DNA from: Rhodococcus phenolicus
GTDB lineage: Bacteria; Actinomycetota; Actinomycetes; Mycobacteriales; Mycobacteriaceae
Reading direction: 5' to 3'
NCBI RefSeq assembly: GCF_001646785.1
Contig: NZ_LRRH01000035.1
Location: forward strand, 1-64,000
Length of the DNA: 64,000 nucleotides
Shown piece by piece: positions 1 to 64,000 of this stretch. Position 1 is the first letter of the stretch; each line of letters begins with the position of its first letter. The notes beneath the pieces were generated by a model that saw only the letters and a list, made by a program, of their open reading frames with translations, did not search any database and had not been told where the DNA came from. Both the position numbers and the translations under genes were made by a program.

Positions 1-1
1 T

Positions 2-481
2 CACATCGGGGTCAAGATCGCCGCCGCGCTCGGCGCCGAGGTCACCGTGCTCGGGCATTCCCTGTCGAAGAAGGACGACGGCCTGCGGTTCGGTGCCGTC
101 GACTACCGTGCGACGAGCGATCCCGCCGTGTTCAAGGAACTGCGCAGCCGGTTCGACCTGATCCTCAACACAGTCTCGGTCAACCTCGACATGGATCGGT
201 ACCTGTCGCTGCTGCGGCTGAACGGCGCCCTCGTCGAACTGGGCCTGCCGGAACATCCCCTCACCCTGCGCGCGTTCAGCCTCGGGGCCAACAACCGCGC
301 GCTGGCCGGATCCAACGTCGGTGGCATCGGGGAAACCCAGGAGATGCTGGACTTCTGCGCGGAGCACGGTATCGGCGCGGAGATCGAACTGATCGGCGCC
401 GAGCAGATCAACGACGCCTACGATCGGGTGGTCGCGAGCGAGGTGCGCTACCGCTTCGTCATCGACGCTGCGACGATCTGA
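2..481 (+). CDS. zinc-type alcohol dehydrogenase, C-terminal part (cut by left edge)
   Basis: The reading frame is open from the first bases to the stop at 481 and begins inside a Rossmann fold ([17 protein letters not shown]). The rest resembles the C-terminal half of YahK/AdhC-type NADP-dependent alcohol dehydrogenases of the medium-chain superfamily: an [11 protein letters not shown] segment and a closing part ending RFVIDAATI. The zinc-binding N-terminal half lies outside the window, so substrate and metal residues cannot be judged. It ends 19 bases before the convergent sigF stop. Confidence 0.85.
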
Positions 482-500
482 GGCTCCGCACCGGCCGTTG

Positions 501-1286
501 TCAGAACTGGTCGCCGAGCTGCTCACGCAGCTGGGCCAGGGTCTTGGTGAGCAGGCGGGACACGTGCATCTGGGAGACCCCGACCCGGTCGGCGATCTGC
601 GTCTGCGTCATGTTCCCGAAGAACCGGAGCAGCACCACCGTGCGTTCACGTTCGGGCAGGGCCTCCAGCAGCGGGCGCAGCGTTTCGTGGTTCTCGACCT
701 CGGACAGGGCGGAGTCGTACTCGCCGAGCGTGTCGGCGAGGGTGACGCCGTGCCCGCCGGAATCGGTCTGGGCGCTGCGGTCGACCGACACGGTCTGGTA
801 GGCGTTGCCCGCGACCAGGCCCTCGGCGACCTCCTCGCGGTCCAGGCCCAGTTCGGTGGCCAGCTCCGCGACCGTCGGCGCCCGCCCGAGCCGCTGCGAC
901 AGTTCGCCGGTCGCCTTGTTCAGGGCGATGTGGAGTTCCTTCATGCGGCGCGGCACCCGCACCGCCCAGCCGGTGTCGCGGAAGTGCCGACGGACCTCTC
1001 CCATGATCGTGGGGACCGCGAACGACACGAAATCCGACCCGCGCTCCGGATCGAAGCGGTCCACGGCGTTGACCAGCCCGAGCCGCGCGACCTGCACGAG
1101 ATCGTCGAACGTCTCGCCGCGTCCGTCGAAGCGGCGCGCGATGTGTTCGGCGAGGGGGAGGCAGCGCTCGACGATCTTCTCGCGCAGGGCAGCGTGGGCC
1201 GGGTCGTCCACGCTGTGGGACTCGATCTCGGTGAACAGTGCGAGGACGTCGGCGTATTCGTCGGGGTCGCGCCTGTGCCCGGTCAC
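501..1286 (-). CDS. sigF: general stress sigma factor SigF (sigma-70, SigB/SigF group)
   Basis: RNA polymerase sigma factor of 261 aa. Core-binding region 2 lies near residues 40-105 (DDLVQVARLGLVNA, SDFVSFAVPTIMGEVRRHFRD), region 3 near 110-170, and the region 4 helix-turn-helix (MTQTQIADRVGVSQMHVSRL) near 226-246. The sequence is very close to mycobacterial SigF as I recall it. The GTG start at 1286 is chosen because its GTGA overlaps the stop of the upstream anti-sigma gene, implying translational coupling; longer in-frame starts lack homology. Its predicted promoter class occurs about twenty times in the next 31 kb, so it is probably the master regulator of the island. Confidence 0.95.
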   Translation of the reverse strand: MTGHRRDPDEYADVLALFTEIESHSVDDPAHAALREKIVERCLPLAEHIARRFDGRGETFDDLVQVARLGLVNAVDRFDPERGSDFVSFAVPTIMGEVRRHFRDTGWAVRVPRRMKELHIALNKATGELSQRLGRAPTVAELATELGLDREEVAEGLVAGNAYQTVSVDRSAQTDSGGHGVTLADTLGEYDSALSEVENHETLRPLLEALPERERTVVLLRFFGNMTQTQIADRVGVSQMHVSRLLTKTLAQLREQLGDQF

Positions 1287-1711
1287 CGAGCGGCACTCCC
1301 TTCGGTGACCGACAGATCGATGGTGGTGACGCTGCCGGCCGGGGTGTCGTCGACGCGCACGTCGACGGAGTCGGCAAGGGAGTTGAGGACGTGCCAGCCG
1401 AACGTGCGGGCGGAAGTCGTGGACGAGGGGCGGGTGCCGGCCGACACGCTGATGCGCAGGGCGGGTGCGATCGCCTGGAACCGGCAGGTCACGTCGGTCC
1501 CGTCGACGGCGCTCATGATCAGGCGCGTGGCGGCTTCGTCGAGGGCGAGCTTCACATCGGCGACCGTGTCGAGATCGAAGTCGTGCTGCAGTGCGATCGC
1601 GGCGGCGACAGCTCTCAGCACGGGGAGCTGTCCCGGGTCGGCGCGGACGCGCAGTTCCACGATGGGATGCGTGTGTGCGCGGTCCGAGTCGATCGAAGCG
1701 GTCGTCGCCAT
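1283..1711 (-). CDS. rsbW: anti-sigma factor RsbW/UsfX
   Basis: Protein of 142 aa with an HATPase/serine-kinase-like anti-sigma fold. The motif ADVKLALDEAATRLI matches the corresponding block of mycobacterial UsfX, and FGWHVLNSLADSV matches its second conserved block. It should bind and hold SigF. The N-box Asn of true kinases is replaced by Arg (DEAATRLI), and no glycine-rich G box is evident, so phosphorylation of an antagonist is doubtful. It is the first gene of a two-gene operon with sigF, overlapping by 4 bases, and has a SigF-type promoter upstream, implying autoregulation. The STAS protein at 2737 could be its antagonist. Confidence 0.9.
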   Translation of the reverse strand: MATTASIDSDRAHTHPIVELRVRADPGQLPVLRAVAAAIALQHDFDLDTVADVKLALDEAATRLIMSAVDGTDVTCRFQAIAPALRISVSAGTRPSSTTSARTFGWHVLNSLADSVDVRVDDTPAGSVTTIDLSVTEGSAAR

Positions 1712-1788
1712 GGGTCCGGGCCCTTCCAGTCGGATTCTCGGGCGGTGGCCGGGTCGACGTGAGCCGGTACCGCCCGTTCGAGCGCAGA

Positions 1789-1814
1789 ATACCCAAGTAG
1801 GCCGCGTATGAATC
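1789..1814 (-). promoter_or_regulatory. SigF-type promoter of rsbW-sigF
   Basis: On the minus strand GATT (1814-1811), 16 bases, GGGTAT (1794-1789), 77 bases before the rsbW start. It fits the SigF/SigB pattern and suggests positive autoregulation. The -35 element is the weaker half. Confidence 0.55.
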
Positions 1815-1829
1815 GCGACCGCGAAAGGT

Positions 1830-1873
1830 GGATTCGCATGAGCGCAGAGGGGGGATTCGCATGAGCGCAGAGG
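1830..1873 (+). repeat. 23-bp tandem duplication of a ribosome-binding site and start codon
   Basis: Two 21-base identical copies (1830-1850 and 1853-1873, period 23), each containing GGATTCGCATGAGCGCAGAGG minus or plus G padding. The first copy's ATG at 1838 opens an 8-codon ORF (MSAEGGFA) whose TGA overlaps the second ATG at 1861 as ATGA. The real gene starts at the second copy, so translation may be re-initiated from the mini-ORF. Confidence 0.85.
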
Positions 1874-2583
1874 ATGGACAGCAGCAGGAGACCGCGGCCG
1901 TCTTCACGAGGCTCGCCGGAATCGTGTACGGCCCCGAGGACTACGAGCAGATGTGTACCGCACTGTGCATTGCCGCCCAGATGCTCGTACCCGGTTGCGA
2001 CCGTGCCAGTCTCATGCTGCGCCGGGGGTCGACGATCCGCACCGTCGCGGCCGGCGACGACGTGGCCCGCCGCATCGACGCCGCCGAACGTGAGCTGGGC
2101 GAGGGCCCGTGCCTGGACGTGCTGCACAACGACACCGCCGAACTCGATGCGGACCTGGCCGTCCGGACCCGCTGGCCTGCCCTGACGAAGTGGATTCTCG
2201 AATCCACCCCGGTCCGCGGGGCGGCGGGATTCCGCCTGCTCGTCGAAGGGGCGGATGTCGCGGCCCTCAACATCTTCTCCGACACACCGGGCGCGCTGAC
2301 CGAGGACTCCCTCGATGCGGGTGCGGTGCTCGCGGCGTTCGCGTCGGTGGCGTTGACCGCCCGGGCGCATCGGGAGCAAGCGCAAACCCTGCGTCTCGGC
2401 CTCGAGAGCAACCGCGAGATCGGGAAGGCGATCGGACTGCTCATGGCGCTGCACGAGGTGCCCGAGGACGACGCGTTCACGTTGCTCCGGGAGGCGTCCC
2501 AGCGGATGAATCTGCGATTGTCGGATGTCGCGAAACAGGTGGTCGAAACGCTGAAGAAAACGGACGGGCCGTCCGAATCGTGA
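1861..2583 (+). CDS. GAF and ANTAR domain transcription antitermination regulator
   Basis: Protein of 240 aa with an N-terminal GAF sensor (about residues 15-165) and a C-terminal ANTAR RNA-binding domain (about 170-235: NREIGKAIGLLMALHEV then AFTLLREASQRMNLRLSDVA). ANTAR proteins bind paired hairpins in nascent mRNA and prevent termination. I chose ATG 1861, preceded by a G-rich Shine-Dalgarno within a duplicated start region; GTG 1828 is an alternative. The gene diverges from rsbW-sigF and is followed by a STAS gene on the same strand, so it may feed into the same stress circuit. The ligand of the GAF domain cannot be told from sequence. Confidence 0.9.
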   Translation: MSAEDGQQQETAAVFTRLAGIVYGPEDYEQMCTALCIAAQMLVPGCDRASLMLRRGSTIRTVAAGDDVARRIDAAERELGEGPCLDVLHNDTAELDADLAVRTRWPALTKWILESTPVRGAAGFRLLVEGADVAALNIFSDTPGALTEDSLDAGAVLAAFASVALTARAHREQAQTLRLGLESNREIGKAIGLLMALHEVPEDDAFTLLREASQRMNLRLSDVAKQVVETLKKTDGPSES

Positions 2584-2736
2584 GATTTCGGTGTCTTCCG
2601 TTGAGCGCGGTGGCCCCCTGACGTAGGCTGAGTCCGGGTTGAGCACACAGCCTGGACCCGGAAGCATCGCGGGAGCGGGCATCCGTGGCGGGCGCCCACT
2701 TTCTGCGGTCCTTCCCATCGATTCGATGGGAGTGTC

Positions 2737-3153
2737 ATGACTGTTGTTCCCAATTTTCGCGCCGCTACACGTTGGGGTGCCCGCGTGGGCGTGCCGGACG
2801 AGACGTCCGCCGGTGCGCGTTTCAGGACCGAGCGGATCAGCGGTGACGTGATGCGCGTCGGCGTGCAGGGCGAAATCGACCTGCTCAATGCTCCCGCGTT
2901 GCGGCGTTACGCCAGTGCGCGGCTGCGTCCGTCCGCACGGCTGGTGCTCGACCTGTCCGAAATCGAATTCATCGGGTCCGCAGGGCTTTCGGTGTTCGAA
3001 GGACTCGACGCGAGGGCCCACCAGTGCGACGCGCGGTGGGTCCTCGTCGGCAACCGCCCGGTGCAGCGGCTGTTGCTCGCTGCGGGGGAGACCCGGCTGC
3101 ATCTGCATTCCTCGCTCGAGAGCGCGATGGGAGCGCTCCGGCTCTCGGCGTAG
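2737..3153 (+). CDS. STAS-domain anti-anti-sigma factor
   Basis: Protein of 138 aa with a STAS domain over residues 30-130. The conserved block VLDLSEIEFIGSAGL includes the serine that is phosphorylated in RsbV/SpoIIAA-type antagonists. It likely binds an anti-sigma factor and releases the sigma factor; RsbW/UsfX encoded 1 kb away is the natural candidate partner, though this is inferred from proximity. It stands alone, with a strong terminator hairpin immediately downstream at 3161-3203. No SigF-type promoter was found before it. Confidence 0.88.
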   Translation: MTVVPNFRAATRWGARVGVPDETSAGARFRTERISGDVMRVGVQGEIDLLNAPALRRYASARLRPSARLVLDLSEIEFIGSAGLSVFEGLDARAHQCDARWVLVGNRPVQRLLLAAGETRLHLHSSLESAMGALRLSA

Positions 3154-3160
3154 ATCGAAG

Positions 3161-3203
3161 GAGTCACCCTCGTCGGCCGGACACCGGACGGCGAGGGTGA
3201 CTC
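3161..3203. terminator. bidirectional terminator hairpin between STAS and DUF2834 genes
   Basis: A perfect 12-base inverted repeat (GAGTCACCCTCG at 3161-3172 and its complement at 3192-3203) lies between two converging genes. It overlaps the last codons of the minus-strand DUF2834 gene. On the plus strand it is followed by GTTTC, without a long T run. Confidence 0.7.
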
Positions 3204-3532
3204 GTTTCATGGGGCACCCGGTTCCCGACGACGAAGCAGAAGAACAGGGGGAGTCCCGCCGACACTCCGACCAGGCACATGGCGAGCGCGACCCACAGTG
3301 CACGACCGGTGGTGATCCAGCCGGTGCCGAAGGCGGCCAGCAGCAGGACCAGGGCCGAGATCAGCACGTCGAGCCACGCGAACGCACCCAGCCGGGTCGC
3401 GGTGATCTCGTCCACGATCTGCGCGGTGTCGAGGCCGTGCTCGATCAGGAACGGAACCAGCGCGGCGTACGGAACGACGACACCGACAACCGTCAGTGCA
3501 GCGAACGCGATCGCGAGATGTTTCTCCTGCAC
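3164..3532 (-). CDS. DUF2834 small membrane protein
   Basis: Protein of 122 aa with three predicted membrane segments: residues 6-28, about 50-70 and about 80-105. The block ITATRLGAFAWLDVLISALVLL is typical of the DUF2834 family, whose role is unknown. I chose GTG 3532, preceded by a purine-rich AAGGGCA. It lies 25 bases downstream of the MarR gene on the same strand, so the two probably form an operon controlled by the palindrome at 4079. The C-terminal dozen residues are encoded within the terminator hairpin. Confidence 0.75.
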   Translation of the reverse strand: MQEKHLAIAFAALTVVGVVVPYAALVPFLIEHGLDTAQIVDEITATRLGAFAWLDVLISALVLLLAAFGTGWITTGRALWVALAMCLVGVSAGLPLFFCFVVGNRVPHETSHPRRPVSGRRG

Positions 3533-3557
3533 GGTGCTGCCCTTCCGGTGACGACGT

Positions 3558-4037
3558 TCACTGGGTCGGTGCCGCTGTGGTCTCGCGGACATTCTCGACC
3601 ACGGTCCGCATGCGTGAGAGGAATTCGTCGATCGCGGCGATCTGCTCGGGGGAGAAGGAATCGAGGACACCGACTGCCCGGCCGATGAGGGGGCCGAAGA
3701 AATCCCACCCGAGCCGTTCGGCGGACTCGGTGACCTGCAAGCGCACACGCCGGCGATCCTGCGCGTCGCGTTCCCTCGAGATCAGGCCGCTCTTCTCCAG
3801 GCGGTCGACGAGAGCCGTGGTCGACGCAGAGTTCAGTCCGAGTTGCCGTCCCAGCCATCCCGGCGTCGCGATCGTCCCGGCGCGGGCGGCGTCGAGCAGC
3901 GCGATCAGTGCACGTACGTCGGTGGCGTGCAGGCCGTGCAGGCGGGCGAACTCGGAGCCGAACAGATTCAGCTGCACCACGAGCTCACGCAGGCCGTGAA
4001 CCATCGCCTGATGTCGGTTGTCCTCCGTGCCCGGCAT
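3558..4037 (-). CDS. MarR-family transcriptional regulator
   Basis: Protein of 159 aa with a winged helix-turn-helix: WLGRQLGLNSASTTALVDRL is the recognition region (about residues 68-90) and DAQDRRRVRLQVTESAE is the wing with the family's DxRxxR pattern. MarR proteins are usually dimeric repressors released by small phenolic or oxidative ligands. It is divergent from an alpha/beta hydrolase at 4118, and the 80-base gap contains a perfect 19-base palindrome, so it probably represses both itself and the hydrolase. DUF2834 follows on the same strand. Confidence 0.9.
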   Translation of the reverse strand: MPGTEDNRHQAMVHGLRELVVQLNLFGSEFARLHGLHATDVRALIALLDAARAGTIATPGWLGRQLGLNSASTTALVDRLEKSGLISRERDAQDRRRVRLQVTESAERLGWDFFGPLIGRAVGVLDSFSPEQIAAIDEFLSRMRTVVENVRETTAAPTQ

Positions 4038-4078
4038 CGCTGCTCCTCCGGCTCGACGTAATTACCTCGCCAGTCTAC

Positions 4079-4097
4079 TATCTCGATCATCGAGATA
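4079..4097. promoter_or_regulatory. predicted MarR operator (perfect palindrome)
   Basis: TATCTCGATCATCGAGATA is a perfect 9-1-9 inverted repeat centred between the divergent MarR and hydrolase genes. The TATCTCGA half-site resembles the operator half-sites of MhqR-like MarR regulators that sense quinones. Binding by the neighbouring protein is inferred from position. Confidence 0.75.
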
Positions 4098-4117
4098 CTT
4101 TTCTGGCGGAGGTTGCA

Positions 4118-4996
4118 ATGTCCCAGCCGACGATCGAAGAATTCGCGAACACCGCGGGCGGCGCCGCGTTCTACCGCGCCTACGACACGATCCTGGCCCG
4201 GTGGCCGGACGGCACCACATCGTTCGACGTCGAATCCCGCCACGGCAGGACCCGGATCAACGCGTACGGCCCGCCGGACGCGCCGCCCGTCGTTCTGCTC
4301 CCCGGCGGGGGTGCGACCTCGACGGCCTGGTTCGCCAACGTCGCGGCGCTCGGCGCGCGGCACCGCGTCCACGCCGTCGACATTCTCGGAGACGCCGGAC
4401 GCAGCGTCGTCGGACCGCGGCCGCCGCGCGACGTCGACGACCTGCTCGACTGGTTCCTCGCTGTCGTCGACGGCCTCGGCCTGGAGACCTTCGCCGCCGT
4501 GGGCCACTCGTACGGAGCGATGATCGCGCTCGCCGCGGCTCTGCGCTTCCCTGAACGATTCGGCAAACTCGTTCTGCTCGACCCGAATTCGTGCTTCGCG
4601 GGGATGAGGCCCGGCTATCTGCTCCACGCGTTGCCGGTCCTGCTGCGACCGAACGAAGATCGCGAACGCGCCTTCGTCGCGTGGGAAACCGGAGGTCGCG
4701 GACCGGACGAGGAGTGGCTGGATCTTCTCGCGCTCGCCGCGACATTTCCGACCTCGAAGACGATCGTCCCGAAGCGGCCGCCCGCGAGGGCGTTCCGCGA
4801 CTTCCACGTCGCGACCACGGTGATCCTCGCCCGCGACAGCAAGGTTCACGACAGCACGCGGGTCGAACGCGCGGTCCGGCAGGTCCTGCCGGACGCGCGG
4901 ACGGTCGTGCTCGACGATGCCACGCACCACACGCTTCCCCTGCACCCGGCCGACGCGGTGAACGCCGCTCTCCTCGAGGGCCTCGGTACGGCCTGA
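4118..4996 (+). CDS. alpha/beta-fold hydrolase
   Basis: Protein of 292 aa with the alpha/beta hydrolase fold: oxyanion-hole region LLPGGGATS, nucleophile elbow GHSYG (Ser near residue 130), and the late acid/His region ending in DDATHHTLP. It is probably an esterase or lactonase type enzyme in the cytoplasm; no signal peptide is visible. ATG 4118 has a GGAGG Shine-Dalgarno 6 bases upstream. It is controlled most likely by the divergent MarR repressor through the 4079-4097 palindrome, which suggests a role in handling an aromatic or electrophilic compound, but the substrate is unknown. Confidence 0.85.
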   Translation: MSQPTIEEFANTAGGAAFYRAYDTILARWPDGTTSFDVESRHGRTRINAYGPPDAPPVVLLPGGGATSTAWFANVAALGARHRVHAVDILGDAGRSVVGPRPPRDVDDLLDWFLAVVDGLGLETFAAVGHSYGAMIALAAALRFPERFGKLVLLDPNSCFAGMRPGYLLHALPVLLRPNEDRERAFVAWETGGRGPDEEWLDLLALAATFPTSKTIVPKRPPARAFRDFHVATTVILARDSKVHDSTRVERAVRQVLPDARTVVLDDATHHTLPLHPADAVNAALLEGLGTA

Positions 4997-5017
4997 CCTG
5001 CGGTCACGCCTCTTGGG

Positions 5018-5043
5018 GTTTTCCGGGGCGGCCCAGCGGGTAT
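5018..5043 (+). promoter_or_regulatory. SigF-type promoter
   Basis: GTTT (5018-5021), exactly 16 bases, GGGTAT (5038-5043), 34 bases before the start at 5078. It is one of the best matches to the consensus in the window. Confidence 0.8.
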
Positions 5044-5077
5044 GTCCTCGAAAACCCGATTCGATCGGAGGTTCGAC

Positions 5078-5551
5078 ATGGATGCGCTGGGCTGGATCGT
5101 GCTGGCAATCGTGATCGTCGTCGTCGTGCTGCTGGTGGCGTGGTTGCTGACCAGGCGGCGGACGCAACATCGCCGCGCCGAAGCGGCACATCTTCGCGCG
5201 CAGGTCGCCGAACGCGCACCGATCGCCGAACAGCGTGCGGCGATCGCGGACGAGACCGCCGCCAAGGCCCGCCGGGCCGCCGCGGAGGCGTCCGAGAAGC
5301 AGGCCGAGGCGAACCGCCTGGAGAACCGCGCCAAGGTACAGCAGGAAGAGGCCCGCTCGACCCGCAGTGCGCTGGACGATCAGCGTGAGCGCGCCGACCG
5401 GCTCGATCCCGACACCCGGCCGGATTCCGACACCGATGTGCGGGCTGCGGAGACCGCGGGGCCGGAGGTTCGGGAACCTCGGGCACCGCAGCGGGACCTG
5501 CGCACCGATCAGGGCGGCGAGACGGATCGCGAGGGCCGGCACTCCCTCTGA
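5078..5551 (+). CDS. single-pass membrane protein with charged coiled coil
   Basis: Protein of 157 aa with one N-terminal membrane segment (residues 4-24, rich in Ile and Val), a positively charged stop-transfer segment (LLTRRRTQHRR), a long Ala/Glu/Arg-rich helix likely to form a coiled coil (about 30-110), and a disordered acidic C-terminus. I recognise no catalytic domain; similar proteins are common in Rhodococcus. ATG 5078 follows a GGAGG Shine-Dalgarno; an upstream ATG at 5042 falls inside the promoter and is rejected. The SigF-type promoter makes it a stress protein. Its 3' end overlaps the convergent glycosyltransferase by 43 bases. Confidence 0.75.
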   Translation: MDALGWIVLAIVIVVVVLLVAWLLTRRRTQHRRAEAAHLRAQVAERAPIAEQRAAIADETAAKARRAAAEASEKQAEANRLENRAKVQQEEARSTRSALDDQRERADRLDPDTRPDSDTDVRAAETAGPEVREPRAPQRDLRTDQGGETDREGRHSL

Positions 5552-6402
5552 GGGCGCAGCTCGCACCGGGCCGGGACCGTGCAGATCCAGCGGTCCCGCC
5601 CGGAGTCGTATCTGGCCACGCCCAGTTCGGCGAATCGATCGAGCCACCCGCGCATCGGCCACCAGCCCCATCTGCGGTGGAAAAGTGTTGCGTTGGTGAC
5701 GATGTCGTGTGCGTGCTCGACGGGGGGATCGGACACCGGGTGGTGCTGGTGGAATGCGTGGGCGCCCCCGACCCAGGCGAGGTCCACGCCGGACCGGGCT
5801 ACCGTGCAACCGAAATCGGTGTCCTCCCCGCCGTAGCCGGTGTACTCGGTGCAGAAGCCGCCGAGCCGCTGCCACGTCACAGCCCTCACTGCGAACGACA
5901 GGGACCAGAACAGATCGTGGTCTCGTGACGGAAGGACGGCGTCCTCGTCCGGGATCGGACGCGCCGGATGAGGATCGACCATCGCGGGCAGCCGGTTCAG
6001 GTCGTATCCGCCCACCGGCGGTGGCGGGAGGTACGTGACCGGCCCGCACAACAACGCCTCCCGGTAGCGATCGTCGCCCGCAACGTTCTCGTAGCGCCGC
6101 ACCAGTGCGCGTCCGGGAATGCAGTCGACGTCGAGGAACACGAGCAACTCCGCGCCGAGTTCCAGGGCGCGGTCGGCTCCGAGGTTCCGGGCAGCCGCGA
6201 GCGGCAGGGGCCCGTCGTCGTGGGGCAGGAACACGGTGCAGGCATCGCTGCCCGCTCGCGTGACCGTCGATTCGATCTCCCGGTCGCCCATAGCGACGAC
6301 GACATGGCCGTCGGGACGCCGATCGCCGTCCCGCAGCCCCCGCACCTGCAGCTCCAGATGGCGGTGCCGCCGGGCTGCGATGGTGACCACCCAGATCCTC
6401 AT
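5509..6402 (-). CDS. glycosyltransferase, GT2/galactosyltransferase-like
   Basis: Protein of 297 aa with a GT-A fold. LLVFLDVDCIPG contains the DxD motif that binds the sugar-nucleotide metal, and GFCTEYTGYGGEDTDFGCTV is the typical C-terminal galactosyltransferase-like motif containing the catalytic acids. It is the last gene of a four-gene glycosyltransferase operon in which each gene overlaps the next by four bases, here ATGA at 6399-6402. It probably adds the final sugar to a stress-induced glycan or glycolipid, but donor and acceptor are unknown. Its tail overlaps the convergent gene at 5078. Confidence 0.85.
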   Translation of the reverse strand: MRIWVVTIAARRHRHLELQVRGLRDGDRRPDGHVVVAMGDREIESTVTRAGSDACTVFLPHDDGPLPLAAARNLGADRALELGAELLVFLDVDCIPGRALVRRYENVAGDDRYREALLCGPVTYLPPPPVGGYDLNRLPAMVDPHPARPIPDEDAVLPSRDHDLFWSLSFAVRAVTWQRLGGFCTEYTGYGGEDTDFGCTVARSGVDLAWVGGAHAFHQHHPVSDPPVEHAHDIVTNATLFHRRWGWWPMRGWLDRFAELGVARYDSGRDRWICTVPARCELRPQRECRPSRSVSPP

Positions 6403-7403
6403 ACGCGGGTCCTTCCGTCGGCGACCTCCTCGATCGCCGCTGCTGCCCGCGCCGCGGCGCCGTCTGTGCACCACAGGTCCCAGCGATCCGGGTCGGACCG
6501 GCGGGCACGGTCGAGCAACCCGGGCCAGGCATGCGGCTCCGGCCATGCCGTCAGGGCTACGGCGAGGCCCGCGTGGCCGAGGGCGGTGACGGTGGCGCAC
6601 TGCTCGTCGAACGGCCGCTGCTCGGCGACGAGCACGGCCGGCCGCCGAGCCGCGGCGATGTCGGCAACGGTGTTCTGCCCACCGTGACCGATGACGATCC
6701 CCGCGCGGCACAGTGCAGGCCAGGGGTCGTCCACCCACTCGCGTCCGGCGACACCGAGGCCTTCCCACGCGAAGCGCGGATCGCATGCGGTGTAGGATTC
6801 GAGGTCGGCCGCCGTGAGGGACGACCCTCCGCTGCCACCGAGAACCAGTACCGTGTCCTCGCCGGACCCGGTCGCCGGCGACGAGGATCGGCCGTCGAAA
6901 CGGCTGATGCCGCCGACGTAGTTGACCCGATCACGGAAGGGCTGCAGCCAGTCCGGTTCGTACATCGCCCGGGGCCACGCGGCGACGATCCGGTCCGACA
7001 TCCGGTAGGCGAGCTGATGCGGTGCGTCGCTGCGGTTTCCGGGCATCGCGACGGTGACCACCGGGATGCCGAACAGTCGCGCCGTCAGCGTGACCTCGAC
7101 GGACACGTCCACGACGATCGCGGTGGGCCGTGCCCGTTCGATCCACGCGGCGAGTGCCGCCTGGCGGCACCGCAAGCCGGGATCGAGCCGGGGAACCCAG
7201 TGCAACGTTCCGTGCGCGGTCGGGTCCTGCGTGGTCCGCGCGGCGTCGTCGCGGGGAAGGACGACGGTGTCGGCGAACACGCCGCCCGGGTCGGGAACCG
7301 GTTCGGAGCTCAGAGCGGTGACCGGGGTGCGCAGATGCGCGCAGATCGCAGCGGCGCGGGAACGGTGGCCGTGGCCGTGGTGGTGGATGTAGTAGCCGAT
7401 CAT
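6399..7403 (-). CDS. glycosyltransferase, GT-B fold (GT1/GT28-like)
   Basis: Protein of 334 aa. The N-terminus MIGYYIHHHGHGHRSR is the glycine/histidine-rich loop seen in MurG/UDP-glucuronosyltransferase-like proteins, and the C-terminal half holds GIVIGHGGQNTVADIAAARRP, the acceptor/donor motif of this fold, with VLGGSGGS before it. It acts in the cytoplasm on a sugar nucleotide. It is the third gene of the operon, overlapping its neighbours at both ends by four bases, implying strict co-expression. The specific glycan is unknown. Confidence 0.85.
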   Translation of the reverse strand: MIGYYIHHHGHGHRSRAAAICAHLRTPVTALSSEPVPDPGGVFADTVVLPRDDAARTTQDPTAHGTLHWVPRLDPGLRCRQAALAAWIERARPTAIVVDVSVEVTLTARLFGIPVVTVAMPGNRSDAPHQLAYRMSDRIVAAWPRAMYEPDWLQPFRDRVNYVGGISRFDGRSSSPATGSGEDTVLVLGGSGGSSLTAADLESYTACDPRFAWEGLGVAGREWVDDPWPALCRAGIVIGHGGQNTVADIAAARRPAVLVAEQRPFDEQCATVTALGHAGLAVALTAWPEPHAWPGLLDRARRSDPDRWDLWCTDGAAARAAAAIEEVADGRTRV

Positions 7404-8506
7404 CCGATCACTTCCGCTGGGCGACATGGGGTTCGGAGGAGTTGTCGATACAGGTCGAGGTAGGCGGTGACCATGGCCTGCTCGGAACAGCACGACTGCG
7501 CCCGCGCGCGGGCGGCCTCGCGGGAGAGCGTCGCTGCGACCGGCACGGCGTCCGCCATCGCGGCGGTGTCATCGTCGGGGACGAGGACCCCGCAGTCGGG
7601 TGTGAGGAGTTCGGGGATCGCTCCGCGGGCGAACGCCACCACCGGCGTTCCGCAGGCCAGTGCCTCGGCGACGACCAGCCCGTAGGGCTCGTCCCAGCAC
7701 GGGGTCACCAGGACCGCGGCCGACCGGCCGACCTCCGCGGCGAGGTCGGCGCGGTCCAGATGACCGAGATGGATCACGTCGTCGCCGAGATGAGGTGCGA
7801 TCTTCTCGTCGAAATAGGATGGGGCGCAGACCGGTCCGGCGATCCGGAGGGTCCGGCCCGCCCGGCGCGCCGCTTCGATGGCCAGGTGTGCGCCCTTCTC
7901 CGGCACCAGGCGACCGAACCACATCAGGTCCGTACCGCCCGGCCCGCGCGGCCACCCCTCCAGGTTCACACCGTTGTGGATGACGGTGGCCGGTGTCCCG
8001 AGTGCGGGACGCCACGCCGCGGCGGTGTGACGACTCACCGCAACGAACGTGGCAGGGCAACCGCCGGGTGCTGCCAGCGCGGATTCGATCCACGGCGTGG
8101 GGGGTGTGTGCAGCGTGCACACCACCGGAGTACCGAGCGTGTGGGCCATCGCCACCGGCAGGTAGTGGAGGCTGTGGTTGTGGATCACGTCGAACCGCCC
8201 CGACAGCGGGCCGGCCAGTTGCAGCATCAACGACAGATACGCGTGGTGGTCGGCCAGGAACGTCTCCGACACCATCGACTCGTCGGCCCGCGCCGCGGCA
8301 CTCGGTTCGAAGGCGTGCACATCGAGGAGCGACGCGTGCAGTCCCGGGTCCGAGCCTTCCCCCGCGAACAGGGTCACACGGTGCCCGGCACCGGTGAGAG
8401 CGCGGGCCAGATGCCAGATGTGTGCCTCGAGCCCGCCGGCGAACGGCTCGCGAATGGGAAACCGGTTGGACGCGATCAGGGCGATCCGCAACGATTCGGT
8501 GTTCAC
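7400..8506 (-). CDS. glycosyltransferase family 4
   Basis: Protein of 368 aa with a GT-B fold: N-terminal acceptor domain with the glycine loop AGGLEAHIWHLARAL, and a C-terminal GT4 donor domain with WFGRLVPEKGAHLAIEA and the E-x7-E motif in EPYGLVVAEALACGTPVVA. It transfers a sugar from a nucleotide donor with retention. I chose GTG 8506, which overlaps the preceding gene's stop as GTGA; the long in-frame upstream extension is antisense noise. It is the second gene of the operon. Confidence 0.87.
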   Translation of the reverse strand: MNTESLRIALIASNRFPIREPFAGGLEAHIWHLARALTGAGHRVTLFAGEGSDPGLHASLLDVHAFEPSAAARADESMVSETFLADHHAYLSLMLQLAGPLSGRFDVIHNHSLHYLPVAMAHTLGTPVVCTLHTPPTPWIESALAAPGGCPATFVAVSRHTAAAWRPALGTPATVIHNGVNLEGWPRGPGGTDLMWFGRLVPEKGAHLAIEAARRAGRTLRIAGPVCAPSYFDEKIAPHLGDDVIHLGHLDRADLAAEVGRSAAVLVTPCWDEPYGLVVAEALACGTPVVAFARGAIPELLTPDCGVLVPDDDTAAMADAVPVAATLSREAARARAQSCCSEQAMVTAYLDLYRQLLRTPCRPAEVIG

Positions 8507-9582
8507 GACCGCGCCCGTTCCTGCAGTGCCCGTTCGTAGAGTTCCCGGTGGTTGCGCGCGATGTCCCGGCGCTGGGCGAGCCTGCTCTCCCACTCGGCTC
8601 GGGGCAGGCGGTTCCTGCGGTGGTACAGATCGCGGATGCTGCGGTCGAGCGAACCGGGATCGAAACGGTGCTCGTCGAACTCGAAGACCGCGCACGTCTG
8701 CTGCTGTCCGTAGAACCCGCAGCTGGGCGCGGCGACCGCGGTTCCCAGATCGTGGCAGGCCTCGAGCCATCCCGAGTGCGTGCCGAAACGGTAGGGCAGA
8801 ACCGAGACGGTGAGCGACGACAGATACCGCCACAGTTCGTCGTCGGAGAAGTAGGGATGGACGCGCACCTCGACGCCGGGACGGTCCGCGAATGCGGCCA
8901 GCGCGGCCCCGGTCCCCGGCGCGTACCAATGATTGTCCGGATCGAAGATCTCGTCGTGCACGTCGATGCGCAACACCGACCCGGGCAGTGAACCGACAGT
9001 TTCCGAGAGTGTTTCGACGACCGGGAGTACGTCCATGTTCGCGCGCAGGCTCTTGGCATGCACGCCGACGACGAACCTGTCCTGCGCCGGGCGTGGCCGA
9101 TCGAACCATTCCTTCTCCACGACGTGCGGATGCGGCACGACCGTGGCGCTCCGGCCCCATTCCGCCTCGATCCGTGCCGCTGCCCCGGGTGTGAGGGTGA
9201 TCAGCTCGGCGGCGGCGCGGACGAGAACCTCGAGTTGCTTGTCGTGCGCACCCGGAGCGTCGTGATGTGGATTGCGAAGATCGTGCACCGTGTACACCAG
9301 CGGGATCCGATGTTCGTCGAGTTCGGCGACGATGTCCTCGAGCTGGGCGGGCTCGATCGCGTCGAATCCGAAATGAACGTGGAAGACGTCGAACTCGGCG
9401 TGATGATCCGTGATCCAGCCGGGCTCGAGCATCAGCGGAGGCCACCATCCACCGGGGACCGTGCGGCCGTCCGCCGGCACCGGATCGGCCATCCGCGACA
9501 CACCGTCGTCGGCCGGGTCCGCCAGGTGGCGGACGTAGACGTGCGAGGCAGGCACCGACGCAACACGAATGGAGCGCAACAC
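8503..9582 (-). CDS. glycosyltransferase (GT-B, divergent)
   Basis: Protein of 359 aa and the first gene of the four-gene operon. It has a Rossmann-like N-terminal half (FDVFHVHFGFDA, PLVYTVHDLRNPHH) and a C-terminal half with weaker GT4-like features (GTHSGWLEACHDLGTAVAAPS in the usual donor-binding place). The usual E-x7-E is not obvious, so it is a divergent family member. The start is GTG 9582, preceded by a SigF-type promoter 64 bases upstream. Function in a stress-induced cell-envelope or storage glycan is inferred from the operon only. Confidence 0.75.
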   Translation of the reverse strand: MLRSIRVASVPASHVYVRHLADPADDGVSRMADPVPADGRTVPGGWWPPLMLEPGWITDHHAEFDVFHVHFGFDAIEPAQLEDIVAELDEHRIPLVYTVHDLRNPHHDAPGAHDKQLEVLVRAAAELITLTPGAAARIEAEWGRSATVVPHPHVVEKEWFDRPRPAQDRFVVGVHAKSLRANMDVLPVVETLSETVGSLPGSVLRIDVHDEIFDPDNHWYAPGTGAALAAFADRPGVEVRVHPYFSDDELWRYLSSLTVSVLPYRFGTHSGWLEACHDLGTAVAAPSCGFYGQQQTCAVFEFDEHRFDPGSLDRSIRDLYHRRNRLPRAEWESRLAQRRDIARNHRELYERALQERARS

Positions 9583-9646
9583 AGTTCACTCTCTTCCCAC
9601 GAGATCGGCCGTAGGGACGGTGTCCGGCCGGGGCGACGGCGCCCGG

Positions 9647-9672
9647 GTACCCGGGGCCACCGTCGGCCACAC
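9647..9672 (-). promoter_or_regulatory. SigF-type promoter of glycosyltransferase operon
   Basis: On the minus strand GTGT (9672-9669), 16 bases, GGGTAC (9652-9647). The hexamer is part of the palindrome GGGTACCC, but only the minus strand has a correctly spaced -35. Confidence 0.7.
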
Positions 9673-9704
9673 CCGGCAGCCGGGGAAGCCGAGATCGCCG
9701 AACG

Positions 9705-9730
9705 GTTTCCGACGCGGCGGACCGGGCTAC
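9705..9730 (+). promoter_or_regulatory. SigF-type promoter of hemerythrin-like gene
   Basis: GTTT (9705-9708), 16 bases, GGCTAC (9725-9730), 33 bases before ATG 9764. One base of the -10 differs from GGGTAC. Confidence 0.6.
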
Positions 9731-9763
9731 CCGCCACAGGAGCAACCCGAAGGGAGGAAGCTC

Positions 9764-10339
9764 ATGACAACGAGTCAGCGGGACGTGATCGAGGTCCTCA
9801 CCCACGACCATCGCGAAGTGGAGCGGATGTTCGCAGAACTCGAGGCACTCCACGGCATCGGAACCGACGAGGCGCGGCAACGGCGCCGGGACCTCACCGA
9901 CCAGGTCACCATCGAGCTGGTCCGGCATTCGGTCGCCGAGGAGGCCGACGTGTATCCGGCGGTGAAGAAGAAGGTCAGTGAGAGCGAGGCCGAACACGCC
10001 AAGGAGGAACACGCCGAGGCCGAGAAGACCATGAAGCGGCTCGAAGGGCTGAAGCCGGACGAGCCGGAGTTCGAAGCACAGCTCGCGTTGCTGATGCACG
10101 AGGTCCGCGAACACGTCGCCGAGGAGGAAGGCCAGATCTTCCCGCACATGCGCAGCGTCTTCACCGAGGACGAACTGGTGGATCTCGGCAGGAAGGTGGA
10201 GTCGACGAAGAAGCTGGCACCGACGCGGCCGCACCCGTCGGCCCCGGACGAACCACCGGGCGACAAGATTCTCGGCCCGATCACGGGTCTGCTCGACCGC
10301 ATGCGGGATGCGGTGACCAGGCGCGGCACCGAACGATGA
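9764..10339 (+). CDS. hemerythrin HHE cation-binding domain protein
   Basis: Protein of 191 aa with a four-helix hemerythrin-like domain in residues 7-150. Metal-ligand candidates are visible: HDHREVERMF, RHSVAEEADVYP, EEEGQIFPHM, each with His and Glu in the family spacing. Such proteins bind a diiron centre and are linked to oxidative or nitrosative stress. A long charged tail follows. ATG 9764 has a strong GGGAGG Shine-Dalgarno. It has its own SigF-type promoter and is divergent from the glycosyltransferase operon. A short inverted repeat spans its stop codon. Confidence 0.88.
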   Translation: MTTSQRDVIEVLTHDHREVERMFAELEALHGIGTDEARQRRRDLTDQVTIELVRHSVAEEADVYPAVKKKVSESEAEHAKEEHAEAEKTMKRLEGLKPDEPEFEAQLALLMHEVREHVAEEEGQIFPHMRSVFTEDELVDLGRKVESTKKLAPTRPHPSAPDEPPGDKILGPITGLLDRMRDAVTRRGTER

Positions 10340-10347
10340 GTTCGGTG
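10327..10347. terminator. possible terminator hairpin over hemerythrin gene stop
   Basis: CACCGAAC (10327-10334) pairs with GTTCGGTG (10340-10347). The stem is only 8 bases with no T run. The rest of the gap to the convergent PAS-ANTAR gene (10348-10440) shows nothing clear. Confidence 0.35.
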
Positions 10348-10440
10348 GCGGTCGAGGAGGGAGGTGCTACCGGGTGCCGCACGGACTCGGCAGCGGTACC
10401 CGAACCGCCGCGGTCCGCGAGCTGACGGGCGGCGTGAGTC

Positions 10441-11148
10441 CTACGGACCGGATTCGGTGGGGACCTCCGCACGATCCTCGCGCGGCACGGTCCGATCCAC
10501 GGTCATGAGGAAGTGGTCGAACTCGTTGCGCCACGTGTCCGGAACCCTCGGTCCGGTCCCGCCGGTGACGGCGTCGACGATCCGCTGTGCCAGCGCCCGG
10601 AGCTTGATGTTCGTTTCCTGGGACCGCCACGTGAGGATCTCGAATGCATGATCGGCGGAGATTCCATACGCCAGCATCAGGACGCCTTTGGCCTGTTCGA
10701 TGACGGCGCGGGACAGGGCGAATGTGGACAGCGCTTCGTCGACGTTCTCGCGGATGTCGTCCGCGTAGCTCTCCGTGAGGTCGACGTAGAACCCGGACGT
10801 GCCGATGACCGTGCTGTGGTCGTCGAGGAGTTCGTCGCCGACCACGACGACCTGTTTGACGTTGCCCCCGGTGTCGATGATCCGGTGCCGGCTGCTGAAC
10901 GGTCGGTTGCTCGTGCGCTGCGATTCGAGCATCTCGGCGACCTGCGGGAGATCGTCCGGATGCTTGTGGGACAGAACCCGTTCGGTCGTCAAGCGCATGA
11001 TGCCGGACTCGTACCCGTGCATCCTGGCCACCGCGTCGGACCACTCCCACTCGTCGGTGGCGACGACGTAGCGGAAGCTGCCCACCCGCTGCGGCCTGTC
11101 GGGCCGCGACTCGTCCGCGGCGCGGGGGCCCGTGGGGGAATCGGTCAT
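10441..11148 (-). CDS. PAS and ANTAR domain regulator
   Basis: Protein of 235 aa. A PAS fold of the PAS_3 type spans about residues 25-125 (DEWEWSDAVARMHGYESG, HPDDLPQVAEML), followed by an ANTAR domain at 140-200 (SRAVIEQAKGVLMLAYGISAD, ILTWRSQETNIKLRALAQRI). It should sense a signal through PAS and act on nascent RNA as an antiterminator. ATG 11148 is chosen; the upstream extension is poor coding sequence. It is the second ANTAR protein in the island and converges on the hemerythrin-like gene. Confidence 0.9.
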   Translation of the reverse strand: MTDSPTGPRAADESRPDRPQRVGSFRYVVATDEWEWSDAVARMHGYESGIMRLTTERVLSHKHPDDLPQVAEMLESQRTSNRPFSSRHRIIDTGGNVKQVVVVGDELLDDHSTVIGTSGFYVDLTESYADDIRENVDEALSTFALSRAVIEQAKGVLMLAYGISADHAFEILTWRSQETNIKLRALAQRIVDAVTGGTGPRVPDTWRNEFDHFLMTVDRTVPREDRAEVPTESGP

Positions 11149-11285
11149 CACTCGATTATGCCGTGAGCGACGCACGCGCGAGTCCGCACCCCGGCGTCGG
11201 GTGTGTCGGGAATGTCCCCCCTGTGGTTCGAGCCGGCCGGCCACTCGAACCGACCCCGGCGCAGGCCCGCAAAACCGACCGCGCG

Positions 11286-11310
11286 GTTGAGAAACCCGGC
11301 CGCGGGGTAT
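11286..11310 (+). promoter_or_regulatory. SigF-type promoter of lipoprotein/NRAMP-like operon
   Basis: GTTG (11286-11289), 15 bases, GGGTAT (11305-11310), 43 bases before GTG 11354. The remainder of the divergent gap 11149-11285 shows no other clear signal. Confidence 0.65.
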
Positions 11311-11353
11311 CCCTGTTCGCACTACATGCGGCGGTGCGGCTCAGGAGGTATCG

Positions 11354-11797
11354 GTGTTGCGTTGGCGTCGGGGCATGGTCGCGGGAGCGGTGGTGGTGTC
11401 CTTGTCGTGCGGGTGCTCGGGCATGCCCGGCGGAACGGAAGGCGACCTCTCGAGGGCAGCGGCGGATGCGGCGTCGGCGACCGCGTCGGCGCAATTGGGC
11501 CTGTCCCTGGTCGCGGCCCATCGCACCACCGGCAACCACGCCGACGTCGTGCTCGACGACGCCCTCGAGGCGGTGCTCACCTCCTACAGCGCGGCGGCCA
11601 CCGCCGAGACGTCGTCGGAGGACGAGGCAGCGCACCGTGATGTGCTGCTCGGCTACCTGGAGGACGCGGCGTCCGCGCTCGGGAGGGCACGCGGGCACGT
11701 CGCCGGTGTGCCCGGCTCCCCGGACGCGCCGGCCCTCGACGGGGAACTCGCCCGCCTCACCGACTCGCTGTCGGCGTTCGGTGAGGGGGCCAGGTGA
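11354..11797 (+). CDS. small putative lipoprotein
   Basis: Protein of 147 aa with a basic N-terminus (LRWRRG), a hydrophobic stretch and cysteines at about 19 and 21 (VSLSCGCSG) that could be a lipobox, though neither fits it perfectly. The mature part is Ala/Asp/Glu-rich and probably helical. I do not recognise the family. GTG 11354 has an AGGAGG Shine-Dalgarno. Its stop overlaps the start of the NRAMP-like transporter by four bases, so it is probably an extracytoplasmic partner of that transporter. It is the first gene of a four-gene operon. Confidence 0.65.
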   Translation: MLRWRRGMVAGAVVVSLSCGCSGMPGGTEGDLSRAAADAASATASAQLGLSLVAAHRTTGNHADVVLDDALEAVLTSYSAAATAETSSEDEAAHRDVLLGYLEDAASALGRARGHVAGVPGSPDAPALDGELARLTDSLSAFGEGAR

Positions 11798-13023
11798 CGA
11801 AACTGTTCGCCGTCGCCCTCGGCGTCCTGACCGCGATCGGCGGATTCCTCGACATCGGGGACCTGGTCACCAACGCCGTCGTCGGCTCCCGCTTCGGGCT
11901 GAGCCTGGTCTGGGTGGTCGTATTGGGGGTCGGCGGAATCTGCCTGTACGCCAACATGGCCGGACGGGTCGCCGCGGTCAGTGGGCGCGCGACGTTCGAG
12001 ATCATCCGCGAGCGTCTCGGTCCGCGCTCGGCGCTGGCGAACCTGGCCGCGTCGTTCCTCATCAATCTCATGACCCTCACCGCCGAGGTCGGCGGCATCG
12101 CGCTGGCTCTGCAGCTCGCGTCCGGAATCGGTCCGATGATGTGGCTGCCGGTCGCGGCATTCGCCGTGTGGCTCGTGATCTGGCGGGTGCGTTTCGGCCT
12201 CATGGAGAACGCCACAGGACTGGCCGGACTGTGCCTGATCGTGTTCGGCGTTGCGCTGTTTCTGCTCGGACCCGATTGGGGGGAGCTGGGGGAACAGATT
12301 CTCGCCCCGGCGATCCCCGAATCGGAGTCGACCGCGGTGTACTGGTTCTATGCGGTGGCGTTGTTCGGTGCGGCGATGACGCCCTACGAGGTGTTCTTCT
12401 TCTCCTCGGGTGCGCGGGAGGAGAAATGGACCGTCGAAGATCTGGGCAAGTCCCGGCTCAACGTGCTCGTCGGTTTTCCGCTCGGCGGGGTCCTGTCGGT
12501 GTGCGTGGCCGCGTGCGCCGCGGTCGTGCTGCTTCCGCAGAGTATCGGTGTCGAGTCCCTGTCCCAGATCGTGCTGCCCGTGGCGGAGGCCGGCGGTCGC
12601 CTGGCGGTGGCGTTCGCGATCGTCGGCATCGTCGCCGCGACCTTCGGTGCGGCCCTCGAGACGACCCTGTCCAGCGGCTACACGCTCGCGCAGTTCTTCG
12701 GGTGGCGGTGGGGCAAGTTCCGGGCCCCGGCCGACGCCGCCCGCTTCCACCTGGTGATGATCATTTCGTTGCTCCTGGGCCTCGCGATACTCGTCACCGG
12801 AGTAGATCCCATTCTGGTGACCGAGGTTTCGGTGGTGTTCTCGGCGGTGGCGCTGCCACTGACCTACATTCCGATCCTCATCGTCGCCAACGACCCCGAA
12901 TACATGGGTGAGCACGTCAACGGCCGGCTCGTCAACGCCTTCGCGCTGGCCTACGTGCCCGTGATCCTGGTGGCCTCGGCCGCCGCCATACCACTGCTGA
13001 TCATGACGGGAGCGGGCGCATGA
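11794..13023 (+). CDS. NRAMP-related membrane transporter lacking canonical metal motifs
   Basis: Protein of 409 aa with about eleven membrane segments and the general NRAMP (PF01566) layout. Helix 1 reads FLDIGDLVTNAV where metal transporters have DPGN, and the helix 6 region reads AMTPYEVFFFSSG where they have the MPH motif. Both metal-coordinating motifs are therefore changed, so the substrate may not be Mn or Fe. It overlaps the lipoprotein upstream (GTGA) and the PRC-like gene downstream (ATGA), so all four genes are translated together, under a SigF-type promoter. Confidence 0.8.
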   Translation: MTKLFAVALGVLTAIGGFLDIGDLVTNAVVGSRFGLSLVWVVVLGVGGICLYANMAGRVAAVSGRATFEIIRERLGPRSALANLAASFLINLMTLTAEVGGIALALQLASGIGPMMWLPVAAFAVWLVIWRVRFGLMENATGLAGLCLIVFGVALFLLGPDWGELGEQILAPAIPESESTAVYWFYAVALFGAAMTPYEVFFFSSGAREEKWTVEDLGKSRLNVLVGFPLGGVLSVCVAACAAVVLLPQSIGVESLSQIVLPVAEAGGRLAVAFAIVGIVAATFGAALETTLSSGYTLAQFFGWRWGKFRAPADAARFHLVMIISLLLGLAILVTGVDPILVTEVSVVFSAVALPLTYIPILIVANDPEYMGEHVNGRLVNAFALAYVPVILVASAAAIPLLIMTGAGA

Positions 13024-13424
13024 CCGAATCCGACGCACTGCCTGCGCTGCCGGTCGAGGGCCGGGTTCTGGACGCGCGGTTGCATCTGCTGGACCGGCTC
13101 GTAGTCGACGTCGACGGTCTTCCGGTCACCACCGTCGACGATCTGGAACTCGGCGGTGTCGAGCCGGGCCGGGAAATCCCGGCCGCAGCGGCTCCGCCAC
13201 GGGTGGAAGCGATCCTGAGCGGCAACGCGCTGCCCACCCGCATCTTCGGGGGGAAACCCCCGGACTCACGCCTGGATCGCGTCGAATGGAGCGACGTGGA
13301 CTGCGTCGATGTCGCGGTGCACCTGAGGGTGCACGGCGAGGACCTGGACCATCTGTGGGTCGAGCGGTGGGTGCGCGATCACCTCATCCGGCGGATTCCG
13401 GGAGGTCGTCGTGCGGCTCGGTGA
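13020..13424 (+). CDS. PRC-barrel-like protein
   Basis: Protein of 134 aa. The segment EGRVLDARLHLLDRLVVDVDG followed by VTTVDDLEL has the small beta-barrel pattern of PRC domains (about residues 12-45), and the second half (DRVEWSDVDCVDVAVHLRV, HLWVERWVRDHLI) is a second conserved block. It is probably cytoplasmic and may bind the cytosolic face of the transporter encoded upstream, with which it overlaps by four bases. The downstream PRC gene overlaps it by 14 bases. The assignment rests on pattern only. Confidence 0.65.
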   Translation: MTESDALPALPVEGRVLDARLHLLDRLVVDVDGLPVTTVDDLELGGVEPGREIPAAAAPPRVEAILSGNALPTRIFGGKPPDSRLDRVEWSDVDCVDVAVHLRVHGEDLDHLWVERWVRDHLIRRIPGGRRAAR

Positions 13425-13728
13425 GATCGTCGGGGCACAGGCACGGGACGGCGCCGGGCATCGTCTGGGCACGGTCGTCGACGTCCGGTTCACTCAGCAG
13501 GAGGGCTCCGCCCCGGCGTTGGTGGCGCTGCTGATCAGTCCCCGGTCGTCCGGATCGTTCCTCGGATACGAACGGAAATCGGTCGACGCACCGGCGCTGA
13601 TCGCACGCTATCTGCGGTGGCGGCACCGGGGCGCGTTCCTGGTCCGGTGGACCGATGTGCGGCGCGTCGGGGACGGGTGGGTCGAGGTGCGTGACGGTTA
13701 CCGGAGGTTCGCAGCCGCGCTGCCGTGA
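13411..13728 (+). CDS. PRC-barrel domain protein
   Basis: Protein of 105 aa consisting mostly of one PRC-barrel: MRLGEIVGAQARDGAGHRLGTVVDVRF has the typical strand-turn-strand start, and a second barrel-like half ends WTDVRRVGDGWVEVRDG. GTG 13411 has a GGAGG Shine-Dalgarno. It is the last gene of the lipoprotein/NRAMP-like/PRC/PRC operon. PRC domains often act as regulatory or adaptor modules, so it could control the transporter. Confidence 0.75.
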   Translation: MRLGEIVGAQARDGAGHRLGTVVDVRFTQQEGSAPALVALLISPRSSGSFLGYERKSVDAPALIARYLRWRHRGAFLVRWTDVRRVGDGWVEVRDGYRRFAAALP

Positions 13729-13750
13729 GCGGACCTGCGCGCAGCCGGTT

Positions 13751-13834
13751 CTACCCTTGCTGGCGCGGCCCCGAACGCTTGGCGATCACGAACACGACGA
13801 CGCCGATGAGGATGAGGATTGCGATCAGTTCCAT
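13751..13834 (-). CDS. 27-aa single-span membrane peptide
   Basis: A short ORF of 27 codons: an N-terminal Met-Glu, one membrane segment (LIAILILIGVVVFVIA) and a basic tail (KRSGPRQQG). Its ATG at 13834 lies 9 bases after a GGGTAC element of a SigF-type promoter, so the mRNA would be leaderless or nearly so. Synthesis is supported by this promoter geometry, which recurs at six other genes here, and by the codon pattern of a clean membrane helix. The function is unknown; it resembles other tiny stress-induced membrane peptides. Confidence 0.6.
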   Translation of the reverse strand: MELIAILILIGVVVFVIAKRSGPRQQG

Positions 13835-13843
13835 GAGGGGCGG

Positions 13844-13867
13844 GTACCCGGTGGCGAAGAATCGAAC
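13844..13867 (-). promoter_or_regulatory. SigF-type promoter of 27-aa peptide gene
   Basis: On the minus strand GTTC (13867-13864), 14 bases, GGGTAC (13849-13844), with nine bases to the ATG. Its -35 is interleaved with that of the divergent promoter at 13859. Confidence 0.6.
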
Positions 13868-13884
13868 CAGCATCGAACGGGTAC
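13859..13884 (+). promoter_or_regulatory. SigF-type promoter of decarboxylase gene
   Basis: GAAT (13859-13862), 16 bases, GGGTAC (13879-13884), nine bases before ATG 13894. The -35 fits only the loose GNNT form. Confidence 0.55.
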
Positions 13885-13893
13885 CCGAAGGGC

Positions 13894-15387
13894 ATGAGCG
13901 GAGATCGCAAGGACCAGGGGAAGGCGCCGTTGCTCGACGCGCTCGCCGACTACCGGCGGCAGGACCGCTACGGCTTCAGTCCGCCCGGGCATCGCCAGGG
14001 CCGTGGCGTCGACCCACGTGCACTGGCTGTGCTCGGTGACGCCTACCGGTCGGATGTGTTGTCCACCGGAGGGCTCGACGACCGGCTCGCGCGCAACGAG
14101 TATCTGTCGGACGCCGAGGATCTGATGGCCGAAGCCGTGGGCGCCGAACACACGTTCTTCTCGACGTGCGGTAGCTCGCTGTCGGTGAAGGCGGCGATGA
14201 TGGCGGTGGCCGGGCACGGCGGCGGGGGTGGTGGCGCAGGTGGACTCCTGCTCGGCCGGGACTGCCACAAATCCGTCGTGGGGGGTCTGATCTTCGGTGG
14301 TATCCAGCCGCGGTGGATCACCCCCCAATGGGATGCCGAGCGGCACATGTCGCACCCGCCGTCGCCGGAGCAGATCCGGGAAGGCTGGGAAAAGCACCCG
14401 GACGCGGCAGGAGCCTTGATCGTCTCGCCCAGTCCGTACGGGACGTGTGCGGACATCGAGGGCATCGCAGAGATCTGTCACGAGCGGGGCAAGCCGCTCA
14501 TCGTCGACGAGGCATGGGGTGCACACCTACCGTTCCACGACGATCTGCCCACCTGGGCGATGAATGCCGGCGCCGACGTCTGTGTGGTCAGCGTCCACAA
14601 GATGGGAGCCGGATTCGAACAGGGTTCGGTCTTCCATACGCAGGGCGATCTCATCGACTTCGACCACCTGTCGACGTGCGCCGACCTGCTGATGACGACG
14701 AGCCCGAACGTGCTCGTCTACAGCGGCATCGACGCGTGGCGCCGGCAGATGGTCGAGCACGGCGAGAAACTCCTGGGCGACGCGCTGGAATTGAGCGGGC
14801 AACTGCGCGAACGACTTTCGCAGATTCCCGGGCTGCTGGTCCTCGAGGACGAGCTACTCGGCCACGAAGCCTCACACGATCTGGACCGCCTCCAGATCCT
14901 CGTCGACGTCAGTGAGACCGGAGCCTCCGGGTACCAATTCGCGGACTGGATCCGTGAGCACTGCCGGGTGGACATGGGTCTGTCCGACCACCGCCGCATC
15001 ATGGCCACGATGTCCATGGCGGACGGCCCCGACACCGGCGACCGGCTGATCAGGGCGTTCGAAGACTGCGCGGCCGCGGCGGACGGATTCGACCCGCCCC
15101 CGCCGATCCGGCTGCCCTCACCCGACGAACTGCAGCTCGAATCGCGGATGTCGCCCCGGGAGGCGTTCTTCGCCCCGAAGATCGAGGACGTGCCCGCCGC
15201 CCAGGCATCCGGACGGATCTCGGCCGAAATGCTGACGCCCTATCCGCCCGGCATCCCGGTGGTCGTGCCCGGGGAACTGCTCGACGACGCCGTCGTCGAC
15301 TACCTGCGCAGCGGCCTCGCGGCGGGGATGGCCGTGCCCGACGCCACCGATCCGAAACTCGACACGTTCCGGGTGGTCGCGCAGTAG
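13894..15387 (+). CDS. Orn/Lys/Arg decarboxylase family PLP enzyme
   Basis: Protein of 497 aa with the fold-type I PLP arrangement of short Gram-positive Orn/Lys/Arg decarboxylases. The phosphate/ring region is STCGSSLSVKAAMMA, the cofactor aspartate lies in LIVDEAWGAHLPFH, and the Schiff-base lysine lies in VVSVHKMGAGFEQGS. The C-terminal domain (about 370-497) is of the decarboxylase type. It may make a diamine or polyamine such as agmatine or cadaverine, useful against acid or oxidative stress; substrate is not predictable. The ATG is 9 bases from a SigF-type -10, so the transcript is probably leaderless. Confidence 0.85.
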   Translation: MSGDRKDQGKAPLLDALADYRRQDRYGFSPPGHRQGRGVDPRALAVLGDAYRSDVLSTGGLDDRLARNEYLSDAEDLMAEAVGAEHTFFSTCGSSLSVKAAMMAVAGHGGGGGGAGGLLLGRDCHKSVVGGLIFGGIQPRWITPQWDAERHMSHPPSPEQIREGWEKHPDAAGALIVSPSPYGTCADIEGIAEICHERGKPLIVDEAWGAHLPFHDDLPTWAMNAGADVCVVSVHKMGAGFEQGSVFHTQGDLIDFDHLSTCADLLMTTSPNVLVYSGIDAWRRQMVEHGEKLLGDALELSGQLRERLSQIPGLLVLEDELLGHEASHDLDRLQILVDVSETGASGYQFADWIREHCRVDMGLSDHRRIMATMSMADGPDTGDRLIRAFEDCAAAADGFDPPPPIRLPSPDELQLESRMSPREAFFAPKIEDVPAAQASGRISAEMLTPYPPGIPVVVPGELLDDAVVDYLRSGLAAGMAVPDATDPKLDTFRVVAQ

Positions 15388-15419
15388 GTGGCCGCGCAGC
15401 GGAACGGCCGGGTGACCGG

Positions 15420-15445
15420 GTGTGGGTGTCGCCACGGCCGGGTAC
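15420..15445 (+). promoter_or_regulatory. SigF-type promoter before broken ppx/gppA
   Basis: GTGT (15420-15423), 16 bases, GGGTAC (15440-15445), nine bases before GTG 15455. It remains intact although the gene it drives is broken. Confidence 0.65.
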
Positions 15446-15454
15446 CCGGCGGGC

Positions 15455-16161
15455 GTGAGGCTCGGTCTTCTCGACATCGGTTCCAACTCGGCGCAGCTGC
15501 AGATCGTCGAGGCGGCGGTGGGTGCGCCCCCGCTGCCCGTGCACGCCATCAGGGTGCCGACGCAGCTGGCCGACGAGATCCTGCCGGACGGTTCGCTCAG
15601 TGTCGCGGGCGCCGATCGCGCGGCCGGTGCGGTCGCGACGGCGATCGAGGCCGCATACCACTACGAGGCGACCCGCCCACGCCCAAGGAACTCAAACGGA
15701 TGCGCCGAGACGTGCGGGACACACTCGGCGACGCGTCCGACCAGCTGAAGTGGGAAGGCGATCCGCACGTCACCGTCGGAGCGTCGAATACGTTCAAGCA
15801 GCCGGCGCGGTTGACGGGGTGCCCGGCACAGCGCAAAGGGCCGTTCGTGACCCGCACCCTGCAGCTCGACGAACTGCACCGGGTGATCGAGAAGCTCGCG
15901 GGAATGCCCGCGCAGCACCGCAGCCGCCTGTCCGGGGTGTCGGAGTCACGGGCGCGGCAGGTGGTCGCCGGCGGGATCGTCGCCGAATGCGCGATGACGG
16001 CGTTGGGGCTGGACAGTCTCGAGATCAGTCCGTGGGCATTGCGCGAGGGAATCGTGTTGCGGCACCTGTCGTCGGTCGCCGACGACCGTGACGCGCTGCC
16101 ACTGCAGGCGTTACCGCCCCGCCCGGAGGTGGGCGCGACGGTGACCACCCTGCCGAAGTAG
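15455..16161 (+). pseudogene. Ppx/GppA exopolyphosphatase family, internal deletion and frameshift
   Basis: The N-terminal part from GTG 15455 reads RLGLLDIGSNSAQLQIVEA, the first phosphate-binding motif of Ppx/GppA, up to about codon 73. The reading frame then changes, and the C-terminal part (VTVGASNTFKQPARLTG, ISPWALREGIVLRHL, ending at 16161) continues in another frame. Compared with mycobacterial Ppx homologues as I recall them, about 110-130 central residues carrying the second phosphate motif (GGGS) and catalytic Glu are missing. The gene should be inactive. It is probably a loss of polyphosphate/(p)ppGpp hydrolysis in this strain. Confidence 0.8.
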
Positions 16162-16170
16162 ATCTGACAC

Positions 16171-16191
16171 GCGGAGCAGAACCGGCTCCGC
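16171..16191. terminator. short hairpin between convergent genes
   Basis: GCGGAGC (16171-16177) pairs with GCTCCGC (16185-16191) between the ppx remnant and the catalase stop. A 7-base stem without T run, so only a candidate terminator. Confidence 0.45.
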
Positions 16192-16196
16192 CGGAC

Positions 16197-18335
16197 TCAG
16201 GCCGACACCGCGTCCACGTCCCGCTCCCACACCCTGTGCCGGGCCATGATGTCCGCGAAAACGTCGAAGAACTCGTCCGCCAGCGATGCCTCGGCGGCGG
16301 TCGAAGTCACTACACCCGCATAGGTGACGACATCGCTGCCCTCGGCAACCGGGCAGTCCAGTCCCGCGGCGGGCAGCAGGTCCAGTCCCGCGCCGAACGC
16401 GGCGATCGGCTTGTTGTGCTTGTACGCCTCGGCCAGGAAATGCAGTGTGTAGCCGTCACTTCTGAGGGCCGCGACCGAGTCGGGACCGCACGGGACGACC
16501 ACGGCGTCGTACAGCACGGACGCCATGGTGGTGATCGCGCGGTCGACGGCGATCTCGCCGCCGGATCCGCCGGCGAGGACACCGCCGGCCTTGGGCGCGA
16601 GCACCTCGACGATCGCGCCGCGTTCGGTGAGTGCTTCGACGAGGCGCTCGACGCCTGTGACATCGACACCGTCCGCGGCGAGCACGGCGACCTTCCGGCT
16701 GACGATGCTGTCCATGGCGGTGTTGAGTTGCGACAGCGCGGGGGAAGGCGCCGCGATGTCGACGACCGGGGATTCCGGGGGAGTCCCGAGTCCGAGCTCG
16801 GTTGCGACCCGGGTTGCCAGGCCGTGGTGGACGAGGTCGAGCTGGGCCACCACGCGTTCGCGGATGTCGATGTCGGTGACCTTGCCGAGCTCGAAGGCGA
16901 AGGCCGCGACGATGTGATCGGCTTCGATGCCGGACATGCTGCGCCAGAACAGACGCGGCTGGCTGTAGTGGTCGGTGAAGCTGTCACTGCGGGCCCGCAC
17001 GACGTGCCCGTCCACATACTTCGCGTAGTGTGAGAACACTTCCTGGTCGGCCAGTGCCGGGCACCCGCTGCCGAGCGAATTCTTGTGGTACGACGCCTTT
17101 CCCCGCTGGATCGTGGGCTGGCTGTAGCCGTCGTGCTGGTGGGTGCGCACCTCGGCGACGGGCCGGTTGACCGGGAGATGCGAGAAGTTCGGGCCACCCA
17201 ACCGGATCAACTGGGTGTCGAGATAGGAGAAGTTGCGGGCCTGCAGCAGTGGATCGTTCGTGAAGTCGATGCCCGGCACCAGATTCGCGGTGTGGAAGGC
17301 GACCTGCTCGGTCTCGGCGAAGAAGTTGTCCGGGTTTCGATCGAGCACCATCCTGCCGACGGACCGCACTGGAACCTGCTCCTCGGGAATGATCTTCGTG
17401 GCGTCGAGAAGATCGAAATCGAAAGCGAATTCGTCGGACTCGGAGATCAATTGCACACCCAGTTCCCACTCGGGATACTGCCCCGAGTCGATCGCGTCCC
17501 ACAGATCACGGCGGTTGAAGTCGGGATCCTTACCCGCGATCTTCTGGCATTCGTCCCAGACCAGGGAGTGCGTACCGAGCTTCGGAGTCCAGTGGAACTT
17601 GACGAACGTTCCGGTGCCCTGTGCGTTGACGAACCGGAACGTGTGGACGCCGAAGCCCTGCATCATCCGGTAACTGCGCGGCAATGCCCGGTCCGACATC
17701 AGCCACATCACCGTGTGCAGCGTCTCCGGCTGCAGCGACACGAAATCCCAGAACGTGTCGTGGGCGGATTGCGCCTGCGGAATCTCGTTGTCCGGCTCCG
17801 GTTTCACCGCGTGCACGAAGTCCGGGAACTTGATGCCGTCCTGGATGAAGAAGACCGGAAAGTTGTTGCCGACCAGATCATAGTTACCCTGCGCGGTGTA
17901 GAACTTCGTCGCGAACCCCCGGACGTCGCGGACCGTGTCCGCGGAGCCGCGGGATCCCGCGACGGTCGAGAACCGCACGAACACCGGGGTCCGCAGCCCC
18001 GGGGTGGTGAGGAAGCGGGCGGCGGTGAACTCGGCGAGCGACTCGTCGTAGGGCTCGAAGAAGCCGTATGCGCCGGCGCCCCGCGCGTGCACGACCCTCT
18101 CCGGGATGCGCTCGTGGTCGAAATGGGTGATCTTCTCGCGTGCGTGGAAGTCCTCGAGAAGAGTCGGTCCCCGGGTTCCGGCCGTGAGGGAGTCGTCGTC
18201 GTGGTCGACGCGCACGCCCTGCTGAGTGGTGAGATACCCGGAGTTGCGGTCGACGCGGAAGCCGTCGAGCTGCGCGTCCTTCGGATCGCGTTCTTCGGGC
18301 TCGCGCGCAGACCCGTTCGGGCCGGTCTTCGACAT
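16197..18335 (-). CDS. katE: large-subunit catalase (clade II, KatE/HPII type)
   Basis: Protein of 712 aa degrading hydrogen peroxide in the cytoplasm with heme. Distal His region [12 protein letters not shown], distal Asn region [12 protein letters not shown], and proximal tyrosine motif [15 protein letters not shown] are all intact. Length and a C-terminal DJ-1/GATase-like domain (about 555-712, starting [11 protein letters not shown]) place it in the large clade. ATG 18335 is preceded by GGAGG. It lies downstream of two small same-strand genes but has its own SigF-type promoter at 18392-18417. A catalase under SigF/SigB control is typical of general stress regulons. Confidence 0.95.
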
Positions 18336-18391
18336 GATGTCCTCCGTTCCGGGTGCCACGTGTCGCAGGGGGCAACTGCGTTCACACGTGG

Positions 18392-18417
18392 CTACCCGCA
18401 GAGGGGACCGGCGAATC
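18392..18417 (-). promoter_or_regulatory. SigF-type promoter of katE
   Basis: On the minus strand GATT (18417-18414), 16 bases, GGGTAG (18397-18392), 56 bases before the katE start. Confidence 0.5.
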
Positions 18418-18418
18418 G

Positions 18419-18784
18419 TCAGCCGCTGACGAGAACACCGAAGGAGAACATCAGGAACACGATCATCGCGACGAGCAGCGCCCATCCGACGCCCTGCCAG
18501 ATCGGCCACGAGCCGTGCCGCTGCCACGTGCGGTAGGACCGGAACAGCGCGCCGAGCCCGCCGATCAGCAGAACGGCGGGCGGCCCGATCGCGAGGATCT
18601 GCTTCGCCGGGGTGGTGCACACCGCGAACGACTCCTCGGCGCAGCGGTCCCCGGCGGCGGCCAGGCCCCACACCACCGCCACGGCCATCACGACCAATGC
18701 GACGGCCACCACGATCGCCGCGTACCACAACGCGGACCGGAAGGTCGCCGGGTCGCTCCACCGCTTCTCGACATCCTGGCTCAT
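18419..18784 (-). CDS. small membrane protein, three spans
   Basis: Protein of 121 aa with predicted membrane segments at about residues 17-42 (ALWYAAIVVAVALVVMAVAVV), 63-82 (ILAIGPPAVLLIGGLGALF) and 98-118 (GVGWALLVAMIVFLMFSFGV). Two Cys residues (DRCAEESFAVCTTP) lie in the loop between the first two spans and might form a disulfide. I do not recognise a family. It sits between a zinc-ribbon protein and the catalase on the same strand, 8 bases after the former, so probably forms an operon with it. Confidence 0.7.
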   Translation of the reverse strand: MSQDVEKRWSDPATFRSALWYAAIVVAVALVVMAVAVVWGLAAAGDRCAEESFAVCTTPAKQILAIGPPAVLLIGGLGALFRSYRTWQRHGSWPIWQGVGWALLVAMIVFLMFSFGVLVSG

Positions 18785-18792
18785 GGAGACCC

Positions 18793-19035
18793 TCACACGT
18801 GCGCGGCGCGGTCGGTGACTTCGGGCCGGCCGGCGGCCCGCGCGCAGTGCGCGCAGCAGTAGATGGTGTCGTCGACCTCGACGCCGTGGCCGAGGATCCG
18901 GCAGTCGCAGTGCGCGCACGTCGGGGCCATCGCCTGGGCTGCGCATTCGAAACTGTCGTAGGTTCCGGTCACGCTGTCACGGGTCACGGTGAACGTCTTG
19001 TCGTAATCGTTTCCGCAGGTGTCGCATGTAGGCAT
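18793..19035 (-). CDS. small zinc-ribbon protein
   Basis: Protein of 80 aa with three pairs of cysteine motifs: CDTCGNDY near the start, CAHCDCRILGHG in the middle and YCCAHCARAAG near the end. These could bind two zinc ions. The layout resembles Prokaryotic metallothionein-like or treble-clef proteins. ATG 19035 has an AAGGAGGGA Shine-Dalgarno. A GGGTAC element lies at 19087-19082 on the same strand but has no suitable -35. A metal or redox buffering role next to catalase is plausible but unproven. Confidence 0.75.
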   Translation of the reverse strand: MPTCDTCGNDYDKTFTVTRDSVTGTYDSFECAAQAMAPTCAHCDCRILGHGVEVDDTIYCCAHCARAAGRPEVTDRAAHV

Positions 19036-19208
19036 GCCATTCCCTCCTTCCGTTGGGCTCAGCAGTCGAGTGCCCGCGCGCGTACCCGACCAAACGAGAC
19101 GCGGCGGGGGCATACTGAAAACCACAGTGGTGTCGGATTCGTCCGGCGTGGTGTTCCCGTTCCGCTGGATCAGCGCGGCGCCGGTCCTGCGGATGTGAGG
19201 AGAGCGTG

Positions 19209-19631
19209 ATGGCACGGCCGTCGGGTGACGAGGTGGTGGTCCGGGGGTTCACCCTCTACATCGAGCAGGTTGCTCAGGAACTGGGCGTCCCCGCCGGGAA
19301 CTGGGCGGTGCAGGAGGACGGCGCCTGGGAGGCCTACGTGGGCATCCCGGCGCTCGAGCTGTACCCGGGGCGCGAGGTGGCTCTCGTGTGGACACCGGAC
19401 GAAGGGTGGGCGCTGGCCGTGGAGACCGGGTCCGGCGAGGACATGATCCTCGCCGGCTACCTCGGATCGGTACGGGTGCCGACACCGGCGGCGGTGCTGT
19501 CGTTCTTGGAGCGTCTCCGGCGTGACGGACGGGCGCTGCGCACGACCCCGGCCCGTGGGACCCGCGAGGAGGCGCTGCGAGCGGTCGCGGACTACGGCGG
19601 TGTCGCGGGAGGTGTTGCGGCCGTCGAGTGA
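19209..19631 (+). CDS. DUF6292 family protein
   Basis: Protein of 140 aa. The blocks LYIEQVAQELGVPAGNWAV, REVALVWTPDEGWALAVETGSGED and AGYLGSVRVPTPAAVLSFL match the pattern I associate with DUF6292 proteins of actinobacteria, which have no known function. It is probably soluble and cytoplasmic. I prefer ATG 19209 to GTG 19206, both 8-11 bases after GAGGAGAG. Its last codons contain the SigF-type promoter of the next gene. Confidence 0.7.
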   Translation: MARPSGDEVVVRGFTLYIEQVAQELGVPAGNWAVQEDGAWEAYVGIPALELYPGREVALVWTPDEGWALAVETGSGEDMILAGYLGSVRVPTPAAVLSFLERLRRDGRALRTTPARGTREEALRAVADYGGVAGGVAAVE

Positions 19632-19637
19632 GGGTAC
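19612..19637 (+). promoter_or_regulatory. SigF-type promoter of DUF6480 gene
   Basis: GTGT (19612-19615), 16 bases, GGGTAC (19632-19637), embedded in the end of the DUF6292 gene and 40 bases before ATG 19678. Confidence 0.7.
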
Positions 19638-19677
19638 GCGGTGTGGACAGCATGTTCGTCCGGAAGGTGGCTCTCCG

Positions 19678-19934
19678 ATGACCGTTCCCGATCCCGAACA
19701 ACACGGCAACACCGATCCAGATCCCGACACCACACCCGGTCTCGAGCCCGGTGGGGGGGGGTTCCCCCCGGCACGACCCCTCCCGAATCGGCCGGCACAT
19801 CCGGGCTGTCCGCGCCGGAACCGGAGACGAGAAAGGGCCTCCCCGCGACCGGATGGATGACACTCGGCGCGGTGGTCCTGATCGTGATCGTGTTCGTCGC
19901 GGTCATCATCGGTCTGATTGCCGCAATCGTGTGA
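19678..19934 (+). pseudogene. DUF6480 protein, frameshifted at a run of nine G
   Basis: From ATG 19678 the frame reads MTVPDPEQHGNTDPDPDTTP and continues GLEPGGG, typical of DUF6480. At the run of nine G (19753-19761) the frame is lost. One extra G (or two fewer) would restore VPPGTTPPESAGTSGLSAPE and then a C-terminal membrane span (WMTLGAVVLIVIVFVAVIIG) ending at 19934, giving a product of about 85 aa. As written it is disrupted. The cause could be a sequencing error in the G run, a true mutation, or a phase-variable tract. It has a good SigF-type promoter. Confidence 0.8.
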
Positions 19935-19950
19935 TGTCGACCGCCGGCCG

Positions 19951-19975
19951 GTTGAGGCCGGCCCCGGCGGGGTAG
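19951..19975 (+). promoter_or_regulatory. SigF-type promoter of csbD-like gene
   Basis: GTTG (19951-19954), 15 bases, GGGTAG (19970-19975), 40 bases before ATG 20016. Confidence 0.6.
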
Positions 19976-20015
19976 CCCCTCGGTGTCAGTGAAGAGATCC
20001 GACAGGAGGATTCGC

Positions 20016-20252
20016 ATGGCAGACGAGAAGAGCGGTCCCAGCGAGGGCGTCAAGGGCGTCGTCGAGGATGTCAAGGGCAAGGCCAAGGAAGCCGTCGGTG
20101 CCGTCACCGGCAAGGACGACCTGACCCGCGAGGGTCGCGCTCAGCAGGACAAGGCGGAAAGCCAGCGCGAGGTCGCCCGCAAGGAGGCGGAGGCGGAGAA
20201 GGCCAGGGCCGAAGCCGAGGCGGACGAAGCCAGGCAACGCTCACAGCAGTGA
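20016..20252 (+). CDS. CsbD family stress protein
   Basis: Protein of 78 aa. The first half (GVKGVVEDVKGKAKEAVGAV followed by TGKDDLTREGRAQQDKA) is the CsbD signature of paired short helices; the second half is a charged Lys/Glu/Ala helix. CsbD is a SigB-controlled general stress protein in Bacillus with no assigned biochemical role. ATG 20016 follows AGGAGG. A SigF-type promoter lies upstream and a strong hairpin downstream, so it is a single-gene unit. Confidence 0.9.
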   Translation: MADEKSGPSEGVKGVVEDVKGKAKEAVGAVTGKDDLTREGRAQQDKAESQREVARKEAEAEKARAEAEADEARQRSQQ

Positions 20253-20272
20253 TGTCGATGTAGTGACGGATC

Positions 20273-20309
20273 GGGTGCGGCCGGAGTCCCACGGGGCCCG
20301 GCCGCACCC
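20273..20309 (+). terminator. terminator hairpin after csbD-like gene
   Basis: GGGTGCGGCCGG (20273-20284) and its perfect complement at 20298-20309, followed by TTGTCCT. It separates the gene from the convergent otsA stop. Confidence 0.75.
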
Positions 20310-20326
20310 TTGTCCTGCGAGAACGG

Positions 20327-21736
20327 TCAGCCCAGGCGCAGATCGCCGAGGAACGTTCGAGCCCACCGGTCGACGTCGTGTTTCATCACCTGGGTGTGCA
20401 TCGAGCGCATCCGTCGCGATGCGACCGGGTGTTCCTCGGTGACGGCGGCGACGATCGCGCGTTTGACGGCGTCGAGATCGTGCGGGTTCACCAGGTGTGC
20501 GCGGCGCAGTTCCGAGGCGGCACCGGTGAATTCACTGAGGACGAGAGCGCCGCCGCCTTCACCGTGGCACGCGACGTACTCCTTGGCGACGAGATTCATC
20601 CCGTCGCGCAGCGGTGTCACGAGCATTGCGTCCGCGCATGCGTACATCGCGATCAGTTCGTCCCGGTCCACCGGGCGGTGCAGGTAGTGCACGACCGGGC
20701 GGCCCAGGCGGCCGAATTCACCGTTGATGTTCCCGACCTGCCGCTCCACGTCGTCGCGGAGCTGCGCGTAGGCGGACAGTCGTTCGCGGCTCGGCGTGGC
20801 GAGCTGCACCATGACGACCTTCTCCGGATCCAGGGTGCCTTCCTCGAGGAGCTCGCGGAGCGCTTCGAGCCGGATGTCGATGCCCTTCGTGTAGTCGAGG
20901 CGGTCGACGCCGAGCAGCACCGTGTCGGGATCGCCGAGCTCGACCCGAATCTGTTTGGCCCGCAACTGGGTCGATGCGGAGCGTGCCTGCTCGTCGATGT
21001 GGGCCGAGTCGATCGAGATGGGGTATGCCCCCACCCGCACGAGGCGGTCGCCGCTCTCGACCGTGCCGAGGGATCCGGTTCGGGAGGTGGGCGTGGAGAG
21101 CAGCCGCCGGGTCAGGAAACGGAAATTCTCGGCGCCGCCGGGAAGGTGGAAGCCGACCAGATCCGCGCCGAGCAGACCTTCGATGATCTCGGTGCGCCAC
21201 GGCAACTGGAGGAACAGTTCCGGCGGCGGGAACGGGATGTGCAGAAAGAAACCGATCGTCAGGTCCGGTCGCGCGTCCCGGAGCATGCGCGGCACGAGCT
21301 GGAGCTGGTAGTCGTGCACCCACACGGTCGCCCCGGGGGCTGCGGTGCGGGCGGCTTCCTGTGCGAATCGCTCGTTGACCTGCACGTACGTCCGCCACCA
21401 CGTCCGATCGAAGGTCGGCGTGATCACGGCGTCGTGGTAGAGCGGCCACAGGGACGTATTGGAGAAGCCTTCGTAGTATTCGGCGACCTCGGTTTCGCTG
21501 AGCCGGACGGGATGTAGTGCCAGCCCGTCCTCTTCGAACGGTTCGAGATCGACATCGGGTGTTCCCGGCCAACCCACCCATGCGCCGTTCGTCCGGCGCA
21601 GGATGGGTTCGAGCGCGGTGACCAGCCCGCCGGGGCTGCGATGCCAGGATCCCGGACCGCCCTCCGGGTCGGGTTCGAGGTCGACGGGCAGCCGGTTGGC
21701 CACGACTACGAAGTCTGCGGAGGTCGCGTGTGTCAC
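20327..21736 (-). CDS. otsA: alpha,alpha-trehalose-phosphate synthase (UDP-forming) OtsA
   Basis: GT20 enzyme of about 469 aa joining UDP- or GDP-glucose to glucose 6-phosphate, the first step of trehalose synthesis. Motifs: [12 protein letters not shown] at the N-terminus, [39 protein letters not shown] and [18 protein letters not shown] chose GTG 21736, preceded by AGGGG nine bases upstream; GTG 21757 is the next alternative and lacks a Shine-Dalgarno. Trehalose supports osmotic and desiccation tolerance. No otsB is in the window. Confidence 0.93.
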
Positions 21737-21780
21737 GATGTTCAGCCCCTGATTCACGAATGCGGCAGCGCCTGCGCTCT

Positions 21781-21806
21781 GTACCCCCCTGAGAACGTGG
21801 CGACGC
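21781..21806 (-). promoter_or_regulatory. SigF-type promoter of otsA
   Basis: On the minus strand GCGT (21806-21803), 16 bases, GGGTAC (21786-21781). It fits the loose GNNT form only. Confidence 0.5.
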
Positions 21807-21919
21807 CTCGGCCTTCGGGATTCTTCCCGAAAGTCCTTGCGGAACTGCGGTCCGGAGTCCGGATCCGACGGCGCGATTGTATCAGCTCACCCGTTCGAAG
21901 CCTCGAGAACGCTGTCGAG

Positions 21920-21945
21920 GTTTAACGTGGGAATCGAACGGGTAC
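21920..21945 (+). promoter_or_regulatory. SigF-type promoter of dps
   Basis: GTTT (21920-21923), 16 bases, GGGTAC (21940-21945), 71 bases before ATG 22017. It is a perfect match to the consensus. The rest of the divergent gap to otsA shows nothing else clear. Confidence 0.8.
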
Positions 21946-22016
21946 ACGACGAACATCGTCCGTACGCAGTGTCCGAACGGTAGTGGAGCAGGACATTGCA
22001 GTCGAGAGGAGAACGC

Positions 22017-22562
22017 ATGGGTAAGTTCACAGTTCCGGGTCTCAGCGAGAAGGACGGCGGGCGCGTGGCGGACATCCTCCAGGAGCGTCTCAGTGCCTAC
22101 AACGATCTGCATCTGACCCTCAAGCACATTCACTGGAACGTGGTGGGCCCGAACTTCATCGGCGTGCACGAGATGATCGATCCCCAGGTGGAGCTCGTCC
22201 GCGGTTACGCCGATGACGCCGCCGAACGCATTGCGGCCCTGGGAGCGTCTCCGCAGGGTACCCCCGGTGCGATCGAGAAGCACCGTACCTGGGACGACTA
22301 CTCGGTGGGGCGGGACAGTGCGCAGGCCCATCTGGCCGCCCTCGATCTGGTGTACGACGGTCTGATCGCGGACAACCGCAAGGCGATATCCGAAGTGGGA
22401 GAACTCGATCCCATCACCGAGGACCTGCTGATCGGACAGACCGGTCAGTTGGAGAAGTTCCAGTGGTTCGTTCGCGCGCACCTCGAGAACGCATCCGGGA
22501 CGCTCGCCAACACCGGCGCCGCCACCGAGAAGAAGGCCGCCGACAAGGCACGCGCCGAATAA
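22017..22562 (+). CDS. dps: Dps family ferritin-like DNA-protection protein
   Basis: Protein of 181 aa forming a dodecameric iron store that oxidises ferrous iron with peroxide and protects DNA. Ferroxidase residues are visible: NDLHLTLKHIHWNVVGPNF with two His, and HEMIDPQVELVRGYADDAAERI with Asp and Glu. A Lys/Ala-rich C-terminal tail (TEKKAADKARAE) may bind DNA. ATG 22017 follows GAGAGGAGA. It has a perfect SigF-type promoter and a strong terminator, and stands beside catalase and trehalose genes in the stress island. Confidence 0.93.
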   Translation: MGKFTVPGLSEKDGGRVADILQERLSAYNDLHLTLKHIHWNVVGPNFIGVHEMIDPQVELVRGYADDAAERIAALGASPQGTPGAIEKHRTWDDYSVGRDSAQAHLAALDLVYDGLIADNRKAISEVGELDPITEDLLIGQTGQLEKFQWFVRAHLENASGTLANTGAATEKKAADKARAE

Positions 22563-22577
22563 CCGATCTGACGAAAA

Positions 22578-22613
22578 GGACAGCCGCACACGGATCTCCG
22601 TGTGCGGCTGTCC
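22578..22613 (+). terminator. terminator hairpin after dps
   Basis: A perfect 17-base inverted repeat (arms 22578-22594 and 22597-22613, beginning GGACAGCC) follows the dps stop by 15 bases. It is among the strongest hairpins in the window. Confidence 0.85.
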
Positions 22614-22642
22614 TGCCGTGCGGTACGAGTCGTTGCTACCGA

Positions 22643-23209
22643 TCAGCCCTGCGTGGTTCGCGAGAACACATCGACGATCGCGTCGCAGAAAGCCGGCAGA
22701 TCGTCGGGGTTACGGCTCGACACGAGGTTCCGGTCGATGACCACCTCCTTGTCGACCACCGTGCCACCGGCGTTGCGGATGTCGGTGCGCACACTCGGAT
22801 ACGACGTGAGCGTGCGGTCGCGCACCACGTCGGCCTCGACGAGCGTCCACGGCCCGTGGCAGATGACACCCACCGGGCGTCCGGACGAGACGAAGTCCCG
22901 GACGAACGCCACCGCGTCCGAATCCTGCCGGAGGTGATCGGGATTCGTCGTGCCGCCCGGCAGGAGCAGGGCGTCGAAATCGTCGACGGAGGCCTCGGCC
23001 ACCACCTGATCGACGGGATGTTTGCCCGCCGGATGCACGTCCGAGTTCATCGCCTGGATCTCTCCGGAGGACAGCGACAGCAGCCGGGTTTCCGCGCCGG
23101 CTCGTTCCACGGCGCGTCGCGGCTCGACGAGCTCGACCTCCTCCACTCCGTCGGTGGCCAGGATCGCGACCCGGCGCGCGGCCAGCGGGCCCGTGTCCGA
23201 AGAATTCAT
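22643..23209 (-). CDS. PfpI/DJ-1 family protein (type 1 glutamine amidotransferase-like)
   Basis: Protein of 188 aa with the DJ-1/PfpI flavodoxin-like fold. The nucleophile elbow is GVICHGPWTLVEA with Cys followed by His, and the Glu of the family lies in ATDGVEEVELVEP. Members act as deglycases or chaperone-like proteases in stress. ATG 23209 is chosen; upstream in-frame sequence is antisense to the topoisomerase region. A SigF-type promoter precedes it. It converges on dps, with the dps terminator between. Confidence 0.9.
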   Translation of the reverse strand: MNSSDTGPLAARRVAILATDGVEEVELVEPRRAVERAGAETRLLSLSSGEIQAMNSDVHPAGKHPVDQVVAEASVDDFDALLLPGGTTNPDHLRQDSDAVAFVRDFVSSGRPVGVICHGPWTLVEADVVRDRTLTSYPSVRTDIRNAGGTVVDKEVVIDRNLVSSRNPDDLPAFCDAIVDVFSRTTQG

Positions 23210-23248
23210 GGTCGACCGTCCTTTCGTCTCGTTGGTCGTTCGCCACGG

Positions 23249-23272
23249 GTACCCGCAGACGAGTGGAGAAAC
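23249..23272 (-). promoter_or_regulatory. SigF-type promoter of PfpI-like gene
   Basis: On the minus strand GTTT (23272-23269), 14 bases, GGGTAC (23254-23249), 39 bases before the start codon. Confidence 0.7.
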
Positions 23273-23341
23273 ACGCAGTGTGTAGGAGCGGCCGATTCGG
23301 GATATTCCCCCCGAAGGCGACACGCGTCCAGTGGAGGTCGG

Positions 23342-24346
23342 ATGAACTTGCGACGCAGCGCGACCAGCGCGCCCGGTATCCGGCGGGTGCGCCGCGGTCG
23401 CGGCTTCGCCTACCTCGGTGTCGACGGCGCCACCGTGTCGGCCACCGTCCGTGAGCGTATCGATGCCCTCGTGATCCCGCCGGCCTGGAAGCAGGTGTGG
23501 ATCTGCCCGCACGGCAACGGCCACATCCAGGCGTTCGGCACCGACGTCGCCGGCCGTCGCCAATACCTGTATCACGAGCAGTGGCGCGCCGAACGCGACG
23601 AGGAGAAACACGACCGCGTGCTCACCATGGCGGCGAGACTGCCGAAGTGGCGGAAGCAGGTCCAGGACGATCTCGTGCGGCGCGGAGCGGGACGACGTCG
23701 CGTCGAGGCCGTGGCGCTGCGATTACTGGACCGGGCCGTGTTCCGGGTCGGGGGAGAGGAGTACGCGGAGGAGAACGGCACCCACGGTGTCGCGACCCTG
23801 CTGCGCAGCCACGTCCGGATCAGCGGCGGTGTGCTCACCTTCGACTATCCCGCGAAAGGCGGTATCCGGCGCGTCGTCGCCGTCGACGATGCGGACCTCG
23901 CGACCGCGGTGCGGGCACTGCGCCGTGTCCCGAGCGAGTCCGGCCGGTTGCTGGTGTACCGCGACGGCGACACCGTGCGGGAGTTGCACGCCGACGACGT
24001 CAACGCGCGGTTCAAGGAACTCGCCGGCGACGATTGCAGTGCCAAGGACCTGCGCACCTGGAACGCCACCGTGCTGGCCGCCGCCGCCTTCGCCGAACAG
24101 GACCCACCGGCCGACGACCGCGCCCGGGCGCACGCCGAGGCCGAGGTGATGCGCCGGGTCGCGGAGGAACTCGGCAACACCCCGGCGGTGGCGCGCGGTT
24201 CGTACGTCGATCCCCGCGTCGTCACGGCGTACGAGCAGGGGCGCACGGTACGGGCCGCGCTGCGGCGAGCGGCGCGCACCGGGTCCGACGACGAGGCCCG
24301 CGGGATCGTCGAACGCGCCGTGATCCGGCTGCTCGGCCGAGTGTGA
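23342..24346 (+). CDS. DNA topoisomerase IB (bacterial, poxvirus-like)
   Basis: Protein of 334 aa that relaxes supercoils through a 3'-phosphotyrosyl intermediate. N-terminal domain: RGRGFAYLGVDGATV, IPPAWKQVWICPHGNGHIQAFG. Catalytic domain: RLLDRAVFRVGGEEYAEENGT, HVRISGGVLTFDYPAKGG with active-site residues, KDLRTWNAT, and the nucleophilic Tyr in GSYVDPRVV near residue 288. The motifs are complete, so it should be active. ATG 23342 follows GGAGG. No SigF-type promoter is obvious, though it lies within the island. Confidence 0.92.
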   Translation: MNLRRSATSAPGIRRVRRGRGFAYLGVDGATVSATVRERIDALVIPPAWKQVWICPHGNGHIQAFGTDVAGRRQYLYHEQWRAERDEEKHDRVLTMAARLPKWRKQVQDDLVRRGAGRRRVEAVALRLLDRAVFRVGGEEYAEENGTHGVATLLRSHVRISGGVLTFDYPAKGGIRRVVAVDDADLATAVRALRRVPSESGRLLVYRDGDTVRELHADDVNARFKELAGDDCSAKDLRTWNATVLAAAAFAEQDPPADDRARAHAEAEVMRRVAEELGNTPAVARGSYVDPRVVTAYEQGRTVRAALRRAARTGSDDEARGIVERAVIRLLGRV

Positions 24347-24445
24347 ATCCCGCTGCTGCATCCCCGGGCGTTTGAATGCCGCCGCCCGGCGGTAATCGGG
24401 GGCAGGGGATCAGGTCAGGGGGAGCACGAGAGGAAGGACCCGACG

Positions 24446-25627
24446 ATGAAGGCCGTCACATGGCAGGGCAAGCGCAAGGTCGAGGTGGACACCGTGCCGG
24501 ATCCTCGGATCGAGGAGCCGACCGACGCCGTCATCCGCGTCACCACCACCAACATCTGCGGTTCGGATCTGCATCTGTACGAGGTGCTCGGAGCGTTCAT
24601 GACCCCGGGTGACATCCTCGGGCACGAACCGATGGGGATCGTCGAGGAAGTCGGCAGCGAGGTGACGAACCTGAAGGCCGGTGACCGGGTGGTGATCCCG
24701 TTCCAGGTCTCGTGCGGTGGTTGCTTCATGTGTGGGCACGGCCTGTTCTCGCAGTGCGAGACCACCCAGGTGCGCGAATACGGCAGCGGCGCAGCGCTGT
24801 TCGGATACTCCAAGTTGTACGGCAGCGTGCCCGGCGGGCAGGCGGAATATCTGCGGGTGCCGCACGCGCAGTCCACGCACATCGCGGTCCCGGAGGGCCC
24901 GCCCGATTCCCGGTTCGTGTACCTGTCCGATGTCCTGCCGACCGCATGGCAGGCCGTCGAATACGCCGACATCCCCGAGGGCGGCACGGTCGCGGTTATC
25001 GGCCTGGGGCCGATCGGCGACATGTCCGCGCGGATCGCGCAACACCGCGGCGCTCGCGTGATCGGCGTGGATCTCGTTCCGGAGCGGCTGGCGCGAGCCG
25101 AGGCCAGAGGGATCGAGACGATCGACCTGAGCGCGACCGACGGCCCGCTCGGCGATCGGATCCGCGACCTCACCGACGGGCGCGGTACCGACTCCGTGAT
25201 CGACGCGGTGGGTATGGAAGCGCACGGCAGCCCCGTCGCGAAATTCGCCCAGACCGCCGCCGGTCTGCTGCCGTCGGCGGTCGCCGAACCGTTGATGCAG
25301 AAGGCGGGCGTCGACCGCCTCGCCGCGCTCTACAGCGCGATCGACGTGGTGCGACGAGGCGGGACCGTCTCGCTCAGCGGTGTGTACGGCGGCGCGGCCG
25401 ACCCCATGCCGATGCTGACCATGTTCGACAAGCAGATCACACTGCGCATGGGGCAGGCGAACGTCAATCGCTGGGTGCCGGAGATCATCCCGTTGCTCAC
25501 CGACGACGATCCGCTCGGCGTCGACACCTTCGCCACGCATCGGCTCCCGCTGTCGGAGGCTCCCCACGCGTACGACATCTTCCAGCGCAAGGCGGACGGC
25601 GCCGTGAAGATCCTTCTGGAACCCTGA
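24446..25627 (+). CDS. zinc-dependent alcohol dehydrogenase, FdhA-like
   Basis: Protein of 393 aa of the medium-chain dehydrogenase superfamily. Catalytic zinc ligands: NICGSDLHLY, GHEPMG. Structural zinc Cys cluster: SCGGCFMCGHGLFSQCE. The cofactor-binding motif is AVIGLGPIGDMSARIA. The length and the KPMPMLTMFDKQ-like C-terminal part (here PMPMLTMFDKQITLRMG) resemble glutathione-independent formaldehyde dehydrogenase-like enzymes, but the substrate is uncertain. ATG 24446 follows GAAGGA. Upstream GTTT, 16 bases, CGGTAA is too weak to call a SigF promoter. It converges on a DUF2231 gene. Confidence 0.87.
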   Translation: MKAVTWQGKRKVEVDTVPDPRIEEPTDAVIRVTTTNICGSDLHLYEVLGAFMTPGDILGHEPMGIVEEVGSEVTNLKAGDRVVIPFQVSCGGCFMCGHGLFSQCETTQVREYGSGAALFGYSKLYGSVPGGQAEYLRVPHAQSTHIAVPEGPPDSRFVYLSDVLPTAWQAVEYADIPEGGTVAVIGLGPIGDMSARIAQHRGARVIGVDLVPERLARAEARGIETIDLSATDGPLGDRIRDLTDGRGTDSVIDAVGMEAHGSPVAKFAQTAAGLLPSAVAEPLMQKAGVDRLAALYSAIDVVRRGGTVSLSGVYGGAADPMPMLTMFDKQITLRMGQANVNRWVPEIIPLLTDDDPLGVDTFATHRLPLSEAPHAYDIFQRKADGAVKILLEP

Positions 25628-25645
25628 TCGACCGGACCGCCGGCG

Positions 25646-26269
25646 TCACCGATCCGCCGGCGCGACCGGCTCTGCGAGCACCGGATCGTAGGCGGGGCCG
25701 TTCGCGTCGGCATCGTGCGTCTGCGCACGCGGTGACACTCCCGCACCGAGTGCATATGCCAGGTGGCCGCCGAGCGTCCCTCCGACTCCGATCAACCCGA
25801 GTCCGGCCAGGCTGAGCGCGACCGCGGGCCCCGACGATTCGGGTACGCATCGCCGACGGCGGAAGGACGCGGCCGTCAGCGCGATCCCGGCGGCATTGGT
25901 CACCGCGTGGATCAGGCCGACGCGCCGCTGGATCGTGGTGCAACGAGACCAGTCGGACCACCCGGTGAGCAGCGTCGGCGCGGCGGCGGCAAGGCCCACC
26001 CCGAGAAGCCGCCGCGCTGCGTCCGGGCGGCGGAAGACCAGATCGAAGACCGCCGCCGACGACCACGCGCCGATCGGGACCGCCACCAGCGCGGGGTGCA
26101 GCGGGTGCCCGAGGAACTCCCCGCGCAACACGGCCCCGGCCGGGCCGTCGGCGATCGGGCGCACGAGTCCGCGGACCACCGTGGCAGGCCGGTCGAGCCA
26201 GGACGCCGACTCGGTGCTTTCGAGCAGCCGGGCGACGGGAGAGGACGAGTTCGGAGTCTGTGTGGACAT
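25646..26269 (-). CDS. DUF2231 membrane protein
   Basis: Protein of 207 aa with four predicted membrane segments. The block RGEFLGHPLHPALVAVPIGAWSS carries the GHPxHP motif of DUF2231, and WSDWSRCTTIQRRVGLIHAVTN is the second conserved block; such proteins may bind heme or Fe-S through conserved His. The ATG at 26269 lies nine bases after the GGGTAC element of an excellent SigF-type promoter, so the mRNA is probably leaderless. It lies downstream of the LexA-like gene, but has this promoter of its own. Confidence 0.85.
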   Translation of the reverse strand: MSTQTPNSSSPVARLLESTESASWLDRPATVVRGLVRPIADGPAGAVLRGEFLGHPLHPALVAVPIGAWSSAAVFDLVFRRPDAARRLLGVGLAAAAPTLLTGWSDWSRCTTIQRRVGLIHAVTNAAGIALTAASFRRRRCVPESSGPAVALSLAGLGLIGVGGTLGGHLAYALGAGVSPRAQTHDADANGPAYDPVLAEPVAPADR

Positions 26270-26278
26270 GTCCGTCGC

Positions 26279-26304
26279 GTACCCCGCCGCTCACCGGCGG
26301 AAAC
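26279..26304 (-). promoter_or_regulatory. SigF-type promoter of DUF2231 gene
   Basis: On the minus strand GTTT (26304-26301), 16 bases, GGGTAC (26284-26279), nine bases from the ATG. Confidence 0.8.
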
Positions 26305-26363
26305 GCGGCAACCCGGCGCCTCGACGACGGCCGGACCTCGCCGCGCCGCGCCGGGCAGAGCGG

Positions 26364-27023
26364 TCAGATCCGCCGCATCACCGACACCACCTTGCCCAGC
26401 ACCACGGCTGCGTCGCCGTCGAGCACCGGATATGCCGGGTTCCGCGGCTCGAGCCGGACGTGCCCGTCGCGCCGGCGCAGCACCTTGACGGTGGCCTCGC
26501 CGTCGATCATCGCGGCCACGATCTCACCCGAATGGGCCTCGCTCTGCTGCCGCACCACCACGACGTCACCGTCGCAGATCGCCGCGTCGATCATCGAATC
26601 GCCCCGCACCCGCAGGCCGAACACCGTGCCGGAACCGACGAGCTCGCGCGGAAGCGCCAGAACGCCCTCGGCGTGCTGCTCGGCGAGAATCGGTACGCCG
26701 GCCGCAATGTCGCCGACGACCGGAACCGGGACCGTCCCGTCGGACCCCGAAGGCGACGCCGCGGCGAGGAACGGGCGCACATCCAGCTGCCGCGCCACCG
26801 CCGAACCGCGACGGAGGAACCCCTTGTCCTCGAGGCTGCGCAGATGGCTGGACACCGACGACGTCGACCGCAGGCCCACCGCGTCCCCGATCTGCCGGGT
26901 GCTCGGCGCACATCCGTTGGCGGCCGCCCAGTCCCGGATCACCGCCAGGATCTGCTGCTGCCGCAGCGGCAGGGCCGAGGCGTCGAGGCCGCCGAACATG
27001 TCGAGATCGTCGTAATCGGTCAC
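26364..27023 (-). CDS. LexA-like repressor (S24 family)
   Basis: Protein of 219 aa. N-terminal winged helix (about 18-85): LPLRQQQILAVIRDWAAANG, APSTRQIGDAVGLRSTSSV. C-terminal S24 peptidase: Ala-Gly cleavage site in GDIAAGVPI, nucleophile Ser in RGDSMIDAAICDGD, and general-base Lys in GEATVKVL. All self-cleavage residues are present. The recognition region differs from the housekeeping LexA of mycobacteria (YPPSIREIGDAVGL), so it may be a second LexA. The GTG start at 27023 lies 43 bases after an aldo/keto reductase gene, perhaps in one operon. No GAAC-N4-GTTC SOS box was seen nearby. Confidence 0.85.
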   Translation of the reverse strand: MTDYDDLDMFGGLDASALPLRQQQILAVIRDWAAANGCAPSTRQIGDAVGLRSTSSVSSHLRSLEDKGFLRRGSAVARQLDVRPFLAAASPSGSDGTVPVPVVGDIAAGVPILAEQHAEGVLALPRELVGSGTVFGLRVRGDSMIDAAICDGDVVVVRQQSEAHSGEIVAAMIDGEATVKVLRRRDGHVRLEPRNPAYPVLDGDAAVVLGKVVSVMRRI

Positions 27024-27066
27024 CCGGCGAATCGTAGTCGCGTGTGCGGACCGATCCGCCGGCCCG

Positions 27067-27918
27067 TCACCCCACGTCGAAGGTCGCGGGGTCGCCGCCG
27101 AGCCGGTTCGCGGTGTCCAGTGCCGCGATGGCGTCGAGGTCGGCGGCGGCGAGCTCGAAGTCGAACACGTCGAGGTTCTGCCGGATCCGGTGCGGGGTCA
27201 CCGACTTCGGGATCGCCACGTTGCCGATCTGCAGATGCCACCGGAGTACCACCTGTGCGGGCGTGCGTTCGTGCTCGTGCGCGATGCGGGTGAGCGTCGG
27301 ATCGTCGAGCAGGCCCTGCCCCTGACCCAAAGGTGACCACGCCTCCGTGACCAGGCCCAGTTTCTCGTGCACCGCCCTCAGTTCGGCCTGCGCGAAATCT
27401 GGATGCAGCTCGATCTGGTTGAGCACCGGGACCACGCCCGTGTCGTCGATGATCGTGCGCAGCTGCTCGGGTTCGAAATTGGACACACCGATCGAGCGTG
27501 CACGGCCGTCGGCCTTCAATTCGGTGAACGCCTGCCAGATCGTGCGGTAGTCCTCGCGCATGGGCCGCGGCCAGTGGATCAGGTACAGATCGACGTAGTC
27601 GAGTCCGAGGCGGTCCAGTGACGCGTCGAACTCGGTGAACACGCGGTCCCGGGTCCAGGGGCGATCTGCGCTGTTCCACAGCTTGGTGGTGACGAACAAT
27701 TCGTCGCGGGGCACTCCGGCAGATGCGATCGCCCTGCCGGTACCGGACTCGTTCCCGTAGATCGCAGCGGTGTCGATACTGCGATAACCGATGGTCAGAG
27801 CACTGGTGACCGCGGTGAATGCCTCGTCGTCGGGTACCTGCCACACCCCGAACCCGATCCGGGGAATCGAGTTCCCGTCGTTGAGCATCACATTCGGTAC
27901 CGAATTCGCGGAAGTCAT
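27067..27918 (-). CDS. aldo/keto reductase
   Basis: Protein of 283 aa with the NADPH-dependent TIM-barrel aldo/keto reductase signature: SIDTAAIYGNESGTG with catalytic Asp and Tyr, FVTTKLWN with Lys, DLYLIHWPRP with His, and SIGVSNFEPEQL and IPKSVTPHRIRQN for cofactor binding. It likely reduces aldehydes or ketones, such as methylglyoxal or 2,5-diketogluconate-like substrates. ATG 27918 is chosen by alignment with family starts. It diverges from a SigF-controlled membrane protein gene; its own promoter is not clear. Confidence 0.92.
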   Translation of the reverse strand: MTSANSVPNVMLNDGNSIPRIGFGVWQVPDDEAFTAVTSALTIGYRSIDTAAIYGNESGTGRAIASAGVPRDELFVTTKLWNSADRPWTRDRVFTEFDASLDRLGLDYVDLYLIHWPRPMREDYRTIWQAFTELKADGRARSIGVSNFEPEQLRTIIDDTGVVPVLNQIELHPDFAQAELRAVHEKLGLVTEAWSPLGQGQGLLDDPTLTRIAHEHERTPAQVVLRWHLQIGNVAIPKSVTPHRIRQNLDVFDFELAAADLDAIAALDTANRLGGDPATFDVG

Positions 27919-27964
27919 GCCCGAACCAACGATCGGACCCGGAATCTTGTTCCGCGCCCGCCCG

Positions 27965-27990
27965 GTTTCGGCCGGGGTGTGATCGGGTAT
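27965..27990 (+). promoter_or_regulatory. SigF-type promoter
   Basis: GTTT (27965-27968), 16 bases, GGGTAT (27985-27990), eight bases before ATG 27999. It is a perfect match and predicts a leaderless mRNA. Confidence 0.8.
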
Positions 27991-27998
27991 CCACCCGT

Positions 27999-28265
27999 AT
28001 GGCGAATACAACGAATCGCGGTGGCTCCACGACGGGAACCCGGCTCGCGGGCTGGGTCGGCTATGCGTGCGTCCTGGCGGGTATCGCCGCGATAGCTCTG
28101 GTCCTGACCGCCGCCGGTGGCGGTTTCGAAGGCTGGACGGCTGTCGGAACGGTCGTTGCCGTTGCCCTGATCGTCGTGGGCGCGGTCATGATCGTGCTCA
28201 ATTTCCGGCGTCGTCGGCTCGGCGGTTCCGGTGGCACCTCCACCCACGAGCCCGGGGTCCTGTAG
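27999..28265 (+). CDS. small two-span membrane protein, stress-regulated
   Basis: Protein of 88 aa with two membrane segments (residues 19-41, AGWVGYACVLAGIAAIALVL, and 47-68, AVGTVVAVALIVVGAVMIVL) and a basic RRRR stop segment. It shares a GW/AW-x-GY start, spacing and helix pattern with the product at 32591, so the two are paralogues. No known family is recognised. Its SigF-type promoter has the -10 eight bases from the ATG. The gene is followed after two bases by a methyltransferase gene, so they are likely co-transcribed. Confidence 0.75.
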   Translation: MANTTNRGGSTTGTRLAGWVGYACVLAGIAAIALVLTAAGGGFEGWTAVGTVVAVALIVVGAVMIVLNFRRRRLGGSGGTSTHEPGVL

Positions 28266-28267
28266 CC

Positions 28268-28948
28268 GTGCGGGCGGATCTGCTGTGGAGAATGCCGGGC
28301 GTGTACCGGCCGCAAGAGGATTCACGGCTGCTCGCGCACGCGTACGGATGCGCCGGTGTGCCCCCGGACGCGAAGGTCCTCGACTTCTGCACCGGCACCG
28401 GAATCCTCGCGGTCACTGCGGCGGAAGCCGGTGCGAAATCGGTTACCGCGCTTGACATCGCACCGCGTGCCGTGCTCACCGCCCGGCTCAACGCGTGGTC
28501 GCGCCGGCTGCCCATCCGGGCGCTCCGCGGTGACCTCGGTGTAGCCCGGGGGCTCGCGCCGTTCGACGTCATCGTGTCGAACCCGCCCTACGTGCCCGCC
28601 CCGACCGGGGCGCGGGACCCCCGGTGGGACGCCGGACCCGACGGTCGCGCCGTCGTCGATCCGCTGTGCCGTGAAATCCCGAACCTGTTGCGGCCCGGAG
28701 GCTTCGCACTCATCGTGCATTCCGAGTTCACGGGCGTGGACACCACGCTCGACATGCTGCGCGAGGGCGGTGTGAAAGCCACCGTGGTCGCGCGGGAGCG
28801 CATCCCCTTCGGTCCCGTGATGCGGGGCCGTACCGGCTATCTCATGGAACGTCGAACCGAATCTCCGGCAGTCGCATTCGATTCGTGCGCCGGGAACGAG
28901 ACCGAGGAAGTGGTGGTGATCCGTGCCGACCGACCGGAATTCCGGTGA
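28268..28948 (+). CDS. HemK/PrmC-like class I methyltransferase
   Basis: Protein of 226 aa. SAM-binding motif I is VLDFCTGTGILAVTAAEAG, motif IV is DVIVSNPPYVPAP, the NPPY signature of enzymes that methylate glutamine side chains or exocyclic amines. Like HemK2/Mtq2 it lacks the N-terminal helical domain of PrmC, so its target may not be the release factor. The GTG start at 28268 lies two bases after the upstream stop, and its 3' end overlaps the CDGSH gene by 26 bases, so all three genes are probably one unit. Confidence 0.87.
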   Translation: MRADLLWRMPGVYRPQEDSRLLAHAYGCAGVPPDAKVLDFCTGTGILAVTAAEAGAKSVTALDIAPRAVLTARLNAWSRRLPIRALRGDLGVARGLAPFDVIVSNPPYVPAPTGARDPRWDAGPDGRAVVDPLCREIPNLLRPGGFALIVHSEFTGVDTTLDMLREGGVKATVVARERIPFGPVMRGRTGYLMERRTESPAVAFDSCAGNETEEVVVIRADRPEFR

Positions 28949-29192
28949 CACCCGTGCTGAGGGTGACACCCGTGTGGACCCACTCGTCGACACCTGCACA
29001 GACGCACGGACCGTCCGGCTGGTGCCGGGCGGTCCGATGCTCGTCGAGGGGCCGGTGCGGATTGTGGGTGAGGACGGGGCGGAAGTGACGTCCGATCGTT
29101 TCGTCGTCGCCGTGTGCCGATGTCATCGCAGCGGGATCTATCCGTTGTGCGACACGAGTCACCGCCGGGGCGCGCGTACGCCCCGGCGGTGA
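28923..29192 (+). CDS. CDGSH-type iron-sulfur protein
   Basis: Protein of 89 aa. The C-terminal motif CRCHRSGIYPLCDTSH has the C-x-C-x2-S-x3-P-x-C-D-x-x-H pattern that binds one 2Fe-2S cluster through three Cys and one His; the usual CDGSH is CDTSH here. It is probably a redox or cluster-transfer protein in the cytosol. It overlaps the methyltransferase gene by 26 bases. The diiron-type redox enzyme encoded 0.75 kb away often accompanies this pair in Rhodococcus, as I recall. Confidence 0.85.
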   Translation: MPTDRNSGDTRAEGDTRVDPLVDTCTDARTVRLVPGGPMLVEGPVRIVGEDGAEVTSDRFVVAVCRCHRSGIYPLCDTSHRRGARTPRR

Positions 29193-29198
29193 GCGGCG

Positions 29199-29354
29199 TC
29201 AGTACCAGTGCCTGCGGCCACCGATGGCCCGTCCGGTGGCGCCGAGCAGTGCGAGGATGACGCCCACCACGAGAAGGATGATGCCGAGTGTCCACAGAAT
29301 CGAGATCCCGGTCAGGAATCCGACCACGAGAAGGATCAAGCCGAGGATGATCAT
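29199..29354 (-). CDS. DUF6131 small membrane protein
   Basis: Protein of 51 aa with two hydrophobic helices (MIILGLILLVVGFLTGI, LWTLGIILLVVGVILALLG) and a conserved tail GRAIGGRRHWY, the pattern of DUF6131. Function is unknown. ATG 29354 is the natural start; longer in-frame starts have no conservation. Two SigF-type promoters in the same orientation lie upstream (29412-29437 and 29488-29513). It converges on the CDGSH gene, ending 6 bases after it. Confidence 0.85.
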   Translation of the reverse strand: MIILGLILLVVGFLTGISILWTLGIILLVVGVILALLGATGRAIGGRRHWY

Positions 29355-29411
29355 GTTCGTCACCTTGCTGTCGGTGCCCGTGCTCCGTATCGGCTCGGGC
29401 GATGGAAGGTG

Positions 29412-29437
29412 ATACCCCTCGCCGTGGCATTCCAAAC
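29412..29437 (-). promoter_or_regulatory. SigF-type promoter of DUF6131 gene (proximal)
   Basis: On the minus strand GTTT (29437-29434), 16 bases, GGGTAT (29417-29412). Perfect match, 57 bases before the start. Confidence 0.8.
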
Positions 29438-29487
29438 CGACCGGAAGCTCGGATTCCTCGTTCCCCGGACCGGTCCAAACTTGCCGG

Positions 29488-29513
29488 ATACCCGTTCCCG
29501 CAGCGCAATACAC
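29488..29513 (-). promoter_or_regulatory. SigF-type promoter of DUF6131 gene (distal)
   Basis: On the minus strand GTGT (29513-29510), 16 bases, GGGTAT (29493-29488). A second copy 76 bases further upstream in the same direction. Confidence 0.6.
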
Positions 29514-29553
29514 CGGTGTGGCGGAACCCGCCGGAGGGTGGCATGGTCGAAGC

Positions 29554-29934
29554 ATGCCTACTTCGGAGAATCCCGGGGCGAGCGTCCCCGGCGAGTACAG
29601 CGTCGACGACGAAGACCAGTTGCAGCCCGAGGACACCCTCATCGATCGCGGGGTCGACGACGTTCTGGACGAAGGGATCTCACCACCCGAGCGCCCCCTC
29701 GCCCTCGAACCGCACGACGACCTCGATTCCCGTCTCGCGGAGGAAGAACCGGACGTCGGCCCCGGTGGCGCCGACACCAGCCGAGCGGGACGCCTCGTCG
29801 CGCCGGACGAGGGAACGGGGGAGGACACCGAACCCGAACTCCTCGCCGAGGACGTCGGAATCGACGGTGCCGGCGCCGGAGCCGAGGAAGCGGCCGTCCA
29901 CGTGGTCGACGAGGACGACATCGACAGGGGCTGA
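29554..29934 (+). CDS. DUF5709 family acidic protein
   Basis: Protein of 126 aa, strongly acidic and probably disordered. The blocks EYSVDDEDQLQPEDTLIDRG, DDVLDEGISPPERP, RAGRLVAPDEGTGEDTE and AEEAAVHVVDED match DUF5709 of actinobacteria, of unknown function. The ATG at 29554 lacks a good Shine-Dalgarno. No correctly spaced SigF-type promoter was found on this strand. It converges on the iron-containing redox enzyme gene, ending 7 bases before it. Confidence 0.85.
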   Translation: MPTSENPGASVPGEYSVDDEDQLQPEDTLIDRGVDDVLDEGISPPERPLALEPHDDLDSRLAEEEPDVGPGGADTSRAGRLVAPDEGTGEDTEPELLAEDVGIDGAGAGAEEAAVHVVDEDDIDRG

Positions 29935-29941
29935 GCGGGGC

Positions 29942-30940
29942 TCAGCTCGCCCCGGCCGGCTCGAGCAGCGACGACTCGTCCCGGGACCACCGGTCGAGCA
30001 GGTGGCTGCCGAGCCGGCCCTCGAGGAACTCGATGGCCTCGGCTCCGAACACCACATCGCGCGCCGCATCCGGTTCACGCTCGAGCAGGTCTCCCACGAC
30101 GTCGTGCCTCAACACCAGTTCGTGCACCGCGTCCGCCTCGACGTGCTCGGTGTAGAAGCGCACACACGCCGGGTCGGCATCCAGTCGCTCCAGTGCCTGC
30201 ACCATCCGGCGTGCACTCGGGCCGGTGGTCATCTCGGCGGCTGCGAACTGACCGACGAGCATGCCGATCCGGGACCGGTGCAGCGCGCACATCGACATGA
30301 AGTTCACCGGGGCAAGGGTGAGCGCGGGCGCACGGTCGAGATATCCCAGATACGTGTCGTCCAGGCCGGCCGCGACCATCAGATCGGCGAAGAGCTGCGC
30401 GTGCACACGATCGGCGCGCCCTCCGCCGTACTCGTCGAACTCGACGGCCACCAGCGTGGCCTTGGCCCGGCCGGTGAGCCGAGGAATTGCCCACGCCTGC
30501 GGATCGGCCTCCTTGAGCTGGTAGATGGACCGGTGCACGAAATACTCGCGCAGCTGCGGCCACGTTCCCTGATCGGCCAGGTGATGGGACACGCTCCACG
30601 CGTCGCGCGGCTCACGGCACACCGCATCGAAGGTCGCGTCGACATCAGTGCCTGCCGGGACATCGATGTGCAGGCGGTCCAGGAACGACCGCTCGAGCGC
30701 TGCACGCACGCCGAGGGGACCCGGCGCCCACTCCCAGCCGGGATCTACGCCCGGGAATCCGCGGTAGTGCAGTTCGTAGAGCACTGTCAGTGCCAGCTGC
30801 ACGTCGTCTCCGTAGGGGTCCGCGTCCACGGAAGGCCGCGGCCACGGCGAATCGTCGGGCGTCCCGCACAGGCGGGTGATCACGGCATCGGATATCGGCC
30901 CGCGCGGCCGCGGCAGCGGGGCGGAAGCAGGTACACGCAT
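29942..30940 (-). CDS. iron-containing redox enzyme family protein (heme-oxygenase-like fold)
   Basis: Protein of 332 aa, all helical by composition. Likely metal-ligand positions are visible in VAVEFDEYGGGRADRVHAQLF (Glu, Asp, His) and RFYTEHVEADAVHELVLRHDVV (His, Glu, Asp, His), typical of heme-oxygenase-like diiron oxygenases. The substrate is unknown. The ATG at 30940 lies nine bases after the -10 of an excellent SigF-type promoter, so the mRNA is probably leaderless. It is divergent from an SDR gene with the same promoter arrangement. Confidence 0.8.
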   Translation of the reverse strand: MRVPASAPLPRPRGPISDAVITRLCGTPDDSPWPRPSVDADPYGDDVQLALTVLYELHYRGFPGVDPGWEWAPGPLGVRAALERSFLDRLHIDVPAGTDVDATFDAVCREPRDAWSVSHHLADQGTWPQLREYFVHRSIYQLKEADPQAWAIPRLTGRAKATLVAVEFDEYGGGRADRVHAQLFADLMVAAGLDDTYLGYLDRAPALTLAPVNFMSMCALHRSRIGMLVGQFAAAEMTTGPSARRMVQALERLDADPACVRFYTEHVEADAVHELVLRHDVVGDLLEREPDAARDVVFGAEAIEFLEGRLGSHLLDRWSRDESSLLEPAGAS

Positions 30941-30949
30941 GGCCGGTGG

Positions 30950-30975
30950 ATACCCGGAGCGTGAGAGAAGGAAAC
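30950..30975 (-). promoter_or_regulatory. SigF-type promoter of redox enzyme gene
   Basis: On the minus strand GTTT (30975-30972), 16 bases, GGGTAT (30955-30950), nine bases from the ATG. Back to back with the plus-strand promoter at 30981. Confidence 0.8.
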
Positions 30976-30980
30976 CGGGG

Positions 30981-31005
30981 GTGTGAACCGCGCAGCGGCG
31001 GGTAT
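30981..31005 (+). promoter_or_regulatory. SigF-type promoter of SDR gene
   Basis: GTGT (30981-30984), 15 bases, GGGTAT (31000-31005), nine bases before ATG 31015. Confidence 0.75.
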
Positions 31006-31014
31006 CCGCCGGTC

Positions 31015-31881
31015 ATGAGCACCGATGACCAGGAACACGTCCATCCCCCGCACACCATCGACTACCCCGGCGAAACCGCCGACATGGCCGATGCGCCCCA
31101 GGACGAGATGCGCGGATATCGCGGTCGCGGACTGCTCGACGGCCGCAAGGCGCTGATCACCGGCGGGGACTCGGGTATCGGCCGGGCGGTCGCGGTCGCG
31201 TTCGCCAAGGAAGGCGCGGACGTCGCCATCGCGTACCTGGAGGAGGACCGGGACGCAGAGCACACGGCGGAGCTGGTACGGCACGAAGGGCGTGACTGCC
31301 ACCTGTTCCGGGGGGATCTCGCCGATCCGGGGCACTGCCGGAGGGTGGTTGCCGAGGCGGCCGACCGGCTCGGTGGCCTGCAGATCCTGGTGAACAACGT
31401 GGCCTACCAGAAGCCGGTCGACGACTTCGCCGATCTCGACGAAGCGCAGTGGCGCCGCACGTTCGCGGTGAACATCGACAGCTTCTACCACGTCACGCAT
31501 GCCGCGCTCGAACATCTGCCGCCGGGGTCGTCGATCATCAACACGTCCTCGATCAACGGGTTGCGCGGCAACAAGACCCTCATCGACTACGCCGCCACCA
31601 AGGGGGCCGTCCTGGCGCTGACGTATTCGCTCGCACAGTCGTTGCAGGAGAGAGGGATTCGAGTCAACTGTGTGGCGCCGGGGCCGGTGTGGACCCCGCT
31701 GATCCCCGCAACCATGGACGAGGAGAAGGTCGCCGACTTCGGAAAGCAGGCGCCCTACGGCCGTGCGGCGCAGCCCGACGAGATCGCACCGTCCTACGTG
31801 TTCTTCGCCTCCAACACGATGTCGTCGTACTACAGCGGCGAGGTGCTGGCGCCGATCGGGGGCGAGACGCTGCCGGGTTGA
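31015..31881 (+). CDS. SDR family oxidoreductase, general stress protein 39 type
   Basis: Protein of 288 aa. NAD(P)-binding motif ALITGGDSGIGRAVAVAFAKEG, NNVAYQ motif, catalytic Ser in NTSSINGLRGN, and Tyr/Lys in YAATKGAVLALT. The N-terminal extension (YPGETADMADAP, YRGRGLLDGRKALI) is typical of YdaD/YghA-type general stress SDRs, of unknown substrate. The ATG is nine bases from a SigF-type -10, predicting a leaderless transcript. The Bacillus homologue is also SigB-dependent, which fits the proposed control. Confidence 0.92.
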   Translation: MSTDDQEHVHPPHTIDYPGETADMADAPQDEMRGYRGRGLLDGRKALITGGDSGIGRAVAVAFAKEGADVAIAYLEEDRDAEHTAELVRHEGRDCHLFRGDLADPGHCRRVVAEAADRLGGLQILVNNVAYQKPVDDFADLDEAQWRRTFAVNIDSFYHVTHAALEHLPPGSSIINTSSINGLRGNKTLIDYAATKGAVLALTYSLAQSLQERGIRVNCVAPGPVWTPLIPATMDEEKVADFGKQAPYGRAAQPDEIAPSYVFFASNTMSSYYSGEVLAPIGGETLPG

Positions 31882-31909
31882 CCGGATGCCGACCGCGGTG
31901 CGGGCGGCA

Positions 31910-32458
31910 TCACTCGTTCCGGTGTTGTTCGCTCTGTGCCGGCTCGGGGAATCTCGCAGCGCGCCGACGGTAGCGCCACGGATAGATCAGCCAGAGCGCG
32001 ACGAACAGCACGGCGGTGCACACGCCGGCGGCGGTCGCCGCGGTCGAGTTCACCACGAGGCCGACGACGAGGATGACGACTCCGGTCAGCGAGACCCCGA
32101 GCAGGAGCAGGCCGGCGAGCGCGAACCGGTGGGCGGTGAGCACCAGCCGATCCAGTTGCCTGCGCCGGAACAGCAACCGGTGCATGCTGACCGGCGCGAC
32201 GAGCAGGATCGTGGCGGCGATCGAGGCGAGCACGGTGATCAGGTAGATGGTCTTCTCGTTCGTGGAGAGCGCCGTGAACCCGGGCTGGAACGGCAGTGTC
32301 ATGAGGAAGCCGGTCAGCAGTTGCACGCCGGTCTGTACGACGCGCAGTTCCTGCAGCAGGCTGGACCAGTTCCGGTCGAGTCGCTGGGCGTCGCTCTCGT
32401 AGCGGCGCGTGTATCCGGCCTCGGACGGCTCGTCGTCGGACCGGTCGGTGCGCGTCAT
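31910..32458 (-). CDS. DUF6328 membrane protein
   Basis: Protein of 182 aa with four predicted membrane segments. The blocks NWSSLLQELRVVQTGVQLLTGFLMTLPFQ-like (here starting at about residue 30) and YLITVLASIAATILLVAPVS, HRLLFRR match DUF6328, sometimes labelled sodium/proton antiporter-like. ATG 32458 is chosen; an upstream ATG at 32524 would add 22 poorly conserved residues. It is divergent from the small membrane protein at 32591; a CRP-like site lies between them. Confidence 0.75.
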   Translation of the reverse strand: MTRTDRSDDEPSEAGYTRRYESDAQRLDRNWSSLLQELRVVQTGVQLLTGFLMTLPFQPGFTALSTNEKTIYLITVLASIAATILLVAPVSMHRLLFRRRQLDRLVLTAHRFALAGLLLLGVSLTGVVILVVGLVVNSTAATAAGVCTAVLFVALWLIYPWRYRRRAARFPEPAQSEQHRNE

Positions 32459-32516
32459 GAGACAAAACTGCCATGGTCCCGGGCCCTGCGGTGCCGATGT
32501 GGGCGTTTCGCTGTCT

Positions 32517-32532
32517 TGTGACACACATCACC
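32517..32532. promoter_or_regulatory. CRP-like binding site
   Basis: TGTGACACACATCACC matches TGTGA-N6-TCACA with one mismatch. It lies between divergent genes (starts 32458 and 32591) and just before GGGTAG at 32536, which has no good -35. Confidence 0.45.
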
Positions 32533-32590
32533 GGGGGGTAGCGTCGGCTGCACCAGCCTCGGACATCGTCCTCGGGGAAGGAGATTCGAG

Positions 32591-32812
32591 ATGAAACTCA
32601 ACACCTTCGTGGCGTGGGCGGGATACACCCTCGCCCTGCTCGCGATCGCGTCGCTCGCGCTGTTTCTGCTCGCGGCGGGATACGGCCACACGGGGCCGGC
32701 GATCGTCGCGGCCATCGGGGCGGTCGTCGCAGCCGGGCTCGCGATGGCGATGATCGGCGGCACCATCCATCACGATCACAAGGTGCACCAGGTCACCCCC
32801 AGGCTGTTCTGA
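32591..32812 (+). CDS. small two-span membrane protein, paralogue of 27999 product
   Basis: Protein of 73 aa with two membrane segments (TFVAWAGYTLALLAIASLALFLLAAG and AIVAAIGAVVAAGLAMAMIGG) and a His-rich tail (HHDHKVH). The first helix shares the W-x-GY pattern, I-A-x2-A-L-x-L spacing and A-A-G turn with the protein at 27999. ATG 32591 follows AAGGAGA. Family not recognised. Its last three codons and stop form the first unit of a 16-base tandem repeat. Confidence 0.75.
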   Translation: MKLNTFVAWAGYTLALLAIASLALFLLAAGYGHTGPAIVAAIGAVVAAGLAMAMIGGTIHHDHKVHQVTPRLF

Positions 32813-32850
32813 CCGGCAGCTGTTCTGACCGGCAGCTGTTCCGACCGGCG
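32803..32850 (+). repeat. three tandem 16-bp repeats at gene end
   Basis: GCTGTTCTGACCGGCA occurs twice exactly (32803-32818, 32819-32834) and a third time with two changes (32835-32850). Each copy carries an in-frame-style TGA. The repeats lie between the 73-aa gene and the convergent PPK2 gene. Confidence 0.9.
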
Positions 32851-32862
32851 CGCCCGCGCTCG

Positions 32863-33726
32863 TCAGGCCTGCGCCAGGCGTTGCTTCTCGAGTTCGAGGT
32901 CGAACGTCGGCGCGGGCCAGTCCAGGTCGAGGCGCTCGAGCGCGTCGATCAGCAGTTCGCCGACCGCGATGCGGCTGTACCACTTGCGGTTGCACGGGAC
33001 GACGTACCAGGGCGCGTAATCGGTGTTGGTTCTGTCGAGCATCGCCTGGTACGCCTCCTGGTAGTCGGGCCACAGGGCGCGTTCGCCGACATCCGACGGG
33101 TTGTACTTCCAGTGCTTGTCCGGGCGCTCGAGGCGCTCGGCCAGGCGCTTCTTCTGTTCGTCGAGCGAGACGAACATCGCGACCTTCACGATGGTCGTTC
33201 CGCTGTCGACGATCTCCCGTTCGAACTGGTTGATCTCGTCGTAGCGGGTGCTCCAGACGCTTTCGGGCACGAGGTTGTGCACGCGCACGACCAGTACGTC
33301 CTCGTAATGCGAGCGGTCGAACACGCCCAGCTGGCCGGCGCGCGGCAACTCCTTGGAGATCCGCCACAGATAGTGGTGCTGCTTTTCTTCCGGGGTGGGC
33401 ACCCCGAAGGACGCGTGGTCGACGCCCTGCGGGTCGACGTGCCCGATCACGTGCCGCACCATGCCGCCCTTACCTGCGGTGTCCATGCCCTGCAGCACCA
33501 GCAGCACCGAGCGGCGATCACCGGTCCTGCCGTTCGCGTACAGCCTCTCCTGCAGGCCGGACAGGTACGCGCCGCGTTCCTCGAGGAGTTGCGCGCCGAG
33601 TTCCTTGCCGCCCTCGAAACCGGGTGTGGCGTTCGCGTCGATGTCCTCCACCCGGGTGTCCGGACCGGCGCGCAGCGCCTCGACGGCGGGCATCGACCAC
33701 GGGCTCTTCTCGTCGTCCTTGGGCAT
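32863..33726 (-). CDS. PPK2-family polyphosphate kinase/phosphotransferase
   Basis: Protein of 287 aa. Walker A LQGMDTAGKGGMVRHVI, lid-region DRSHYEDVLVVRVHN, and YNPSDVGERALWPDYQEAYQ are all present. The DRSHYEDVL lid and N-terminal ATPGFEGGKE layout resemble class III PPK2 enzymes, which phosphorylate AMP and ADP with polyphosphate. ATG 33726 is chosen. The broken ppx/gppA at 15455 would otherwise degrade polyphosphate, so the balance in this strain may favour storage. No SigF-type promoter was found upstream. Confidence 0.9.
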   Translation of the reverse strand: MPKDDEKSPWSMPAVEALRAGPDTRVEDIDANATPGFEGGKELGAQLLEERGAYLSGLQERLYANGRTGDRRSVLLVLQGMDTAGKGGMVRHVIGHVDPQGVDHASFGVPTPEEKQHHYLWRISKELPRAGQLGVFDRSHYEDVLVVRVHNLVPESVWSTRYDEINQFEREIVDSGTTIVKVAMFVSLDEQKKRLAERLERPDKHWKYNPSDVGERALWPDYQEAYQAMLDRTNTDYAPWYVVPCNRKWYSRIAVGELLIDALERLDLDWPAPTFDLELEKQRLAQA

Positions 33727-33800
33727 GGCACGAAGCGTGCCACACGCAGGTCCCTGCCGGTGGTGTTCGCGGCGGGTGTCGCGGCAGCGCAGGTGCGGTC

Positions 33801-34136
33801 TCAGGGAAGGTCGGTGTCGAGCAGATCGGCGTCGTCGGGGCCCACCGGGTAGGGCGGAGGGTCGATGCCGTCGATCATGTGGCTGCCCCACAGGTCGACG
33901 TCGGTCACGCGCGCGGTCGCGGTGCCGGCGTGACCGCGGTCGGGAAGTGTCAGCGTGAGCTCGGTGCCGGTGGCCGGGGGCGCGTCCGGTGCGAGCGCGG
34001 CGGCCAGGTCGCGCAGCCTGCCCCGCCAGCGGTGGCGGCCGCTGATCGGATCGAACCAGTCGGCCAGTTCCACGTCGACGACGATCTGCCTGCCGCCGAC
34101 GACGACCTCGGCGCGGCCACGGTATCCCTCGGACAT
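33801..34136 (-). CDS. DUF4873 domain protein
   Basis: Protein of 111 aa, beta-rich. GYRGRAEVVVGGRQIVVDVELADWFDPISGRHRW is the opening block typical of DUF4873 (positions 4-37), often found fused to flavin monooxygenases in actinobacteria; here it stands alone. ATG 34136 is chosen. A perfect inverted repeat lies 13 bases upstream (34149-34169), between this gene and the TetR gene on the same strand, suggesting repression by that or another TetR protein. Confidence 0.8.
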   Translation of the reverse strand: MSEGYRGRAEVVVGGRQIVVDVELADWFDPISGRHRWRGRLRDLAAALAPDAPPATGTELTLTLPDRGHAGTATARVTDVDLWGSHMIDGIDPPPYPVGPDDADLLDTDLP

Positions 34137-34148
34137 ACCTCGATTTTA

Positions 34149-34169
34149 CACGTAACTCGAAGTTACGTG
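34149..34169. promoter_or_regulatory. perfect palindrome, predicted TetR-family operator
   Basis: CACGTAACT (34149-34157), spacer CGA, then its exact complement (34161-34169). Such odd-spaced 9-3-9 palindromes are typical TetR operators. It lies between the madR-like gene and DUF4873. Confidence 0.6.
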
Positions 34170-34176
34170 AAACTGG

Positions 34177-34941
34177 TCACTCTGCGCCGGATTCGCGGTC
34201 GTCCTCGCGCCGCAGCGGATGCGGCTGCGACTTGAACTTGACGGGCGAGCCGTCCGCCGACGCGATCCCGGTCATCCCGCCCCAGGTCATCATCGTCAGG
34301 TAGTCGATGAGATCCTCCGCCGTCATCGACTTGTTCGAGATCCACCAGTGCGTCGCGAGCTGGATTCCGCCGACGATGCCGTACGCCCACGGGACGGATC
34401 CCCCCGAATCCATCTCCAGCAGCCGCAGGCGCTCACCGAGGACCGTCGCCACCAACTCGGCGATCATCCGCTCGGAATCGGCGACCACGTCGCGGCTCGC
34501 CGACGAGCTGTTGCTCATCACGTACAGGTAGACCTCGGGATCGGAGGCGACCGTCTCGACGTAGGCGGCGATGGCGACCCGGGTCAGTTCGTACTCGTCG
34601 AGGTCCTCGGCGACCGCCGCGTAGATCTTCGGCGCCAGGATCCGCTCGACGTACCGCAGCATCGTCGCGGTCGTCAGATCGTTCTTGTCCGTGAAGTAGC
34701 GGTAGAGGACCGTCTTGGAGACGCCGATCTCCGCGGCGATCTCGTCCATCCCCACATCGTGGCCGCGCACGCGGATCGCGGCGATCGTGCCGTCGACGAG
34801 TTCCTCGCGCCGCGCGATCTTGTGCTCGTGCCACCGGCGCTTGCGTCCGTCCTGTTTGGCGGGCGCCGACTGCGGGGCCGAGGATTCGAGGGGGGAGGTT
34901 TCGAGGGGCGAGGTCGGGGAGGGCGCACTTTTGCTGGGCAC
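34177..34941 (-). CDS. madR: TetR-family regulator, MadR-like (Rv0472c position)
   Basis: Protein of about 254 aa with an N-terminal helix-turn-helix (MDEIAAEIGVSKTVLYRYF) after a Pro/Ser-rich leader, and a ligand domain with YVETVASDPEVYLYVMSNSS. Gene order (TetR, divergent DUF445, XRE, HbhA) matches the Rv0472c-Rv0475 region, where the TetR protein has been described as MadR, a regulator of mycolic acid desaturases responding to acyl-CoA. The GTG start at 34941 is uncertain because the leader is poorly conserved. The orthology rests on synteny and recalled similarity. Confidence 0.8.
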   Translation of the reverse strand: MPSKSAPSPTSPLETSPLESSAPQSAPAKQDGRKRRWHEHKIARREELVDGTIAAIRVRGHDVGMDEIAAEIGVSKTVLYRYFTDKNDLTTATMLRYVERILAPKIYAAVAEDLDEYELTRVAIAAYVETVASDPEVYLYVMSNSSSASRDVVADSERMIAELVATVLGERLRLLEMDSGGSVPWAYGIVGGIQLATHWWISNKSMTAEDLIDYLTMMTWGGMTGIASADGSPVKFKSQPHPLRREDDRESGAE

Positions 34942-35039
34942 TGGGTTGGCACATCCGTTCGGTTTCGATCGTCGGCTCAGTCTACGGCGACCGGTATGTG
35001 TCGCGGAGGTCCCGCAGGTGTCCGTCCGATTTCGGCACA

Positions 35040-36311
35040 ATGGCGAAGGTGCAGCTTCTGAGCAACGACGACGCCGTCAAGCGCGGCGACCTCCGCCGCA
35101 TGAAAGCGGTTGCCACCGGGTTCCTGGTCTTCGCCACGGTGGTGTATCTGTTCTGCCGCTGGCAGGAAACCCGGGGAGCCGGTGAGTGGGTCGGCTACGT
35201 GCGCGCGGCCTCGGAGGCGGGCATGGTCGGCGCACTCGCCGACTGGTTCGCCGTGACCGCCCTGTTCCGGCACCCCCTCGGAATCCCGGTGCCCCACACC
35301 GCGATCATCAAGAAGAAGAAGGATCAGCTCGGTGCGAGCCTGAGCTCGTTCGTCGGTACCAACTTCCTGGCTCCGGAGGTCGTGTCGGCAAAGATCGAGT
35401 CCGCGCAGATCCCGCTGCGGCTGGGCGCGTGGATGGCCCAGCCCGCGAACGCGCACCGGGTCGCGCAGGAGACCTCGACGGTGTTGCGCGGCATCGTGAC
35501 GGTGCTGCGCGAGGAGGACATCCAGCAGGTCATCGACAACACGATCGTCAAGCGCATCGCCGAGCCGGAATGGGGGCCGCCGATCGGCCGCGTGCTGACC
35601 GAGCTCATCGCCGAGGAACGTCACCTGCCGCTGATCGACATGCTCGCCGAGCGGGCTCATCAGTGGGCGCTGGGAAGCCAGGAGACCATCGACCGGATCA
35701 TCTCGCGCGATTCGCCGTCGTGGTCGCCGAAGTTCGTCGACATGCTGCTGGGTGAGAAGATCCACCGCGAACTCGTCGAATTCACCTGGAAGGTCCGGTC
35801 CAACCCGGATCACGAGGTCCGGCTCGCCGCGAACAAGTTCCTCGCCGACTACGCCCGCGATCTGCAGACGGATCCGGCGACGATCGCCAAGGCCGAACGC
35901 GTCAAGGCCGAGATCATGGGCCGGGACGAGGTGACCCAGCTCGCGGCCGCCACGTGGCGGACCGCCAAGCGCATGATCCTCGAATCCGTCGACGATCCGA
36001 ACAGCACCCTGCGCACGAAGGTCGCCGAGAACGTCATGCACTTCGGGGCGCGGCTGCGCGACGACGACGAGCTGCGCGGCAAGGTCGACGGCTGGCTGCT
36101 GGCCGGTGCCCGCTACATCGCCGCGAACTACGCGGACGAGATCACCGCGGTGATCCGGGAGACCGTCGAGCGGTGGGACGCCGACGAGGCGAGCCGGAAG
36201 ATCGAGCTGGCCGTCGGGCGTGATCTGCAGTTCATCCGCATCAACGGCACGGTCGTCGGCTCGCTCGCCGGTCTGGCCATCTACACCGTCTCCCAGCTGC
36301 TGTTCGCGTGA
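35040..36311 (+). CDS. DUF445 membrane-anchored protein
   Basis: Protein of 423 aa. N-terminal membrane segment (AVATGFLVFATVVYLFC), then the DUF445 block GYVRAASEAGMVGALADWFAVTALFRHPLGIPVPHTAII, long helical repeats, and a C-terminal membrane helix (GTVVGSLAGLAIYTVSQLL). The protein probably forms a helical rod at the membrane; function unknown. It corresponds by position and length to Rv0473. ATG 35040 is chosen. It is divergent from the madR-like gene. Confidence 0.88.
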   Translation: MAKVQLLSNDDAVKRGDLRRMKAVATGFLVFATVVYLFCRWQETRGAGEWVGYVRAASEAGMVGALADWFAVTALFRHPLGIPVPHTAIIKKKKDQLGASLSSFVGTNFLAPEVVSAKIESAQIPLRLGAWMAQPANAHRVAQETSTVLRGIVTVLREEDIQQVIDNTIVKRIAEPEWGPPIGRVLTELIAEERHLPLIDMLAERAHQWALGSQETIDRIISRDSPSWSPKFVDMLLGEKIHRELVEFTWKVRSNPDHEVRLAANKFLADYARDLQTDPATIAKAERVKAEIMGRDEVTQLAAATWRTAKRMILESVDDPNSTLRTKVAENVMHFGARLRDDDELRGKVDGWLLAGARYIAANYADEITAVIRETVERWDADEASRKIELAVGRDLQFIRINGTVVGSLAGLAIYTVSQLLFA

Positions 36312-36322
36312 GGTCGCTCACT

Positions 36323-36365
36323 TGCTAGCAGAGTGCTTGCTGTAGCTAGCACCCGCTCGTATGCT
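36323..36365 (+). promoter_or_regulatory. promoter and possible autoregulatory sites of XRE gene
   Basis: -35 TTGCTG (36337-36342), 17 bases, -10 TATGCT (36360-36365), then six bases to ATG 36372, so the mRNA should be leaderless. GCTAGC occurs twice (36324-36329 and 36345-36350), 21 bases apart, flanking and inside the promoter. Confidence 0.65.
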
Positions 36366-36371
36366 GGGGAC

Positions 36372-36881
36372 ATGCCCACGAATCAAGGGGACGCCGCACC
36401 GGTCGACAGTCCGGACGGTGACGGATCCGGAATCACCGGACCGAGCGACCTCGCGTCGCGTGTCGTGAACACCGCCGCTCAGGACATCGGCGGGTTCATC
36501 CGCTCCCAGCGCGAGGCGGCGCAGGTGTCGCTGCGGCAGTTGTCGCAGCTCGCCGGCGTCAGCAATCCCTATCTCAGCCAGATCGAACGTGGGTTGCGCA
36601 AGCCCTCTGCGGAGGTGCTCGGGCAGATCGCCAAGGGCCTCCGGTTGTCCGCGGAGGTTCTCTACGTGCGGGCCGGGATTCTCGAGCAGCGGCCGCACAG
36701 CGCGGTACGTGACGCGCTGCTGGCCGATACCGCGCTCAACGAGCGGCAGAAGCAGGTCCTGCTCGACATCTACGACTCGTTCTGTCGCGAGAACGAATCC
36801 GCCCCGCCCGGGCAGGCGCCGGACACCGATTCCGGGACCGCCGCCCAGTACGAGACCGACCCCGATGAACAGGAGAAATGA
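36372..36881 (+). CDS. XRE-family helix-turn-helix regulator (Rv0474 position)
   Basis: Protein of 169 aa. A classical lambda-type HTH spans about residues 38-95: FIRSQREAAQVSLRQLSQLA, VSNPYLSQIERGLRKPSAEVL. The C-terminal half (SAVRDALLADTALNERQKQVLLDIY) may dimerise. The ATG is six bases after TATGCT, so it is probably leaderless. It is one base upstream of the hbhA-like start, so both genes form an operon. Repeated GCTAGC motifs in its promoter could be its own operator. Confidence 0.88.
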   Translation: MPTNQGDAAPVDSPDGDGSGITGPSDLASRVVNTAAQDIGGFIRSQREAAQVSLRQLSQLAGVSNPYLSQIERGLRKPSAEVLGQIAKGLRLSAEVLYVRAGILEQRPHSAVRDALLADTALNERQKQVLLDIYDSFCRENESAPPGQAPDTDSGTAAQYETDPDEQEK

Positions 36882-36882
36882 C

Positions 36883-37716
36883 ATGACCGATCCCAATGTC
36901 GCCATCCGTACCTCCCTCTACGCCGCGGTCGGCGCGGGCGACGCCGTGGTCCAGGCCGTCGCCGACGTCGTCGCCCAGGTGCGCGAGCGCGCCGAAACCA
37001 ACCGGAGCGACGTCAACGAGCGCGTCGAGAACGCCCGCGAGAAGCTTCTGGGCCTGCCCGCGGACCTCACCGAGACCGTCGAGTCCCTGCGCGACCGTCT
37101 CGCCGGACTGCCGGCCGAACTGCCCGAGGAGATCGCCGAACTGCGCGAGAAGTTCAGCCCCGAGGAGCTGCGCAAGGTCGCGGAGGCATACCTGAAGGTC
37201 GCGTCCGATCTGTACACCTCGCTCGCCGAGCGCGGCGAGGAGACCGTCGAGCGGCTCCGCAAGCAGCCCGCCGTCGAAGAGGGCCTCGGGCGCGCCGAAG
37301 CCGCGTTCGGCGACGCCGTCGATCTCACCGAGGACGCTCTCGGCACCGTCGCCCGCCAGACGCGCGCCGTCGGTGAGCGTGCCGCGAAGCTCGCCGGTAT
37401 CGCCGCCGGCCGCATCTCCGAGACCGCCGAGGGGGTCGGCGACGCCATCGCCGACGCCGGCGACGAGGCGGCGCTGAAGGTCCTCGAGTTCGCGGACCAG
37501 GCCGAAGAGGTCGCCGACGAGGCTGCCGATCGCGTCGAGGGCGCCGCGCTCGAGGTGGACGAGGCCGCCAAGTCCGTGACGGAGAAGGCGGCGCCTGCCA
37601 AGGCCGCTGCCGGGAAGGCTCCCGCCAAGGCCGCGCCGGCCAAGGCGCCCGCCAAGACCGCCGCGGCGAAGGCTCCCGCGAAGAAGGCGGCGCCGCGCAA
37701 GACCACCGGCGCCTGA
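36883..37716 (+). CDS. HbhA-like heparin-binding hemagglutinin homologue (Rv0475 position)
   Basis: Protein of 277 aa, almost wholly helical. N-terminal part AIRTSLYAAVGAGDAVVQAV and FSPEELRKVAEAYLKVASDL match HbhA of mycobacteria, a coiled-coil surface protein that binds heparan sulfate through a Lys/Ala/Pro-rich tail; a comparable tail is present (KAAAGKAPAKAAPAKAPAK from about residue 230). There is an unusually long Ala/Glu-rich middle region. In an environmental bacterium the role may be lipid-body or cell-surface adhesion. It follows the XRE gene with a one-base gap and ends in a strong terminator. Confidence 0.85.
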   Translation: MTDPNVAIRTSLYAAVGAGDAVVQAVADVVAQVRERAETNRSDVNERVENAREKLLGLPADLTETVESLRDRLAGLPAELPEEIAELREKFSPEELRKVAEAYLKVASDLYTSLAERGEETVERLRKQPAVEEGLGRAEAAFGDAVDLTEDALGTVARQTRAVGERAAKLAGIAAGRISETAEGVGDAIADAGDEAALKVLEFADQAEEVADEAADRVEGAALEVDEAAKSVTEKAAPAKAAAGKAPAKAAPAKAPAKTAAAKAPAKKAAPRKTTGA

Positions 37717-37743
37717 TCGCAGGTTTCGCAGCAGAACCAGGGC

Positions 37744-37777
37744 ATCGGCTCCCGTGCGGCAGTGCACGGGAGCCGAT
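37744..37777 (+). terminator. terminator hairpin after hbhA-like gene
   Basis: Two perfect 14-base arms (37744-37757 and 37764-37777, beginning ATCGGCTCCC) around a 6-base loop. It ends six bases before the -10 (TAGGAT) of the next gene. Confidence 0.85.
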
Positions 37778-37794
37778 ACTCGTAGGATGGAAAC

Positions 37795-38085
37795 GTGCCG
37801 AATGTGAATTCTCTTGCCGGTCTGATCCTCTTCGCCCTGCAGATCCTGGCGATCGCAGGGGCGGTGTTCGCGCTGGTTCACGCGGTGCGTCAGCCGGCGG
37901 AAGCGTTCCCCGCCGTGGACAAGCTCACCAAGCCGGTGTGGCTCGGGATCCTCGCGGTCGCGCTGATCGTGCTGTTCTTCCTCGGGGCCATCGGGATGCT
38001 GGGCATCGTCGCCGTCGTCGCGGTGTGCGTGTACCTGGTGGATGTGCGCCCGCGCGTGGAGGAAGTGCAACGCCCGCGCTGGTGA
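37795..38085 (+). CDS. DUF2516 small membrane protein (Rv0476 position)
   Basis: Protein of 96 aa with two to three membrane segments: LAGLILFALQILAIAGAVFALVHA-like helix at 7-30, and WLGILAVALIVLFFLGAIGM plus IVAVVAVCVYLVDVRP. VRQPAEAFPAVDKLTKPVWL is the conserved cytoplasmic loop of DUF2516. GTG 37795 lies six bases after TAGGAT, so it is probably leaderless. Function unknown. Confidence 0.88.
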   Translation: MPNVNSLAGLILFALQILAIAGAVFALVHAVRQPAEAFPAVDKLTKPVWLGILAVALIVLFFLGAIGMLGIVAVVAVCVYLVDVRPRVEEVQRPRW

Positions 38086-38202
38086 GATGCGCGGCCGGGC
38101 GGTGAGGTGGTCCCCGCGGCTCCGGCTGTCGTCCCTTGACACCGCGCGGCGAGATAGTGACACTCGGAGTAACGGCTAAATTTCCGAGACGAGGTGATCG
38201 CC

Positions 38203-39105
38203 GTGACGCTCACCCGACCCGTCCGCACCGGTGAACGACAGGACACCGCTGCGCGGCTGCTCGAATCCGCCGCGCGCTCGTCGTTCGATCCCGAGATCGA
38301 AATCGACTGGGACGCGCCGATCCCGCCGGACAAATACGGCATGAGTCCCGAATGGTCGAGTCTCTACGGCACCGGCCTCTGGGACCGGATGACCGAGGAC
38401 CAGCGCATCACCCTCACGCGGCACGAAGCCGCCAGCATCGCCGGAACCGGCATCTGGTTCGAGATGATCCTCATGCAGATGCTCGTCCGCGATCTCTACC
38501 GGCACGACCCGGCGACCCCCTACGTGCAGTTCGGCCTCACCGAAATCGCCGACGAATGCCGGCACTCGACGATGTTCGCCCGGTCCGCGCAGCACTTCGG
38601 TGTCCCCTCCTACCGGCCCCCGCGCTGGGTCCGCGAATCCGGACGCGCCTTCAAGGCCGTCGCCGGGGGCGCGCTCGCGTTCGGCGGGGCACTGTTCGCC
38701 GAGGAGATCCTCGACGCGATGCAACGCGACTTCATGCGCGACGACCGCGTCCAGCCGATCACCCGGACCGTGAGCCGCATCCACGTGATCGAGGAATCCC
38801 GGCACATCCGCTACGCCCGCGAGGAAACCGCGCGCCGCATGCGCGACGTGTCCCGCCTCGACCGCGCATGGATCCGGATGCATCTTGCCGTCTCGGCGTA
38901 TTTCATCGTCACGAGCCTGGTCAACCCGCGCGTCTACGCGGCGGCCGGCCTCGACGTCGACGAGGCGAAGGCAGCGGCCCGGACCAACACCCACCACCAG
39001 GACCGCATCCGTCACGCCTCCCGCCGCACCGTCGAATTCCTCGACGACGTGGGGCTCATCGGCGGTCCCTCGACCGTGCTCCTGCGCCGCGCGCACATCA
39101 TCTGA
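38203..39105 (+). CDS. AurF-like diiron oxygenase
   Basis: Protein of 300 aa with the helical-bundle pattern of AurF-type diiron N-oxygenases (PF11583). Ligand-like motifs: ITLTRHEAASIAGTG, LTEIADECRHSTMF (Glu, Glu-x2-His), FAEEILDAMQRDFM, and HVIEESRHIRYAREE (His, Glu-x3-His). Members oxidise arylamines or hydroxylate other substrates; the substrate here is unknown. I prefer GTG 38203, with GAGG at 8 bases; GTG 38194 is possible. It is an insertion relative to the M. tuberculosis order and lies just upstream of an alpha/beta hydrolase. Confidence 0.85.
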   Translation: MTLTRPVRTGERQDTAARLLESAARSSFDPEIEIDWDAPIPPDKYGMSPEWSSLYGTGLWDRMTEDQRITLTRHEAASIAGTGIWFEMILMQMLVRDLYRHDPATPYVQFGLTEIADECRHSTMFARSAQHFGVPSYRPPRWVRESGRAFKAVAGGALAFGGALFAEEILDAMQRDFMRDDRVQPITRTVSRIHVIEESRHIRYAREETARRMRDVSRLDRAWIRMHLAVSAYFIVTSLVNPRVYAAAGLDVDEAKAAARTNTHHQDRIRHASRRTVEFLDDVGLIGGPSTVLLRRAHII

Positions 39106-39142
39106 CCCGGCATCGCACCCACCAGATCGGAGAAGAACACAG

Positions 39143-40192
39143 GTGAAGAAGCCCTCACGCCGGACCGCCCTCGCGGTCTCCGGACTCGTCGCCGTCGGCA
39201 CCGCCCTCGGAACCGCAGCCGCCCGCCGTCGCGGCACCGCGGTCCGTAGCGTCGTGGCGGTTCCCGGGGATCCCGGCGACGCCCTGCTCGCGCATCCGCA
39301 GGCCGTCCACGACGAGGTCGACGTCAGCGCGGACGACGGGGCACGCCTGCACGTGCGCGCGTACGGCGACCCCGATGCCGACATCCTCGTGCTGAGCCAT
39401 GGCTGGACCTGCTCCACCGACTTCTGGACACCGCAGATCAACGCGTTCGCCGAGAAGTACCGCGTCGTCGTCTACGACCAGCGCGGACACGGCCGCAGCG
39501 AGACCGGCAGCCGCGTCTTCGGACCCGACGTACTCGCCGACGACCTGGCCGCGGTACTCGCCGCGACCGTCCCCGCCGGCCGCAGGGCCGTGCTCGCAGG
39601 GCACAGCATGGGCGGCATCAGCATCATGGCGTGGGCCGAACGGCACCCGGACCAGGTGCGAGACAAGGTGTCGGGGGTGCTGCTCGCGAGCACCGGCATG
39701 GACAATCTCGTGGCCGCCTCGACGATCGTGCCGCTGCCGCAACGCGCACCGCGCGTCCCGGTACCCGTCGCCCGCCGGCTGATGGGCGCGACCGTGCCGC
39801 TGGTTGCATCCTCGGTCACCACCCGCGCGATCAAGTACGTCGCTCTGTCGCCGACCGCGACGCCCGCCGCCGTCGCGTTCTGCGAGAAGATCGTGCTCGG
39901 CTGCCCTCCCCGCACCCGCGGCGGCTGGGGTGTCGCGCTCAGCGCCCTCGACGTCCACCTCGGACTCGCGAACCTCATCGTCCCGACGACGGTCCTCGTG
40001 GGCAGCGCCGACCGCCTCACCCCGCCGAGCCACGCGGAGCGCCTGGCCGCCGGGCTCGACGAAGCCGGCAACCTCGAGCACCTCGTCGTCGTCGACGGTA
40101 TCGGGCACATGAGCTCGGTCGAAGCGATCGACGTGTTCAACTTCGAACTGGAGCACCTCTTCGAACTCGCCGGGCAGCCCGTCGGCAGCTGA
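39143..40192 (+). CDS. alpha/beta hydrolase with N-terminal membrane anchor or signal
   Basis: Protein of 349 aa. The N-terminus KKPSRRTALAVSGLVAVG then TALGTAAARRRG is a basic/hydrophobic anchor or possible Tat-like signal. The fold has the oxyanion region LSHGWTCSTDFW, the nucleophile elbow AGHSMGGISI, catalytic Asp in LVGSADRLTPP, and His in DGIGHMSSVEA. It resembles epoxide-hydrolase or lipase-like enzymes of actinobacteria. It is downstream of the diiron oxygenase (38-base gap), so they may form an operon. Confidence 0.85.
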   Translation: MKKPSRRTALAVSGLVAVGTALGTAAARRRGTAVRSVVAVPGDPGDALLAHPQAVHDEVDVSADDGARLHVRAYGDPDADILVLSHGWTCSTDFWTPQINAFAEKYRVVVYDQRGHGRSETGSRVFGPDVLADDLAAVLAATVPAGRRAVLAGHSMGGISIMAWAERHPDQVRDKVSGVLLASTGMDNLVAASTIVPLPQRAPRVPVPVARRLMGATVPLVASSVTTRAIKYVALSPTATPAAVAFCEKIVLGCPPRTRGGWGVALSALDVHLGLANLIVPTTVLVGSADRLTPPSHAERLAAGLDEAGNLEHLVVVDGIGHMSSVEAIDVFNFELEHLFELAGQPVGS

Positions 40193-40254
40193 CCGGCCGG
40201 CCCATCCGGCGGTGCCGCGGGTCCGAACCACCGGTGAGACACCGGAGGATCGCC

Positions 40255-41835
40255 ATGGCCGAAACGCCGACCACCCCACCGCAGGCCACCCGGCCACCCG
40301 GGGCGCTCGCGCGCGCCGCGGCCGGCGTCGTCGCGGCCGGACTCGTCGTCGGGCTCGGTGAGCTGCTGGCCGCGGCGACCGTTCCGGCCGCGTCCCCGTT
40401 CTTCGCGGTCGGCGCGACGACCGTCGACCGGGCACCCGCCTGGGCGCGGGAGTTCGCGATCGGCACGTTCGGGACCGCCGACAAGGCGGCGTTGTTCGTC
40501 GGCATGTCGGTGCTCGTGGTGGCCTGCGCGATCGTGGCCGGTCTGATCGAACGTCCACGGAGGCCCTACGGTGGAGCCCTGCTCGCGGCGCTCGGGGCGG
40601 TCGGGGTGTACGCGGCGCTGCACCGCCCGGGAGCCGCCGCATCCGCCGCGGCCCCGACCGTGATCGCCGTCGTCGCCGGAATGTTGTTCCTGCAGTTCGC
40701 GATCCGGGTGCTGTGGACCCGGGAGGGAAGATCGTCGTCGCAGCCGGACATGGACCGTCGGCGTTTCCTCGCGGTTCTCGGCGCGGGCGTCGCGGTCGCG
40801 GTCGCCGCCGGTGCCGCCGGCCGGTACCTGGCGGACCGGCTGGCGCAGGTCCTCGAGGACCGCGGCCGGTTCCGGGTGCCGGCCGCCGCCGTCGCGGCGC
40901 CTGCCGTCCCACCCGGCGCCGACCTGACGACGGGACCGCGCGCCGTGCCCGGGGCCACCCCCTTCGTCACGGCGAACCGCGACTTCTACCGCATCGACAC
41001 CGCGCTGCAGGTTCCGCGCCTCACCACCGCGGACTGGCGCCTGCGCATCCACGGCATGGTGGATCGGGAAACGACACTGACCTGGGATGATCTCGCCGAG
41101 TTCGAGGTGGTCGAACGGCTGGTGACGTTGACCTGCGTGTCCAACCCGGTCGGCGGCGACCTCGCGGGCAACGCCCGCTGGACCGGTTATCGCACGGCCG
41201 ACATCCTCGACCGCGCCGGGGTCCGGACCGACGCCGACATGCTGCTGTCCACCAGCGTCGACGGATTCACGGTCGGAACACCGCTCGCGGTGCTGCGGGA
41301 CGGCCGCGACGCACTCCTCGCCGTCGCGATGAACGGCGAACCGCTCCCGCTCGAGCACGGCTATCCGGTACGCCAGGTGGTACCCGGGCTCTACGGTTAC
41401 GTGTCGGCGACGAAATGGGTCGTCGACTGGGAGCTCACCCGCTTCGACCGCGCGCAGGCGTACTGGACGCGGCGCGGCTGGGCGCCGCAGGGTCCGATCC
41501 GCACCGCGTCGCGGATCGACGTGCCGACCCCGTTCGCCCGGCTCGCGGCCGGGCCGGTCGTCGTGGCGGGCACCGCATGGGCACAGCACCGGGGGATCGG
41601 CCGCGTCGAGGTCCGAGTCGACGGAGGGTCGTGGCAGGAGGCGGAACCGGCCGACGAGTATTCGGTGGACACCTGGCGTCAGTGGCGGTGGGTGTGGGAT
41701 GTGAGCCCCGGCGACCACACACTCGAGGTCAGGGCCGTCGACGGCGACGGGACTGTGCAGGAAGAGCAGCGGCGTCCACCGGTACCGGACGGCGCCACCG
41801 GGCTGCACAGCTGCCCCGTCACGATCGTCGCGTGA
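40255..41835 (+). CDS. membrane-bound molybdopterin oxidoreductase (sulfite-oxidase type)
   Basis: Protein of 526 aa. Four N-terminal membrane helices (about 17-155) are followed at about 165 by a twin-arginine-like DRRRFLAVLGAGVAV segment and a fifth helix, then the SUOX catalytic domain: ANRDFYRIDTALQVPRL, and VTLTCVSNPVGGDLAGNARW with the Mo-ligand Cys, then a Mo-co dimerisation domain (VEVRVDGGSWQEAE) at the C-terminus. The catalytic part should be outside the membrane. It may reduce oxidised methionine or nitrate-like substrates, or oxidise sulfite. ATG 40255 follows GGAGGA. Confidence 0.9.
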   Translation: MAETPTTPPQATRPPGALARAAAGVVAAGLVVGLGELLAAATVPAASPFFAVGATTVDRAPAWAREFAIGTFGTADKAALFVGMSVLVVACAIVAGLIERPRRPYGGALLAALGAVGVYAALHRPGAAASAAAPTVIAVVAGMLFLQFAIRVLWTREGRSSSQPDMDRRRFLAVLGAGVAVAVAAGAAGRYLADRLAQVLEDRGRFRVPAAAVAAPAVPPGADLTTGPRAVPGATPFVTANRDFYRIDTALQVPRLTTADWRLRIHGMVDRETTLTWDDLAEFEVVERLVTLTCVSNPVGGDLAGNARWTGYRTADILDRAGVRTDADMLLSTSVDGFTVGTPLAVLRDGRDALLAVAMNGEPLPLEHGYPVRQVVPGLYGYVSATKWVVDWELTRFDRAQAYWTRRGWAPQGPIRTASRIDVPTPFARLAAGPVVVAGTAWAQHRGIGRVEVRVDGGSWQEAEPADEYSVDTWRQWRWVWDVSPGDHTLEVRAVDGDGTVQEEQRRPPVPDGATGLHSCPVTIVA

Positions 41836-41859
41836 CGGGGCCGGGCCGATCGAACCCCG

Positions 41860-42744
41860 TCAGTTGAACACGACGGTCTTGCGGCCGTGCACCAGCACCC
41901 GGTCCTCGAGATGCCAGCGCAGGCCCCGGGCCAGCACCAGCTTCTCCACGTCGCGCCCCTGACGCACCATGTCGCTGACCGTGTCGCCGTGACCGACCCG
42001 GATCACGTCCTGCTCGATGATCGGGCCGGCGTCGAGCTCGGCGGTGACGTAGTGGCAGGTCGCGCCGATCAGCTTCACGCCGCGCGTGAACGCCTGATGG
42101 TAGGGGCGGGCACCGATGAACGATGGCAGGAAGCTGTGATGGATGTTGATGGCGCGCCCGGCCCAGTGTTCGCACAACGTGGACGGCAGCACCTGCATGA
42201 ACCGGGCGAGCACCACCGCGTGCGGATCGTGCACGTCGACGAGTTTGCGCACCTGCTCGAATGCCGGGCCGCGCTCGGCGGGATCCTTCGGGAACGACAC
42301 GTAGTGGTAGTCGATGCCGTGCCGCCGCGCGACCGTCTCGAGCTCCGGATGATTTCCGACGACCGCGCAGATCTCGGCCTTGAGTTCCCCCGCCGCGACG
42401 CGTCCGAGGATGTCGTGCAGGCAGTGCGCCTCCTTGCTCACCAGCAGCACGACCCGCTTGGTTTCGCCCGTGTCCGACAGCGTCCACTCGGTCTCCGGGC
42501 CGATCTCCCCGGCGACGACCGCGAACTTCTCCCGCAGCTCCTCGATCCCGAACGGGATGGACGACGCCCGCACCGCCTGCCGCGTGAAGAACCAGCCACT
42601 GTCCTGGTCGGCGTGGTAGGCGGCCTCGACGATGGAGCCGCCAACCTCGGCGAGGAAGGTGGCGATCCGGGCCACGATGCCGGTGGTGTCCGGGCAGCCG
42701 AGGGTCAGGACGTAACGACGGTCGTCGGTGGAAGCAGCGGTCAT
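41860..42744 (-). CDS. purU: formyltetrahydrofolate deformylase PurU
   Basis: Protein of 294 aa that hydrolyses 10-formyl-THF to THF and formate, keeping one-carbon units in balance. N-terminal ACT domain (about 10-90: YVLTLGCPDTTGIVARIATFL) and a C-terminal formyltransferase-like domain with AINIHHSFLPSFIGARPY and ATCHYVTAELDAGPIIEQ containing the catalytic His and Asp. Length is normal for the family. It converges on the molybdopterin gene, and a methyltransferase precedes it on the same strand. Confidence 0.95.
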   Translation of the reverse strand: MTAASTDDRRYVLTLGCPDTTGIVARIATFLAEVGGSIVEAAYHADQDSGWFFTRQAVRASSIPFGIEELREKFAVVAGEIGPETEWTLSDTGETKRVVLLVSKEAHCLHDILGRVAAGELKAEICAVVGNHPELETVARRHGIDYHYVSFPKDPAERGPAFEQVRKLVDVHDPHAVVLARFMQVLPSTLCEHWAGRAINIHHSFLPSFIGARPYHQAFTRGVKLIGATCHYVTAELDAGPIIEQDVIRVGHGDTVSDMVRQGRDVEKLVLARGLRWHLEDRVLVHGRKTVVFN

Positions 42745-42779
42745 ACCGCCGATTGTCTCAGGTGGGTTCGGTGCGCCGG

Positions 42780-43631
42780 TCAGACGGTTGCCGGGGGACG
42801 CCGCACGGTCGCGGTGCCGACCAGGGTGGTCGCGTCGATCGTGTGCAGGCCGCGCTCGGTGACCTCGGTCAGCAGGTCGCGTCGCACCGCATCGACCACG
42901 GGCTCGTCCAATCCGGCGAGGGCGCCGCGCAAACCGGTTCCCACGACCAGGTTCCAGCACAGTTCGTCGGTGGCGGGCAGCAGGTTCGACATCACGTCCA
43001 CCTCGACCGAGTGACATCCCGCGCCGGCGAGCCACGCCCCGAGTGTTTCCGGAGTGTCGATGCGGTGCAGCGGTGTACGGTCGCGCAGCGACAGCCGGTC
43101 GGCGACCTCGGGGGAGTACCGGGCGGCGACGTCGAACACCAGCGCCGTGAACTCGGCCATCGCACCGGACCGCCACACAGTCACCCCGACCCGGCCGCCG
43201 TGCCGGACCAGCCCGACGAGACGGGCGAAGCTCGCGTCCATGTGCGGCAGGAAGAACACCCCGTAGGAGACGGCGAGCGCGTCGTATCCGGCCTCCGGAA
43301 CCGACGACGGCGGCTCCCACACGGTGGCATCGGCGCACACGAAGTCGATGTTCTGCAGGGCGCGGTCCTCGGCGGTCAACCGGCCGAGCTCGAGCAGATC
43401 CGCGGCGACGTCGACGGCATGTACCCGACCGGCCGGTCCGACCGCCGCGGCGGCCGGCAATGCGGACGATCCGGCGCCGCAGCACACGTCGAGGACGGTG
43501 TCACCCGGGTGCAGGCCGAGCGCGAAGACGAGCGACTGCCCGGCCGGCCCCCACACGGTCGCGGTGAGCCGGTCGAACCGGCCGCTCGCGTCGTCGAACG
43601 TGCGGGCCACCTGGTCGATCGGATCTGCCAT
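42780..43631 (-). CDS. class I SAM-dependent methyltransferase
   Basis: Protein of 283 aa with SAM-binding motif [19 protein letters not shown], motif [16 protein letters not shown], and motif IV-like [16 protein letters not shown]. It resembles UbiE/Coq5-like or small-molecule methyltransferases of actinobacteria; substrate unknown. ATG 43631 is chosen. It is 36 bases upstream of purU on the same strand, so they may share a transcript. Confidence 0.85.
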
Positions 43632-43813
43632 GTGCGGAGACGCTAGCCGATCACGCGGAACGGTGGGGCCCAGCGGAACGGGCCCGTCGTGCCGGGGCGA
43701 CGGGTGGTCGGCGCGCGGGCCCGGGAGTGCGGTGCCCACTCCGCGCATCGGGGGCGACGCCCGGGCCGCGCGGGCGGCGGGAACGGGGTGCGGTGGTGTG
43801 GGAGGCTGGCGGC

Positions 43814-44479
43814 ATGCCGGACACCGCTCACACCCGCGCCCAGGTCGCCGCGATGATCGACCACACCCTGCTCAAGCCGGAGGCGTCCTCCGCCGACGTG
43901 CGCGCGCTCGTCGCCGAGGCCGTCGACCTCGGGGTGTACGCGGTGTGCGTATCACCGTCGATGCTGCCGCTGCGCACCGAGGGCGTCACGGTCGCGACCG
44001 TCGTGGGATTCCCGTCCGGCAAACATCATTCGCTGGTCAAGGGTGCCGAGGCGCGGCTCGCCGTCGAGCAGGGTGCCCGCGAGGTGGACATGGTCATCGA
44101 CATCGGCGCGGCGGTCGCCGGGGACTGGAACGCGGTGCTCGCCGACATCCTCACCGTCCGCGAGGCGATCGGTTTCGACCCCGTGCTCAAGGTGATCATC
44201 GAATCCGCGGTGCTGTCCGACGGCGCCATCGTCGAAGCGTGCCGCGCCGCCGAGCGCGCCGGTGCCGACCTCGTGAAGACCTCCACCGGGTTCCATCCGG
44301 CCGGCGGTGCGTCGGCGCACGCGGTGCGCCTGATGGCCGAGACCGTGGGTGGCCGGCTCGGGGTCAAGGCCAGCGGCGGCATCCGCACGGCCGAGGCGGC
44401 GCTGGAGATGATCGACGCCGGCGCCACCCGGCTCGGCCTGTCGTCGTCGCGGGCCGTGCTCGACGGCCTTCCGGACTGA
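43814..44479 (+). CDS. deoC: deoxyribose-phosphate aldolase DeoC
   Basis: Protein of 221 aa of the class I aldolase TIM-barrel, cleaving deoxyribose 5-phosphate to glyceraldehyde 3-phosphate and acetaldehyde. [39 protein letters not shown] and the Schiff-base Lys motif [14 protein letters not shown], then VKASGGIRT are all intact. It occupies the Rv0478 position. ATG 43814 is chosen; no strong Shine-Dalgarno is visible. Confidence 0.96.
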
Positions 44480-44491
44480 GCACGCGGCTTC

Positions 44492-45238
44492 TCAGATCAG
44501 GCTGCAGCCCTGCTGCGGCTGCTGGCCCTGACCTTCCTGCGGGCGCGGCATCGTGAAGCTGCCGCCCTCGAGGGTGAGGTTCACCCCGTTGTCGTCGACG
44601 GCCACCTCGGTGGCCTGCATGCCGAGCGGATACTGCTGCAGACCGGTCGCGAGGATCTGCACGACCCCGTCCACGAGGGCCGTGGGCAACCCGAAGCCCA
44701 GGACGGACGCGTCGACGGTCTCGACCGCGACGACACCGTCCTGCACGACCGGGCGCACGGTGAACTCGGCGAGACCCTCGCCGCCGACGGTGAACCGCAA
44801 GGTTCCCGCGGACGCGTCGGGGGTGACGGCCGTGACGAGGGAGCCCAGGCTCTGTTCCTGGACGGTCGCGAGGATGCCGCTGGCGGGCCACACGACCTCG
44901 GCCCGCGAGCTGCCGATCGTTCCGGTGCTGTCGGCCGTCGCGTTCAGATCGACGTCCTTCGCGACGGCGTGGACGGTCATCTCCTTCGCCGGACCGAAGG
45001 CGGTGTCGTCGCTGTCGAGCGTCACCGACGGCACCTTCTTGTCGATCAGCTGCAGCAGCACGGGTTTCCAGCTGAGATCGACGTCGACGCCGGTTCCCAG
45101 TTCGGATTCGAGCGATTGCGCAAGGCACGTCGTCGCCCGGTTGCGGACGTAGACCTCGGCGCCGACGAGCACCGCGACGAGCGCGACGACGACCACGGCG
45201 GCGACGGTGGCGAGGGTGGAGCGCTTCGAGTTCGTCAT
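44492..45238 (-). CDS. LmeA-like phospholipid-binding protein, DUF2993 (Rv0479c position)
   Basis: Protein of 248 aa with one N-terminal membrane anchor (residues 9-30, LATVAAVVVVALVAVLVGAEV) and a secreted DUF2993 domain: ARNRATTC-like start, ELGTGVDVDLSWKPVLLQLI, VTLDSDDTAFG and VRPVVQDGVVAVET. Related LmeA takes part in lipoarabinomannan mannan elongation in the periplasm. The C-terminus is Gln-rich and ends with CSLI. ATG 45238 is chosen. It converges on deoC with a 12-base gap. Confidence 0.85.
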   Translation of the reverse strand: MTNSKRSTLATVAAVVVVALVAVLVGAEVYVRNRATTCLAQSLESELGTGVDVDLSWKPVLLQLIDKKVPSVTLDSDDTAFGPAKEMTVHAVAKDVDLNATADSTGTIGSSRAEVVWPASGILATVQEQSLGSLVTAVTPDASAGTLRFTVGGEGLAEFTVRPVVQDGVVAVETVDASVLGFGLPTALVDGVVQILATGLQQYPLGMQATEVAVDDNGVNLTLEGGSFTMPRPQEGQGQQPQQGCSLI

Positions 45239-45342
45239 GATGCCGATTGTTTCCGACAACTCTGAGGATCTTCTGAGCCGCGCGCGGCAACCCGCCGCAC
45301 GAAACTGTGAGCTGGGCCACAATTGTTCGGTACTGTGGCGGC

Positions 45343-45960
45343 ATGACGAGTTGGACGGGTTCTGGGTACGGGGCCTCCGGGCGGGCCGACGCGGACGAAG
45401 CGCTCCGCCGACTCGCACTGACGCAGGCCGGATTCTTCACCGCCAGACAGGCGATCGGGCACGGCATCGACGCGGACGCTTTCGTCACGCGCATCGATGC
45501 GGGGCTGTGGATGCGCGTCGAGAACGAACTGTTCCGGCTCGCCGAGAGCCCCCGCACGAAGTTCGACGAGTTCGCGCAGTGGTGCGCCTGGTACGAGGGC
45601 GCCGCGGTCGTCTCACACCAGAGCGCCGCGGAACTGCACGCGATGGGTCACCTGCAGCCGAGGTTCCTGCACCTGTCGACGCTCGATCAGCGCACCGTGC
45701 CGAGCAATCGGCTCGCACTGCATCACCGGGCGCTGGCGAACGAGGATTGTGAGATGGTCGGCTGTTTCCGGGTGACCACACCCGCGCGCACCGCCGTCGA
45801 CCTCGCCGCGGGCGGCGTGTCCCAGGAAGTGCTCGACGAACTCGTCGGCGACGCCATCGCGATCGGCCGGGTCGACTCCGACCAGCTGCACGCCGCGGTG
45901 GCGAATCAGCCTGCTGCGGTCGCCGACCGCATCGAGCTCGCGCTGCTCGCTGCCGGTTGA
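45343..45960 (+). CDS. AbiEi-like antitoxin-domain protein (orphan)
   Basis: Protein of 205 aa. The N-terminal winged-helix pattern (ALTQAGFFTARQAIGHG, VTRIDAGLWMRVENELFRLAES) matches the AbiEi_4 domain of type IV antitoxins, and the middle part (VSHQSAAELHAMGHLQP, RVTTPARTAVDLAAGG) is typical of the actinobacterial members. No AbiEii nucleotidyltransferase toxin gene adjoins it, so it may be a stand-alone regulator. ATG 45343 lies six bases after TACTGT, so it is probably leaderless. Confidence 0.75.
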   Translation: MTSWTGSGYGASGRADADEALRRLALTQAGFFTARQAIGHGIDADAFVTRIDAGLWMRVENELFRLAESPRTKFDEFAQWCAWYEGAAVVSHQSAAELHAMGHLQPRFLHLSTLDQRTVPSNRLALHHRALANEDCEMVGCFRVTTPARTAVDLAAGGVSQEVLDELVGDAIAIGRVDSDQLHAAVANQPAAVADRIELALLAAG

Positions 45961-45988
45961 GCGGTGACACACCGGCGCGAGGCGCACC

Positions 45989-46765
45989 CTATGCCGGGGC
46001 GACCGCGTCCCACGGCACCGTCAGCACGCAGTCGCGCAGACGCCGACGCTGAGGGGCGATCGGAACCCCTTGTGCACGTAGCAGATCCAGTGTGGCCCGC
46101 CATCGGATGCGGGGTCCGAACGCGGCGTGCGGGGCCGCGGTCGCCCACGCCCGGTCCGCGGCCTGCAGCAGATCGTGGATCCGCTCACCGGGAACGTTGC
46201 GGTGGATCAGGGCCTTCGGCAATCGCTCCGCCAGATCGGACGGCGTCTCGATGTGGAACGGACTCCACGCCAGCGTCAGGCTGCGCGGACCGTCCCGGTC
46301 CAGCAGCACCCACGCGCAGCGCCGGCCCAGCTCGTCGCACGTGCCGTCGACGAGCAGACCGCCCGGCGCCAACCCCGACCGCAGCCGCTCCCACACGGGT
46401 GCGACCGCGTCCTCCGGGTACTGCCGCAGCACGTTGAACGCGCGGACCAGCACCGGTCGCAGCCCGGCCAGCTCGAAACCACCCCGCGCGAAGCGGACTC
46501 CGTCGCGGCCCGGAACCACCCGCTCCGGATCGATCTCGAGACCGACCATCCGCAGGTCGGGACGCACGGTGCGCAGACGCGACGCCAGTTCCAGCGTGGT
46601 CACCGGCATCGCCCCGTAGCCGAGATCGACGACCAGCGGATCCGGCGCGGAGCGCAACAGCCGGACGATGTCGGGATGGTGCACGGCCCAGCGGTCGCTG
46701 CGGCGCAGGCGGTTGATGCCGGTGGTGCCGCGGGTGACGACACCTTCCGGACGTGGGGCTCGCAC
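45989..46765 (-). CDS. SAM-dependent methyltransferase-like protein
   Basis: Protein of 258 aa. A SAM-binding region is suggested by LVVDLGYGAMPVTTLELASRL followed by RMVGLEIDPERV, and the later SGLAPGGLLVDGTCDELG fits the usual fifth strand. Substrate is unknown. GTG 46765 is chosen. It ends a three-gene minus-strand run with two DUF2505 genes, 13 bases after the nearer one. Confidence 0.75.
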   Translation of the reverse strand: MRAPRPEGVVTRGTTGINRLRRSDRWAVHHPDIVRLLRSAPDPLVVDLGYGAMPVTTLELASRLRTVRPDLRMVGLEIDPERVVPGRDGVRFARGGFELAGLRPVLVRAFNVLRQYPEDAVAPVWERLRSGLAPGGLLVDGTCDELGRRCAWVLLDRDGPRSLTLAWSPFHIETPSDLAERLPKALIHRNVPGERIHDLLQAADRAWATAAPHAAFGPRIRWRATLDLLRAQGVPIAPQRRRLRDCVLTVPWDAVAPA

Positions 46766-46778
46766 GATCGGGACCGGC

Positions 46779-47279
46779 CTACTGCCGGGCCAGCCAGTCG
46801 GCCGTGATCTCCGCTTCGGTGCGGAACAGCTCGACGAGGTTCTGCAGCATCAGCTCTTCGAGCTTGCCGCCGACGAACGGCAGATGCACCTTCGCCTCCG
46901 ACGTGGTGCGCAGCGTGCACCCCCCGTCACCGGCGAACAGTTCCATGGTGCCGGTGAGGCTGCCCGGACCGGCCGGGATCGACGCCTCGTAACGGCCGGT
47001 CGCCTTCCCGTCGAATGCGCTGTAGGACTCCGTTCGGGTGATGACCATGTCCTTCTTCATCACCGTCTGCGCGATCTCCGGCAGCTCCGAGCGGGGCAGG
47101 ATGTGGTGCAGCACCAGCGCGATACCGGAGTCCGACACCTCGAACGATTCGACGTGGTTCTGCGAATACTTGCGCATCTCCACCATCCGGGCCTCCCAGT
47201 GGGCCGGGTCGCGCAGCGCCGCGTACACCCGCTCCGCCGGATACGGATAGCGGGCGGAATAGTCCATGCGCCGTGCCAT
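46779..47279 (-). CDS. DUF2505 START-like protein (first copy)
   Basis: Protein of 166 aa of DUF2505, a SRPBCC/START-like fold likely to bind a lipid or other hydrophobic molecule. Landmarks: YPYPAERVYAALRDPAHWEAR, ALVLHHILPRSELPEIAQ and HLPFVGGKLEELMLQNLVEL. It is about 40% identical by eye in layout to the next gene, so a tandem duplication. It lies at the Rv0481c position, where M. tuberculosis has a single copy. Confidence 0.85.
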   Translation of the reverse strand: MARRMDYSARYPYPAERVYAALRDPAHWEARMVEMRKYSQNHVESFEVSDSGIALVLHHILPRSELPEIAQTVMKKDMVITRTESYSAFDGKATGRYEASIPAGPGSLTGTMELFAGDGGCTLRTTSEAKVHLPFVGGKLEELMLQNLVELFRTEAEITADWLARQ

Positions 47280-47321
47280 AGCGGGCCAGGCTACCGGCTC
47301 GCCTCGATCACGCGGAAATCC

Positions 47322-47828
47322 TCAGGAGTCGGATCGGCCCAGCCAGCCGGCCGTGAACTCCTGCTCGGCGTCGAACAGTTCGACGAGCTGTTCGACGATC
47401 AGGCCCTCGATCTTCCCGCCCAGGAACGGGATCTTCACCTCGACCTCACCGTCGATCTCGACGACCGTCCCGGTGCGTCCCGGGGCGAGCGTGAAGGTGC
47501 CTTCGACCTTGCCCGGCATCCCGTCGACCCCGGCGGAGAACCGGCCGTGCGCGCGGTCGCCGACGAGCGGTTCCCACGATTCGTGGCGGTGGATGACCAG
47601 ATCGCCGGGGCGGATGTTGGTGACCACGCTCGGCAGGTGCTCGGCGGCGATGGCCTGCTTCATGTGCAGATCGATCGTTCCGGCGCCGGTCGTCGCGTTC
47701 TCGACGGCGGCGCCGGGACCGCCGACCCGCGCCAGGCGCTCACGCCAGTACTCGGGGTCGACGAGCGCAGCGTGCACCGTCGCCGCAGGGAACTCGTAGT
47801 GGGCGGAATGGTCGATAGGGGTACCCAT
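47322..47828 (-). CDS. DUF2505 START-like protein (second copy)
   Basis: Protein of 168 aa, paralogue of the previous gene: YEFPAATVHAALVDPEYWRER, AEHLPSVVTNIRPGDLVIH and KIPFLGGKIEGLIVEQLVELF align with its landmarks. It starts 24 bases from the murB start on the other strand, with the two -10 elements overlapping. Function unknown. Confidence 0.85.
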   Translation of the reverse strand: MGTPIDHSAHYEFPAATVHAALVDPEYWRERLARVGGPGAAVENATTGAGTIDLHMKQAIAAEHLPSVVTNIRPGDLVIHRHESWEPLVGDRAHGRFSAGVDGMPGKVEGTFTLAPGRTGTVVEIDGEVEVKIPFLGGKIEGLIVEQLVELFDAEQEFTAGWLGRSDS

Positions 47829-47836
47829 GGACCGTC

Positions 47837-47846
47837 ACGCTACCGT
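47837..47846. promoter_or_regulatory. overlapping divergent -10 elements of DUF2505 and murB
   Basis: ACGCTACCGT contains TACCGT (plus strand, 47841-47846, six bases before GTG 47853) and TAGCGT (minus strand, 47842-47837, eight bases before ATG 47828). Both transcripts would be leaderless or nearly so, and the two promoters cannot be occupied together. Confidence 0.5.
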
Positions 47847-47852
47847 TTGCGG

Positions 47853-48947
47853 GTGCCCGATCCACGTATGACGTCCCGGCTCGCCGACGCGGGAGCCACG
47901 GTTTCCGAGCAGGTGCCGCTGTCGACCCTGACGACGTTGCGGCTCGGCGGACCCGCCCGCATCCTCGCCGAATGCGCCACCACCGACGTGCTCGTCGACG
48001 TCGTGCGGCTGCTCGACACCGAGAACGTGCCGACGCTGATCGTGGCCGGCGGCTCCAACCTCGTCGTCGGTGACGCCGGGTTCGACGGGGTCGTCGTGAA
48101 GGTCACGACCACCGCTGTCGAACTGGGCACCGATCGGGTGCGCGCCGAGGCCGGTGCGGTGTGGGACGACGTCGTCGAGAAGACCGTCGCCGCCGGGTTC
48201 GGCGGCCTCGAGGCACTGTCCGGGATACCCGGATCCGCCGGCGCGACCCCCGTGCAGAACGTCGGGGCGTACGGCGTCGAGGTCGGTTCGGTGCTGCGCC
48301 GGGTGCGGCTGCTCGACCGCCGCACCGGTGACGTGCGCTGGGTGGGCCCGGAGGATCTGGGGCTCGGATACCGGACGAGCGTGCTCAAGCATTCCGACGC
48401 GGCGCTTGTCGTCGACATCGAACTCGAGGTGCGTCCCGACGGTTCGAGTGCGCCGCTCGGCTACCGGGAACTCGCGACGGCGCTCGGTGCGGGGGAGGGC
48501 GAACGACGACCGGCCGCGGAGGTCCGCGAACAGGTGCTGACGCTGCGCCGCGGCAAGGGCATGGTTCTCGACGCCGCCGACCACGACACGTGGAGCGCCG
48601 GGTCCTTCTTCACCAACCCGGTCGTGCCCGACGACGCCCTGCCCGCGGTGCTCGCCGCGGTCGCCGCTCGGGTCGGCACCGAGGTGCGGGTGCCCCGGTT
48701 CCCTGCGGACGGCGGCACCAAACTGTCCGCCGGGTGGCTCATCGAACGGGCCGGATTCGGCAAGGGCTTCCCGTCGGAGGACGCCCCGGCGCGGTTGTCG
48801 ACGAAGCACACCCTCGCCCTGACCAACCGCGGCCACGCGTCCACCGCGGACCTGGTGGCCCTCGCCCGGCAGGTCCGGGACGGCGTGCAGGAGGCGTTCG
48901 GGGTGCGGCTCGAACCGGAACCGGTGCCGGTCGGCTGCCGGATCTGA
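47853..48947 (+). CDS. murB: UDP-N-acetylmuramate dehydrogenase MurB
   Basis: Flavoenzyme of 364 aa reducing UDP-GlcNAc-enolpyruvate to UDP-MurNAc in peptidoglycan synthesis. FAD-binding: [48 protein letters not shown]. Catalytic region: [12 protein letters not shown] with the proton-donor Ser, then [14 protein letters not shown]. It is a long type I-like MurB as in mycobacteria (Rv0482). GTG 47853 is preferred since it lies six bases after TACCGT; ATG 47868 is the alternative and would remove five residues. Confidence 0.94.
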
Positions 48948-49023
48948 GCCGCCCGCCGAACCCGCCGGGGACGCGGACCACCGAGAGCTGGGCCACACCG
49001 AACGCGCGCGTACCGTGAAAAGG

Positions 49024-50196
49024 GTGCACGACCTGCGTAAACGGACAAATCGGTTGGTGTGGCTCCTGTGTGTGGGCCTGGTGACGTTGCTCGCCGCCTG
49101 TTCCACCTCGGACGGCGGGGCGATCGCCGCCGACCCCGAACCCGCCGTCACGATCACCGCGAACCCGGCCGACGGTGCCACCGACGTGAACCCCACCGCG
49201 CCGGTCTCGGTGACCGCCACCGACGGCACGCTCCGCGACCTCGCGCTCACCAACAGCGACTCGGGCGTCGTCGTCGACGGGACGCTCGCCGCGGACGCCC
49301 GCAGCTACACCGTCACCGAACCCCTCGGTTACGGACAGACCTACCGATGGTCGGGAACCGGCATCGCGCCGAACGGCGACGAGGTCGCGGTCGAAGGCGA
49401 GTTCTCGACCGTCGATCCCACCGACGTGATCGGCGCGACCCTGAACATCGCCGACGGTCAGGAGGTCGGGATCGCCGCGCCGATCATCGTGCAGTTCGAC
49501 GGCCCGATCGAGGACAAGGCCGCCGTCGAGAAGGCCCTCGTCGTCACCACGAACCCGCCGACCGAGGGCGCTTGGGCATGGCTGCCCGACGACAACGGCG
49601 GCGCGCGGGCGCACTGGCGACCCCGGCAGTACTGGGCGCCCGGCACGACCGTGAGCCTGGACGCGCGGCTCTACGGGCTCGCCTACGGCGACGGCGCGTA
49701 CGGCGCCGAGGACCTGACCCTCGACTTCGGTATCGGCCGCAGCCAGGTCGTCGTCGCGAACGCGCAGAGCCACCGCATGCAGGTGGTGCGTGACGGGCAG
49801 ACCGTCATGGACATCCCGGTCAGCTACGGCGAGGGCAACGAGACCCGCAACGTCACCCGCAGCGGCATCCACGTGGTCAGCGAGAAGCACGAGGACTTCC
49901 TCATGTCGAACCCGCCGTACTACGAGAACGTCCGCGAACGCTGGGCCGTGCGCATCTCCAACAACGGCGAGTTCATCCACGCCAACCCGCTCACCACCGG
50001 CCAGCAGGGCGCGTCCAACGTCACCAACGGATGCATCAACCTCTCGATGGCGGACGCCGAGGCGTACTTCGCGATCGCGATGTACGGCGATCCGGTGGAG
50101 GTCAGCGGCACCTCGATCGACCTGTCCGAGGCGGACGGCGACCTGTGGGACTGGGCCGTGGACTGGCCGACCTGGCAGTCGATGTCCGAACTGTAG
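49024..50196 (+). CDS. L,D-transpeptidase lipoprotein (LprQ-like, Rv0483 position)
   Basis: Protein of 390 aa. Signal peptide with lipobox LLAAC (Cys near 26), two Ig-like domains (about 40-240: [25 protein letters not shown]-type second repeat), and a C-terminal YkuD domain with [12 protein letters not shown] and [16 protein letters not shown], where the nucleophile Cys is present but the usual SHGC His is Asn. It forms 3-3 cross-links in peptidoglycan outside the cell. GTG 49024 lies seven bases after TACCGT; GTG 49015 is the alternative. Confidence 0.92.
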
Positions 50197-50211
50197 GCCG
50201 GGCGGACCGCT

Positions 50212-51246
50212 CTACCAGCGGTTGCGGACCTCCTCGGCGAAACCGAGCAGGTTCTCGATCTCGAGGCGGGTGCCGTCGTCGAGCAGCACGTGACCGCTGT
50301 ACCGCCCGAACACCTGATGCTGGGTGGACCGCACGATGAGCGCGTTCACGTCGGCGGCCCGGTCGACGATCGGCTCGAAGTCCATCTCGAAGCGGCTGTC
50401 GCTGCTCGTGAACCGCCACGGTCCGCCGTCGTACGTGCCGTGCGGACGGTGGAAGTGGACGCGGTCGAGTTTGTGCGCGACCCCGTCGTGGAACAGCATG
50501 TTCTCGGTCGCCGCGGTGGTGTCGCCGAAGCCGTACCCGATGTTGAATCCGAACCGGGTTCCCTCGTGCAGGCCGGACGCGGACCCCCAGTACCAGGTGT
50601 TGTCGTATGTCCACACGCCGCGACCCCAGTCCAGGACACCGAACGTCGAGGCCGCATCGAACTCGTAGGGGCGGCCACGGACGGTGAGCGTGCCCGCTGC
50701 GGGGAGACAGTTGATCTTCTGGTTGTAGTAGAACGCCTTCGGCGCGCGCGGGAACGGCGTGGCGATCACCATACGGTCGTCGGCGGGCTGCTGCAGCAGC
50801 AGTTCCCCGGACAGCCCGCGACCGCCGTCGAACCCGGGATGATCGACGATCAGGCGACGGCCCCGGCTCTCGTGCCGGAACTCGACGCGCAACGCACCCC
50901 GGTGCACGACCACGTCTCCGGCATCGGCACTCGCCGGCATCCGCATGCGGCCGAGCGGGAAGGGGATCAGTTTGTTCTCGGTGACCTCCGTGCCGGCGGC
51001 CAGATCCAGCCAGCTCAGCCCGACCAGGCCCATGTACCCGTTGTCGGCGACCGTCAGCGCGAGACCGACCGGACCGGCAGCGGTATCGGAGATGAGGCAG
51101 TAGTAGTCCCACTCCTTGATCCGCAGCCGTGACGCCGAGATCCGCGCCCGGTCGTAGGTGCGGATCTCGGCGGTGGCCCAGCCGGGCTGCTCGAGACGAC
51201 CACGGTCGTCGAGCAGGGGTCCGGGCGACAGGCGCTGCTGCTGCAT
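50212..51246 (-). CDS. DUF2804 domain protein
   Basis: Protein of 344 aa, beta-rich, with the DUF2804 pattern: RIKEWDYYCLISDTAAGPVGLALTVAD-like block at about 42-68, NQKINCLPAAGTLTVRG, and VLDWGRGVWTYDNTWYWGSASG. The family is thought to be carotenoid-1,2-hydratase-like or lipocalin-like, with no assigned role. It lies between the L,D-transpeptidase and an SDR gene and converges on the former. Confidence 0.85.
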   Translation of the reverse strand: MQQQRLSPGPLLDDRGRLEQPGWATAEIRTYDRARISASRLRIKEWDYYCLISDTAAGPVGLALTVADNGYMGLVGLSWLDLAAGTEVTENKLIPFPLGRMRMPASADAGDVVVHRGALRVEFRHESRGRRLIVDHPGFDGGRGLSGELLLQQPADDRMVIATPFPRAPKAFYYNQKINCLPAAGTLTVRGRPYEFDAASTFGVLDWGRGVWTYDNTWYWGSASGLHEGTRFGFNIGYGFGDTTAATENMLFHDGVAHKLDRVHFHRPHGTYDGGPWRFTSSDSRFEMDFEPIVDRAADVNALIVRSTQHQVFGRYSGHVLLDDGTRLEIENLLGFAEEVRNRW

Positions 51247-51257
51247 ACCTCCAGAGG

Positions 51258-52022
51258 CTAGTTGCTCACCCGGTGGAACCGGCCCGCACTCGCCTGATCA
51301 CGCGGCTTGACGATGATCTGATCCAGGTTCACGTGCGACGGACGGGAGGCGACGAACCCGACGATCTCCGCGATGTCCTGCGCGACGAGCGGCGTGATGC
51401 CCTCGTACACCTTGTCGGCGCGTTCCTGATCACCCTCGAACCGCACCAGCGAGAACTCGGTCTCGACCGCGCCCGGGGCGATCTCGGTCAGCCGCACCGG
51501 CTTGCCGAGCAGTTCACCGCGCAGCGTCCGGTGGACCACCGCCTGGGCGTGCTTGGCCGAGGTGTAGCCGGACCCGTTGTCGTACGCCTCGAACGCGGCT
51601 ACCGACGTGATCGTCACGATCAGGCCGTCACCGGAATCGATCAGCTTGGGCAGCAGCGCCTTCGTCACGCGCATGGTGCCGATGACGTTCGTCTCCCACA
51701 TCCAGCGCCAGTCGTTCTCGTCCGCCTCGGCGACCGTTGCCAGCCCCTTCGCGCCACCGGCGTTGTTGACCAGCACGTCCACCCGCGGCAGCACCGTGGT
51801 GAACGCGGTGACCGAATCCTCGTCGGTCACGTCGAGTTCGAGTGCGGTGCCGCCGATCTCCTCGGCGAGCTTCTCGAGCCGGTCGAGACGGCGGGCACCG
51901 ACGACGACGTGATAGCCCTGCGCGGCGAGGGTGCGGGCGGTGGCCTCGCCGATGCCGGACGAGGCCCCGGTGACGACGGCGACGCGGGAATCGGCGACAC
52001 GGAGATTCGGGGAGTTGGTCAT
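51258..52022 (-). CDS. SDR family oxidoreductase (Rv0484c position)
   Basis: Protein of 254 aa. Cofactor motif VAVVTGASSGIGEATARTLA, NNAGG motif, and the catalytic Ser region TITSVAAFEAYDNGSG with Tyr/Lys in GYTSAKHAQAVVHRTL. It resembles YdfG-like serine/3-hydroxy acid dehydrogenases; the substrate is unknown. It follows DUF2804 upstream on the same strand with a 11-base gap from the next gene. Confidence 0.93.
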   Translation of the reverse strand: MTNSPNLRVADSRVAVVTGASSGIGEATARTLAAQGYHVVVGARRLDRLEKLAEEIGGTALELDVTDEDSVTAFTTVLPRVDVLVNNAGGAKGLATVAEADENDWRWMWETNVIGTMRVTKALLPKLIDSGDGLIVTITSVAAFEAYDNGSGYTSAKHAQAVVHRTLRGELLGKPVRLTEIAPGAVETEFSLVRFEGDQERADKVYEGITPLVAQDIAEIVGFVASRPSHVNLDQIIVKPRDQASAGRFHRVSN

Positions 52023-52031
52023 TCCCCGATC

Positions 52032-52976
52032 CTAGGCGGGGGTGGCGTCGGTCTCGACGATCGAGTACGCGTCGGCGTCACCGGCGATCGAGCGGCTGCG
52101 CTCGCCGTGGATGTTGACCGGGACGTCGCCGGCGAGGGTGATCCGGTGCAGGCGACGGTACTGCTCGTCGTAGTCGGCGACCGCGTAGTGCTGGGTGGCG
52201 CGGTTGTCCCAGATCGCGACGTCACCGGCCTGCCAGTTCCAGCGGGTGGTGTACTCGAGCTTCTGGTGGTGTTCCTGCAGCAGCCGGAACAGGGCGTGCG
52301 ACTGATTGCCGCTCAGGCCGGTGAAGTTCTTGACGAAGTGACCGAGCAGCAGCGACCGCTCGCCGGTCTCGGGGTGCACCCGCACGACGGGGTGTTCGGT
52401 CTCGAACAGTTCGGAGCGGAACTCGTCGCGGTACTCGGCGGTTCGTTCGGTCGCGCGTTCGGCGCTCTCGGCGGCGTAGTCGTAGACATTGGTGTGGACC
52501 GCCCACAGGTTCTCCACGAGGGCCTTGAGCGGAGCGGGCAGACCCTCGTACGCGGCGACCCCGGACGCCCACACCGTGGACCCGCCGTACTCGGGCAGGG
52601 TCACCGCACGCAGGATCGACGCCTTCGGGATGCGATCGACGAACGAGACGTCGGTGTGCCAGCTGTTTGCCTTGCCGTAGTCGGAGTCGATCGGCAGGAT
52701 CCGGACACCGCGCGACTTCACGGTCGGATGCGCCGTCGTCGGCGTGCCGAGCAGTTCCGCGAACGCGTACTGCGCGTCGTCGTCCAGATGGTCCTGGCCG
52801 CGGAAGAAGACGACCTTGTACTCGGCGATCGCGCGGCGGATCAACGCGACCGTCGCCGGATCGAGGTCGCCGCCGAGCCGGACTCCGTCGATGCGGGCAC
52901 CGAGGTGCGCACCCAGTTTCGCGACGGTCGCGGTGGTCGGGGAGGGGGCGGCGGAAGTGGCGAAATCGACGGACAT
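52032..52976 (-). CDS. TauD/TfdA-family Fe(II)/2-oxoglutarate dioxygenase
   Basis: Protein of 314 aa with the TauD fold: facial-triad HxD in [14 protein letters not shown], a distal His and cosubstrate Arg in [14 protein letters not shown], and [13 protein letters not shown]. TauD-type enzymes release sulfite from taurine or other sulfonates to supply sulfur. ATG 52976 is chosen. No sulfonate transporter adjoins it. The 424-base gap to the divergent ROK gene holds the 37-codon Cys-Cys ORF. Confidence 0.9.
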
Positions 52977-53109
52977 GGCGGGCCTTTCGCGACGGAGCAG
53001 GATGGACGCATCCATGCAAACAGCAGGCCGCGGCCCCGAGAAGCATTCGGCTCAGGATGATTCGGGCGATCGCGTCCGGCGCGGGGATTCCCTACCGTTC
53101 CGGCCTGAA

Positions 53110-53139
53110 TTGGACAGCGACGCCGGGGGACGTTATGTT
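53110..53139 (+). promoter_or_regulatory. SigA-type promoter of Cys-Cys leader ORF
   Basis: -35 TTGGAC (53110-53115, or TGGACA with a 17-base spacer) and -10 TATGTT (53134-53139), seven bases before ATG 53147. It predicts a leaderless transcript. Confidence 0.6.
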
Positions 53140-53146
53140 CGACGAC

Positions 53147-53260
53147 ATGTCAGCAGGCCGCCGCTCCGCCCCGCGCGTCACGTACGTGACCGCCGCGCTC
53201 GGCTCGCGCCTGCCGCTGGCACGGGAACTCTGTTGTCGTAGTCACGGTGCCATCAAGTAG
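53147..53260 (+). CDS. 37-codon leaderless ORF with Cys-Cys pair (possible cysteine attenuator)
   Basis: An ORF MSAGRRSAPRVTYVTAALG... ending ARELCCRSHGAIK before TAG at 53260, basic and without a membrane helix. Its ATG is seven bases after TATGTT. Two adjacent Cys codons (TGT TGT) lie nine codons from the stop. Mycobacteria have leaderless short ORFs with consecutive Cys codons whose stalled ribosomes control downstream genes when cysteine is low. The downstream gene is the ROK regulator (140 bases later), near mshA. No firm terminator was seen between them. Confidence 0.55.
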   Translation: MSAGRRSAPRVTYVTAALGSRLPLARELCCRSHGAIK

Positions 53261-53400
53261 TTTCGCGCCGGGTCCGGGCCTGTGACGGCCTTCCCTCTGA
53301 TCGCCTGTTCGACGTCGTCTGTGCACGTCGCGGTGGTTCGGCGCGTTCATGACCGTGTCACGCCAGCCCGCCAGGGCCGAATCACGAGGATTCCACGCCT

Positions 53401-54690
53401 GTGTCGACTTCCACGCTTCCCGCCCCGTCCGCTCGTTCGTCCGCCGCGTCCCGCGGCATCTCCCGGACCGCGACCACCCGGGCCCGCTCCACGGCCCGGG
53501 TGCAGATCGTCGCGCCGGACCTGCGGATCGCCGACGGCACCGCGGCATCGGTGTTCCGTGTCGCCGCCGCGCGCGGCCCGGTCTCCCGCGACGTCGCCGC
53601 CAAGGTCACCGGCCTGAGCATCGCCACCGTCAACCGGCAGGTGTCGGCGCTGCTCTCGGCCGGATTGCTCCGGGAGCGCGCCGATCTCGCGGCGTCCGGC
53701 GCCATCGGCCGGCCCCGTGTCCCGTTCGAGGTGGACCACGAGCCCTATCTGACCGTCGGTATCCACATCGGCGCCGTCGTCACCGGCATCGTCGCGGCGG
53801 ATCTGCGGGGCCGCATCATCGGTGCCGTCGAGATCCCCACGCCGCGAGGTGATCAGGACGTCGTCCTCGGGTCGATCACCGCGAGTGCCCGGGCGTTCGC
53901 GTCGCGCTGGCACCGCCGCACCCCGCTGTGGGTCGGAGTCGCGCTCGGCGGCCGGGTCGACTCGGAGACCGGTCTCGTCGACCATCCTCGTCTGGGCTGG
54001 ACCGGTGCGCGGGTGGGCGCGATCGTCGGCCGCGGCATGGGGCTGCCCGTCTCGGTGGCCGCGCACGTCGAGGCGATGGCCGCGTCGGAACTGCTGCTCA
54101 CCCCGGAGCGGGAGGCCGCCGACACCAAGGGCACCGGGCTGTACTTCTACGCTCGCGAAACAACCGGTATCGCAATAACTTTCGACGGTCGCGTGCACAC
54201 CCCGAACGGCGGGCCCGGATCGATCGCGCACCTGCCGACCGGCTCGGCGGCCGCGTGCTCGTGCGGCGCGACCGGCTGCCTCGAAGCCACCGTCAGCGAC
54301 CGGGCCGTGCTGCTGAAGGCCCGCGATGCCGGCCTGCTCGGCGACGTCGAGGATCCGGCCATCGGCACGCTGTACAAGCTCGCCCGCGAGGGTTCGGCAC
54401 CCGCACACGAGATCCTCGTCGATCGTGCGACCGTTCTCGGCCGTACCGTCGCGATGCTCCGCGACCTGTTCAACCCGGACCGCGTCACCCTCGGCGGGCA
54501 GGCGTTCACCGAGTACCCAGCGGGTGTGCCGCACGTAGCCGAAGCGTTCGCACGCGCGTCGAACCTGCCGCGCAAGGACATTCGCATCACCGGATTCGGC
54601 AATCGGGTGCAGGCGCACGCCGCCGGCGTGGTGTCGCTGAGCTCGCTGTATTCCGATCCGCTCGGCTCGATGCGGCGATCGCAGGCCTGA
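53401..54690 (+). CDS. ROK-family transcriptional regulator (Rv0485 position)
   Basis: Protein of 429 aa. N-terminal winged helix (about 45-105: AAARGPVSRDVAAKVTGLSI, TVNRQVSALLSAGLLRE) and a C-terminal ROK sugar-kinase-like fold with GIAITFDGRVHTPNGGPG and the zinc site CSCGATGCLEA. The phosphate/ATP motif is not of active kinases. It may respond to a sugar such as GlcNAc. GTG 53401 is weakly supported by GAGG; the next block of genes towards mshA suggests a link with cell-wall or mycothiol sugar metabolism. Confidence 0.9.
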   Translation: MSTSTLPAPSARSSAASRGISRTATTRARSTARVQIVAPDLRIADGTAASVFRVAAARGPVSRDVAAKVTGLSIATVNRQVSALLSAGLLRERADLAASGAIGRPRVPFEVDHEPYLTVGIHIGAVVTGIVAADLRGRIIGAVEIPTPRGDQDVVLGSITASARAFASRWHRRTPLWVGVALGGRVDSETGLVDHPRLGWTGARVGAIVGRGMGLPVSVAAHVEAMAASELLLTPEREAADTKGTGLYFYARETTGIAITFDGRVHTPNGGPGSIAHLPTGSAAACSCGATGCLEATVSDRAVLLKARDAGLLGDVEDPAIGTLYKLAREGSAPAHEILVDRATVLGRTVAMLRDLFNPDRVTLGGQAFTEYPAGVPHVAEAFARASNLPRKDIRITGFGNRVQAHAAGVVSLSSLYSDPLGSMRRSQA

Positions 54691-54729
54691 GCGGTCGCGT
54701 CCGACAGGGCTTACATCCCGACTGCACGG

Positions 54730-54765
54730 CGTACACCCCTTCCGGTTGCCCGGAAGGGGTGTACG
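54730..54765. terminator. bidirectional terminator hairpin
   Basis: Two perfect 16-base arms (54730-54745 and 54750-54765, beginning CGTACACCCC) around TTGC, between the convergent ROK and PIG-L genes. Confidence 0.85.
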
Positions 54766-54792
54766 CGTCCTCGAAAGGGTGTATGCCATTCC

Positions 54793-55566
54793 TCAGAGTG
54801 GCAGTGCCGTCTCGACCAGTCCGGGCGCGGCGCCCAGCCGCCGGAACCACTCGAGTCCGAACGCCGCGCGCAGCATGTCGTCGGGCATCGACAGCATCGG
54901 ACCGAAATCGCCGATCTGAGACGCATGAGCCTGCATCGCAGCGCGTTTGGCGGCGATCGTCGCCGACACGTCGACCGTCGTCGTCAGTTCCGATTCCGCC
55001 AGGCCGAAGGAATCCAGGTCCGGCGGCGTCCGGTCCTCGGTCATTCCCGGATTCGCCGCGATCATGCGCCGCAGATGGTCGCGGTTCAGTGCCGACTCGT
55101 AGACGGCCCGATGGCCGACCAACTCGCTCGCCCGCAGTCCGACGTGGTGCACCTGAACGTGATCGGGGTGCCCGTACCCGCCGTTCGGATCGTAGATCGT
55201 GACGACATCGGCGCCCTCCTCGTCCAGCACCGTGGCCAGCCGGCGGGCGGCCGCGTCGACGTCGACGTTGCAGAACGCCGCGGGGTTCGCGTTCTCGGGT
55301 GTGCCGGCCATTCCGGAGTCGGCGTAGCCGAGCGGGACGAGCCGGGCCACCCCCAGCGCCTCGGCGGATCGCTCCACCTCCGTCAGCCGCCGTGACGCGA
55401 GGCTCTCCCCGGGCCGCAACAGACCGTCCGGAACCTCACCGGCCGCGCCGTCCGTCGCGACGACCAGCACCACCCGGTGACCGGCGTCGGCCGCCAGACG
55501 CATCACCCCTCCCGTGGTGAACACCTCGTCGTCGGGATGCGCGTGAAAGCAGACCAGGACACCCAT
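54793..55566 (-). CDS. PIG-L family deacetylase (MshB/Mca-like)
   Basis: Protein of 257 aa. Zinc-binding motif CFHAHPDDEVFTTGGV at the N-terminus and GGYGHPDHVQVHH as third ligand; DVVTIYDPNG and VATDGAAGEVPDG complete the fold. It belongs with GlcNAc-type or mycothiol deacetylases. Its place three genes from mshA suggests a role in mycothiol or in cleaving its conjugates, but MshB itself is usually elsewhere. ATG 55566 is preferred; 55575 is possible. It is divergent from the MFS gene with 60 bases between. Confidence 0.87.
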   Translation of the reverse strand: MGVLVCFHAHPDDEVFTTGGVMRLAADAGHRVVLVVATDGAAGEVPDGLLRPGESLASRRLTEVERSAEALGVARLVPLGYADSGMAGTPENANPAAFCNVDVDAAARRLATVLDEEGADVVTIYDPNGGYGHPDHVQVHHVGLRASELVGHRAVYESALNRDHLRRMIAANPGMTEDRTPPDLDSFGLAESELTTTVDVSATIAAKRAAMQAHASQIGDFGPMLSMPDDMLRAAFGLEWFRRLGAAPGLVETALPL

Positions 55567-55626
55567 ACCGTGCATGCTGGCACGGATGACCGACACAGGG
55601 GGAACCCGGGAGAGGAATCCACATTC

Positions 55627-56841
55627 GTGACAGCGACAGCGGGTCGTTCCTACCGTGCCCTGTTCTCCGCGCCCGGCGCGGCCGCGTTCTGCATCGCCGG
55701 ATTCGTCGCGCGATTGCCGATCGCGATGGTAGGGATCGGCATCGTGACCATGTTCTCCCAGTTGCGGGGCGACTACGGGCTCGGTGGCGCACTGTCGGCG
55801 GTGTTCGCGCTGGCGTACGCGGCGCTGACCCCGCTGGTGTCCCGGGCGGTCGACCGGCACGGCCAGTACCGGGTGCTGCCGGCCGCCGCCGCGATCAGCG
55901 CGGCCGCAACCGTCGCGATGCTCGCCGCCGTACGGCTCGGGGCACCGACCGCGCTGCTGTTCCTGTGCGCGATCCCCGCCGGCCTCATGCCCACGATCGG
56001 TGCGATGGTCCGGGCCCGGTGGACCGAGTTGTATCGCGGCACCGACCGGTTGCGGACCGCGTTCGCCCTGGAAGCGGTGATCGACGAAATGTGCTTCATC
56101 GTCGGCCCGGTGCTGTCGGTGGGCCTGAGCGTCGCGCTGTTCCCGGAGGCGGGGCCGCTGCTCGGCGCGGTGCTGCTGCTGGTGGGCACCGTGGCGCTCG
56201 CGGTCCAGCGCCGCACCGAACCACCCGTGCAGGCAGTGGCCTCCGGGCGCCGCGACGCCGCGTCGGACCGCCCGCGGCGCGGCACCCTGCTCAGCCCCGT
56301 GCTGATCGCCCTCACCGCGGTGATGGTCGCGATGGGCACGATCTTCGGGGTGATCGACGTCGTGGGTGTGGCGTTCACCGCCGACCGCGACGCACCCGGT
56401 GCGGCGACGTTCGTGCTCGCCCTGTTCGCCACCGGATCGGCGGTCAGCGGACTCGTCTTCGGGGCCCGGCACGTGGCCGCCCCGCTGACCCGGCAACTGC
56501 TGGTCGCGACCGCGGCGGTCGCGGTGCTGCTGTGGCCGCTGCTGCTCGCCGGCACCGTCCCCGCCCTGGCCGCGCTGTATCTGCTGGCCGGGATCACGAT
56601 CTCGCCGACCATGATCGTGACGATGTCGCTCGTCGAGCGTGTCGTCCCCGCCGAGCGGCTCACCGAGGGCATCACCTGGACGGTCACCGGCCTCGGTGTC
56701 GGTGTCGCCGCCGGATCGGCACTGGTCGGGCAGGTCATCGACCGGTCCGGCACCTCCGCCGGGATCGGGGTGGCGCTTGCGGCCGGACTGATCGGCTGTG
56801 CGCTGGCCGCGGGGATCCGGATACGGACGCGGCTAACGTAG
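55627..56841 (+). CDS. MFS transporter
   Basis: Protein of 404 aa with about twelve membrane segments. The loop LTPLVSRAVDRHGQYRVLP between helices 2 and 3 has the MFS signature (D-R-x-G-x-x-R), and the C-terminal half repeats the fold. Substrate unknown; it may export a drug or a product of the neighbouring deacetylase. GTG 55627 is chosen. Its last codon is inside the -10 of the next gene. Confidence 0.88.
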   Translation: MTATAGRSYRALFSAPGAAAFCIAGFVARLPIAMVGIGIVTMFSQLRGDYGLGGALSAVFALAYAALTPLVSRAVDRHGQYRVLPAAAAISAAATVAMLAAVRLGAPTALLFLCAIPAGLMPTIGAMVRARWTELYRGTDRLRTAFALEAVIDEMCFIVGPVLSVGLSVALFPEAGPLLGAVLLLVGTVALAVQRRTEPPVQAVASGRRDAASDRPRRGTLLSPVLIALTAVMVAMGTIFGVIDVVGVAFTADRDAPGAATFVLALFATGSAVSGLVFGARHVAAPLTRQLLVATAAVAVLLWPLLLAGTVPALAALYLLAGITISPTMIVTMSLVERVVPAERLTEGITWTVTGLGVGVAAGSALVGQVIDRSGTSAGIGVALAAGLIGCALAAGIRIRTRLT

Positions 56842-56846
56842 CCGCC

Positions 56847-57677
56847 ATGAGCGTGCATGAAGTTCTCGGTGCCGACGGCACATCCATCGTCTACCGGGCG
56901 TTCGGCGACCCGTCGTCCCGGCCGCTGGTGCTGCTGCACGGGTGGGCGCAGTCCTCGCGCTGCTGGGGAGAATCGCTCCTCGAGGACCTCGCCGCCCGGT
57001 ACCGGGTGATCGCCGTCGACCTGCGCGGGCACGGCTACTCGGGTGCGCCCGCCGACGGATACGACGACCGCGGTGCGTGGGCGTCGGACGTGCGTGCGGT
57101 GCTGACGGCCGAGAACTGCTCCGACGCGGTGCTTCTCGGCTGGTCCTACGGCGGACTGGTCATCTGCGACTATCTCGCCGTCCACGGTACCGAGGGTATC
57201 GCCGGTCTCGTGCTGGTCGGTGCGATCACGAGCATCGGCCGCGGCGAGAAGGGCGGCAAGGTGGGTGCGGCGATGCGCGCGGCGATCCCGGCCGCGATGT
57301 CCGAGGACCCGCAGATCGCGGTCCCGGCCCTCGACGCGTTCGGTGCCTCCCTGGTCGGCGCGGCCCGGCCCGAGGCGGGCGGGGCGGTCGCCCAGGCGCT
57401 GCTCGGCAGCAGCCTGCGGACGCCGCCGGCGGTGCGGTCGGCGCTGTTCGCCCGCGCCGTGGGCAACGACGACCTGCTGCGCGGACTCGACCTTCCGGTC
57501 CTGGTGCTGCACGGCACCGCCGATTCCGTGGTCGACCTCTCGGCGGCCGAGCACGCGGCGAGCCTGCTGTCGCGCGCGACCACCTCGTTCTGGGACGGCA
57601 CCGACCACGGGCCGTTCGTCGAGGACCCGCGGCGGTTCGCCGAGGACATCGCCCGCTTCGTCGGCACCCTCGGGTAG
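56847..57677 (+). CDS. alpha/beta hydrolase
   Basis: Protein of 276 aa. Oxyanion region LLHGWAQSSRCWG, nucleophile elbow LLGWSYGGLV (GWSYG rather than GHSxG), catalytic Asp in LHGTADSVVD, and His in TDHGPFVED. It resembles haloperoxidase-like or MhpC-like hydrolases; substrate unknown. ATG 56847 lies seven bases after TAACGT, which overlaps the MFS stop, so it is probably a separate leaderless transcript. It lies 66 bases upstream of mshA. Confidence 0.88.
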   Translation: MSVHEVLGADGTSIVYRAFGDPSSRPLVLLHGWAQSSRCWGESLLEDLAARYRVIAVDLRGHGYSGAPADGYDDRGAWASDVRAVLTAENCSDAVLLGWSYGGLVICDYLAVHGTEGIAGLVLVGAITSIGRGEKGGKVGAAMRAAIPAAMSEDPQIAVPALDAFGASLVGAARPEAGGAVAQALLGSSLRTPPAVRSALFARAVGNDDLLRGLDLPVLVLHGTADSVVDLSAAEHAASLLSRATTSFWDGTDHGPFVEDPRRFAEDIARFVGTLG

Positions 57678-57743
57678 CGGGCGGGGAGAGCGCGGCCCCG
57701 CATCGGGGAGGCAGATGGGAGCGGAGGTGCCGGACAGGGCAGT

Positions 57744-59087
57744 ATGGGACCCGTGACGTCTCAGCCCGGCAGACCCCGACGCGTGGCCGTGATCTCGGTG
57801 CACACCTCCCCGCTGGCGCAACCCGGCACGGGAGACGCAGGCGGAATGAACGTCTACGTACTGCAGACCTCCCTGCAGCTCGCCCGCCGCGGCGTCGAGG
57901 TCGAGATCTTCACCCGGGCCACGTCGTCGGCGGATCCGGCGGTGCAGGAAGCCGCGCCGGGTGTCCTGGTCCGCAACATCGAGGCCGGTCCGTTCGAAGG
58001 TCTCGACAAGCACGATCTGCCCACCCAGTTGTGCGCGTTCGCGGCCGGGGTCCTGCGCGAGGAGGCCCGCCACGCGCCCGGGTACTACGACCTGGTGCAC
58101 TCGCACTACTGGCTGTCCGGCCAGGTCGGCTGGCTCGCCCGGGATCGGTGGGGGGTCCCGCTCGTGCACACCGCCCACACGCTCGCCGCGGTGAAGAACG
58201 CGTCGCTGGCGGCGGGGGACACCCCGGAACCGGCGGCCCGGCAGATCGGTGAGCAGCAGGTCGTCGCGGAATCGGACCGGCTGGTCGCGAACACCGCGGA
58301 CGAGGCGCACGCGCTCGAAAGCATCTACCGCGCCGACCCCGCGAAGATCGACGTGGTCGCACCCGGCGCCGACCTCTCGCGTTACCGTCCCGGCGACCGC
58401 GACCGGGCCCGGGCGGAACTGGGGCTCGATCCGCGCGAGACGATCGTGACGTTCGTCGGTCGCATCCAGCCCCTCAAGGCGCCGGACGTGCTGCTGCGCG
58501 CCGCTGCTCGCGCCGTTGCCGACGCACCGGATCTTCCGTTGCGGGTCCTGATCGTCGGCGGGCCGTCCGGCACCGGCCTCGAGCGCCCGGACTCGCTGAT
58601 CGAACTGGCCGCCGAACTGGGCATCGCGGCGCGGGTGACCTTCCTGCCGCCGCAGCCGTCGGATCGGCTGGTGCAGGTGTATCGGGCGTCGGATGTTGTT
58701 GCGGTGCCGAGTTATTCGGAATCGTTCGGTTTGGTGGCGATCGAGGCGCAGGCGTGTGGTGTCCCGGTGCTCGCCGCGAACGTCGGCGGCCTGGGGGTCG
58801 CGGTGCGCGACGGCGAGACCGGGGTGCTCGTCGACGGGCACCGCACCGAGGACTGGGCCGCGGCACTCGGAACGCTGGTCGCCGACCGCGGGCGGCGTGA
58901 GGTGCTGGCGTCGGCCGCGCCGAGGCATGCCGAGAACTTCTCGTGGGAACACACGGCGGACGGACTGCTCGCGGCCTACCGCAAGGCGGGCGCGCGGCGG
59001 AACCGGGCGTTCGGGACCGGCGAGTTCTCGCTGCGCAGGCAGCGTGGGTTGTGGAAGCTGCGGCGGACAGGTGGTGTGAAGGCATGA
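57744..59087 (+). CDS. mshA: D-inositol-3-phosphate glycosyltransferase MshA
   Basis: Retaining GT4 enzyme of 447 aa that joins UDP-GlcNAc to inositol 3-phosphate, the first step of mycothiol synthesis. [21 protein letters not shown] is the diagnostic N-terminal loop, [20 protein letters not shown] and [17 protein letters not shown] follow, and the E-x7-E motif is in [18 protein letters not shown]. It matches Rv0486 closely. ATG 57744 or GTG 57753 are both possible starts; the latter is about seven bases after CAGTAT. The region 58681-58770 has unusually AT-rich codons. It overlaps the YbjN gene by four bases. Confidence 0.96.
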
Positions 59088-59641
59088 GTGCGGACCTGAG
59101 CGAACTGATCGAGTCGACGCTGCGCGACCGCGGCCTGGACTTCTCCCGGAAGGAGGGCGGGCACTTCGTCGTCACCCTCCCGGGTGAGAACAAGCTCGAA
59201 ACGACGACGCTGCTGACGATCGGCAACCACGGGCTGCGCATCGAGGCGTTCGTGTGCCGCAAGCCCGACGAGAACTTCGAGGGCGTCTACCGGTATCTGC
59301 TGCGGCGCAATCGCCGGCTGTACGGCGTGGCGTACACGCTCGACAAGATCGGCGACATCTATCTGGTCGGACGGCTGTCGGAACAGTCGGTCACGGCCGA
59401 GGAACTCGACGCGGTCCTCGGGCAGATCCTCGAGGCGGCCGACTACGACTTCAATGTCCTGCTGGGACTGGGCTTCCTGACGTCGATCAAGCGGGAATGG
59501 GACTGGCGGGTCTCGCGTGGTGAGTCGCTGCGCAATCTCGAACCGTTCCGGCACTTGATCGAAAACAACGGTGAGGGAACGGAATCACCGGACAAGTCCG
59601 GCAGTGTCGTGTCCGACGAGGAGTCGCAGAGCGGGTCGTGA
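59084..59641 (+). CDS. YbjN-domain protein (Rv0487 position)
   Basis: Protein of 185 aa with the YbjN fold: [44 protein letters not shown] and [20 protein letters not shown] are the conserved blocks. YbjN proteins are small chaperone- or secretion-chaperone-like proteins with unknown targets. The ATGA overlap with mshA implies translational coupling and a possible role in mycothiol metabolism. A Ser/Glu-rich C-terminal tail follows. Confidence 0.9.
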
Positions 59642-59676
59642 CCGCCCGTTTCGGGTGATCCGCTCCACAGTATTAC

Positions 59677-59692
59677 TGTGACGCTCGTCACG
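59677..59692. promoter_or_regulatory. CRP-like binding site upstream of rpf
   Basis: TGTGACGCTCGTCACG fits TGTGA-N6-TCACA with one mismatch. It overlaps a palindrome CACAGTATTACTGTG (59666-59680). A possible -10 GATAAT lies at 59726-59731. M. tuberculosis rpfA is CRP-controlled, which supports it. The stretch 59732-59950 shows no gene. Confidence 0.6.
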
Positions 59693-59954
59693 TTCCAGGG
59701 TGGAAACGAAAGTGCCGGTGGCGCCGATAATTTGGGCGCGACCTGGCGTTTGTCCGGGAGTTGATCTTGAAGTGTGGGACGGGCGTCCCAAGATTTCAAC
59801 GCGTGACCTTTCCGAGATGGTCGCTTAACGTCGTTATCGGCTCGAAACGACGAGCCCGGCCCGAACCGATCGGGCCCATACCGAACACCGGCCCGCCGCC
59901 GCTTGCTCTGCCCCCGCGGGATCGGTCACACGAAACCTTCGAGGGGCAGGGACG

Positions 59955-60432
<478 letters not shown>

Positions 60433-60486
60433 TCGTGCCCCCGATGCCTCCGATCGCCCGCATGGCGATCGGCCGGTGACGAACCC

Positions 60487-60527
60487 CCGAAGCCCCGTGT
60501 GCGAATTGCTCGCGCACGGGGCTTCGG
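60487..60527 (+). terminator. terminator hairpin after rpf
   Basis: CCGAAGCCCCGTG (60487-60499) with its exact complement (60515-60527); four further inner pairs (GCGA with TCGC) extend the stem. Confidence 0.8.
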
Positions 60528-60602
60528 AGTGCGTGCGGCAGTGGGTTCGCCCGCGGAGTGCATGACGAGTTCCGCGATCCCGGGTAGTGTCCGGCACGCG
60601 GC

Positions 60603-60618
60603 TGTGACTGTGTTCACA
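60603..60618. promoter_or_regulatory. CRP-like binding site upstream of acyl-CoA ligase
   Basis: TGTGACTGTGTTCACA is a perfect TGTGA-N6-TCACA site. It lies 10 bases before a possible -10 TATCGT (60628-60633), centred near -30, a position where CRP would more often repress than activate. Confidence 0.7.
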
Positions 60619-60686
60619 ATCGTGGAGTATCGTGCCCTCGACCCACTGGCACCCAGTGCCGTCTCGTCTGCCCCGGAGGAAGAATC

Positions 60687-62270
60687 ATGAGTTTCCGCAG
60701 CCCGTTCCCCGACGTCGAGATTCCGGCACTGAGTGTCTACGATTTCCTGTTCGGTTCCGTCGCCGAAGCCGACCTGAATCGGACCGCATTCGTGGACGGA
60801 CTCACCGGCACGGTCACCGACTACCGCACGCTCATCGGGCAGATCGACGGAGTGGCCGGCGCACTGGCCGCGCGCGGTATCGCCGTCGGGGACGTCGTCG
60901 GTCTGCTCTCGCCGAACATCCCCGCCTTCGGGGCCGTGTTCCACGGGATCCTGCGTGCCGGCGCGACCGCGACGACCATCAACGCGTTGTACACCGCCGA
61001 GGACGTCGCCAAGCAGCTGCAGGACTCGCACGCCAAGGCCCTCGTCACCATCTCGCCGCTGCTCCCGCAGGCGAAGGAAGCCGCCGCGAAGGTCGGCATC
61101 CCGGACGAACTGCTCATCGTCCTCGACGGCGCCGAGGGACACCCCTCGCTGCGCGACCTGCTGACCGAGGCCGCTCCCGCCCCCGACGTGAGCTTCGACC
61201 CCGCCACCCACCTCGCGGTGCTGCCGTACTCGTCGGGCACCACCGGGCGGCCCAAGGGCGTCATGCTCACCCACACCAACCTCGTCGCCAACGTGTGCCA
61301 GATCGATCCGCGCATGGGCATCGGCGCCGACGACCGCATCCTCGCGGTCCTGCCGTTCTTCCACATCTACGGCATGACCGTGCTGCTCAACGCCGCGCTG
61401 TACAACCGGGCGACCCTCGTGACGATGCCGAAGTTCGATCTCGTCCAGTTCCTCACCCTCGTCTCCGAGCAGAAGTGCACCTACGTGTTCGTCGCGCCGC
61501 CCGTCGCGGTCGCGCTGGCCAAGCATCCCCTCGTCGACGACTACGACCTGTCCAGCGTGCACACGATCTTCTCGGGGGCCGCCCCGCTCGACCGGGAACT
61601 CGGCGGCGCCGTCGCACGGCGGCTCGGCTGCAAGGTCCGGCAGGGTTACGGCATGTCCGAGATGAGCCCGGTCAGCCACGCGATCCCGTTCGACGACGAC
61701 GAGACCGCCCTCGACTCCGTCGGCCCGACCGTCGCGAACATGGAGTGCAAGCTCGTCGACCCGGTCACCGGCGAGGAAGTCGCGTACCCGGACGGCGACG
61801 GGGTCTCCGAGCCGGGCGAGCTGTGGTGCAAGGGCCCGAACATCATGGCCGGCTATCTCGGCAACCCCGAGGCCACCGCCGAAACCCTCGACGCCGACGG
61901 GTACCTGCACACCGGTGACGTCGCGACCGTGGACGGCCGCGGGGTGGTCACCATCGTCGACCGCCTCAAGGAACTCATCAAATACAAGGGCTACCAGGTG
62001 CCGCCGGCGGAACTCGAGGCGCTGCTGCTCACGCACCCGCAGATCGCCGACGCCGCCGTGATCGGGGTGCTCGACGACGAGGGCGAGGAGGTTCCCAAGG
62101 CGTTCGTGGTGCTGCAGCCGGGCGCGGAACTGAGCGAGGACGACGTCATCACGTTCGTCGCCGAGCGGGTCTCCCCGCACAAGAAGGTCCGGCAGGTGCA
62201 GTTCATCGACCTGGTGCCGAAGTCGGCGGCCGGCAAGATCCTGCGCAAGGACCTGCGGACCGGCGCGTAG
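60687..62270 (+). CDS. AMP-dependent acyl-CoA ligase, 4-coumarate-CoA ligase-like
   Basis: Protein of 527 aa of the ANL superfamily, adenylating a carboxylate and joining it to CoA. P-loop YSSGTTGRPKGVMLTH, QGYGMSEMSPVSH, GYLHTGDVATVDG, IVDRLKELIKYKGYQVPP and the C-terminal Lys in SAAGKILRKDL are all intact. The length and FFHIYGM motif resemble 4CL/FadD enzymes for aromatic or fatty acids; the substrate is undetermined. ATG 60687 follows GGAGGAAGAA. A perfect CRP-like site lies upstream. Confidence 0.93.
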   Translation: MSFRSPFPDVEIPALSVYDFLFGSVAEADLNRTAFVDGLTGTVTDYRTLIGQIDGVAGALAARGIAVGDVVGLLSPNIPAFGAVFHGILRAGATATTINALYTAEDVAKQLQDSHAKALVTISPLLPQAKEAAAKVGIPDELLIVLDGAEGHPSLRDLLTEAAPAPDVSFDPATHLAVLPYSSGTTGRPKGVMLTHTNLVANVCQIDPRMGIGADDRILAVLPFFHIYGMTVLLNAALYNRATLVTMPKFDLVQFLTLVSEQKCTYVFVAPPVAVALAKHPLVDDYDLSSVHTIFSGAAPLDRELGGAVARRLGCKVRQGYGMSEMSPVSHAIPFDDDETALDSVGPTVANMECKLVDPVTGEEVAYPDGDGVSEPGELWCKGPNIMAGYLGNPEATAETLDADGYLHTGDVATVDGRGVVTIVDRLKELIKYKGYQVPPAELEALLLTHPQIADAAVIGVLDDEGEEVPKAFVVLQPGAELSEDDVITFVAERVSPHKKVRQVQFIDLVPKSAAGKILRKDLRTGA

Positions 62271-62283
62271 CGCCGAGGACGAT

Positions 62284-62830
62284 CAACCGCGCAGGATCCG
62301 GCCGAGATGCGCCGCGAGCGACTCGAGGCTCGGATCCTGCGTGCGGGATCCCACGTAACCGTCGGGGCGAACCACCACCGCGGCGGCCGGTCGGCGCCCA
62401 CAGCAGCACCGTGTGACCGGTGTGCCGGAACAGGGCGTGGATCCGCAGGTCCCGAGCTACGCTGTCCTGCCGCAGCCCGGTCGCGTCGGGGGCCCGCTCA
62501 CCGGGCGCCGGGGCACGCCCCTCCCTCTCGGGTGTCGCGACGATCGGGCTTCCGGGATAGTGTGGGCCGCGTCCCCGGCAAGGAAGACCCGGCCCGAACC
62601 GTAGTGCCCGGTGACGCGATGACTCATCCGGAACACCGAGGACCACCGCATGTTTCGCGCCCGCACCGGTTCGGGAACGAGCCGGTCGAGCACCACCCGG
62701 GTGGGGCCGGTTCGGGGCGCCGCCCGCTCTCGGGCCCGTGCGCGAGCTCGCTGCCCTGCGCGGCTCCGCGGCGATTTCGTCGGCGGCGAACATCGATACG
62801 CGGGGTACCGGCCGGCGCCGGGCTGTGATT
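62284..62830 (-). pseudogene. FAD-dependent aromatic monooxygenase remnant
   Basis: In one frame (about 62696-62540) the minus strand reads NMRWSSVFRMSHRV then GSGRVFLAGDAAHTIPEA, the second FAD motif of PHBH-type hydroxylases. After that the usual GQGMNTG region is missing. In two further frames the thioredoxin-like tail follows (GERAPDATGLRQ, HTGHTVLLWAP) and finally RPAAAVVVRPDGYVGSRT to the stop at 62284. There are therefore at least two frameshifts and an internal deletion. The N-terminal FAD-binding part is absent. Confidence 0.75.
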
Positions 62831-62883
62831 GTCTCTCGTGCGGCGCCGGACCGGATGCCCCTCGGGTGTTCCGGTGGAAGTTG

Positions 62884-64000
62884 CTACGCGAGCAGGTGGG
62901 GGAGTCCGGCGTGGTAGCGGTCGGCGTCGATGCGGCGCGCGGGCTCGAGTTCCGGTGGTTCGTGCAGGCGATACATCGACGGTGGGGCGGCCGGGGAATC
63001 GGCGGCGTCGAGCAGCGCCGTCACTGCGGCGCGAGCCGATTCGTTCGCCGATTCCATGGTGGCCAGGTCGATGTCGGTGCGCACGTAGTCGCCGGACAGG
63101 AACAGATTCGGGATCGCGGTCCGTGCGTCGGGACGGTTCTCCCGAGACCCGACGGTGTTGACGAGCAGCGGGGTGTCGTTGGTGATTCCCTCGGTACCCC
63201 AATGCAATCCGGGATCGATGAACCACGACACGACGTCGTTCTCGTCGAGCGTATCGCCGCTGTCGGAGAGGCAGACCGCCATCTGCGCCCACGTCTCCTT
63301 CGCGATCTCCTCACGGGTGCATTCCTTGGCGGTCCTGCCGAACAGAATGCCGGGGGTGTCCCAGTCCGAGATGTCGACCGACAGGCAGTCGTGTGCGGAG
63401 CCGTCTCCGTAGCGGGTGGCGAAATCGCTGCGCCAGAACTGCGCCTGGCTGATCGACGTGAGTGCCCACGGCGATCCGAGATAGGCGACATGGCCTTTCG
63501 CGATGGGGGTGGGGCGGCGCAGGAAATACTGGATGCCCACCATCCAATCGGTGTGGAGCCGGCGCATTCCCTCCAGGCGCGGATCGGCGGCGAGGATCTG
63601 CGGCGTCCACAGCGGCACCGCGCGTTCGACGGGCATCGCCGCGACGAACCAGTCGGCCTCGGCGGTCGCGGTCCCGCCGCTGCCGTCCACCAGGCGAGCC
63701 GCACTGATCCTGCCGCCGGATATCTCCAATGCCTGTGCTGCCCAGCCCATCTCGAATCGAACGCCGAGGTCGCGCAGAAGCTGCGCCCACGGATCGATCC
63801 ACGCCTCGTTCGTCGGTGCGGACAGCAGCCGGTCGAGGTGGCCGTACGTGGGGACCGTGCCCATCGCGTTCCACACGAAGGCCTGGCCCATGATCCCGAT
63901 GGTCCGGGTGGACACGACCGCGGGCCGGGCCGCGACCAGCTGCCGGGTGAGCGCCGAGACCAGGATGTCGCGGTAACCCTGTGATTTTCCCTCGCTTTCG
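62884..64000 (-). CDS. FAD-dependent oxidoreductase, hydroxysqualene dehydroxylase/phytoene desaturase-like (cut by right edge)
   Basis: At least 372 codons with no stop to the right edge; the N-terminal FAD motif is outside. It resembles HpnE-type amine-oxidase-fold enzymes: GPTNEAWIDPW-like block (here APTNEAWIDPWAQLLRDLG), STRTIG, ADWFVAAMPVERA and the C-terminal NLFLSGDYVRTDIDLATMESA with the second FAD-contact motif. The substrate may be a carotenoid or squalene-like isoprenoid. The open frame continues upstream of the GTG at 63915, so that codon is not the start. It ends 54 bases before the monooxygenase remnant. Confidence 0.85.
   Translation of the reverse strand, partial: ESEGKSQGYRDILVSALTRQLVAARPAVVSTRTIGIMGQAFVWNAMGTVPTYGHLDRLLSAPTNEAWIDPWAQLLRDLGVRFEMGWAAQALEISGGRISAARLVDGSGGTATAEADWFVAAMPVERAVPLWTPQILAADPRLEGMRRLHTDWMVGIQYFLRRPTPIAKGHVAYLGSPWALTSISQAQFWRSDFATRYGDGSAHDCLSVDISDWDTPGILFGRTAKECTREEIAKETWAQMAVCLSDSGDTLDENDVVSWFIDPGLHWGTEGITNDTPLLVNTVGSRENRPDARTAIPNLFLSGDYVRTDIDLATMESANESARAAVTALLDAADSPAAPPSMYRLHEPPELEPARRIDADRYHAGLPHLLA

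Follow-up and report, generated by a model that had tools for sequence, protein, structure and literature searches.

A conserved leaderless ORF with a TGT-TGT pair upstream of a ROK-family regulator gene in Rhodococcus phenolicus and its relatives, a candidate cysteine-responsive attenuator

The gene of a ROK-family regulator in Rhodococcus phenolicus is preceded by a conserved leaderless ORF of 37 codons. This leader ORF is probably a cysteine-responsive attenuator controlling how much of a ROK-type sulfur regulator is made. We are confident of the element and fairly confident that it senses cysteine, but less sure how the RNA step works in the window, by which we mean the whole 64,000-nt stretch of DNA analysed (G000:C143:1-64000, from a genome of 6.28 Mb). 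The nearest named relative at the leader/ROK locus is R. zopfii (97% for the peptide, 93% for ROK). The features of the window are as follows.

52032..53015, minus strand: TauD/TfdA-family dioxygenase gene, divergent neighbour (PF02668; the match to the taurine dioxygenase model is below its cut-off)
53111..53139, plus strand: promoter, TGGACA, 17-nt spacer and TATGTT (promoter scan; conserved box spacing)
53147..53260, plus strand: leaderless 37-codon leader ORF MSAGRRSAPRVTYVTAALGSRLPLARELCCRSHGAIK (ORF read; conservation upstream of ROK; conserved geometry)
53174..53236, plus strand: conserved core RVTYVTAALGSRLPLARELCC (alignment; codon-position diversity pointing to selection at the protein level)
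53177..53190, plus strand: dyad GTCACGTACGTGAC within the core, with the family form GTCACNTANGTGAC (core alignment)
53231..53236, plus strand: frozen Cys pair TGT TGT, the proposed stall site (codon counts over cores)
53261..53400, plus strand: 140-nt spacer from the leader ORF to the ROK gene, with GAGGA at 53386-53390 (fold not unusually stable)
53401..54690, plus strand: ROK-family regulator gene, the proposed target, starting with GTG (PF00480, E 6.9e-22; orthologue in 18/18 genus genomes)
57744..59087, plus strand: mshA, near the ROK gene and not in its operon (TIGR03449, 680.5 bits, over the cut-off)

The initial annotation had placed the ORF, the promoter and the pair of Cys codons correctly. 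The -35 box occupies 53111-53116 and the -10 box 53134-53139; seven bases later follows the ATG at 53147, and TGT TGT at 53231-53236 are the two Cys codons of the ORF. The leader promoter is the only promoter-like site that the scan detected between 52600 and 54000 (mean of 0.1 in shuffled sequences). The leader region at 53147, searched as 52900-53500, matched no Rfam family at E<=1, and the leader peptide matched no NCBIfam model at the same threshold. No further leader-like copy of the peptide was found in the R. phenolicus genome, where other matches were weak (E 0.1 or worse).

All 18 genomes of the genus contain an orthologue of the ROK gene, and in each of them the leader peptide is matched just upstream of it, 17 times at E<=7.1e-12 and in G009 as two fragments only. 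The copy in G009 (G009:C523:815-915) is divided between two frames, by assembly error or decay. At the family level, searching with a profile built from 14 peptide copies gave matches at E<=0.01 in 251 of 401 genomes, some of them weak, spread over 21 of 31 genera; ROK was matched in 305 of the 401 at E<=1e-70. A scan of species genomes for the leader yielded 116 relatives, of which 80 were kept as named loci, and ROK is downstream of the leader in 79 of these. The leader stands before ROK, with TauD or SDR genes as neighbours. In a putatively named Gordonia-like genus the leader was matched in 59/59 genomes at E<=0.1, the best matches all being at E<=1e-5. Conservation of the ORF upstream of ROK genes, which the initial annotation had proposed as a check, thus extends far beyond Rhodococcus. 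No credible match was found outside the family among 298 genomes of the order: 16 matches belonged to the family itself, and two weak ones elsewhere (E about 9e-4) lay inside 438-residue frames. ROK was matched in one of six Corynebacterium-like genomes (putative genus) at E<=1e-25, and therefore we make no claim of orthology there.

The leaderless geometry is equally constant. Read from the sequence, TANNNT precedes an in-frame ATG by 6-7 nt in 81/81 loci; the nearest ATG was used in 79, and an earlier in-frame one in L133 and L163 (Rhodococcus sp. SMB37). Since the leader is matched in 18/18 genus and 251/401 family genomes and its geometry is kept in 81/81 loci, these comparisons confirm it as a real element beyond chance. 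An antisense or chance ORF was considered and rejected, as the start and both Cys residues are preserved and variation falls on third codon positions.

The most conserved part of the peptide is the core. In 26 diverse copies R10, V11, T12, Y13, V14, T15, A17, L18, G19, R21, L22, P23, R26, E27, L28 and C29 are invariant; distant genera alter some core positions (R10 is replaced by E, and E27 by V, M or I; some Nocardia have R in place of C30). We collected 129 distinct cores, chosen by peptide pattern. Over codons 12-28 the diversity is 0.118 at codon positions 1 and 2 and 0.484 at position 3, and this low diversity at positions 1 and 2 relative to position 3 indicates that the peptide is under selection. 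The corresponding values for codons 2-8 in 56 distinct N-termini are 0.439 and 0.562. Codon entropy in the core (1.06) is similar to that in amino-acid-matched invariant columns of ROK (1.16). Some codons are frozen: Val11 is GTC in 73/74, Val14 GTG in 74/74, Glu27 GAA in 69/73, Cys29 TGT in 74/74 and Cys30 TGT in 62/63. The near-invariant core, which appears to be selected as protein and is absent from four loci of mycobacterial type, is apparently new; no published description of the long-core form turned up in the open-licence literature, the figures of which are not searchable. Its conservation suggests that the nascent chain matters.

A possible, still doubtful reading of the core is a nascent-chain arrest peptide, in which the core stalls the ribosome from within the exit tunnel and Cys-tRNA or another sulfur compound decides on release. 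Stalling would take place at the Cys codons and the core would do the sensing, so that this reading overlaps with the preferred cysteine attenuator. The sequence does contain a conserved nascent segment before the stall codon; this core adjoining the Cys codons is kept as protein while most third positions vary, and it is retained in copies before other genes, hence it is not tied to the ROK RNA. Against arrest by the nascent chain, the four mycobacterial-type loci have no core, and some positions are frozen at the nucleotide level.

The Cys pair, the loss of which would have spoken against the initial annotation, is conserved together with its codons. Residue 29 is Cys in 74/74 distinct cores and residue 30 in 63/74, and the codons at the two positions are 150 TGT and one TGC. 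Later Cys codons of the same leader ORFs are 82 TGC and 18 TGT, and those in 80 ROK genes 253 TGC and four TGT. From codon 29 to the stop, the number of Cys codons lies between two and five in every one of the 81 loci. In the Gordonia-like copies Cys20 is encoded by 16 TGT and 14 TGC, and the four mycobacterial-type ORFs use TGT for all Cys codons. The frozen TGT-TGT pair, as it appears in these alignments, is apparently new. The rare TGT codon may make the pause more sensitive, or it may serve RNA pairing.

The frozen Val11 and Val14 codons complete the dyad GTCACNTANGTGAC, which is exact in 120 of the 129 distinct cores and in all three second copies of the leader described below. Among the variants, one core has GTCTC-GAGAC, with both sides changed, three have G-T at the end pair, and the others are broken. 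Pairing holds in 98% of the cells on 50 of the 129 cores, with only one double change, and covariation is 0.039 vs 0.094 when the dyad is slid by +3. The dyad as a proven RNA helix was rejected on this single double change and on the higher covariation score of the +3 slide. Exact copies of GTCACNTANGTGAC outside leader ORFs are near chance level (one site in each of the 18 genus genomes, two in three of these), and the dyad was also rejected as a regulon motif. It is an apparently new element embedded in the core, and both a DNA operator and an RNA hairpin are possible on the alignment. An operator for ROK or another regulator, with the ORF mainly as its carrier, seems improbable to us as the explanation of the whole leader. 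The exact dyad in 120/129 cores, the freezing of both Val codons (73/74 GTC, 74/74 GTG) and its preservation in the second copies would fit an operator. However, an operator leaves the free third positions in the rest of the core and the TGT pair unexplained, GTCACNTANGTGAC is near chance level elsewhere, and the one two-sided symmetric change and the three loci with an end-pair G-T suit RNA as well.

Three genomes of three genera have a second leader copy that does not precede ROK (L200, L201 and L202). In all three the leader precedes genes of a family-5 solute-binding protein (called by Pfam in L200 and L201 and by similarity in L202) and an ABC permease, while a sulfatase gene (by Pfam in L201 and by similarity in L200 and L202) points away from it on the other side; L200 also has TauD. 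Such copies before sulfatase-linked putative ABC importers are apparently new. Six loci of the R. maanshanensis group have sulfatase and TauD, then the leader ORF, ROK and a solute-binding protein. Since leader copies stand beside sulfatase, TauD and importer genes, the leader seems to travel with organosulfur scavenging. Action of the peptide in trans as a small protein is very improbable: conservation at the protein level would agree with it, but the leader is fixed in position ahead of ROK or an importer operon and has a variable C-terminal tail and a Cys tract, and no second free-standing location appears among the matches listed. The initial annotation had not noticed the second copies or, within the leader itself, the conserved core, its dyad and the preference for TGT.

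Published proteomics of R. qingshengii IGTS8 connects the ROK gene with sulfur supply. According to passages of PMC8557817, sulfate starvation raises the ROK protein 18-33-fold, TauD and the sulfatase, both divergent from it, are detected in starved culture only, and MshA (peg5948) appears in the same list as ROK. The same passages report no homologues of CysB, Cbl, CmbR and McbR in this strain. The gene order published there for the IGTS8 ROK gene is that of L115, L118 and L129. L114, from an R. qingshengii strain, is without sulfatase in the stretch examined. The rise of the IGTS8 ROK is one of protein abundance, and the promoter could be its source.

The TauD gene is opposite the leader in the window, divergent at 52032-53015 on the minus strand as previously noted. 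A 344-aa frame at 50212-51246, downstream of an SDR gene, had no NCBIfam match at E<=1. The proximity to mshA holds as well, in separate operons: mshA begins about 3 kb past the ROK end, and at this distance, with a minus-strand gene between, ROK and mshA are not one operon in the window. The separating frame (54793-55599) we take to encode a PIG-L-like deacetylase. The suggested mycothiol link of the leader and ROK is weak. In the window mshA is distant behind the minus-strand gene, and it is within the examined flank in only 13 of the 80 named loci, though it follows ROK in the four mycobacterial-type loci.

We modelled a stalled ribosome with a footprint reaching from 15 nt upstream of the A-site codon to 13 nt downstream of it, and computed how open the binding site of ROK is. 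The mean openness in 72 loci is 0.24 for free RNA and 0.34 with the ribosome at C29 (36 up and 8 down by >0.1), compared to about 0.25 at most earlier codons. The raised level persists through the eight codons that follow C29, with 0.32 at the stop, so the computed effect is not specific to the Cys codons. The gain is 0.105 for native and 0.030 for chimeric leaders, with the native higher in 44/72 (P=0.004, which is overstated since the loci are related and the counts not independent). Native leaders exceed chimeras in 24/25 Nocardia loci and 5/6 of the Prescottella group. The counts are 5/11 in the window's own Rhodococcus group, 0/6 in the opacus group, 1/6 in the maanshanensis group, 6/9 in Rhodococcoides, but without gain, and 2/6 in a second Rhodococcoides group. 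In the Gordonia-like genus (28 of 30 loci used, no chimera control) openness is 0.22 free and 0.42 at the Cys codons, with 0.22 ten codons earlier and 0.25 at the stop. The erythropolis group goes from 0.09 free to 0.14 at C29 and 0.25 at the stop. The model thus supports unmasking of the ribosome-binding site in Nocardia, Prescottella and the Gordonia-like genus, but gives it no support in the window or in the genus to which the window belongs.

With the ribosome at C29, openness in the window drops from 0.51 to 0.36, which does not support unmasking of the ROK binding site; the four mycobacterial-type loci stay at 0.21. The window leader folds no better than its shuffles (z +1.1). The best duplex partner of the window binding site (-15.9 kcal/mol) begins 12 nt upstream of C29, and a rival partner in the spacer is almost as good (-15.8 kcal/mol); the C29-proximal partner is also best in L086 and L087. 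This is only a hint, in the duplex calculation, of pairing between the binding site and the stretch before C29. In the computed fold GAATC-ACGAG-GATTC at 53376-53396 is a possible local hairpin over the ROK GAGGA.

Leader translation could alternatively decide whether RNA polymerase stops before ROK, through Rho or an intrinsic terminator. We regard such transcription attenuation as unlikely. It would agree with the high 5'UTR-to-CDS ratios of Rv0485 orthologues, M. marinum among them, in a passage of Dinan 2014 (PMC4128351), and with the 66-82-nt RNA Mcr19 mapped within rv0485 according to a table in PMC8628891. On the other side, a simple scan for terminator-like sites (hairpin plus T run) found none in 52600-54000.

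Our preferred reading, a cysteine attenuator of the regulator, retains from the initial annotation the leaderless start, the Cys pair and a regulator tied to sulfur, while the fold in the window does not support the unmasking. Under this mechanism RNA polymerase would start at the leader ATG, as suggested by the conserved spacing. A ribosome would translate the 37 codons and, under Cys-tRNA shortage, would pause at TGT TGT; the pause would refold the leader and free the ROK ribosome-binding site. In some relatives a pairing of the binding site with the region around the Cys codons would be opened, as computed there and not in the window. The core before the Cys codons would act as a peptide, probably promoting the pause from inside the exit tunnel. 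Sulfur starvation would then give more ROK protein, a protein rise being published for a relative with the same gene order, and ROK would act on sulfur scavenging genes, for example the divergent TauD and sulfatase. We tentatively speculate on a portable sensor of sulfur starvation, in which a near-invariant nascent peptide, beyond codon count, sets cysteine-dependent arrest at TGT-TGT, and which controls the master ROK and has been duplicated onto organosulfur importers directly. If the preferred mechanism is true, a cysteine-reading leader on a starvation-induced regulator would provide both organosulfur use and desulfurization work with a point of control. With the peptide-conserved core, cysteine attenuation would go beyond the counting of charged tRNA and include sensing by the nascent chain, which could be tested without ROK on the three second copies.

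Several known systems resemble parts of this locus. The ilvB1NC attenuator of M. tuberculosis (PMC13236596) shares a short leader ORF with regulatory codons; it has an intrinsic terminator, in contrast to the window, where the scan of 52600-54000 found none. CysR and SsuR of Corynebacterium glutamicum are ROK-type regulators of sulfur use whose own transcripts are leaderless and McbR-controlled, and the relevant passages of PMC2580772 mention no leader ORF. They share the ROK domain with the window regulator, a likeness by ROK type. A leader before a ROK gene is already in print for mycobacteria, contrary to the initial annotation, which held the arrangement undescribed: Shell 2015 (PMC4633059) presents leaderless small ORFs rich in Cys codons before cysA2, nirA and Rv0485/Msmeg_0932, the last of them in the legend of Fig 7B, and proposes attenuation. 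As given in that legend, the Rv0485/Msmeg_0932 ORF resembles the window leader in being leaderless, Cys-enriched, conserved and located before a ROK gene. Four of our loci, in a genus that appears to be Mycobacterium-like (g29), have SDR, a leaderless Cys ORF of 20-21 codons, ROK and mshA in order. They differ from the window leader in having about 20 codons, 3-4 consecutive TGT codons and no VTYVTAALG core. Of 118 genomes of the genus, 12 were matched by a profile of this short form, which at 20 residues has little power. The gene order of the four loci presumably fits that of Rv0485/Msmeg_0932. Three of the four (L196-L199) have a dyad like CCAACTNTAGTTGG immediately 5' of the -10 box, and a long inverted repeat surrounds the Cys ORF in these loci. 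Canestrari et al. in 2020 reportedly described polycysteine leaderless attenuators in M. smegmatis and proposed translation attenuation. Features of such mycobacterial-type attenuators are found in the sequence of the window leader, namely the leaderless start and the consecutive Cys codons near its 3' end, and the target is probably linked to sulfur in both; the window leader differs in having two TGT codons, a long conserved core and a regulator as its target.
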